Position numbers and translations under genes: made by a program. Shown here one piece after another: positions 1 to 29,509 of a stretch of 29,509 nucleotides of DNA. Location of the stretch: positions 1-29,509 of the IMG/VR virus record IMGVR_UViG_3300005909_000076, one strand, 5' to 3'. This DNA is from a virus. The notes under the pieces were generated by a model. It did no database searches and was not told the DNA's origin. It saw nothing but the letters and a program-made list of their open reading frames with translations. The first letter of the stretch is position 1, and every line of letters starts with the position of its first letter.

Positions 1-564
1 CCTAAGATAGTACCTACTCCTGCAGCTGAGCCTCTTAAGAAAATAACCGTTCACTTCAGAGAAGGTAAATATGGGGACTCTGAGGGTAGAGACATTAATC
101 CTAACTACAGCCAAGATTTAATAGATGCTTTGGCAAAAGAGTATCCTGATTATGAAATAGTTAGGCTTGGAGATTCTTCAATGACTTTTCTAAACAATTG
201 TTACAATGCTAGCCACGCTGATTTATCGGTGAGAGCTCAGATGGAACAGATACAGCAGTCCGAATTATTTATCGGCTGTCATTCAGCACCACAGATGCTT
301 GCGGTAGCTTGTTCAGACACACCTATAATCTGTATAAATTATACGGCACAGGAGACTACTACAGATATGGAAACCGAAAACATTGCTAAACTTAGTTACG
401 AGCCTATAAGTAAGCAGGTTAAGAAGATATTCTATGTGAAAATGCTGGGCAAAGACGGTGTTGAATTAATCCCAACTCAGAATAACCCACAGCGCGTAAG
501 AGTAGAATATGAACCGATTGAGAACATAATGAAAGAAGTAAAAGGGGTATTGAATCATGGTTAG
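1..564 (+). CDS. Glycosyltransferase-like protein, C-terminal part (5' end outside window)
   Basis: The frame is open from base 1 with no stop, so the gene starts to the left of the window and only about 187 C-terminal residues are seen; an internal ATG at 130 is not a convincing start. The visible part has the layout of a GT-B glycosyltransferase C-terminal domain (GT9 or TIGR04372-like): a strand ITVHFREGKYG, later EIVRLGD, then SELFIGCHSAPQMLAVACSDTPIICIN, where a short strand plus a small-residue loop would bind a nucleotide sugar. It overlaps the next gene by 8 bases and opens a run of sugar-related genes, which fits a transferase role. The acceptor and donor cannot be read from the sequence. 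The fold call is by pattern only; a related nucleotide-sugar enzyme is possible. Confidence 0.5.
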   Translation, partial: PKIVPTPAAEPLKKITVHFREGKYGDSEGRDINPNYSQDLIDALAKEYPDYEIVRLGDSSMTFLNNCYNASHADLSVRAQMEQIQQSELFIGCHSAPQMLAVACSDTPIICINYTAQETTTDMETENIAKLSYEPISKQVKKIFYVKMLGKDGVELIPTQNNPQRVRVEYEPIENIMKEVKGVLNHG

Positions 565-817
565 ACGTCCACTAGAGAGAGAAAAGATTCCTAATTTCAA
601 TACGTTGTCATGTCTCATAGACAGAATGGTTATTGAACAAGTGAAGAAGACTATTTTTGAACTGAAGCAAGAGGAAGAAAAAGTGAATTATAAGGATAAG
701 ATACATATGCAGAAGAAAGCTTTAAAGAGCTTGCAAAGAGCTTTTATCGACTTTTGTATAAAGGCATGGTATCTAGGTGAGTACGAATACATAGAAGAAA
801 CGAGGACGTTTAAATGA
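557..817 (+). CDS. Small helical protein of the glycan cassette, unknown function
   Basis: An 86-residue, charged, mostly helical protein starting with ATG eight bases inside the upstream gene; a weak GGGG lies about ten bases upstream of the start. The N-terminal segment NTLSCLIDRMVIEQVKK, with a short helix holding an IDR motif, faintly recalls DUF4254/DUF6165-type small proteins that sit beside LPS and capsule glycosyltransferases. The rest is a Lys/Glu-rich helix with an aromatic patch (FCIKAWYLGEYEYIEE). No catalytic motif, signal peptide or membrane segment is visible. Its ATGA overlap with the next gene, also small and helical, suggests the two work together. I do not recognise it with confidence. 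Confidence 0.6.
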   Translation: MVRRPLEREKIPNFNTLSCLIDRMVIEQVKKTIFELKQEEEKVNYKDKIHMQKKALKSLQRAFIDFCIKAWYLGEYEYIEETRTFK

Positions 818-1101
818 GGTTTATGAAGAAAGCTCAAGCCAAAGGCCACGCTCTGGTATTTTTTAATGCAATAATACGGCTATCTGAGGCTAATTACCTC
901 ACAGGGGTTTGGGATAATAGAAGAAATTCACTTTGTAAGAAAGCATTTGAAGAGTTCACAGACCAAGAAAAAGCTTATCTTTATCATACTGAGAAAATGT
1001 CTAGAAAAAATGTTGAGCTACGTGCTGTTCATAGAACCGCTATCGACAGAGTTTTTAGAGAAATAATAAATATAAGTGAAAACTTGCCTTATGACGAGTA
1101 A
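814..1101 (+). CDS. Small helical protein, DUF4254-like (tentative)
   Basis: A 95-residue protein whose ATG overlaps the previous stop (ATGA); an in-frame ATG at 823 is an alternative start. The segments LSEANYLTGVWDNRRN and, later, HRTAIDRVFREIIN resemble in spacing the DUF4254 pattern, in which an N-terminal LxxANxxxWxxED helix is followed by an ID-R-N helix. DUF4254 genes are repeatedly found beside glycosyltransferases, which agrees with this neighbourhood. The match is by eye and remote. It ends just before a promoter-like sequence, so it may be the last gene of the first transcript. Confidence 0.55.
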   Translation: MRFMKKAQAKGHALVFFNAIIRLSEANYLTGVWDNRRNSLCKKAFEEFTDQEKAYLYHTEKMSRKNVELRAVHRTAIDRVFREIINISENLPYDE

Positions 1102-1112
1102 TCATATATAAT
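1084..1112 (+). promoter_or_regulatory. Sigma70-like promoter upstream of the radical SAM block
   Basis: TTGCCT (1084-1089; four of six matches to TTGACA) and a perfect TATAAT (1107-1112) are separated by 17 bases. Transcription would begin near 1119, which is the ATG of the next small gene, so that message would be nearly leaderless. The site overlaps the 3' end of the preceding gene. In AT-rich DNA a TATAAT can occur by chance, so this is moderate evidence only. Confidence 0.35.
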
Positions 1113-1118
1113 TATATT

Positions 1119-1268
1119 ATGGGTAGAAAAAAAATGTTAAGTCCTAAAGCTAAGATTCTTTCGATTGCTTTAACAACAGAGCAGTATGATAAGGTAGAAG
1201 CAGAGTGTCCAAAGGATATGAAGATATCTGTTTATGGGAGATTAAAATTGTTAGGAGAAATAAAATGA
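1119..1268 (+). CDS. Ribbon-helix-helix-like small protein (49 aa)
   Basis: A 49-residue ORF below the usual length cut-off. The sequence KILSIALTTEQYDKVEAE followed by MKISVYGRLKLLGEI has the strand-helix-helix spacing of MetJ/Arc-type (RHH) DNA-binding proteins: an alternating hydrophobic strand, a first helix beginning T/S-x-E-Q-Y, and a second helix beginning S-V-x-x-R. The N-terminus is basic (MGRKK). It shares ATGA with the radical SAM gene downstream, which supports real translation. No good ribosome binding site precedes ATG 1119; a second in-frame ATG lies at 1134. If it is a repressor, the promoter-like sequence just upstream (1084-1112) would be the obvious operator. That regulatory role is inference. 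Confidence 0.6.
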   Translation: MGRKKMLSPKAKILSIALTTEQYDKVEAECPKDMKISVYGRLKLLGEIK

Positions 1269-2209
1269 AATATTGGTTGTATAGATTAAAATGGCATTTA
1301 GCAAAGTACATAACTTGGGAGTATCCATTGCATGTTGATTTTGAATTAAGTACGCATTGTAATTTATCCTGTAGCTTTTGCCCACACAGCGAACATATAC
1401 AGGACTTTAAAAAAGGCTTCATGGATTTTGATAGATACAAACAAATAATAGATGAGATAGCAGGTAAAGTACCCAGTATTAAATTCAATCTAAGAGGAGA
1501 ATCAACATTACATCCCGATTTCGATTTATTCCTTAAATATGCACATAAGAAATTTATAGATATAAGAATTAATACTAATGGACAGTATAGAAATAAGGCT
1601 GTGTCGTTGTGGATGGCTCAGTATTGTACTGACATAAGCTTTAGTGTAGATGCTTTTTATAAAGATACGTATAAAGAAAAACGTGGTGGTGATTTTCAAC
1701 TGCTCGAGAATAATATACTAGATACTATAAGAATGGTAGGTGGCTACCAACACAGGGCTAAGCTGACCTTATCATATGTATATACATCCAGTCATGAGTA
1801 TGTAGAAATCGCAAAGTTTCGTATGCTTTGGGCCGCTCGATATCATAAAGTAAAATTTAATATAAGAGCAGCAATGGATAGAGTAACCCTAAAGGAGCAA
1901 ATTACTAAAAAAGGTAAAATAAAAAAATTAGGAGATAAGGTTGCTGTAGGGAGAAAAGATTGTTTAATGCCGAGGAGAAGGCTTGTTGTTACTCATGATT
2001 TTAAAGTAGGATATTGCTGCTTACTTTGGCATAAACCAAGCTATCTACCGTTCAGTATTGATAGTAAAGAAGTAAAGCTATTAGATTATTGGAATCATCC
2101 GAGCTTATTGTGTATACGAGATAATCTCAAATTTCTTAGATTCGATGTATTGCCTAAAATGTGTAAAAATTGCGATAGTTCAGAATCTTACAAGTGGAGT
2201 AACTTATGA
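1265..2209 (+). CDS. Radical SAM/SPASM-domain enzyme
   Basis: A 314-residue protein from ATG 1265, chosen because AGGAG at 1253-1257 is ideally spaced and the ATG overlaps the previous stop. Residues 32-39 carry the radical SAM signature CNLSCSFC that binds the [4Fe-4S] cluster which cleaves S-adenosylmethionine. FNLRGESTLHPDF (about 74-86) corresponds to the GGEPLLHP region. The C-terminal part has SPASM-like cysteines: C233, C251/C252, then LLDYWNHPSL and CKNC (300-303), which would hold auxiliary clusters. SPASM proteins modify peptides or act as dehydratases/epimerases on sugars and other small molecules; the neighbours favour a sugar-related substrate, but this cannot be settled here. 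It overlaps the next gene by ATGA, indicating a coupled operon. Confidence 0.85.
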   Translation: MKYWLYRLKWHLAKYITWEYPLHVDFELSTHCNLSCSFCPHSEHIQDFKKGFMDFDRYKQIIDEIAGKVPSIKFNLRGESTLHPDFDLFLKYAHKKFIDIRINTNGQYRNKAVSLWMAQYCTDISFSVDAFYKDTYKEKRGGDFQLLENNILDTIRMVGGYQHRAKLTLSYVYTSSHEYVEIAKFRMLWAARYHKVKFNIRAAMDRVTLKEQITKKGKIKKLGDKVAVGRKDCLMPRRRLVVTHDFKVGYCCLLWHKPSYLPFSIDSKEVKLLDYWNHPSLLCIRDNLKFLRFDVLPKMCKNCDSSESYKWSNL

Positions 2210-3552
2210 TACACCCTAAAGCAATTATATTAATTCAATGCAGATACGACAGCAAAAGAGCACCTGGTAAAATACTGAGAGAATTAAAACCGGGTCTTTC
2301 ATGCTTGGAGTATTTAATTCAAAGACTTGGGAAAACATCCTATAATTGTATAATAGCTACTACGGATAGAGATGCAGATTCGCCTATTTTCGACGCGTAC
2401 TTACGTCTAAAAGGTAAATATAAGTACTTACTCGGATGCTTTCGTGGTGATGAAAAGAATATAGCTAGGAGGTTGTACGATGCTTCTAAAGGGTACGATT
2501 ACATTATAAGAGTTACAGGTGATGATTTTTTCGTTGATACAGCTATTCTAGATTCAATGGCGGTAGAGGCGGTGTTGGCAGATGCGTCTTATACTTATCC
2601 TGAAAATCTCATAAGAGGTTGCGACAGTGATGTATTTAAAAGAGATTCTCTTGTAAAAGCCTTAGGGGAATACGACATGGCTGATGTCGAGAGCATAGAA
2701 TTTCTATTTAAAAATACCGATACCTCAAAAGTATTCAAGGTTCCAGGCTCATACAAAAATCCAAGTATCAATTTAACACTGGATACGGAGGACGATTGGA
2801 AAGTAGTACAGTTGGTCTGGAAAAAACTATCTGTCATTAACTATTGCTTCAATACATGGGATATAGTAGAATTTATTACACGCAACTCATTTATAACAGA
2901 TATGAATAAAGTGCCCTTGGTGACTGTGTATACTGTTTTTAAGGATTACCCTATTAAGTGGCTTCAAAATGCTATTGCGAGTTTGCAAGAACAAACATTT
3001 ACTGATTACGAATTTATACTAATCGATTATGGTAGCAAGCAGATACACCAGTATTTAAAAGAAGTAAATAACGAAGAAAAAGTAAGAACCTTTTTTACCG
3101 ATGAGCTGAACTTCATAGACAGCATCAACCTAGCTATAAAGAAAGCGAGAGGTAAGTATATTCTTAGGTTGGATGCCGACGATATGTTAATGCCGGATGC
3201 TTTAGAGAAGATGGTTAACTACCTGACGGAGCACAATTTCTACAGCGCTGTTATCCCGAATTTCGACGCTTTAACAGATAAACTGCTCATACACAATGTA
3301 CCTGGTGATAAAGACAACATTATGTCTTGTGCTCTTATCGAGAAAAAAAAGTACAGTTTCGTTAAATTTAAAGAAACACAGTCTTTCAGAGATGGGACTA
3401 CTTTACTTAAAAGTTTCAAAGAATACGGATTTAAAACAGGATATCTAGCGGAGCCTTTGTTTATTTACAGAGTACACGACAGAAGTTTAACGCACGACCC
3501 CAGTCGCCGCGGGCTAATAAAAGAAACGGATGCCGCAATAAATGACAAATAA
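2206..3552 (+). CDS. Fusion: SpsF-type cytidylyltransferase + GT2 glycosyltransferase
   Basis: A 448-residue, two-domain protein. Residues 5-225 look like the SpsF/COG1861 cytidylyltransferase family (relatives of NeuA/KdsB): IILIQCRYDSKRAPGKIL matches the Q-R-x-x-S-x-R-x-P-G-K signature that grips CTP, RVTGDDFFVD (102-111) matches the metal-binding R-x-T-G-D segment, and NLTLDTEDDW (189-198) matches the LTVDTxED motif. Residues 236-448 are a GT2-like glycosyltransferase: VPLVTVYTVFKDY at its start, an acidic turn ILIDYGS, and RLDADD (321-326) as the DxD-type metal motif. One chain would thus activate a sugar acid or alditol as a CMP derivative and hold a transferase that may or may not use it. 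Start and stop overlap both neighbours (ATGA before, 11 bases after). Confidence 0.85.
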   Translation: MIHPKAIILIQCRYDSKRAPGKILRELKPGLSCLEYLIQRLGKTSYNCIIATTDRDADSPIFDAYLRLKGKYKYLLGCFRGDEKNIARRLYDASKGYDYIIRVTGDDFFVDTAILDSMAVEAVLADASYTYPENLIRGCDSDVFKRDSLVKALGEYDMADVESIEFLFKNTDTSKVFKVPGSYKNPSINLTLDTEDDWKVVQLVWKKLSVINYCFNTWDIVEFITRNSFITDMNKVPLVTVYTVFKDYPIKWLQNAIASLQEQTFTDYEFILIDYGSKQIHQYLKEVNNEEKVRTFFTDELNFIDSINLAIKKARGKYILRLDADDMLMPDALEKMVNYLTEHNFYSAVIPNFDALTDKLLIHNVPGDKDNIMSCALIEKKKYSFVKFKETQSFRDGTTLLKSFKEYGFKTGYLAEPLFIYRVHDRSLTHDPSRRGLIKETDAAINDK

Positions 3553-3928
3553 AATAATAGATATACTGATGGCGGATTTAGATTTAACAGGATTGCGCCT
3601 AAGCGCCATGACTAATGTAGAGATGCTGGAGCTGTTTAAACACGACTTCCTAGTTATAAATGACTATGTGCCCTCGAATCAATTTGATAAAACTCAGATA
3701 TTTCAGTACAGTAAATGTTTCATCGACGATTTTAAGAGAAGAGTATCCAAAGACTCACTGGGTCAAATCGTTGACTTTGCACAAATGATACAACAGTTAA
3801 TGAAAAACGACGCTACTATAATAGACAGCTACTATACCAGAACTTTATTAAGGCTATACAGTTATGCAGTGGCCCAGCTTCGTAAAAGTGAAATCCCAGA
3901 TGCGATGCTGACAAAGGATTTTCTATAA
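3542..3928 (+). CDS. Conserved-looking small protein, unknown function
   Basis: A 128-residue protein starting 11 bases inside the previous gene. It is predicted mainly helical with no cysteine cluster, no membrane segment and no recognisable catalytic motif. Features visible are a Leu/Met-rich N-terminal helix, an Asp/Tyr-rich middle (INDYVPSNQFDKTQIF) and a Tyr-rich helix near the C-terminus (SYYTRTLLRLYSYAVAQL). Tight packing between the cytidylyltransferase fusion and the DAHP-synthase-like gene suggests an accessory role in the cassette. I do not recognise it. Confidence 0.6.
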   Translation: MTNKIIDILMADLDLTGLRLSAMTNVEMLELFKHDFLVINDYVPSNQFDKTQIFQYSKCFIDDFKRRVSKDSLGQIVDFAQMIQQLMKNDATIIDSYYTRTLLRLYSYAVAQLRKSEIPDAMLTKDFL

Positions 3929-3929
3929 A

Positions 3930-4121
3930 ATGGCATTGCTTAAAATATTATCAAGCGGTGAGGAAAATAATACACTTACCGCGGCAATGCTGACTGAGAA
4001 TTTTTTTGTATCCCTCGGCGAGTTAATGAGATGCTCACATGACTCAGACATGACGAAGGAAATAGAAGAAAACGACAATATAGTATTTATGAAAGTGGAG
4101 GGTAATCAATGGAAATTATAG
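3930..4121 (+). CDS. Small acidic protein (63 aa), unknown function
   Basis: This 63-residue ORF starts two bases after the previous stop and runs 13 bases into the next gene. There is no obvious ribosome binding site, so translation would depend on coupling with the upstream gene. The protein is acidic (TKEIEENDNIVF) with a hydrophobic N-terminal helix that is too short and polar to be a clear membrane anchor. No family is recognised. The continuous coding through a packed operon is the main support. Confidence 0.5.
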   Translation: MALLKILSSGEENNTLTAAMLTENFFVSLGELMRCSHDSDMTKEIEENDNIVFMKVEGNQWKL

Positions 4122-4876
4122 CAGGTCCGTGTAGTTTTGAATCGTATAAACAAACAAAAGATACAGTAAAATTTTTAACAGAACTAGGTATAAAATACAT
4201 AAGGGGAGGGGCTCTAAAGTACAGGTCTATGCCGAAAGATTATCAAGGTACGCCAGCTGTATATAGGTGGATTGCAGATTTAAAAAAGGAATATTACTTT
4301 GAATTTGTTAATGAAATGTATGATTCTGAATCCGATTATAGACAAGATGTTGATATGATACAGGTAGGTAGCAGAAATCAAATGAATACTCATCTTTTAA
4401 AAGGATTAAACGGAATTGATAAACCGATACTATTAAAACGACATTATGCATCTAGTATAAGTTCTTTTCTTGACCACGCTTCTTATTTAGATGAGTCAGA
4501 AGTAATATTGTGTCTCAGAGGTATAATGGGGTTATGGCCCCAAGAGCAGCGCTTTATGCCTGACGTTACAGACATCGCCAGACTAAGAGAATTAATGCAC
4601 CAAAGAGGGCTTTTTAATAAGCGCGTAGATGTTTTAAAAGTAAAAGATATTAAATTAAAACATAAAATATGCTACGACGTAAGTCATTCTGCGTGCGATA
4701 GTAAATACGTTAAGAATTTAATCAAATGCGCTAAAGTTTATGAACCTGATTACCTAATGATTGAAGTACACAATCGTCCGAAGAAAGCGCTATCAGATGC
4801 TCAGCAACAAATAAATTTCGCGACCTTTGAGTCTTGGGTTAACGAAGGTCTTTTCGAAACAAATAAGAAGGAGTAA
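4109..4876 (+). CDS. DAHP synthase-like enzyme (type I-beta fold, catalytic domain only)
   Basis: A 255-residue TIM-barrel enzyme of the DAHP/KDO8P synthase superfamily, which condenses PEP with an aldose phosphate to make a 3-deoxy-2-ulosonic acid phosphate. AGPCSFES sits at 5-12, GGALKYRSMPKDYQG at 33-47, VGSRN at 86-90, LLKR at 108-111, YDVSHS at 189-194, IEVH at 218-221 and ALSDAQQQ at 227-234. The four metal ligands of the family (Cys8, His193, Glu219, Asp230) and the PEP-binding Lys/Arg residues (K37, R39, K110, R111) are present, so it looks active. The GGAxKxR..P..(Y/F)QG motif is DAHP-synthase type and not the KANRSS motif of KDO8P synthase. It lacks a regulatory ACT or ferredoxin-like domain. 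A GGAGGG site precedes the ATG. No other aromatic-pathway gene is near; the context is sugar modification. Confidence 0.82.
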   Translation: MEIIAGPCSFESYKQTKDTVKFLTELGIKYIRGGALKYRSMPKDYQGTPAVYRWIADLKKEYYFEFVNEMYDSESDYRQDVDMIQVGSRNQMNTHLLKGLNGIDKPILLKRHYASSISSFLDHASYLDESEVILCLRGIMGLWPQEQRFMPDVTDIARLRELMHQRGLFNKRVDVLKVKDIKLKHKICYDVSHSACDSKYVKNLIKCAKVYEPDYLMIEVHNRPKKALSDAQQQINFATFESWVNEGLFETNKKE

Positions 4877-4878
4877 AT

Positions 4879-6180
4879 ATGTTAAACAAATTAGAGCCAA
4901 TTAATAAAACGATAGAAGTTACTATGATGTACGATAAAAGCAGAGTAGAAATAGAATGTCCCTTATGTCACAAAGAGGAGTGGGAGTTCCTAGACCATAT
5001 CAGAAAACCAATAGTAGATAATCATCTATGTATTTGCAGAAATTGCGGGTTCATTAGTTATAATCCACAGCTGAAAGATATTCAAGAGTGGTATAACAAA
5101 GAGGTACGCTCCCAAGACCTGGCTTTTCTTAATACTAAATTTAGTAAACTTGAGATGCATAAGAAAATGATAGGTGCTTATATGGCTGATAATATAGATA
5201 AAGGCAATACCTATAATAACGCATTAGATTTCGGATGCAGTGATGGTTATCTATTGAAGTATCTACGTGACGAAAATTTAATAAAAACAGCAAAAGGAAT
5301 AGAACTTAACCCGGGACATGCCAACTGGGCAAGGCATATTTATGATTTAGATATCTCATCCAGTGATGATACCTCTGTGTATAAGGACGGTAGCTTCGAT
5401 TTAATCGTGTGTTACCATGTACTTGAGCATATCCAACAGCCAGATTTACTTCTCAAGGAATTCAACAGAATTCTGTCGGATACGGGGATTCTATACATAG
5501 GATTGCCTACTATAGATAGACTAGATTACACTACGCGCTATGATTTATTCAAAGATGAGCATATTAACATGTTTTCAGACAACACCCTTCGATATTTTTT
5601 AGCAGTAAATGGCTTTGAATCTGTATTTGAAAATAATTATTTATATGGCACCGCTATTATATTTAAGAAAACAAAAACAAAAGCACCTAAAATGTCCTGC
5701 TACGATGAAAATATTGAGTTACTTGACCGCATAAACGCCTGTTATACGTTAAGAGATAGAGCAGATAAGTGTACAGCTACAGGTGATGTCGGAGGTACAA
5801 AAAAGAATTTAGTCGAAGCATTGAAGAATTACAACAACTTTCCAGAATTGATTATTAAGTATTCCAGCTTAAATGACGCTATCGATGAACAAGACATTCT
5901 TGAAGAGTATATTAAATTCAAACCTCACTTCTGGGAGCTCCACACAGCTCTCGGGCTCAGCTTATTTAGAGAAGGTAATTTTGATAAAGCGGAAGAATCA
6001 CTCTTAAAAGCTACCGAGCTAAAGGGGAAAAATGCTATGTGCCTGATTCACCTGGGTCAAATAAAGTATTATCAAAAAGATTTTATTGGAGCTATCGAGT
6101 ATCTACGGGAATGCTGGAAAATGGAACCTTACAATCAAAGTGCTTTTGAATTGCTTGCTACTATATTGGCTAAAATGTAA
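4879..6180 (+). CDS. Zinc-finger class I SAM methyltransferase with C-terminal TPR repeats
   Basis: A 433-residue protein with a GGAG site before its ATG. Residues 27-56 hold two CxxC pairs (CPLC and CRNC), the putative zinc-binding N-terminal domain seen in sugar C-methyltransferases. Residues 116-124 (LDFGCSDGY) are motif I of the SAM-binding Rossmann fold, and FDLIVCYHVLEHI (173-185) is the usual motif II/post-II region; LPTIDRLDYTT and DEHINMFS follow as in the C-methyltransferase family. From about residue 345 the chain turns into helical repeats (HFWELHTALGLSLFREGNF, AMCLIHLGQIKYYQKDF) typical of TPRs, a protein-binding module. A methyl-sugar role agrees with the cassette; the TPR tail may dock it on other enzymes or on a virion protein. 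Confidence 0.82.
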   Translation: MLNKLEPINKTIEVTMMYDKSRVEIECPLCHKEEWEFLDHIRKPIVDNHLCICRNCGFISYNPQLKDIQEWYNKEVRSQDLAFLNTKFSKLEMHKKMIGAYMADNIDKGNTYNNALDFGCSDGYLLKYLRDENLIKTAKGIELNPGHANWARHIYDLDISSSDDTSVYKDGSFDLIVCYHVLEHIQQPDLLLKEFNRILSDTGILYIGLPTIDRLDYTTRYDLFKDEHINMFSDNTLRYFLAVNGFESVFENNYLYGTAIIFKKTKTKAPKMSCYDENIELLDRINACYTLRDRADKCTATGDVGGTKKNLVEALKNYNNFPELIIKYSSLNDAIDEQDILEEYIKFKPHFWELHTALGLSLFREGNFDKAEESLLKATELKGKNAMCLIHLGQIKYYQKDFIGAIEYLRECWKMEPYNQSAFELLATILAKM

Positions 6181-6181
6181 T

Positions 6182-7573
6182 ATGGCTGATTTCACTTATA
6201 TTACGGAGCCATATAAGCATCAGGCTGAGGCGCTTGAGCTCTACAAAGACAGAGATTCTTTAGCCTTATTCTGGGAAATGGGAACAGGTAAGACCAAAGC
6301 TACTATAGACCTTATGCGATATAAGTCATACGGTCTCGGACACCCTTGCAGAGCCCTGGTAGTGGCCCCTAATATTGCGCTACAAAACTGGGTTAATGAA
6401 ATTGAGATGCACAGCAAACTAAAGGGAATAGTATTGCAAGGCACTAAAGCTAAGCGACTCCGCAACTTGGCAAATGAAGACTTCTCTATTAAAGTAATAA
6501 ATTACGAGGGACTAAAAACTATACAAAAAGAGTTATCCGCGACGCCATTCGACTGCCTAGTTATAGATGAGAGCCAACGCGTTAAGAATAGCAAGGCTAT
6601 TAGAACTAGGATATTGACTCATATGTCGAAGAAGATAGATATCAGGTACTTATTGTCTGGAACACCGGTCCTTAACAATTCGTTAGATATATTTAGCCAA
6701 TACTTAATACTTGATAGAGGTGAAATCTTTGGGTCGAGTTTTTATGCGTTCCGGAATAAATACTTCGAAGATAAGAACGCAGGAAGAGCTGGTACAAGAT
6801 ATTACTTTCCTAACTTTGCACCGAAACCAGATACTACTAAATTATTAAATAAACTTATAATGCAGAAGGCGGATAGGCGTAAAAAAGAGGAATGCCTAGA
6901 TTTACCACCAAAGGTTTATCAAACATTACAAATCCCTATGGAGCCTGAGCAGCAGAAGGCGTATAATGAGATGAAGAAAGAACTGATTACTTTCTTCCAA
7001 GAACACCCAGTAACTGCGTCTACGGCTGTAGTCAAACTAGTGCGCTTGAACCAGATTGCATCAGGGTACGTAGGTTCCGAAAATGCAGGCGAGATAGCTT
7101 TTAAACGTAATCCTAAGATAGAAGCCTTAAAAGAAATACTGGCAGATATAGCACAAGACCATAAAGTTATCATCTGGGCGATATTTAGAAACAATATTAA
7201 AGCCTTAGAAAAGGCGCTGCAAGAATATAATCCATCAGTTATATACGGAGACACAAAGGATAAAGTTGCTGAGCAAGATAAATTTAGGAAAGACCCAACG
7301 TGCAGAATATGTATAGCTAATCCTCAATCTGCGGGCCTTGCAATTAATCTCGTAGAAGCTGATTATACTATTTATTTCAGCCATAGCTTTAACCTAGAGC
7401 ACAGATTACAGAGTGAAGATAGAAATCACAGAGGAGGCTCAGAAATCCACGAAAAAATAACTTACATCGATTTAGTGAGCGCAGGCTCAGTTGACGAGGT
7501 TATTTTAAAAGCATTGAAAAGTAAAGAGAACCTCGCAAAAACGATAATTGAAAGACTTCCTGAGATTCTGTGA
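6182..7573 (+). CDS. SNF2-family DNA helicase/translocase
   Basis: A 463-residue superfamily 2 ATPase. The start at 6182 is chosen because it lies one base after the previous stop and begins MADFTYITEPYKHQ, the usual Q-motif-like entry; a longer frame upstream lies inside the methyltransferase gene. Visible motifs are MGTGKT (Walker A, 33-38), VAPN (61-64), DESQ (129-132, a DEAH variant), SGTP (159-162, motif III) and QSEDRNHRGGS (410-420, motif VI). Phages commonly carry such single-chain SNF2 helicases in their replication modules. The protein is minimal, without extra DNA-binding domains. It has no strong ribosome binding site of its own and is likely translated by coupling. Confidence 0.9.
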   Translation: MADFTYITEPYKHQAEALELYKDRDSLALFWEMGTGKTKATIDLMRYKSYGLGHPCRALVVAPNIALQNWVNEIEMHSKLKGIVLQGTKAKRLRNLANEDFSIKVINYEGLKTIQKELSATPFDCLVIDESQRVKNSKAIRTRILTHMSKKIDIRYLLSGTPVLNNSLDIFSQYLILDRGEIFGSSFYAFRNKYFEDKNAGRAGTRYYFPNFAPKPDTTKLLNKLIMQKADRRKKEECLDLPPKVYQTLQIPMEPEQQKAYNEMKKELITFFQEHPVTASTAVVKLVRLNQIASGYVGSENAGEIAFKRNPKIEALKEILADIAQDHKVIIWAIFRNNIKALEKALQEYNPSVIYGDTKDKVAEQDKFRKDPTCRICIANPQSAGLAINLVEADYTIYFSHSFNLEHRLQSEDRNHRGGSEIHEKITYIDLVSAGSVDEVILKALKSKENLAKTIIERLPEIL

Positions 7574-7605
7574 TATCCATTAAAAAATCGAAATATATAT
7601 ATATC

Positions 7606-7640
7606 TTGATATTCTTATGTATTTGCTATATTATTATAAT
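7606..7640 (+). promoter_or_regulatory. Sigma70-like promoter for the early gene pair
   Basis: TTGATA (7606-7611) is followed after 17 bases by TATTAT (7629-7634), with a second TATAAT at 7635-7640 and an extended-type TGCTATATT at 7624-7632. The 88-base gap between genes is very AT-rich and ends in AGGAGGTG (7649-7656) before ATG 7662. This is the largest plus-strand gap between genes and a natural place for a new transcript. Confidence 0.5.
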
Positions 7641-7661
7641 ATAACATGAGGAGGTGAGAAA

Positions 7662-8045
7662 ATGAGGAAAATGACAAGACTCGCAGAAAAATTAGCTAAG
7701 CTACGCTTGCGTAAGGAAAAAGCTAAAGCTACGGCAGACGCGATAGATACTCAGATAGAGGAAACTCAAGAACGCATGATTCAAGATATGCTTAACAACA
7801 ATCTACAGAGTTTTAATTTAGTAGGAGTTGGTACTATATTCCTATCAAAATCAGACTATCCATCAATCGAGGATGTGAGCGTCTTCTATAAGTATCTAAG
7901 GGATACGAAGCAAGGCGATATTATCAAAGAGACAGTCCACTCTCAAACTTTAAGAGGATGGTGGAATGGCCAAGAAGAGAAACCTGTAGCTGCAGCAATA
8001 GGCTTAGGTGTTTATAGTAAGATGCAAGTATCAATCAGAAAATAA
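7662..8045 (+). CDS. Phage coiled-coil protein, replication-associated, unknown function
   Basis: A 127-residue protein with a near-perfect AGGAGGTG ribosome binding site. Residues 1-50 form a highly charged coiled coil (LAEKLAKLRLRKEKAKATAD); the remainder is globular with SDYPSIEDVSVFYKYLRDT, IIKETVHSQTLRGWWNG and a C-terminal strand. Proteins of this layout are seen in phage early regions next to ssDNA-binding-like proteins, as here. I can give no biochemical role. The strong ribosome binding site and fresh promoter suggest high expression, as expected for a stoichiometric DNA-binding accessory protein. Confidence 0.75.
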   Translation: MRKMTRLAEKLAKLRLRKEKAKATADAIDTQIEETQERMIQDMLNNNLQSFNLVGVGTIFLSKSDYPSIEDVSVFYKYLRDTKQGDIIKETVHSQTLRGWWNGQEEKPVAAAIGLGVYSKMQVSIRK

Positions 8046-8057
8046 GGAGGAAAGAAA

Positions 8058-8783
8058 ATGGCAAAAGAAAAAACATTAGAAGATATCATGAAAGAAGACG
8101 CAGGCCTGGGACTTGAAGCATACGACCCAGCAGAAGAAAATAGAATCGGATTCATTAAGATAGTTCAAAAACTATCAAAGGAGTTTGATTTAGGAAAAGG
8201 AGTAGGTTCCTTAATCAATGGAGCTACAAAACAGACATTAGCTGAAGAGGGAGATGTGTTTAAATTCATTCCACTATACTATTTCAAGGATTACAGTATA
8301 TGGGACAAAAAGAAATTTACGCTTATTAAAAGGTCATTAAATAAGGCAGATTTTACAGACGAAGAATTAGCATGGCACGACAGAGTTCCGCCAACAGCTC
8401 AAGAAAGTTTGAACTTCGTAGTTCTAAATGCGGCTGACCCGACAATACCTATGATACTATCGTTCACACGTACGAATGTAAAACAAGGTCAGGAATTTAG
8501 AATCTTATTATCTGATAAGATGACTACTGAGAATATCCCTACTTTCGGAGGCATCTATTCAATTAGGACTGTGGAAGAAAAGAACGCCAGTGGTAAATGG
8601 TCTACTTTTGCATCTGCTAAGTTCGTAGAAAAAGTAACTGATGTTGAGCTGTATACTAAGTTAAGAGGTTATCATAAAGAAATTTCTGCTATCAATTTTA
8701 ACGTATTACTTGGTGGAGGCTCAGAGGCCTCTAAGGCAATACCTGAAGCAACTGCTACTATTGATTCAGACGCTAAATACTAG
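8058..8783 (+). CDS. Phage ssDNA-binding-like protein family (tentative)
   Basis: A 241-residue protein with AAGGAGGA before its ATG. The segment RIGFIKIVQKLSKEFDLGKGVGSLINGATKQTL followed by FKFIPLYYFKDYSIWDKK matches a widespread phage family whose signature is 'lQ-x-SK-x...G-x-(I/L)-N-x-x-T...vipL-x-x-K-x-x-x-W'. Members sit in replication modules and are often presumed single-strand DNA binding or annealing proteins, although many remain uncharacterised. The C-terminal tail is flexible and moderately acidic (ATIDSDAKY), as in SSB-type proteins. It is the last gene of the plus-strand transcript; the convergent terminator follows within 12 bases. Confidence 0.6.
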   Translation: MAKEKTLEDIMKEDAGLGLEAYDPAEENRIGFIKIVQKLSKEFDLGKGVGSLINGATKQTLAEEGDVFKFIPLYYFKDYSIWDKKKFTLIKRSLNKADFTDEELAWHDRVPPTAQESLNFVVLNAADPTIPMILSFTRTNVKQGQEFRILLSDKMTTENIPTFGGIYSIRTVEEKNASGKWSTFASAKFVEKVTDVELYTKLRGYHKEISAINFNVLLGGGSEASKAIPEATATIDSDAKY

Positions 8784-8794
8784 AGAGTAAAAAG

Positions 8795-8834
8795 ATATCC
8801 CCAGAGTCAAGAGGAGTAGAGCCTCTGGGGATAT
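8795..8834. terminator. Intrinsic terminator between convergent operons
   Basis: A perfect 12-base inverted repeat, ATATCCCCAGAG (8795-8806) and CTCTGGGGATAT (8823-8834), with a 16-base loop. Read leftwards (minus strand) the stem is followed by CTTTTTACTCTC, a T-rich tract suited to Rho-independent termination of the late operon. Read rightwards no T-run follows, so it is a weaker stop for the plus-strand genes. The position between the last genes of two converging transcripts supports the call. Confidence 0.75.
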
Positions 8835-8851
8835 GTAGTAAAAGTGATTAT

Positions 8852-9148
8852 TTAAAGTTTGATTCCTTTTAGCCCTTTATCCCAGCCCTTATCGAAATCA
8901 TCCCCAGCAACATTTAAATCTGTTGCTATCTTATTCCTTAACTTAATATCTTTAATTTTTTTTAACATATTATAATACACGAATAAACCTAGCTTGTTAC
9001 CTACTGGTGCTCCACCTTCTTGAATTGCTTTACTTATTCCAGACTTAATCCATAGCCATACCCATATACCTCCTGTAAACAAACCGATTATGCTTGCTCC
9101 TATAGTAGTTACCATTTCGTTACCTATTAAATTCATGAAAATTTCCAT
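8852..9148 (-). CDS. Putative holin, one transmembrane segment (98 aa)
   Basis: A 98-residue protein with a strong AAGGAGGT site before its start at 9148. Residues about 14-34 (TTIGASIIGLFTGGIWVWLW) form one hydrophobic, glycine-containing membrane helix, followed by a charged, Lys-rich cytoplasmic-type tail (MLKKIKDIKLRNKI). Position near the endolysin at the end of the late operon, size and topology fit a class III-like holin or another lysis membrane protein. No family signature is definite. The protein at 9929-10414 also has one membrane span and is the competing holin candidate. Confidence 0.55.
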   Translation of the reverse strand: MEIFMNLIGNEMVTTIGASIIGLFTGGIWVWLWIKSGISKAIQEGGAPVGNKLGLFVYYNMLKKIKDIKLRNKIATDLNVAGDDFDKGWDKGLKGIKL

Positions 9149-9151
9149 TTT

Positions 9152-9250
9152 TTACCTCCTTCTTCCTTGGCTAGCGCCCCGTATAGGCTTAGAGTCACCT
9201 TTTTTTCCGACTCGTGGCGTTCCACCACAACTTCCTTTTTTAGCTGTCAT
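9152..9250 (-). CDS. Small Gly/Lys-rich basic phage protein (32 aa)
   Basis: A 32-residue ORF with AAAGGAG just before its ATG at 9250; its TAA lies inside the ribosome binding site of the next gene, a typical phage packing arrangement. The protein is strongly basic and Gly-rich (KKGSCGGTPRVGKKGDSK, ending in GRRR). Tiny 'GGTP(K/R)' proteins of this kind recur in phage genomes near lysis or structural genes, with unknown function. The plus-strand frame overlapping this spot is judged a shadow. Confidence 0.6.
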   Translation of the reverse strand: MTAKKGSCGGTPRVGKKGDSKPIRGASQGRRR

Positions 9251-9419
9251 TTTTTATCTCCTTTACATACATCTCAAAACCAAAATAATATCTCATCAAA
9301 TCTTGCATAGAGCCTAGAAACTGCTGCGCCTCTTTCCACACGCAGTACTCTACATCTTTTCCGTTTTCTCGCATAAACCACTCTCGGTCATCTTTCGTTA
9401 TAACTATCTTGTAACTCAT
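9240..9419 (-). CDS. Small acidic/aromatic protein (59 aa), unknown function
   Basis: A 59-residue frame (begins MSYKIVITKDDREWFMRENG, ends YVKEIKNDS) filling the space between the endolysin and the 32-residue gene, overlapping the former by 32 bases and the latter by 11. There is no clear ribosome binding site, so the start could be the internal ATG at 9374. The strand followed by helices rich in aromatic residues looks like a folded small protein. Support is mainly that it fills an otherwise empty 140-base gap with overlapping frames. Confidence 0.45.
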   Translation of the reverse strand: MSYKIVITKDDREWFMRENGKDVEYCVWKEAQQFLGSMQDLMRYYFGFEMYVKEIKNDS

Positions 9420-9924
9420 TTATATCAACTACTTTCACGCCCGTTTTAGGGCTATATAGTAATATCTTACCTGAAGTTACTGCTCCTCTCTTGGTTGGAT
9501 TATCGATATCGTCCATGACGTCCAGGTGCACCCAGTTGATATCTATCTCAAGACATTTAATGTGTTCAAACTTATTAATATTATCTATTATGAATTGCCT
9601 TACCTCAGCCGCCGGAATCATTTTACCATCCTTATAGCAATCGAAATCTAGAGCCATGCCTTTATAATGAGCCCCTTGCTTAGCACCAGTAGTAGAGGTA
9701 GATAGTCTATATCCTCTTTGACTCCATCTGCCAAACTTACCGCTTCTGAAACCCCACGTGTTAGCTATAATAGTCCAACCTGTTAATTTCTTTAAGGTAT
9801 CCATAGTAAGCAGTATTCTAATATCGAAGAGCTTCCACGCTTCCTCTCCTAGAAAATCATATGTTTCTTTATCTACCCATTCCTTTATCCCAAACCCATC
9901 TGGCGTAAATCTTTTTCCGTACAT
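9388..9924 (-). CDS. Endolysin, peptidase M15 type (peptidoglycan L,D- or D,D-peptidase)
   Basis: A 178-residue zinc peptidase. GAHYKGMALDFD (85-95) and INWVHLDV (129-136) are the two metal motifs of the M15/VanY-like fold: His86, Asp93 and His133 as zinc ligands and Asp135 beside the catalytic site. It would cut peptide cross-links or stem peptides of the cell wall at the end of infection. No signal peptide or separate wall-binding domain is visible; the C-terminal 35 residues are a short strand-rich tail. AAGGGAG lies before the start. Placement among one-TM proteins makes a lysis cassette. A tail-linked peptidase role is less likely. Confidence 0.85.
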   Translation of the reverse strand: MYGKRFTPDGFGIKEWVDKETYDFLGEEAWKLFDIRILLTMDTLKKLTGWTIIANTWGFRSGKFGRWSQRGYRLSTSTTGAKQGAHYKGMALDFDCYKDGKMIPAAEVRQFIIDNINKFEHIKCLEIDINWVHLDVMDDIDNPTKRGAVTSGKILLYSPKTGVKVVDINELQDSYNER

Positions 9925-9928
9925 CTAA

Positions 9929-10414
9929 TTACTCCCTTATTCCTGAGTCTGAGCGAAACATTACACGCTCTAACGCGTCGATATCATCTTGATTCATCTC
10001 GATTTTCGCTTCATTTTTAATAACGATATCTTTAATCTCGAATACTGTTGTAGCTACCTGCATAAACCAGAACAAATAACCTGTAAGAATCACGGTGCAT
10101 AAAGTGCCAACAAGCCCCCACATTATTTTAGCCCATTTAGAGCGCTCTTTTAAATAGAAGTCTGATTTATCAAAAAAAGTCCCTGTTTTTGGAGGTGCGT
10201 GTGTATACGTACAAGCATCACATTTCTTTTTTATTTGTTTCAGGTCGAAATAAATACCGTCTACAATACTCTGCTGAATCCCAATCAGCTCATCCAAAAA
10301 TATTTCTATCTCTAATCTAAGTTCCTTTTCAGGAACCTTATCAGATAAAAATTTCAAGACAGCTCCTTTAAGTTTATCTCTTTCTACTTGTAGCAATGTT
10401 GGCAATGGTACCAT
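9929..10414 (-). CDS. Membrane protein with central TM and flanking coiled coil (lysis region)
   Basis: A 161-residue protein preceded by AGGGGG. Residues 97-118 form one strong membrane helix with aromatic ends. Residues 1-65 are amphipathic helices, residues 65-95 include CDAC and a Pro/charged linker, and residues 120-155 are a helical segment ending near an acidic tail (NQDDIDALERV). This could be a holin, an anti-holin or a spanin-like protein; it lacks a signal peptidase II lipobox. Adjacent to the endolysin gene with a four-base gap, it is most probably part of lysis. Confidence 0.55.
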   Translation of the reverse strand: MVPLPTLLQVERDKLKGAVLKFLSDKVPEKELRLEIEIFLDELIGIQQSIVDGIYFDLKQIKKKCDACTYTHAPPKTGTFFDKSDFYLKERSKWAKIMWGLVGTLCTVILTGYLFWFMQVATTVFEIKDIVIKNEAKIEMNQDDIDALERVMFRSDSGIRE

Positions 10415-10456
10415 TGTTATTTCCCCCTTTGGTTATTTTTTTTTATCAATATCATC

Positions 10457-10849
10457 TTAATTTCCAAAAAACAAGATATATACTCTTGCTGCGCCATAAG
10501 CTCCTCCATTACTAGTAACCGATGTTCTAAATGAAGATGTCGTTTTATATGCCGCGTTCCTATATGGATTTATATTAATATCACTATTTGCCGCGTCAGT
10601 TGCTAAATCATAAACTCCACCACCTGCAATTAGATATTCAGCGTCAGTCATATCTGTATCAAATGAAAAAGAAAAGCTCCCGGTAGCATTGTCAATAAGT
10701 GAACTACAGTTGAAATCATCAATTATTTCAGCTGTGGCAGTTGCTTTAAAATTAATCCAAGCTCTACAAGCTCCATCAACTAAATCACCAGTGTCTATTG
10801 TTTTTGTTCCGGCTACGTTAGATATTGCTTCAGCTTTTACTCCACCCAT
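10457..10849 (-). CDS. Tail/appendage protein with C-x-AW-x-F beta domain (130 aa)
   Basis: A 130-residue protein sharing a domain with the gene at 11288-11671: GACRAWINFKATATAEIIDDFNCSSLIDN then a run ending with TDMTDAEY, which in the paralog reads SSQCRAWASF...DEFNVSSITDD...SNMNDADY. This 'A-W-x-F...F-N-x-S-S-x-x-D-x-x-G-x-(Y/F)' beta-sandwich occurs in phage fibres and host-contact proteins. The N-terminus (VKAEAISNVAGTKTID) looks like a short attachment segment. The start overlaps the previous stop as TAATG, with GAGGAG upstream. The receptor is unknown. Confidence 0.65.
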   Translation of the reverse strand: MGGVKAEAISNVAGTKTIDTGDLVDGACRAWINFKATATAEIIDDFNCSSLIDNATGSFSFSFDTDMTDAEYLIAGGGVYDLATDAANSDININPYRNAAYKTTSSFRTSVTSNGGAYGAARVYILFFGN

Positions 10850-11274
10850 TACATCTCCTCAATAATTGCTTTCAATTCATGTACATCCGCAGCACCATCT
10901 ATATCTGTTTGAAACAAATCGTATTTAGCTCTTACTAAAACTCTTCCAGCTTCTACAGCTACTTCATCAGTACCTGGTAGTTTCTTCATTATTTGCTCAT
11001 CTAACGGTTCAAACTCCTTAGCTCTTGCAACTCGTCTTAAAACATGAGTATGTTCCTTTGCTTTATCTAAATCAATTCCTACCGTTTTACCGTCTTTCTT
11101 CCAAGCGTTTCTGAAGATTCTATCATTTGGTATTATTGATGTATCAACTATCTCAAACGCTTTCCCTAAAGGAACGTCTTTCTTTGCTATTTCTTCTATA
11201 CTTAACTTACAGTTAGGTGATGGTATTAATACACTTACCCCACCTTCATCATTTTCAAATATTACTCTTTGCAT
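10849..11274 (-). CDS. Phage protein of tail-fibre region (fibre accessory/assembly candidate)
   Basis: The start is set at 11274 and not at the in-frame ATG at 11298 because AAGGAGG (11280-11286) lies immediately upstream of 11274; this gives 141 residues. The motif IEEIAKKDVPLGKAFEIVD followed by FRNAWKKDGK and DLDKAKEHTHVLRRVAR matches a small phage family found next to fibre genes, whose members combine a strand-rich N-terminus with a Lys/Arg-rich helical tail. I infer a role in fibre folding or assembly from position. It separates two paralogous appendage genes, so it may serve both. Confidence 0.6.
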   Translation of the reverse strand: MQRVIFENDEGGVSVLIPSPNCKLSIEEIAKKDVPLGKAFEIVDTSIIPNDRIFRNAWKKDGKTVGIDLDKAKEHTHVLRRVARAKEFEPLDEQIMKKLPGTDEVAVEAGRVLVRAKYDLFQTDIDGAADVHELKAIIEEM

Positions 11275-11287
11275 TTTTTCCTCCTTT

Positions 11288-11671
11288 TTAACTTCCAAAT
11301 ACTGCTACGTGTGCTTCAAGGCAATCAGCAGGAATGGTATTGTAACTACCTGCAAACAATGCAAATGCTGATGTAGTCTGTGCTACGTTCCATCTAAGCA
11401 TTATATTATTTAAGTATGAACTAGTGGGTTTTGAAGTACCTACAACACAATAATCTGCATCGTTCATGTTACTTGTAAAATTTACTGTATATAATCCATT
11501 ACCATCGTCTGTAATACTTGATACGTTAAACTCATCATCAATAGCAGGGGTTCCTGCCGTTATTGTAAAACTGGCCCAGGCTCTGCATTGCGAAGACCCC
11601 AAGTTAGAAACAGATATATCACTACCGCTATCGGCTGCATTATTTAAAGTGTTTACATTTAATTGACTCAT
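11288..11671 (-). CDS. Tail/appendage protein with C-x-AW-x-F beta domain (127 aa)
   Basis: A 127-residue paralog of the protein at 10457-10849. The N-terminal segment (LNVNTLNNAADSGSDISVSNLG) differs, whereas the core carries the same AWASF, FNVSSITDDGNGLYTVNF and NDADYCVVG pattern. AAGGAG lies before the start. Strand-rich composition, low charge and no signal peptide fit a virion protein. The different ends on a common core suggest modular exchange of the host-contact part. Confidence 0.65.
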   Translation of the reverse strand: MSQLNVNTLNNAADSGSDISVSNLGSSQCRAWASFTITAGTPAIDDEFNVSSITDDGNGLYTVNFTSNMNDADYCVVGTSKPTSSYLNNIMLRWNVAQTTSAFALFAGSYNTIPADCLEAHVAVFGS

Positions 11672-11681
11672 TATTTCTCCT

Positions 11682-12176
11682 TTAATATCCAGTTATTTCT
11701 TTTGCCGTAAGTGTTGATATAGGTACACCATTATAAATAGCAATACTATCAGTATAATTTTGGGTTCTATTTAAATATATGTTTGTAGCTTGACTTATAT
11801 ATTGGACTTTATATGTTACTGATGAACTTGTTGCTGGAGCATCTAAAAATTCAAACGAGTTACTTACTGATACATTCGCATCACCAGTTGTGTTTGCTCT
11901 AGTAGAAAAGCCAATCCTGCTACCAGTTGGAATCCCTACCCCAACAGTTGTACTCCCTCTTACAAGTCTAAATGCTACTGAAGCAGAAGTTGATGTGTGC
12001 ATCCATAAAACCCATGTTATTAATACTTTATTTGTTGAATCTTGAGGAGTTAACGCTACGCTAAATCCCGGAACATCAGTCCACGTGTTAATAGTGCATG
12101 TAAAAGTTGATGGGTCATCTAATACTGTTTGTTCTATACCTACCATAATTTTTGAACTTCCTGCAATTTTAACCAT
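11682..12176 (-). CDS. Virion fibre/appendage protein, beta-sandwich type (164 aa)
   Basis: A 164-residue protein with GGAGGA upstream. Segments TWTDVPGFSVALTPQDSTNKVLITW, FRLVRGSTTVGVG and FEFLDAPATSSSVTYKVQY follow a pattern seen in phage fibre tips and head fibres: 'W-x-D-x-P-G...x-x-P-x-x-x-x-x-K-V-L-I...L-x-R-G-x-T...D-x-P-x-x-x-x-x-x-x-Y'. It ends in ISTLTAKEITGY, as such domains often do. It has no catalytic signature. The row of small appendage genes here suggests several separate decorations or receptor-binding heads instead of one long fibre. Confidence 0.6.
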   Translation of the reverse strand: MVKIAGSSKIMVGIEQTVLDDPSTFTCTINTWTDVPGFSVALTPQDSTNKVLITWVLWMHTSTSASVAFRLVRGSTTVGVGIPTGSRIGFSTRANTTGDANVSVSNSFEFLDAPATSSSVTYKVQYISQATNIYLNRTQNYTDSIAIYNGVPISTLTAKEITGY

Positions 12177-12188
12177 TATTCATTCCTC

Positions 12189-12590
12189 CTATACTATTAC
12201 CCATGTAGCGCCAACAGCTACTGTTATTGTATCACCTGTTGCTATCGTGAATGGCCCTGCTGTCATTGCGTTTCGCGTAGCAGCTACAGTATATGTATAA
12301 CTGCTTCCGGGTGTGGTCTGCGCGTTTTCATAGAATATATCATCTATTGAACCACTACCTATAGCGTCTATGTATGTTTTTACTGCTTTTTCAGTTGGTA
12401 AAGCAGCATCTGAATCCCCCGCTAATGTACCGTCGGTCGATATCTCAGTAGCAGAATTTCCTCCGAGGTTTAAAAAACCCGACAATGTCAAGTTTGTCCA
12501 CGATGCTGTACCGTCAAGTAAAGCCTCGAAGTTCTCCATTATCTTATTCTTACCTATAAAAGTATCGTTTCTTAATTCATGCCATGTCAT
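12189..12590 (-). CDS. Appendage protein with conserved N-terminal anchor, module A (133 aa)
   Basis: A 133-residue protein whose first 27 residues (MTWHELRNDTFIGKNKIMEN then FEALLDG) closely match those of the neighbouring gene at 12612-13004, while the remainder differs. The middle (LAGDSDAALPTEKAVKTYID) is the typical phage fibre 'SDxxLPTEKAVKTY' segment and the end is a strand-rich tip (FTIATGDTITVAVGATW). I infer that the common N-terminus plugs into the tail hub. The upstream GGAGC site is poorly spaced, so translation may be weaker than for its neighbour. Confidence 0.65.
   Translation of the reverse strand: MTWHELRNDTFIGKNKIMENFEALLDGTASWTNLTLSGFLNLGGNSATEISTDGTLAGDSDAALPTEKAVKTYIDAIGSGSIDDIFYENAQTTPGSSYTYTVAATRNAMTAGPFTIATGDTITVAVGATWVIV
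12526..12590 (-). repeat. Copy 1 of the anchor-coding repeat (copy 2 at 12942-13004)
   Basis: The first about 65 bases of the two adjacent appendage genes are closely similar in DNA as well as in protein: both hold CCTCGAAGTTC, TATAAAAGTATC and CCATG in the same order and spacing on the plus strand. Similarity stops abruptly after the anchor. This is a short homology tract that could allow recombination between fibre genes. Confidence 0.7.
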
Positions 12591-12611
12591 TTTCTACTAA
12601 TGCTCCTTTCG

Positions 12612-13004
12612 TTAACGTATTCTCAGTATTGAACCAAGCGCTGGGTGAGAAACAGAAGCGCTGGCAATTTCTATTCCTACAGCGCTTGACGCTACTATGG
12701 TCCAAGAGCCCCCACTAACTGTTGTATACGTCTCAACATCACCCGCTGTTCTTAAATACGCAAACCCAAAAACATGCCATGTTGCACCGGCGCTAGACAC
12801 GACATTTACTTGATAAATTTCACCAATAGTCATATCTGCAATAGGTAGGACTACTAGATTAGCCGCTGGTGTTGGAGTTCCGCTAATAAGCGTATGATAC
12901 ACAGGTCCTGTGAAGGGCTGCGTACCCTCTACCATAGCCTCGAAGTTCGCCATTATTTTATTTTTTCTTATAAAAGTATCATCTCTTAAATCGTACCATG
13001 CCAT
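12612..13004 (-). CDS. Appendage protein with conserved N-terminal anchor, module B (130 aa)
   Basis: A 130-residue protein starting AWYDLRDDTFIRKNKIMANFEA, the same anchor as the gene at 12189-12590, followed by an unrelated strand-rich tip (IADMTIGEIYQVNVVSSAGA, then WTIVASSAVGIEIASASVSH). GAGGAGGT lies before the start. It sits directly downstream of the tail hub gene, the usual place for hub-attached fibres. The two tips could bind different host surface features. Confidence 0.65.
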   Translation of the reverse strand: MAWYDLRDDTFIRKNKIMANFEAMVEGTQPFTGPVYHTLISGTPTPAANLVVLPIADMTIGEIYQVNVVSSAGATWHVFGFAYLRTAGDVETYTTVSGGSWTIVASSAVGIEIASASVSHPALGSILRIR

Positions 13005-13019
13005 TTTACTATACCTCCT

Positions 13020-15653
13020 CTATACTTCTCTTAACGTATACTGCGTGCTCTGGTCTCTCCAGGAATGCCTATATGCTATTACCCAGAAATCTTTAGAATC
13101 CCAGTCTATATTACCTATACTGCTGCCTACGTCGTCACTGTCGTAGTCTGTTCCTTCATATACTGCTGGATTATCCGAATCAGGACGCCAATTGATAGTT
13201 ACCTTATCAAATAATTCTAAATCTCCTTCTAGAAATTCTGTTTTTATAGATATGCGCTCCTTAGGTTGGGCTTTTTCTTCGAGAAATGCGTCCGCTATAT
13301 CGTAGATATAGTCTATATCATCTTGGAGGTATGGTGTCGTATTAAGCGAGTATGTCTTTTTACCATACTCATAAGCCGACGAAGTATCCTCGCGTACCAA
13401 GTAGTTATAAACTAGAGTATTGGTTGATAGTTCGAAGTTGACGTGCTGTACAGTCTCCTGCATCACTTGCGCGGGTATAGGTATAGCGAAATCTTGGGTG
13501 CCGAAATATCCTTTATATTTTTCTAACGATGTTAACGAGAACAAAGTCAAGGTAGCAGCTGTGGTGTGTCTTAGGCTGAAGAAGCCCAGCGCGTATCCTG
13601 ACAGCTCTTCTGTGTTTAATTGTGCGCTCACATCTATGTAGCTAGTGGTGCCTGTAGCGTCTATCGTATATGTTAAGAACGGCTGTGTATCAAATAATGT
13701 AGCTAACTCCGTATCGTTCCGGAATCCATGTATAGTATTGTCTAACATCGTATTATCATTATAAAACCCAACATAACTGTACATAGTGGTGTCGCTTGGA
13801 TATGTGAAGGCAAAACTCGATTTATATAAACTGTAGGCGGTCAGGGTAATATTACTATAAGTAACTCTGTTTCTGACTTTGGATATGCCATCGTCGTAGC
13901 TTGTTATAGCTAGGATATTATTGTTGCTGCCGTAATTATAAAAATTATGCGTTCCGTAGGGCTCATATTCTATATTATTGCTGAGCCGGTACGCTATATC
14001 TTTATAATCCGCGATAGCTCCGATGGTTGGACTTGATATTTTTAATGTATCAAATTCTATATCTATATTATTGAAAGTAGAAAATAATTTAAGGCCTGCT
14101 GTAGCTAAAGCATTATTGAGGACGGAACCAGGATATTCATCCGAAACATAAGTCCAATCTGAAACATATTTTCCATTTAATATGAATCTTCTTTTATTCT
14201 CTGCTGAATCAAATTCACTCGCAAAATAATAGGTTAATCCTGTTCTCAAATATAAAGGGAACTCTGTATCGTACACACTGCTGGTTAATATATCACTGGT
14301 GGCGCCAAAGCCGAAGGGGGGATCAGCTCCAATAATGCCGTTTAAATCGTAATAGCCAAAACCGTCTCTTGTTAAATTTATAAAATGATTATCGCCTGCC
14401 GTGGTTTTATTATACATACTAAATAGAGCTGTATCTGCCCCAAAATTTTGCCTAAGAATAGTTGAAGACGTTATTTCTACAGTCGCCTGGCTATTATAAA
14501 CAGAAGCAGGTAATGATAAAACTAGTCCGATAGAACCCCGCTCTTTGTAGTAATAGGCCGGAAACGCCGATATGTTGTTTATTTTAAATACCATCTCAAA
14601 ATTCTTCTGCGATGTCGTTAAAGCTATATCAAAAATGTTATCTTTATCCGAATAGAACTTTCTACTATTGTCTGAAGACAGCCCGCTACAGAGGGTGTTT
14701 GGTACAGTAGTTGTTCCTGAATATGCTATGCTAATATCAGTAGCTCCCATCGCGTCGATTATGTTCGAAGTGGTAGTGTTCTCATCGAAATTGTAATAAT
14801 TTATAGCTCCTGCGGTTGGTATTAATATAGATGAAGAAGTATCTGTTACATAAGGACTGTCAAAATAAGTCATAAATATACTGCCATTTCTACTCATACC
14901 GAATAAGCTGTCAGTATCGTTAGCTACTTGCTCCATGATGTCGTACAGGTTACTAGTTTGTGCGTTGGTGTCTACTAGGTAGGGGTTATATCTTGGGGCG
15001 TTATATTTACAGTCTAGCCCGGACGCTTTAATCAGTGTATTTGAAATACTGAGGTAATCAGTCACAGCTACAACAGAGTTGGGTAAGTATTCACTGACAA
15101 GAACTTCTTTTAAATCTTCTATGAAACTCCTAACTCCTACAACAGCGCCATTGCTGTTCACGTTGTAGCGCATATTATCCCCTATGATTTTGCCTGTGAA
15201 GTTAGGGTCTTCTCTATAGTACGTATTTCCGTCTAACTTAAACCCGAAAGATATTTTTATTTTAGATTCATCTATATAATATTCCGTAGCTGCATCGTAC
15301 CAAAGCGATTGCGCGCTGTCTCTTCTATTAAATTTTCTACTACTATTATCAAAAGTAAGACTTATATAATCTGACCTGACCACTCCGCTTAGATACTCTG
15401 TGTCATCTACTCCGGCTGATAAATCACCTATGCCGTCTAAGGTAAGATACTCAGTTATGTCTTGCCAATCCGCATCGTATGTATTAACTCCTGCAACTAC
15501 GTAACGTCTCTTCAGCTCAACCATAGCGGTGGGTATAATTCCTTCTACTTTCATTAATGAAAGAAAAGTTGCTTTATCTAATGTCCCGCTCGCTCCGAAA
15601 TCGGGGTATTGATTATCTATATCTGGAAGCCCATTCTGTGCTAAATGTGCCAT
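13020..15653 (-). CDS. Tail hub/tip protein with inserted LamG-like carbohydrate-binding domain
   Basis: An 877-residue structural protein with GAGGAGGGG upstream. The N-terminal third (DWQDITEYLTLDGIGDLSAG, SDYISLTFDNSSRKFN) resembles siphophage tail-tip or baseplate hub proteins that follow the distal tail protein. Residues about 285-555 look like an inserted laminin-G/concanavalin-type domain: YYNFDE at its start, NFEMVFKINN, YYFASEFDSAENKRRFILNG and a final IEFDTLKI, as in the 'W-x-h-x-A...Y-x-N-G...iD-x-(v/l)-x-i' scheme. The C-terminal third returns to a hub-like beta domain ending in WVIAYRHSWRDQSTQYTLREV-like strands. It probably closes the tail end and contacts the host surface. No peptidase or lyase motif is seen. 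Confidence 0.75.
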   Translation of the reverse strand: MAHLAQNGLPDIDNQYPDFGASGTLDKATFLSLMKVEGIIPTAMVELKRRYVVAGVNTYDADWQDITEYLTLDGIGDLSAGVDDTEYLSGVVRSDYISLTFDNSSRKFNRRDSAQSLWYDAATEYYIDESKIKISFGFKLDGNTYYREDPNFTGKIIGDNMRYNVNSNGAVVGVRSFIEDLKEVLVSEYLPNSVVAVTDYLSISNTLIKASGLDCKYNAPRYNPYLVDTNAQTSNLYDIMEQVANDTDSLFGMSRNGSIFMTYFDSPYVTDTSSSILIPTAGAINYYNFDENTTTSNIIDAMGATDISIAYSGTTTVPNTLCSGLSSDNSRKFYSDKDNIFDIALTTSQKNFEMVFKINNISAFPAYYYKERGSIGLVLSLPASVYNSQATVEITSSTILRQNFGADTALFSMYNKTTAGDNHFINLTRDGFGYYDLNGIIGADPPFGFGATSDILTSSVYDTEFPLYLRTGLTYYFASEFDSAENKRRFILNGKYVSDWTYVSDEYPGSVLNNALATAGLKLFSTFNNIDIEFDTLKISSPTIGAIADYKDIAYRLSNNIEYEPYGTHNFYNYGSNNNILAITSYDDGISKVRNRVTYSNITLTAYSLYKSSFAFTYPSDTTMYSYVGFYNDNTMLDNTIHGFRNDTELATLFDTQPFLTYTIDATGTTSYIDVSAQLNTEELSGYALGFFSLRHTTAATLTLFSLTSLEKYKGYFGTQDFAIPIPAQVMQETVQHVNFELSTNTLVYNYLVREDTSSAYEYGKKTYSLNTTPYLQDDIDYIYDIADAFLEEKAQPKERISIKTEFLEGDLELFDKVTINWRPDSDNPAVYEGTDYDSDDVGSSIGNIDWDSKDFWVIAYRHSWRDQSTQYTLREV

Positions 15654-15669
15654 TTTTCCCCTCCTCTAT

Positions 15670-16452
15670 TTATTGCATCTCTTCGATTGTATACTGTACC
15701 TTTATAATATTAGTTAAATTTCTACTCGAGAACTCATACACGGTTTCAGGCGTAGTAATTTTACACTTAAACACATGTTGCGGTAACCAAGTATACATAT
15801 TGACGTCAGACCCATTAGCATTGGGCCAGAACAAAAAAGACGTCTTTCTGCGCGCAAGTTCACTTACGAACTTTAAATCAGTACTCACCGCAGGGTCGAC
15901 GTCTCCAATTAAATGGTCCCAAGCTATCTTTGCTGTGAAGTAATTACCTGAAGTTGAATAAACTGACCTACCTCCGTACAGTCTTTTAAAATTACTAAGG
16001 TCTACCATAGCTGGTACATATTTGCTTGGATTATAATTAAGGGTGAATTTCTCCTTTGTCATTATCATCTCACCGATATATGCTACATCATTATCTTGGG
16101 TGCCATCGAAAGTGACACCCATACCGTAGCAATCTACTGTACTAGATAAAGCACTATACGTAGTGCTCAGCGTATTATTAGTGTACGTAGTACTTGTATA
16201 CCACGTAGTCCCTGTGTTTAAAACTATGCTGAAGTTGCTCAGGTTATGCTCACATATAAAGAAATTAGAGCAAGTATAGTAATCAGTAGTAGTAAGATAC
16301 ATAGCTCCGACAGCCGCCGAAAAATCCATAGTAGGAACCGCTCTGTTATCAATAACATTGCCAACGGTTGCAGACAATACCGAAGTACCTGTATAACTAG
16401 AGTAATACTCCAAGTAATTAATATCAAAAAACATCATATTATTTAGTGTCAT
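15670..16452 (-). CDS. Distal tail protein/minor tail protein (260 aa)
   Basis: A 260-residue protein whose start overlaps the tape measure stop by four bases; AGGGAAG precedes it. Its position between tape measure and hub is where siphophages place the distal tail (Dit) protein. The N-terminal half has ATVGNVIDNRAVPTMDF and FFICEHNLSNFSI, a pattern seen in phage minor tail proteins that describe a galactose-binding-like jelly roll; the C-terminal half is strand-rich with Tyr and Thr. No enzymatic motif is present. The function is inferred chiefly from synteny. Confidence 0.65.
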   Translation of the reverse strand: MTLNNMMFFDINYLEYYSSYTGTSVLSATVGNVIDNRAVPTMDFSAAVGAMYLTTTDYYTCSNFFICEHNLSNFSIVLNTGTTWYTSTTYTNNTLSTTYSALSSTVDCYGMGVTFDGTQDNDVAYIGEMIMTKEKFTLNYNPSKYVPAMVDLSNFKRLYGGRSVYSTSGNYFTAKIAWDHLIGDVDPAVSTDLKFVSELARRKTSFLFWPNANGSDVNMYTWLPQHVFKCKITTPETVYEFSSRNLTNIIKVQYTIEEMQ

Positions 16453-18821
16453 AGTCTTCCCTGCTTTCTTAGCTTCTCTTTATTATTTTCGAACTTCTGC
16501 GTCATTAAGTCGAATTGGTCGCCTTCAATTACCATCGTGTTATGGATGACAGTCTCTCCACCAATCCCGCTGCCGAGCGCCTCTCTCAGTAGGTCCTTTG
16601 AGCTTTCGTTCTCAAGAGGGATAACCGCCTCTTTCTTGTTCTTTTCACCCATTCTATAGATACCTTCACCTGCGACGATTCCGCCTGTCTCTAATCCCTG
16701 AATAGTCGATATCCCGGTAGTAAACGCAGCGGCTGAAACACCCGCCTGTACTCCAAGCACTGCTGCTCCAAGATAATTCTTTGAGCCTATTGCCTTTGCT
16801 ATTTGGCCTGCGAACCATGCAGCCGACTTAGCAGCTTCTGCCAATAGATAGTCGGTAGCCATCTTCTTGTACAGGTTCTTCATTATCTCAGCGTCCTCTT
16901 CCTTAGCCTTTCTTGTTTTAGCATCGTTATCTTCTATCATCCTTTGCTTTTTTATTTCCAAAGCTTCTATACTTTCCTGATATCTTTTGTTAGCTGATAT
17001 TCTTTGGGTTAGGGTGCCAACTTCTGCTTGGGCGTAATCTCGGTCAATATCTTCACGCGCCCGGGCGAGGTCTGTCTCCATATCCTCACGCATTTCCTTA
17101 GCTTCTTTATCTATATCTATTTTACCTTGCACTACGTCCATGTATGCTTCGAGACTATCTACTGCTATGTCGCCTATTATATCATAGAACTCTTTTTCTC
17201 TTTTTATTTCTAACTTACGCTTCTGATTAAGTATATCCGCCCTATCATCATCATAGAGCTCAAGGTTCCCCATATACTTATCGTATATTGCAATTTTTTT
17301 ATCTGCGTTATCGCCTACCTCCGTTAGCTCGGCGCGCATATCATCTTTGATTTCTTTTATGCGAGCGTCTCTATATCCTTTTTCTTTACCGAGATACTTA
17401 ACTTTTAAATCACTGACTTGTTTCTCGGTCAGCCCATCTACTATTTTTAAATCTAATAATTCTTTCCGAGACATCTTTTCAGCACCTAGCAGCTCTACTA
17501 TCAATGCTTGCTCTGCTAATACCCTGGCGGAGCCCTCACCCGCTAATGCCGCCATCTTCTCCTGCATAATATCAATAGGAGTTACTTTACCTCTTCCGGA
17601 TTTAGCAGAAGCTAGCTTCAGCATTTTTTCCATCGCATCTTGTTGCTTCTTAGCCTCATCCTCAGCGACTTGGGCTAGGATTGCTGCTTCACCGCCTCTT
17701 TTCTTTATCTCAGCTTCCCATATTCTAAGAGCTGTCCCTGGTTTTACACCTGTTCCGCTTACCGAAGCTGTTATGTCTAATTGCTTCAGCATTAATAAAT
17801 CAGTTCCTCCAGTTTGCGACATAGCACGTGCGTAAGCATCATCGGCACTTTCTCCAGAACCTCTACTCAAAGCTCTCGACTTGAGAGCTGGTAAAATATC
17901 TTCTTTGGTTCGTTTAAATTCAGTCATGGCTGCTCGAGCAGTACCTATTAGTTTATTTAACATAGACATAGCTGGACTCAGAATCCAAAGTAAATTATCT
18001 CCTAAAGTAGCACCTATAATTAAAACGTTATCTTTTAACTCGGACCATTGCCCAAGGAAGGTTTTGTTTTGACGGTCCATCATATTATAGAAACGGCCGC
18101 CTTCTTCAGACATGCCTTTAAATGCTTCCATTACAGACCCGAAGCCTATTTCACCGCGTTCAACCATCTTCTTAATCTCAGCTTCGGTTTTATTAAGAGC
18201 TGACGCAAGAGCTTTCGTCATAGGTACCCCTGCTATATTAAAATCCCTTAATTCCCTTCCGGTTAAATATGTTTGTGTTTTTACCTGGCCTAAGTTAAGA
18301 ATTAATCGCTCAACTGGGACTGATAGACCTGAGGCGACATCACCTACTGCTTTCAAAGTAGGTATTAGTTGGTCTGCTTCAAATCCAACAGCAAGTAGCT
18401 GTTTTGCAGATGCCATAATCCCTGGGATTTGGAAAGGTGTTTTAGCTGCAAAGTCAACTAGGTCCTTAACTGCGTCTCTGGCTCTTTCGGCGCTGCCAAG
18501 CATGACCTCGAAAGATAAACTCCATTGTTCAAACTTAGCCGCGATGCCTACTGTACCTGCTATTGCTTTTTTAAGTAACTCTATGGCTAGGCGCATGGCT
18601 CCTATCGCGTCTACTACTGGTATGATGCCTGCTTTACCGAGTTTCTTAAACGCACCCGAAAGCTTATTGACACTCTTAGTACCTTCATCTAATTTCTTGG
18701 TCGTCTTATTTAAGTTATTAACTGTCTTATCAAATGTGTTAGTAACATCGACTACCTTACCTAATGTCGCGGTATATTTATCTTCGGCTGATATTTCTAT
18801 TCCGTATTGTATATCAGACAC
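16449..18821 (-). CDS. Tail tape measure protein
   Basis: A 790-residue protein with a GTG start at 18821 and AAGGA eight bases upstream. It begins with a coiled coil (TNTFDKTVNNLNKTTKKLDEG), followed by the TMP core with FEQWSLSFEVMLGSAERARD, PFQIPGIMASAKQLLAVGF and TYLTGRELRDFNIAGVPMTK, which are classical tape measure motifs. A long Lys/Glu/Asp-rich helical stretch runs through about residues 380-660, then a hydrophobic Gly/Ala-rich segment (about 675-715) and a GGIVAG...EAVIPL C-terminal region seen in many tape measures. It sets tail length and is ejected with DNA. At about 0.15 nm per residue a tail near 120 nm would be expected, an estimate only. It overlaps both neighbours. Confidence 0.93.
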   Translation of the reverse strand: MSDIQYGIEISAEDKYTATLGKVVDVTNTFDKTVNNLNKTTKKLDEGTKSVNKLSGAFKKLGKAGIIPVVDAIGAMRLAIELLKKAIAGTVGIAAKFEQWSLSFEVMLGSAERARDAVKDLVDFAAKTPFQIPGIMASAKQLLAVGFEADQLIPTLKAVGDVASGLSVPVERLILNLGQVKTQTYLTGRELRDFNIAGVPMTKALASALNKTEAEIKKMVERGEIGFGSVMEAFKGMSEEGGRFYNMMDRQNKTFLGQWSELKDNVLIIGATLGDNLLWILSPAMSMLNKLIGTARAAMTEFKRTKEDILPALKSRALSRGSGESADDAYARAMSQTGGTDLLMLKQLDITASVSGTGVKPGTALRIWEAEIKKRGGEAAILAQVAEDEAKKQQDAMEKMLKLASAKSGRGKVTPIDIMQEKMAALAGEGSARVLAEQALIVELLGAEKMSRKELLDLKIVDGLTEKQVSDLKVKYLGKEKGYRDARIKEIKDDMRAELTEVGDNADKKIAIYDKYMGNLELYDDDRADILNQKRKLEIKREKEFYDIIGDIAVDSLEAYMDVVQGKIDIDKEAKEMREDMETDLARAREDIDRDYAQAEVGTLTQRISANKRYQESIEALEIKKQRMIEDNDAKTRKAKEEDAEIMKNLYKKMATDYLLAEAAKSAAWFAGQIAKAIGSKNYLGAAVLGVQAGVSAAAFTTGISTIQGLETGGIVAGEGIYRMGEKNKKEAVIPLENESSKDLLREALGSGIGGETVIHNTMVIEGDQFDLMTQKFENNKEKLRKQGRL

Positions 18822-19281
18822 TGTTTAATTCCTTATATATTTGTTTGAATGTTTCTATATCATTCTGCAGCAATACTATTTGTAAGATTCTGAGTATCTG
18901 TTTGTAAGTAATTGTCTTTTTAAGATACTCCATAAGTACTACTATGTCCTCACCTGGTCTTAGGAAAAGGTAAGTAAGGGCGGGGTAGAAGCTCTCCTGT
19001 TTTATCATCTCATCCAGCGTAACGGCATCTTTATTTAAAAGTATAAGCTGCATCATCTTACTTATTTGCCAATGTCGCAAAGGCCTTAGCGTATATACGC
19101 GCTCTCCAGCTATCGCTATTAGCGGCTTTGTATATTTCTCTGCAGTAGTCAGTTCTTCGGCTTTAAAGTTTTCTTTTACAATTTTATCTGTTCTTTTTAT
19201 AAGATACTTAAGTCTGAGTATAAACCAGATAACAAATATTCCTACTCCTATGAAAATGCTCCCTAAAATATTTAATATCAT
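18814..19281 (-). CDS. Second tail-chaperone-like protein with N-terminal TM helix (155 aa)
   Basis: A 155-residue paralog of the protein at 19460-20056. Shared elements are YTLRPLRHWQ (63-72; paralog YLLKPLKYRQ), EYLKKTITYKQILRIL (118-133; paralog EYLRKHATLDQITRVL) and LQNDI (138-142; paralog IQNDI). Both have an N-terminal hydrophobic helix (here residues 1-22) and a basic stretch after it. Its ATG overlaps the stop of the frameshift extension (ATGA), and its end overlaps the GTG start of the tape measure. Position and fold argue for a tail assembly chaperone. A membrane anchor is not expected for soluble chaperones of the lambda G type, so its role is open. Confidence 0.6.
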   Translation of the reverse strand: MILNILGSIFIGVGIFVIWFILRLKYLIKRTDKIVKENFKAEELTTAEKYTKPLIAIAGERVYTLRPLRHWQISKMMQLILLNKDAVTLDEMIKQESFYPALTYLFLRPGEDIVVLMEYLKKTITYKQILRILQIVLLQNDIETFKQIYKELNSV

Positions 19282-19451
19282 CTTAAATTACCTGCTCCCT
19301 TTGTTATTTTGTCATTTGCTTCTTGTTCCCGAGTATATCTATTTTCTATTAACTGGAGGTACAAATTAACCTGCAGTACTGTCATTTCTCTTATCTCGGC
19401 CAGTGTCCAGCTGTATTCTTTTCCAAATATATCAAGCCATGTATAAAACAT
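19278..19451 (-). CDS. Frameshift extension (T-like part) of the tail assembly chaperone
   Basis: A 57-codon frame missed by size cut-offs (from ATG 19451: MFYTWLDIFGKEYSWTLAEI and onward to a TGA at 19278). The pattern 'E-Y-x-W-T-L-x-E-I-x-x-M-T-x-x-Q' resembles the T part of siphophage G/GT tail chaperones, a short region rich in W and Y that begins with a strand and a helix. The open frame continues upstream in the -1 frame to the A10 run in the preceding gene, giving NSSVQKIEEH before this Met. ATG 19451 has no ribosome binding site, so expression is expected as the GT fusion (19278-20056, 259 residues) and not as a free protein. Confidence 0.7.
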   Translation of the reverse strand: MFYTWLDIFGKEYSWTLAEIREMTVLQVNLYLQLIENRYTREQEANDKITKGAGNLR

Positions 19452-19459
19452 ATGCTCTT

Positions 19460-20056
19460 CTATTTTTTGGACTGAGCTATTTTTTTTTTACCCCCTAATA
19501 ATCCGAATGCTTTTAACGCTCTATCGATGTCGTTTTGAATCTGTATTACTTCTAATACTCTCGTTATTTGGTCTAAGGTGGCGTGTTTCCTAAGGTACTC
19601 GTATTCCTTATGAGTGCCTTCATACTGCTTTACCTCTGTTTCCTCGGCGGAGTGATTACTAAAGTATAGAATCAGCGCAATAGCTTTGAAATACTCATCC
19701 TCTAGAACCTCCATTGAGTCTCCGATGGCAGAAGACATGTCGTCGAACTGCATTCCATTTTCGGATAGCTTCTGGAGCATCTTTGAAAATAAAATACATA
19801 ATCTTGTGTACTGTCTATATTTGAGCGGTTTTAATAAATAGAATCTATCCCCTACGAACACTTCGCGGGGAGTTTCATCAATAATAGACAGTTTATCATC
19901 TTCTTTGAAACCTTGTAGGTAGTCTCTTATTTGTAAATCTCTTTTTTTAATCTTACGTTTCCGCAACTTAAAAAAGGCTCTACGTACCGCGCTTCCTCCG
20001 AAAAAAACTGAAAAGCAAAACAGTACAACTAATAAACTACCTATAAGTATCAACAT
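19460..20056 (-). CDS. Tail assembly chaperone, G-like, with N-terminal TM helix (198 aa)
   Basis: A 198-residue protein between the tail tube and tape measure genes, the place of gpG/gpGT-type tail assembly chaperones, which guide tube polymerisation on the tape measure. Residues 1-21 form a hydrophobic helix followed by a very basic patch (LRKRKIKKRD). The core has YLLKPLKYRQ (73-82), EYLRKHATLDQITRVL (153-168) and IQNDI (173-177), repeated in the paralog downstream. It ends with GGKKKIAQSKK, coded by an A10 run that is the predicted slippery site. Its start, two bases after the tube gene stop, has no strong ribosome binding site, so translation is probably coupled. Confidence 0.7.
   Translation of the reverse strand: MLILIGSLLVVLFCFSVFFGGSAVRRAFFKLRKRKIKKRDLQIRDYLQGFKEDDKLSIIDETPREVFVGDRFYLLKPLKYRQYTRLCILFSKMLQKLSENGMQFDDMSSAIGDSMEVLEDEYFKAIALILYFSNHSAEETEVKQYEGTHKEYEYLRKHATLDQITRVLEVIQIQNDIDRALKAFGLLGGKKKIAQSKK
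19480..19489 (-). promoter_or_regulatory. Predicted -1 ribosomal frameshift site (A10 slippery run)
   Basis: On the coding strand the zero frame reads GGT AAA AAA AAA ATA and stops ten codons after GGT. Slipping back one base on the A run gives AAT AGC TCA and then an open frame that reaches TGA at 19278-19280 through the T-like region. The heptamer A-AAA-AAA is an efficient slippery sequence in bacteria, and position near the end of a tail chaperone gene is a hallmark of long-tailed phages. Transcriptional slippage on A10 would give the same products. Confidence 0.75.
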
Positions 20057-20058
20057 AA

Positions 20059-21039
20059 TTAATAAGTACCAATAGTATTCGCGTCGGTAACTACTGTAAT
20101 CAACATTGTAGTGGTACTGGCATCGCTAAAAATACTTCTAATAGGGTAGGATGCTTTGATTAACTCTGAAGGCCCTCCAACATTAGCGGTAGTTCCATTA
20201 AAATAACAGTTAAACGATTCAAATTGAATTGAATGTGTGTGTGTACTTGCAATCGTGTCACCACTATCAAATAAGGCGTATACATAACTTGTTGTTCCAT
20301 TTAAGAATCTATTATATAGAGTTGTGTCATCAAACTGAGCACTAACATCGTATGTAACATCTTGCATTCCGGGAGTAAGTCCCTGTAAAGATGCACTTCC
20401 AATTCCTCTTGATTCTACAAAGTTATTACTAAGCGAACATGACCAAGAATCAACTACGGGTGCTGTTGCTGATGCGCTAGCATCTCCTATTTTGACTGAG
20501 CCGCCGACGAATGTATAAGGATTCAACGTTCTGTAGCTGGCTGTTCCGATAGTAGCCGCTGCTGCTTCATCTTTGGCAAGAATATCTACATCACACTTAA
20601 GAATATCATTAACACCACAGCTGAATTTAATTGAATTAAAAGCGCTTCCAGTATAGTTGAATGATGTACTTGTATCACTTGTATCTCTACACGCTCTGAA
20701 TGTCATAGAAGTAAAGCTATTAATCCCTGCGATAAACTTATACTGATATACTCCTGCTGTCAAAGTGGTCATAGAATACGAATCTCCTATTGCGTTCTTC
20801 AAAAAACGAAGTACTGTTCCTGGAACAAGTGGAAAAGTTAATGAACCTCCTGCGCTGCTGTCAAGAGTAACTCTTTTTTTGTAGTGCTGCGTCCCATTTA
20901 TTGCATCAACTAATTTCTCAGTAATGTCTTTTTTAAAACCCTCTGTATTATACTCAACAAAACCTGTAGGTGTAACTGCTGTTCCAAATGTTGTTTCCTC
21001 AGCATAACCTATATGACTCTTATACCCTATCTTCGCCAT
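20059..21039 (-). CDS. Major tail tube protein (326 aa)
   Basis: The start is set at ATG 21039 because GGAGGT (21048-21053) is eight bases away, while the ATG at 21045 would be only two bases away. The 326-residue protein begins AKIGYKSHIGYAEETTFGTA, typical of phage tail tube proteins ('G-x-x-E-E-T-T-x-G-T-x'), with TFPLVPGTVLRFLKNAIG, later TYDVSAQFDDTTLYNRFLNG and SDWSCSL-like strands, matching the Phage_tube_2-type layout. It is one of the two most abundant virion proteins and a plausible glycosylation target, with many Ser/Thr in loops. It is followed immediately by the chaperone genes. Confidence 0.85.
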   Translation of the reverse strand: MAKIGYKSHIGYAEETTFGTAVTPTGFVEYNTEGFKKDITEKLVDAINGTQHYKKRVTLDSSAGGSLTFPLVPGTVLRFLKNAIGDSYSMTTLTAGVYQYKFIAGINSFTSMTFRACRDTSDTSTSFNYTGSAFNSIKFSCGVNDILKCDVDILAKDEAAAATIGTASYRTLNPYTFVGGSVKIGDASASATAPVVDSWSCSLSNNFVESRGIGSASLQGLTPGMQDVTYDVSAQFDDTTLYNRFLNGTTSYVYALFDSGDTIASTHTHSIQFESFNCYFNGTTANVGGPSELIKASYPIRSIFSDASTTTMLITVVTDANTIGTY

Positions 21040-21277
21040 TGTCATCTACCTCCTTTTTTTCTACTTTCTTTGCTGCTTTCTTTTCTTTTACCACCTTAAA
21101 ATGGCCCTGCCCTACTAAATCGTGGGCTTCCTTATCAGTAACTTCCATGACTTGCTCCTCCTCAGGGAGAGGCGCCATAGTACTGTAATTTAATAATGGA
21201 AAAGTAACACCCATTGGGCGATTCTTTAATGTTGGTATTTCCAACCCGTACTTCTTTATAAACTGTACTTTAACCAT
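21020..21277 (-). CDS. Small Lys/Glu-rich protein before the tube gene (85 aa)
   Basis: An 85-residue protein with GGAGGT before its start at 21277. The N-terminal 60 residues contain LEIPTLKNRPMGVTFPLLNY and VTDKEAHDLVGQGHFKVV, reading like a small folded domain; the C-terminal 25 residues are a charged tail (KKAAKKVEKKEVDDNGE) that may be disordered. It overlaps the tube gene by 20 bases. Small head-tail joining or capsid-related accessory proteins are found here in some phages. I cannot assign a function. Confidence 0.6.
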   Translation of the reverse strand: MVKVQFIKKYGLEIPTLKNRPMGVTFPLLNYSTMAPLPEEEQVMEVTDKEAHDLVGQGHFKVVKEKKAAKKVEKKEVDDNGEDRV

Positions 21278-22154
21278 TTGTCATTACCTCCTTTCTTATT
21301 CTTGCTTGCTTCTGTATCTTTAGGATTCCAGACCCTGTTATATTAACAGTATCTATTCCTTTTTTATGCATCTGAGCCACAAACCCTAGTAACCATTTAG
21401 CGCTGAACTGCATGTTGTGGCTACATTGCACTATATTACCCGCTAAATCAATCATAGTGTAGTGGTTGTATAAACTCTTCTTTTTAATTTTTAAATTAAA
21501 ATCTATAGGCTCTTCGCTCTGCTCCCCATAATAATCCCCCAATAGTGGAAAACTATAATTATAAGCAGCTAAATAAATTGCTCTATATCCTAAGATTAAG
21601 GCAGTCAACGCGTAAGCAGCATTTCCTACGTTGCTTCCAGCCGGAATTAAGTAAGTAGCTTTGTCTTTAAAATATTTACCAAAAATACGATGCGTCCTAA
21701 TACTGTCTTTGTTTAAGTAAAAATATACTTTACCTTTACTCTTATTCCAATGCTCTGCCCATTTATAATTAGCAGTCGAAGCACTGAGTAAGGTAATGCG
21801 AGCACAAACTTCAGGAGCTATATCCCCATATTCTTCAAAACTGACTTGTGCATCACTTATCACACAGTACTTGGGAATTATTCCCATTACAAGACATGTC
21901 TTTAATGCTTTATCTATACAGATAACATCACACTCATAATGAAGTTTGCTACTCTTTATATCTCTGATATTCTCTTTCAACGATGTTCCGAAACTGAATA
22001 TGATAGCTTTCTTGTTTTGACCTATTCCTGCTATATCATCTGCTTTCTCTGCAAAGGCAGCATTCTTTGAAGCATTTACATGCCATAGGTCGTGCCACCT
22101 CTCATAGGCGTGGTTCGATTGGGATTCTATTTCTGACTTACTTAGTAATTGCAT
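21270..22154 (-). CDS. DUF115/Maf-like protein (MptE-like fold) within the tail gene cluster
   Basis: A 294-residue protein with AGAGGAG before its start. KKAIIFSFGTSLKENI (48-63) followed by DVICIDKALKTCLVMGIIP (76-94) and KYCVISDAQ (95-103) is the signature of the DUF115/MAF_flag10 family: a nucleotide-binding strand-loop 'a-x-I-x-G-x-G-x-S-L', 'D-x-A-l...L-x-x-x-G-I-x-P-(D/K)-x-x-x-x-x-D'. Here the loop reads FGTSL in place of GxGPSL. A later G-S-N-V-G-N-A-A-Y-A-L-T-A-L segment and GYRAIYLAAYN (about 175-200) complete the fold. Family members include Maf proteins that add CMP-nonulosonic acids to flagellin and the MptE pyrophosphokinases. Sitting between neck and tube genes, it could glycosylate a virion protein. 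It overlaps the next gene by eight bases. Confidence 0.7.
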   Translation of the reverse strand: MQLLSKSEIESQSNHAYERWHDLWHVNASKNAAFAEKADDIAGIGQNKKAIIFSFGTSLKENIRDIKSSKLHYECDVICIDKALKTCLVMGIIPKYCVISDAQVSFEEYGDIAPEVCARITLLSASTANYKWAEHWNKSKGKVYFYLNKDSIRTHRIFGKYFKDKATYLIPAGSNVGNAAYALTALILGYRAIYLAAYNYSFPLLGDYYGEQSEEPIDFNLKIKKKSLYNHYTMIDLAGNIVQCSHNMQFSAKWLLGFVAQMHKKGIDTVNITGSGILKIQKQARIRKEVMTNG

Positions 22155-22174
22155 TTTCCGAGCTCCTCTTCTTT

Positions 22175-22675
22175 TTAAATGCTTTTCAACAAACCTTTAA
22201 CTTCCAAATTAATATTAGCTGCCATCTGAAATACGGATGATTCTCCTTTAAACTTGGCAACAAAATTTGTACTCTTAGGTAGTATATGTTCTACCTTGAA
22301 GCCGCCGCTTCTATACTTCCACAGCACTCTATTATACCTTAATATAGCTTCTATATTACTTACTAACTTCCATAAATTAACTTCAGCATCTGATAAACTG
22401 TGGTACAGCGCTTCTATTTTCATATCTAAGAATACTGTTCTATTATAATTAGTCCCTGTATTTGCACCAGGATACTCTCGCCTGTCAATTAGGCGTACAT
22501 TTACTATGGGGTAATCTGGAAGCATTTCGGGATGTATATCGAGGTCAACTCGCCTGACGTGCTGAACTCTCTTACCCATTCCATCTGATAAATCATAAGG
22601 AGCAGTTACGCTGTTGGCAGTTGTTAACTCCGTAACAAAAGTATCTACAATGGCGTTATAATCACATATATACAT
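22175..22675 (-). CDS. Tail-completion/terminator-like protein, copy 2 (166 aa)
   Basis: A 166-residue protein with GGAGGT six bases before its ATG. The N-terminal stretch DYNAIVDTFVTEL, APYDLSDGMGKRVQHVRRVD and IHPEMLPDYPIVNVRLIDRRE parallels the neighbouring gene at 22675-23223 almost element for element, indicating an old duplication. Position after the gpG-like gene and before the tube gene, and size, agree with tail terminator or head-tail connector proteins (the gpU/gp17 class). Overlap of stop and ATG with the neighbour supports joint translation. The exact role of each copy is unknown. Confidence 0.6.
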   Translation of the reverse strand: MYICDYNAIVDTFVTELTTANSVTAPYDLSDGMGKRVQHVRRVDLDIHPEMLPDYPIVNVRLIDRREYPGANTGTNYNRTVFLDMKIEALYHSLSDAEVNLWKLVSNIEAILRYNRVLWKYRSGGFKVEHILPKSTNFVAKFKGESSVFQMAANINLEVKGLLKSI

Positions 22676-23223
22676 TATGCAACCTCCGCATCATCTAAAT
22701 AACATTTCACAGTTAAACTTGTTCGGGCAGCTTTAGTAAAAGCATCTTCATTGGCTACAAGCGCTTTAAATAAGAAATTCCCAAAAGAAGCTCCCATAAA
22801 TTCTATGCTGAAACTTCCACCTGTTGTAAAAGTCGCTACTACTTTCATATCTTCTTCGTAGTTGCTTAACGTAGGATATTCTCTGAGTATTGCATCTATA
22901 TTCCGCACAGCGGTCCACACTTCTTCTTCGCTGTTTGTAAATTTTTCTGAAACACAAATAATTCTAAATATGAACTCAATTTCTCTTCCCCTTCTATTGC
23001 CATTATAATCTACAATTGCTTCTCTCTTCGATTCTAATGAAACAGCGATAAGTGGATATTTTGGTTTAAACTCTGGTCTAATAAAGAGGTCATCCCTATT
23101 TATATACTGTATTCTTCTAGTTAACCCAAGCGATAAATCATAGCTCGACGTAGCTGTATTGTGGCTACTCAATATATCAACTATTCTATTAGTTATGTTG
23201 TTGTAGTCTATTTGCTGGGTCAT
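22675..23223 (-). CDS. Tail-completion/terminator-like protein, copy 1 (182 aa)
   Basis: A 182-residue paralog of the protein at 22175-22675: DYNNITNRIVDIL, SSYDLSLGLTRRIQYINRDDL, IRPEFKPKYPLIAVSLESKRE and EEEVWTAVRNIDAILREYP align with the other copy. The C-terminal half is more divergent and strand-rich (VVATFTTGGSFSIEFMG). The start overlaps the previous stop (ATGA) without a strong ribosome binding site. One copy may form the terminator ring at the top of the tail and the other a connector or stopper; this is inferred from gene order only. Confidence 0.6.
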   Translation of the reverse strand: MTQQIDYNNITNRIVDILSSHNTATSSYDLSLGLTRRIQYINRDDLFIRPEFKPKYPLIAVSLESKREAIVDYNGNRRGREIEFIFRIICVSEKFTNSEEEVWTAVRNIDAILREYPTLSNYEEDMKVVATFTTGGSFSIEFMGASFGNFLFKALVANEDAFTKAARTSLTVKCYLDDAEVA

Positions 23224-23717
23224 TTCTTCTTAGCTCCTTCGAAAAAATAATTTAATGTGTTTATGAGTTTGCCTCTTCCTTCTTCGCTGATATATAGCCA
23301 TTCTCTTTTTGGATATCCAGAAGTTGACTTAGCAAAGATAGGCCCTGTTCTTCCAATATGGAATACTAGGTGGCTTCCGTTCTTTGGTAGAATCTGTCCT
23401 TTTCCGTATTGGTGATATATCCCGTAATCTGCAGGAGTACCTACTAATACTTTATAATCAGATTCAACACTGTAAGATATAGCGCGCAGCTTACCTGTAT
23501 CTACCAAGGTCTGTCCGTTTTCCATAGTCGCGCGTATCGATGGTTTCCATTTTATTTTTTTACTGTCTTCTTGCCTATCAAAGTTACGTTTAATGCTTGC
23601 CTCCGCAGATACACCAACAGCACTCATAAGCTTTTGTTTATCGGTCATAGCTCTTAATGTGCTTTTAAGCTTATCCAACACTCCTGCATCTTTATATCTG
23701 ATACGAATTAGACTCAC
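23220..23717 (-). CDS. Phage virion morphogenesis protein (Mu gpG/tail completion type)
   Basis: A 165-residue protein with a GTG start that overlaps the preceding stop (GTGA). It contains GVSAEASIKRNFDRQED, IKWKPSIRATMENGQTLVDTG, KLRAISYSV, VGTPADYGIYHQYG and PKREWLYI, the ordered motifs of the Phage_tail_S/Mu gpG family: an 'F-x-x-x-x-x-P...W-x-P...L-x-x-T-G-x-L-x-x-S-i...Y-A-x-x-H-x-x-G...P-x-R-x-F/W-L' pattern. Such proteins join head and tail. The gp36-like gene next to it gives the same Mu-like order. Confidence 0.85.
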   Translation of the reverse strand: MSLIRIRYKDAGVLDKLKSTLRAMTDKQKLMSAVGVSAEASIKRNFDRQEDSKKIKWKPSIRATMENGQTLVDTGKLRAISYSVESDYKVLVGTPADYGIYHQYGKGQILPKNGSHLVFHIGRTGPIFAKSTSGYPKREWLYISEEGRGKLINTLNYFFEGAKKK

Positions 23718-24211
23718 GACGCTGATTGTCTACCTGTATCTATAATATCAAGCAACCCACTAGACACCTTAGTGTTGTAGTCACTGTCCATATTAAAGAT
23801 TGGAGGTATTCCTTCGAGATTTGATTCCATATTTATATTAAGGTCCATAGAAGCCACTGTCCCAGCGGAATATACTATTCTAATAGTGTCGTCTGCTAAC
23901 ATTTTTAACTTATTGTAAGCCGCCTCCCCCATACCTACTACCCAATTATTGACGTTTTGATTCTGCTGACTGTATAAATAATTAAGCAGCTCATACGCTG
24001 TTAAATCTTTTGTTATTTTAGCCAGAATGACTGGTACATTTGTTAATGAGGTAGGTACTATAGGCATGCTGTACCTTTTACTAATAAAACTATCGACTAT
24101 CGACTCTGAGTCTTCAAGAAAGGTAGATACAATCTCCGTATCTACTACAGTGCTGCTCAGGCCATATATTCTAACGTCGTATATATCTGACGGCTCGATG
24201 TATCTACCCAT
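23714..24211 (-). CDS. Head-tail connector, Mu gp36-like (DUF1320)
   Basis: A 165-residue protein starting MGRYIEPSDIYDVRIYGLSS. The motif ESIVDSFISKRYSMPI followed by VPVILAKITKDLTAYELLNYL matches DUF1320/gp36: 'a-x-x-x-I-D-x-Y-L-x-x-R-Y-x-L-P-l...P-x-x-l-x-x-i-x-x-x-l-A-x-Y-x-L'. It is a helical adaptor that binds below the portal. The tail of the protein (ESNLEGIPPIFNMDSD) is likely flexible. The GGGGGC site before the start and the four-base overlap with the next gene fit a translated neck module. Confidence 0.85.
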   Translation of the reverse strand: MGRYIEPSDIYDVRIYGLSSTVVDTEIVSTFLEDSESIVDSFISKRYSMPIVPTSLTNVPVILAKITKDLTAYELLNYLYSQQNQNVNNWVVGMGEAAYNKLKMLADDTIRIVYSAGTVASMDLNINMESNLEGIPPIFNMDSDYNTKVSSGLLDIIDTGRQSAS

Positions 24212-24215
24212 TTAA

Positions 24216-24635
24216 TCACGCCCCCGCTACTTTAGTCGTTTTCTTAGACCTTGAACGCTTTGCCGCAGGTACAGGTATTTTAACAATTTCTACTTCTGTT
24301 TTAACTTCAACAACTTCTGTTTCAACAACTGCTTCAACAATTTCTACTTCTGTTTTAACTGTTTTGAAAGCAGCGCCCTGTCTTTCAGCCGCATCTGCTG
24401 TTTCTTTTGCAGCTTCTGCTTTTTTAGCTTCTAGTTGAGCTACTCTATAGTTTTTAGCAACTCCTGCGCCTTTTGTTTTAGCGCCTTTTATCTCTACCGC
24501 GACACCCTTTTTAAGAAACTCAGGTACGCGTTTTTTTATCTCTTCAGGTAATTTAGTACTGTCATAAGTATTCCCTTTTAATAACCAAGCGTACTTATAA
24601 CTTATTGCTACATCTCTTTTCATTTTTATTAACAT
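24216..24635 (-). CDS. Structural-region protein with Val/Glu/Lys-rich repeat tail (139 aa)
   Basis: A 139-residue protein with GAGGAGG before its ATG. Residues 1-50 look like a small folded domain (WLLKGNTYDSTKLPEEIKKR). Residues 65-139 are low-complexity, Ala/Lys/Glu/Val-rich, and contain KTEVEIVEAVVETEVVEVK followed by KTEVEIVKIP, an internal duplication also seen as DNA (ACAATTTCTACTTCTGTT appears near 24283 and near 24337 on the plus strand). The C-terminus is basic (KRSRSKKTTK). It follows the capsid gene's terminator. A head-closure or capsid-interior role is possible but not shown. Confidence 0.6.
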   Translation of the reverse strand: MLIKMKRDVAISYKYAWLLKGNTYDSTKLPEEIKKRVPEFLKKGVAVEIKGAKTKGAGVAKNYRVAQLEAKKAEAAKETADAAERQGAAFKTVKTEVEIVEAVVETEVVEVKTEVEIVKIPVPAAKRSRSKKTTKVAGA

Positions 24636-24660
24636 TAAATTGCCTCCTCTATAATTGAGA

Positions 24661-24693
24661 TTCGAGAGGCTAATATAGTACTAGCCTCTCGAA
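24661..24693 (-). terminator. Hairpin after the major capsid gene
   Basis: TTCGAGAGGCTA (24661-24672) and TAGCCTCTCGAA (24682-24693) form a perfect 12-base stem with a 9-base loop in the 72-base gap after the capsid gene. On the minus strand it is followed by TCTCAATTATAG, only moderately T-rich, so termination may be partial. Partial stops after capsid genes let capsid mRNA exceed downstream tail mRNA. Confidence 0.7.
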
Positions 24694-24707
24694 GTAATAA
24701 CTGGTCT

Positions 24708-25646
24708 TTAAGCTACTGCGCCGAATATTGTATATCCGCAATTTGTTGAAACAATCTTATCATCATAATAAAGACCTGCTTCTACCCATACGCCATCTTC
24801 TTCCTTAACTTCCCATCTCTTAACCCTAACATTGCCTGTTTGCTTAACAAACTGATAACCAAAAGACATAGCTTTTTTAGCTGGTCTTGGATTAACGTAA
24901 GCTAAGTTAACATTTTTACCCCAAATAAAAGCAGTTGCTTCAGAGCTAATGCCCTCTGGAGTTGACATGTAGACTGCGCTTCCAACTAGAAGTTCGTCTA
25001 GGTCCATACAAGATGCCACCAAATCAGGACTTAACACACCTTTTTGTGTGTATTTTATTCTGTCAAGAATATCTGCATGGTTCTTTAGAACCGTCCATAC
25101 TTCAAAACCGATAGTCGCTTTGTTTGGTCTCTTACCTACTGTCTGAATTACTGCTGCTGCGGCCGTTTCCATATTTACTAATGGAGTAGTCGTAGTAGTG
25201 TATCCCCACTTAGACGCTGTTGCTAATGAAGTGTACTGTGCAACCGATGCCGTAGCAAATACGGTAGCTGCAACCTGAGCTTCTTTGTTAACTAATAACT
25301 GTTCAGTAATATCTACAACCGCGTCTTGTTCTGGTTGTAATGGTGCATCTGCTTCATCAATTACTCTAAAAGGTACGATGTCGTACAATGCGTGTTCATC
25401 AATACTGTAAGTATCTGTGCTTAATTCTGGTGAATTGGTTCTATTTGGTTTAGTACCTGGAGCACGTTTGTCGTCTCCTGTTCTCCAGTTTCCTCTGTCA
25501 AAAGTAAAATACTTATCCGACTCTTTACTAACACGCAAAGGTGGAAGTACTTTATCTGCAATAAAAGTTGATTGGTCCTGCAAGTATCTTAGTGCGAAAT
25601 CGCTTAACGGTGCGCTGACGTGAACATCTGATTTACTATATGCCAT
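24708..25646 (-). CDS. Major capsid protein (312 aa)
   Basis: A 312-residue protein with AAGGAGGA before its start. It opens with SDFALRYLQDQSTFIADKVLPPLRV, then DKYFTFDRGNWRTGD and KRAPGTKPNR, as in a family of HK97-fold capsid proteins ('l-x-x-x-Y-x-Q-x-x-x-f-I-A-d-x-v-x-P-x-v-x-V-x-x-x-x-d-x-Y'). ATIGFEVWTVLKNHADILDRIKY and AVYMSTPEG, FIWGKNVNLAYV, and a final WVEAGLYYDDKIV are typical capsid core elements. Context confirms: protease/scaffold and decoration genes upstream and a hairpin terminator downstream. Confidence 0.92.
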   Translation of the reverse strand: MAYSKSDVHVSAPLSDFALRYLQDQSTFIADKVLPPLRVSKESDKYFTFDRGNWRTGDDKRAPGTKPNRTNSPELSTDTYSIDEHALYDIVPFRVIDEADAPLQPEQDAVVDITEQLLVNKEAQVAATVFATASVAQYTSLATASKWGYTTTTTPLVNMETAAAAVIQTVGKRPNKATIGFEVWTVLKNHADILDRIKYTQKGVLSPDLVASCMDLDELLVGSAVYMSTPEGISSEATAFIWGKNVNLAYVNPRPAKKAMSFGYQFVKQTGNVRVKRWEVKEEDGVWVEAGLYYDDKIVSTNCGYTIFGAVA

Positions 25647-25664
25647 TTTCTATTTCCTCCTTAT

Positions 25665-26066
25665 TTATGCTAGTATAGCGCCGCTATACATTGTTGGAAA
25701 GTACTCGACCTTAGTACCTGAGGCTGAGCCTCCTCTAATTGCTATTCCTAAAACGGTGTTGACAGTTAGTGTTCCTGCCGCGTCAATCAAATACCCTGTA
25801 GATGACTGAGCTACTAATCTTGCGCCAGCAGTTACTGCTGCGCCTGCTAAACCTACTTTTGTAGGCCAGAACAAATCAATACCTACTACCTCTCCTGCTC
25901 CTGTACATTTTTCTACGACTGTTCCAATTGGCATTGTTGTAGTAGTAGCTGCATCAATTACTGATACAGTATTACTTGCCGATACATATACCGACGTGTT
26001 TAGCACCGACATTGTAGCTGCTCCGAGGAACGTCGCGAAATTATTTCCGCCTCTATTGCCTATCAT
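25665..26066 (-). CDS. Capsid decoration/stabilisation protein, DUF2190-like (133 aa)
   Basis: A 133-residue Gly/Ala/Thr/Val-rich protein between the scaffold and capsid genes, the place of lambda gpD-like proteins. Features such as GTVVEKCTGAGEVVGIDLFW, GAAVTAGARLVAQSSTGYLID and NTVLGIAIRGGSASGT match the DUF2190 outline ('v-x-x-G-x-x-x-x-x-x-G-x-a-l-v-x-x-x-x-G-x-v...v-l-G-x-a...a-s-x-G'). It probably trimerises on the capsid surface. GGGAG lies ten bases before the start. A capsid decoration protein would also be exposed and could be glycosylated. Confidence 0.7.
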   Translation of the reverse strand: MIGNRGGNNFATFLGAATMSVLNTSVYVSASNTVSVIDAATTTTMPIGTVVEKCTGAGEVVGIDLFWPTKVGLAGAAVTAGARLVAQSSTGYLIDAAGTLTVNTVLGIAIRGGSASGTKVEYFPTMYSGAILA

Positions 26067-26115
26067 AATGTTTTCTCCCTTCTCTTTTTACTATTTCGTA
26101 AGTGCCATTAGCACA

Positions 26116-26757
26116 TTATTTTGAATACAAGTCTGGTCTTGCTTTACTTACTGCAATTTGTGCTTCACCATAAGTTACTTCGTTCTCATCCATATACTTT
26201 TTTTCGAGTTCTGCTCTTAAAACATCTGGATTTGAAGCAGTAGCTTCTTGTGAAGTAAATTCTTTTAACATTCCCATATCAGGATTAGATTTCAACAATG
26301 CTCTAACTGTTTCAGATAAAGTCATTTGTTCTTTTAATCCGTAAAGGTCTGACTGTGTAAACTCTAACGTAGCTTCTGTTTCAGGTAAGTTGAATAAAAT
26401 TTCTTCAGCCATTTTTTGCTGAAAAGGAAGAATTCTATTTTCTTTTACTAGGGTATCTACAAACAATGATACTTCATCTTTTCTTGCTTTACTAAGTGTA
26501 GCGTCATATGTTACTTTCGTAGCTGCTACTTCTTTTTGCTGTGCCTGAAAATCAAGAACTGCTTTCTTCATATCCTCAATGCCCTCGAACATATTCCCTA
26601 ACTCTTCATACTTAGCTACCACAGTGGCTTGTCCAGTAATTTCACTTTTCAATGCCTCTATTTCGTCTGTGTACTTTTTCTCGATATCCTGCTTTTCCTC
26701 TGCAAACTTCTTTTCAAGTTCTGCTGTCTTATCTACAACTGGCTTCTCTACTGTCAT
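26116..26757 (-). CDS. Possible internal-start scaffold product (nested in protease gene)
   Basis: An in-frame ATG at 26757 (residue 206 of the protease) opens exactly at the coiled-coil scaffold: TVEKPVVDKTAELEKKF. GGAAGGAAG (26768-26776) lies ten bases before it. A nested start giving a protease-free scaffold is known for lambda C/Nu3 and Mu I/Z. The spacing is slightly long, so strength is uncertain. Confidence 0.4.
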   Translation of the reverse strand: MTVEKPVVDKTAELEKKFAEEKQDIEKKYTDEIEALKSEITGQATVVAKYEELGNMFEGIEDMKKAVLDFQAQQKEVAATKVTYDATLSKARKDEVSLFVDTLVKENRILPFQQKMAEEILFNLPETEATLEFTQSDLYGLKEQMTLSETVRALLKSNPDMGMLKEFTSQEATASNPDVLRAELEKKYMDENEVTYGEAQIAVSKARPDLYSK

Positions 26758-27372
26758 GTTTACTTCACTTCCTTCCGTATTTTCTTCATGAGGGATTTCT
26801 TCCTCAAAATTTTCACTGAATTCAATTGTCCTGAATGCGCCTTCGCTCTCTGAATAAAGAGCTGCTACATCTTGCAATGTTGTTACAGCAGGCGTGTCTG
26901 CCCCAAGTAGTGCTACTGCTTTCAGCGCCCATGGGTATGTAACTCCCTCTCTTGCGTAGTTCTCAAACAATTCACAACTAACTCTTTTATAGGCTTTCCT
27001 ATTAACTAAGTCCGCTATAATCGCGGGTACGTCTTTGAACGTAGCTACTAGTTTGTTGCCTTGCTTTACCAAACTTTCCATCCAGCCTAATGCGGGTTTT
27101 CCGTCTTTGAAAAATCCTGATTTCTTCGCCAACTCCTGCTCTTCATTATGACCCAGCTTTAAATACGGTTTGACTTGCGCTCCTATTGCGTTGTGACTTT
27201 TAATAATCTCGTCTAAATCCGCATCGGAAAACTTATCATTGTTCCACGTACCTGTAGCAAAAACGTCCATCTCAAGCTCTGCATAGACTTTATCTGAAGG
27301 TGTATCATCGACACATACTATAACTTCTTCAGTGGTAATAACTTCTTCTTCTAACTTTTTTTCTATAACCAT
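26116..27372 (-). CDS. Prohead protease fused to scaffold, Mu gpI-like (418 aa)
   Basis: A 418-residue protein with GGAGGTGAGG upstream. Residues 28-180 resemble the Mu I protein protease domain: VFATGTWNNDKFSDADLDEI, VKPYLKLGHNEEQ, PALGWMESLVKQG and YKRVSCELFENY, where H54... and S131-region residues of the family's catalytic set lie; a final LLGADTPAV follows. Residues 205-330 are a long coiled coil (KTAELEKKFAEEKQDIEKKY), the scaffold. An in-frame ATG at 26757 preceded by GGAAGGAAG may give a free scaffold of 213 residues. The protease would cut scaffold and capsid delta regions during head maturation. No canonical serine triad can be proven by eye. Confidence 0.85.
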   Translation of the reverse strand: MVIEKKLEEEVITTEEVIVCVDDTPSDKVYAELEMDVFATGTWNNDKFSDADLDEIIKSHNAIGAQVKPYLKLGHNEEQELAKKSGFFKDGKPALGWMESLVKQGNKLVATFKDVPAIIADLVNRKAYKRVSCELFENYAREGVTYPWALKAVALLGADTPAVTTLQDVAALYSESEGAFRTIEFSENFEEEIPHEENTEGSEVNMTVEKPVVDKTAELEKKFAEEKQDIEKKYTDEIEALKSEITGQATVVAKYEELGNMFEGIEDMKKAVLDFQAQQKEVAATKVTYDATLSKARKDEVSLFVDTLVKENRILPFQQKMAEEILFNLPETEATLEFTQSDLYGLKEQMTLSETVRALLKSNPDMGMLKEFTSQEATASNPDVLRAELEKKYMDENEVTYGEAQIAVSKARPDLYSK

Positions 27373-27377
27373 TTTTC

Positions 27378-27773
27378 TTACCTCACCTCCTTCACTTTTG
27401 TTTTCATTGTATAAGTTCTAAGTGGTGCTGTATCTTGGTCTATACAGCTAGCTAGTTTTTTTCTTCCGAATCTATCTTCTTCAAATTCTACACCTACGAA
27501 GAATCTTCCGAAGCCCGTAGTCTCAATTTCAATCTGAGCACCGCTCCACCCTGCAATGTTTGTATTCACATCACTGTGCATACTGGTATCCTGGGCCCAA
27601 AGTCGATACACTACAAACCTGTTGGCTTTGTCTGCCAGATATATTCTGACGGTGTCATCTTTAGTAGCTCTCGCTATGTCAATGCTTATTCTCTTTATTG
27701 TCAAGCTTCCACCTTTTATTTTAGGCGTCACTATTTGCAATAGAGGTCTATTTGTCTCGAAACTTCTATACAT
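27378..27773 (-). CDS. Small virion-region protein, unknown function (131 aa)
   Basis: The start is set at ATG 27773 because AGGAG (27779-27783) is five bases upstream; a longer frame to 27821 would overlap the promoter. The protein begins YRSFETNRPLLQIVTPKIKGG and has IKRISIDIARATKDDTVRIY, FVVYRLWAQDTSMHSD and IETTGFGRFFVGVEFEED. It reads like a compact beta domain with a charged C-terminus. Being the first gene after a strong promoter and before the protease, it may be a head protein. No family is recognised. Confidence 0.6.
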   Translation of the reverse strand: MYRSFETNRPLLQIVTPKIKGGSLTIKRISIDIARATKDDTVRIYLADKANRFVVYRLWAQDTSMHSDVNTNIAGWSGAQIEIETTGFGRFFVGVEFEEDRFGRKKLASCIDQDTAPLRTYTMKTKVKEVR

Positions 27774-27791
27774 ACATACTCCTATAGTTAT

Positions 27792-27821
27792 ATTATATAT
27801 TAATTCTTTGTAATATATCAA
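27792..27821 (-). promoter_or_regulatory. Promoter for head and tail genes (TTGATA/TATAAT)
   Basis: Minus strand TTGATA (27821-27816) and a perfect TATAAT (27797-27792) are 18 bases apart. Transcription would begin near 27785, just before AGGAG and ATG 27773. The -35 is identical to that of the plus-strand promoter at 7606. It would drive the protease, capsid and perhaps tail genes independently of the fibre genes upstream. Confidence 0.5.
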
Positions 27822-27838
27822 GTTTTGATTGGGTTTAT

Positions 27839-27910
27839 TTAGGAAGAGTTGTCCTTATTGGAATAATCTACGTGTGGGATAAGTAAAACTGTATATTCTC
27901 CCACGGCCAT
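27839..27910 (-). CDS. Tiny ORF with strong RBS (23 aa)
   Basis: A 23-codon frame (AVGEYTVLLIPHVDYSNKDN) with AAAGGAGG placed ideally before ATG 27910. It ends 18 bases before the -35 box of the promoter at 27792-27821. It could be a small real protein, a leader peptide or a decayed gene. Support comes only from the ribosome binding site and the otherwise empty gap. Confidence 0.35.
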   Translation of the reverse strand: MAVGEYTVLLIPHVDYSNKDNSS

Positions 27911-27922
27911 AATTATCCTCCT

Positions 27923-28123
27923 TTATTCGTATATTACTGTTACGCAAGCGTCTCGTGCTGTTATGTATAATCTTAATCCGTTACTAAACGGCAATCCATG
28001 AAAGTCTATTGCTGTTGGTAGCTCAAATAGTTTACCTGATGTGAATGTCCATATAGTCGGTGTGATTGCCGTTGTGCTATCGCTTAATGTTATTACTGCT
28101 AACTTTACGCAGTTACTTACGAT
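27923..28123 (-). CDS. Decoration-like small protein lacking a canonical start (about 66 aa)
   Basis: A frame of 66-67 codons that looks coding: VKLAVITLSDSTTAITPTIW, TSGKLFELPTAIDFHGLPFS, then GLRLYITARDACVTVIYE. The ending 'G-L-x-x-x-x-x-x-x-x-x-x-V-T-V-x-Y-E' is common in small phage head proteins. There is no ATG, GTG or TTG near its beginning; AAAAGGAG lies just before ATA (28126) and ATC (28123), overlapping the stop of the previous gene. It may use a rare start, restart after the upstream stop, or be made by -1 frameshifting from the upstream gene. The 5' limit is therefore uncertain. Confidence 0.55.
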   Translation of the reverse strand: MVSNCVKLAVITLSDSTTAITPTIWTFTSGKLFELPTAIDFHGLPFSNGLRLYITARDACVTVIYE

Positions 28124-28338
28124 TATGCTCCTTTTGACTTTTCTTTCTTTTCTTCCTTTTCTTCCTTTTCCGGCCCAGCTACTGCCTCTTGCTGTTGCTG
28201 TTGCTGTTGTCGTTGTTGTTTAATAGCTTCTATTACAACTCTGTTATATTCATTTCTTTCAGCCGTAAGAGACTCGATTTGCAAATTTATATCATATACC
28301 CGTATCTTTAAATCATTCACTGTTACTTCTGTACTCAT
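28123..28338 (-). CDS. Coiled-coil protein with polyglutamine run (71 aa)
   Basis: A 71-residue protein with GAGGAG before its ATG. Residues 5-40 are a coiled coil (LKIRVYDINLQIESLTAERN), followed by QQRQQQQQQQ and a Lys/Glu-rich tail (KEEKEEKKEKSKGA). The coil resembles that at the end of the neighbouring 77-residue protein (DGQISSLGAQKTAAQVKL). Such short coils can trimerise fibre or decoration proteins. The Gln run is coded by a CAA/CAG triplet repeat, so slippage would change length without losing frame. Confidence 0.55.
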   Translation of the reverse strand: MSTEVTVNDLKIRVYDINLQIESLTAERNEYNRVVIEAIKQQRQQQQQQQEAVAGPEKEEKEEKKEKSKGA

Positions 28339-28370
28339 GTTATATCTCCTCTGTTTTTAATTAATTTCTT

Positions 28371-28604
28371 TTACTCAGTTGCTTCTATAGCTGTTAACTT
28401 AACTTGCGCAGCAGTCTTTTGCGCTCCAAGGGAGCTTATCTGACCGTCTATGTTAGCTATTATGCTCTCTACTTGTTCTTTAGTGGTTATTGAAACAACA
28501 CCTTGGCCTATAACGGCTCCGGATGCGTCTTTAACGTCCCCTAAAATCTGATATCTATCTGTTCCTGTTGTTACTGTTTCACCTTCTATCTTTACTACTT
28601 CCAT
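28371..28604 (-). CDS. Small protein with C-terminal coiled coil (77 aa)
   Basis: A 77-residue protein with AAGGAGGTG upstream. The first half is beta-rich (VVKIEGETVTTGTDRYQILG, GQGVVSITTKEQ) and the last third is a coiled coil (IIANIDGQISSLGAQKTAAQ). Small proteins of this kind are seen in head-fibre regions. A relation to the next gene is suggested by the 'I-D-x-Q-I-x-S-L-x-A' core shared with 'I-N-L-Q-I-E-S-L-T-A'. No function is assigned. Confidence 0.6.
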   Translation of the reverse strand: MEVVKIEGETVTTGTDRYQILGDVKDASGAVIGQGVVSITTKEQVESIIANIDGQISSLGAQKTAAQVKLTAIEATE

Positions 28605-28662
28605 TTCATCTCACCTCCTTTTATTCGTAAACTATCTTAATTCTTGTACTTGCCCATTCTAA

Positions 28663-29509
28663 TTAAATAATTATCCAATTAGCATTGTTTGACATTATTT
28701 TGATATTGTCCCATTGCTCAATAGTCTGTGTTAATTCTCCATCTATTGTTTCTGTAGTAGCTCCATCAATAGTTATACTTCCTGCACCTGTATTCTTCAT
28801 TGAGTAAACTCTACCCTCTATTCCTACTGCTGTTGGTAAAGTTAGTGTAAAACTATTAGCTGTACATTCAATCTGATAATCACTTGCAGTTAAAGTATAG
28901 TTTGCTGTCTTAGCTACATAAGCGTGAGCAATAGAACCTTCTACGTGTAGAGTTGAAGTTGGACTATCTGTTCCTATTCCTACATTTCCCTTTAATGCTG
29001 TTTTTGTAATACTATCATTTCCTAATACTACTGTATTACTTCCTATACCAGTTGCATCATAACCAATTACTATTTCATTTGTATCCCCATCAGCGTTAGC
29101 TTTTGTATTAGCACCTAAATAAACTGAAGTAGTAGAAGTCGCATTTGCAGTAGAACCATCAGCTATATATCTTCCTGCTTGATATCCATTAGCTGTGTTA
29201 TAAGCTCCTGTTGTGTTTGAAAATAGAGAAGCATATCCATTAGCTGTGTTTCTATATCCAGTTGTGTTTGGATATAGAGAATACATTCCATTAGCTGTGT
29301 TATTAGCTCCTGTTGTGTTTGAACGTAGAGAATACATTCCATTGGCTGTGTTAGAATATCCTGTTGTGTTTAAAAGTAGAGATTGATATCCTATTCCAGT
29401 ATTATATGAAGCGTGATAAGTCTGAGTTGCAGTAGAACCCATAGTTAAATTACCAGCACCTCCTACAAAAGTATTAAATCCATCAGTAGTAACCGTCCCA
29501 TTATCTCCA
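28663..29509 (-). CDS. Fibre protein with tandem 17-residue repeats (5' end outside window)
   Basis: The frame is open to the right edge (GDNGTVTTDGFNTFVGGAGN before the Met at 29442), so the N-terminus is missing and at least 281 residues are present. Four consecutive 17-residue units (NTTGYSNTANGMYSLRS and variants) form a YadA-head-like or beta-roll stalk. They are followed by VVLGNDSITKTALKGNVGIGTDSP, the linker typical of phage fibres, and by a terminal beta domain (FTLTLPTAVGIEGRVYSMKN, ending NANWIII). It may be a head or tail fibre; location upstream of the protease favours a head fibre. No S74-type chaperone domain is seen. Confidence 0.75.
   Translation of the reverse strand, partial: GDNGTVTTDGFNTFVGGAGNLTMGSTATQTYHASYNTGIGYQSLLLNTTGYSNTANGMYSLRSNTTGANNTANGMYSLYPNTTGYRNTANGYASLFSNTTGAYNTANGYQAGRYIADGSTANATSTTSVYLGANTKANADGDTNEIVIGYDATGIGSNTVVLGNDSITKTALKGNVGIGTDSPTSTLHVEGSIAHAYVAKTANYTLTASDYQIECTANSFTLTLPTAVGIEGRVYSMKNTGAGSITIDGATTETIDGELTQTIEQWDNIKIMSNNANWIII
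29167..29370 (-). repeat. Four tandem 51-bp repeats in the fibre gene
   Basis: Four in-frame units of 51 bases encode NTTGxxNTANGxxSLxx. On the plus strand the phrases TCCATTAGCTGTGTT and CCTGTTGTGTTTG recur at this spacing. The upstream sequence GIGYQSLLL looks like a degenerate fifth unit. Unit number may vary by recombination, altering fibre length. Confidence 0.8.

Follow-up and report, generated by a model that had tools for sequence, protein, structure and literature searches.

A probable small gene with a Shine-Dalgarno-like motif and no canonical start codon in the virion operon of a tailed phage

How might a reading frame be translated that resembles a gene, carries a Shine-Dalgarno (SD)-like motif at its 5' end and possesses none of the usual start codons? 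The question is raised by a 66-codon frame, here called X, located upstream of the protease gene on the minus strand of a virus. The window, that is, the whole stretch of DNA analyzed, is the entire virus record of 29,509 bases, and its minus strand encodes a major head protein (phrog_1005, E 1.7e-73), a head maturation protease (phrog_976, E 6.7e-34) and a minor tail protein (phrog_290, E 2e-30), matches that identify the virus as a tailed phage. X follows an ORF with a glutamine run (the polyQ ORF), and the features of the locus are as follows.

28123-28338, minus strand: upstream polyQ ORF of 71 amino acids, with a Gln run and a Lys/Glu-rich tail; ATG at 28338, TAA at 28125-28123
28126-28219, minus strand: overlap open in two frames, that of polyQ and the -1 frame (that of X); A_AAG tetramers at 28167, 28158, 28149 and 28140
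28128-28135, minus strand: AAAAGGAG, SD-like motif where the polyQ ORF ends in Lys-Gly-Ala
28121-28123, minus strand: ATC, candidate start codon at a distance of 4 nt from GGAG (aligned spacing 3), having its A in common with the polyQ stop (TAATC)
28118-28120, minus strand: GTA, candidate start codon at a distance of 7 nt from GGAG (aligned spacing 6), at the position that ATG takes in the polyQ and 23-amino-acid ORFs
27923-28123, minus strand: frame X, 66 codons beginning with ATC, then TAA; it probably encodes a small phage protein and lacks a canonical start
27839-27910, minus strand: 23-codon ORF (MAVGEYTVLLIPHVDYSNKDNSS) in the frame of X, 12 nt after the X stop, with its own ATG after AAAGGAGGATAATT

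Coding potential of frame X

On the minus strand, the codons of X run from ATC 28123 to GAA 27926, followed by the stop TAA at 27925-27923, and the translation reads IVSNCVKLAV...VTVIYE. An earlier note on this DNA had described a 66-codon frame ending in VTVIYE, in the -1 frame relative to the polyglutamine protein, with the motif preceding ATA and ATC where the upstream TAA falls and with no ATG, GTG or TTG near the 5' end. All of this was borne out: the frame is open from ATC 28123 to 27923, lies at -1 relative to the polyQ ORF (28338-28123), and is preceded by AAAAGGAG at 28135-28128 and by ATA 28126. Scanning the frame from its previous in-frame stop at 28222 down to 27923, we found no workable position for ATG, GTG or TTG; the sole such codon is TTG 27994, 43 codons in, which was rejected as the main start of X because only 23 codons would be left. 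An antisense gene at X was likewise rejected, there being no convincing plus-strand ORF and the reverse frames of X scoring between -0.04 and -0.46 in the codon score used below.

In first-order random sequence matched to the local composition, the probability of a stop-free run is 0.0085 for 66 codons and 0.00085 for 98 codons. The record is dense in genes, and when 66-codon windows were drawn from its two strands, 13.8% were open, a figure that includes real genes. X has a codon score (log-ratio) of 0.121 per codon. The comparison values are 0.203 +/- 0.099 (s.d.) for 866 in-frame windows taken from 23 longer genes, with 22% of these windows below X, and -0.086 +/- 0.142 (s.d.) for 127 open out-of-frame windows, with 6.3% at or above X. 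The codon usage of X is gene-like, which is suggestive and not decisive. The gap separating the polyQ ORF from the next larger gene measures 349 nt, of which X fills 201. Of the operon's 28 junctions 24 are shorter than 60 nt, and the three long gaps besides this one measure 72, 178 and 239 nt. The single-sequence structure model of X is poor (mean pLDDT 49.6). The earlier impression of a real small phage protein can thus be kept as a suggestion drawn from the open run and the gene-like codons, which fall short of proof, and we think it likely that X is coding or was so until recently.

Relatives of the locus and the possibility of a base error

We sought relatives of X in several libraries. 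Among the viral contigs (viral_contigs) only a near-identical contig was recovered, and there was no match in genome_contigs, in phages (tblastn at E 1 and 10) or in plasmids (tblastn at E 10); PHROGs and Pfam returned 0 families, and the PDB sequences one chain at E 1.1. A diverged relative of X was not found in viral_contigs, genome_contigs, phages or plasmids, where the contig scans depend on a short perfect match in peptide or DNA and therefore reach close relatives. With the polyQ ORF, the protease, a 77-amino-acid ORF or a 131-amino-acid ORF as bait, viral_contigs yielded only the same second contig. The major head protein, which had no match in genome_contigs, found 8 loci in viral_contigs: the second contig, one more near-identical contig and 6 loci at 25-36% identity, and against these 6 the tblastn search with X gave E 0.37 or worse. 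Since no homologue turned up in the libraries searched, X is not confirmed as a protein. In one distant relative whose head protein is 30% identical (L010:51-698), an ORF with a Gln run is followed by a small ORF; this pair lies some way upstream of a protease-like gene, with other ORFs between, and has no meaningful tblastn similarity to X.

The one other contig with the locus, IMGVR_UViG_3300025669_000277, differs from the window at 7 positions over 10,074 nt, two of them in the polyQ ORF and none in X. A 30-base junction is identical in both, including the same non-canonical start bases. This bears on the trivial explanation put forward in the earlier note, a single-base sequencing error. 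Both assemblies are IMG/VR records, so an error might be common to them; yet contigs that differ at 7 of 10,074 positions are not copies of each other, and no base of the junction or of X differs between them. With the same bases in a second contig, we consider a shared base error very unlikely. A third contig, L008, with 99.8% identity across 6,211 nt, begins inside the head protein gene and stops short of X.

The same comparison leaves two contigs without a difference in X, and hence no divergence for a test of selection. Zero variable sites would also be consistent with X being no gene at all, just a chance open frame between the polyQ ORF and the next gene, as would the lack of homologues (in viral_contigs beyond the near-identical contig, genome_contigs, phages, plasmids, PHROGs, Pfam and PDB), the missing canonical start and the 6.3% of the 127 open out-of-frame windows that score as high. 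Set against this are the open-run probability of 0.0085 in composition-matched random sequence, a codon usage within the range of genes and an SD-like motif at the 5' end, which together make a chance frame improbable in our view.

It is also conceivable that a canonical start codon of X was removed by mutation in this lineage, leaving the frame as a recent, silent relic. An intact and well-placed SD-like motif and a frame free of stops agree with such a loss, and the near-identical other contig may merely share it. However, with the frame wholly open and gene-like, the loss would need to be recent, and no copy with a canonical codon was found in viral_contigs, where a DNA pattern with four start-region bases left open hit only the known contig. 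We rate this start loss as rather unlikely. Neither loss by mutation nor a start at GTA 28120, which has the usual spacing from the motif, had been among the options of the earlier note.

Candidate start codons and a proposed coupling to the upstream stop

On the minus strand, AAAAGGAG is followed by C, ATA 28126, ATC 28123 and GTA 28120, so that the aligned spacings to the motif are 0 for ATA, 3 for ATC and 6 for GTA. For comparison, a list of 39 genes hand-picked from the ORF lists starts with ATG in 35 cases, GTG in 3 and TTG in 1, the TTG (11298) being doubtful. GGAGG, GAGG or GGAG lies within 20 nt of the start in 28 of the 39, at aligned spacings of 3 to 13 and most commonly 7; four of these 28 show the spacing of 6 that GTA has in X, and one the spacing of 3 that ATC has. 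Aligned on the motif, the layout is GAGGAGATATAAC-ATG for the polyQ ORF, AAAGGAGGATAATT-ATG for the 23-amino-acid ORF and AAAGGAGCATAATC-GTA for X, where GTA and ATG differ in two bases. The 23-codon ORF at 27839-27910 has a strong SD-like motif, AAAGGAGG.

On sense strands we counted 15 copies of AAAGGAG, of which 8 stand before an assigned start (counted at 3-14 nt, with the starts 11275 and 9251 entered one base off and both still in range), 6 have no start, and one is that of X. As evidence for a start, the copy before X is of moderate weight; a Lys-Gly-Ala end readily yields AAAGGAG. Two further observations concern start regions elsewhere in the window. For 10849-11298 (minus strand) the TTG listed as the start, 11298, is probably not the true one, an ATG near 11274 following AAAAAGGAGGAAAA, and at 9149-9250 (minus strand) a 32-amino-acid ORF (MTAKKGSCGG...), below the length of the ORF list, follows GTAAAGGAGATAAAAA in the 239-nt gap.

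If ATC is the start, stop and start overlap as TAATC, which resembles the TAATG overlaps at 22675 and 10849 (2 of the 28 operon junctions). An SD-like motif at a usable distance, combined with a TAATC like these TAATG junctions, is best accommodated by the rare start and stop-restart of the earlier note. We therefore tentatively favor, at somewhat less than an even chance, X as a small gene of the virion operon that is weakly started at a non-canonical AUC or GUA and coupled to termination of the polyQ ORF. Ribosomes finishing the polyQ ORF would stop at UAA, where AAAAGGAG, just 5' of the stop, may hold them; they would restart at AUC on the last base of the stop (UAAUC), or three bases further on at GUA. 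The initiator tRNA would decode the non-canonical codon, giving a product of 65-66 residues, and initiation factor 3 (IF3) would keep initiation at X low and X scarce relative to the polyQ protein. Translation of X, the choice of start codon, the coupling and the role of IF3 are what we infer from this arrangement of bases.

As to the codon, we lean to AUC over GUA. AUC is favored on efficiency, because infC starts with ATC in Streptomyces and a GUA start has one demonstrated case, in a mutated recJ, which its authors called the only one to their knowledge (PMC6200909); GUA is not absurd, as GTC is the natural start of sigR. Both infC and sigR are described as repressed by IF3 (PMC5472188), and for Staphylococcus aureus AUU and AUA starts are given at about 10% of AUG in poor medium, with extended SD motifs at the non-canonical starts (PMC13009471). 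The closeness of ATC to the motif speaks against the coupled start, as do the very poor quality of GTA as a start codon, the extended SD motifs of the S. aureus cases and a codon-switch score that prefers an earlier change of frame, at 28218. Nor need coupling rescue a bad codon: IF3 is also active during re-initiation, and the re-initiation at non-AUG codons described in PMC2268962 was obtained with mutant initiator tRNAs. In its fullest form the proposal would have translation of a phage virion-operon gene begin naturally at AUC or GUA by restarting from an overlapping UAA; the phage would in this way set a low ratio of X to polyQ protein and make X dependent on host IF3. We regard this form as quite unlikely.

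The coupled start has counterparts in described systems. The IF3-controlled starts (infC with ATT, ATC or AUA; sigR with GTC; S. aureus cvfC1 with AUU and ccpN with AUA) have, like X, an SD-like motif and no canonical start, and in these genes as in X the product is plausibly kept scarce (PMC5472188, PMC13009471). In the accounts given there, the evidence for sigR and the S. aureus genes came from codon replacement, reporters or ribosome profiling, and the S. aureus set with non-canonical starts is conserved, whereas X is known by its sequence from one phage population. Termination-reinitiation at TGATG or ATGA (PMC6728339) resembles X in that the stop has a base in common with the start (for X, the candidate start) and that the upstream gene ends with an SD-like motif; the overlaps described there restart at AUG, while X would restart at AUC. 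If X is made, it would bring IF3-type non-canonical starts into a phage virion operon and join them to stop-restart coupling; if it is not, it would be a simple lost start or a chance frame. Gene finders, according to PMC5472188, depend on ATG, GTG and TTG, and would thus overlook small phage proteins of this kind.

The -1 overlap and other observations in the window

The third option of the earlier note was a -1 slip. In the form considered here, a frameshift by some ribosomes in the second half of the polyQ ORF would give a fusion of helix, linker and domain; a single gene split by an indel can be considered along with it. The -1 frame is open from 28219, and four A_AAG tetramers are in phase in the overlap. 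AGGA precedes two of them by 13 nt, and GAGG a third by 17 nt; A_AAA also occurs at 28134. C-terminal domains added by frameshifting are reported for phages, among them the lambda gpG-gpGT and T3 coat protein -1 frameshifts (PMC5009743), where, as here, the downstream -1 frame is open across the end of the upstream gene. The codon-sum optimum for a single switch of frame is at 28218 (28.24, vs 21.53 at the polyQ stop). This gain comes from ACA and GCA codons read in the CAA/CAG repeat; over the Lys/Glu tract that follows, the polyQ frame is ahead of the X frame (9.46 vs 4.36). Because the repeat is low in complexity we give the score little weight, and it is on its account that the fusion keeps a place among the alternatives.

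Unlike the lambda and T3 sites, the overlap has neither a slippery heptamer (X_XXZ_ZZN is absent from 28219 to 28126) nor a stable structure after it: folding of 28190-28040 and of 28135-28005 gave ordinary values (z 0.16 and -0.59). Z_ZZN tetramers are stated to require a strong stimulator (PMC4066793); here A_AAG has AGGA 13 nt upstream and no stable structure. A_AAG with an SD-like motif is, moreover, expected in an A/G-rich tract; across 26 genes, 8 of 53 A_AAG sites have such a motif 6-17 nt upstream, 3 of the 8 in the polyQ overlap. The probable tail-chaperone site of the same phage is an A-run heptamer, unlike the overlap at X. The signals for a slip are thus weak, tetramers with neither heptamer nor stable structure, with the codon-switch score leaning towards it, and we judge the fusion or split gene to be unlikely. 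Transcriptional slippage at the polyQ end was rejected, the A runs there being at most 4.

The probable -1 frameshift lies in a tail-chaperone-like pair at 19281-20056 (minus strand). ORF 20056-19460 ends in a run of ten A, with A_AAA_AAA at 19483 and GGGGG 7 nt upstream; the -1 frame is then open for 69 codons to 19281 and also holds ATG codons of its own. From its place before the long tail gene, ORF 20056-19460 may be the tail-assembly chaperone; it matched no Pfam family. An MptE-like gene (21270-22154) sits amid the head and tail genes, and on the plus strand, at 1205-7573, the phage carries genes for a radical SAM protein, a cytidylyltransferase plus glycosyl transferase, a DAHP synthetase I family protein, a methyltransferase with TPR and an SNF2-type helicase.
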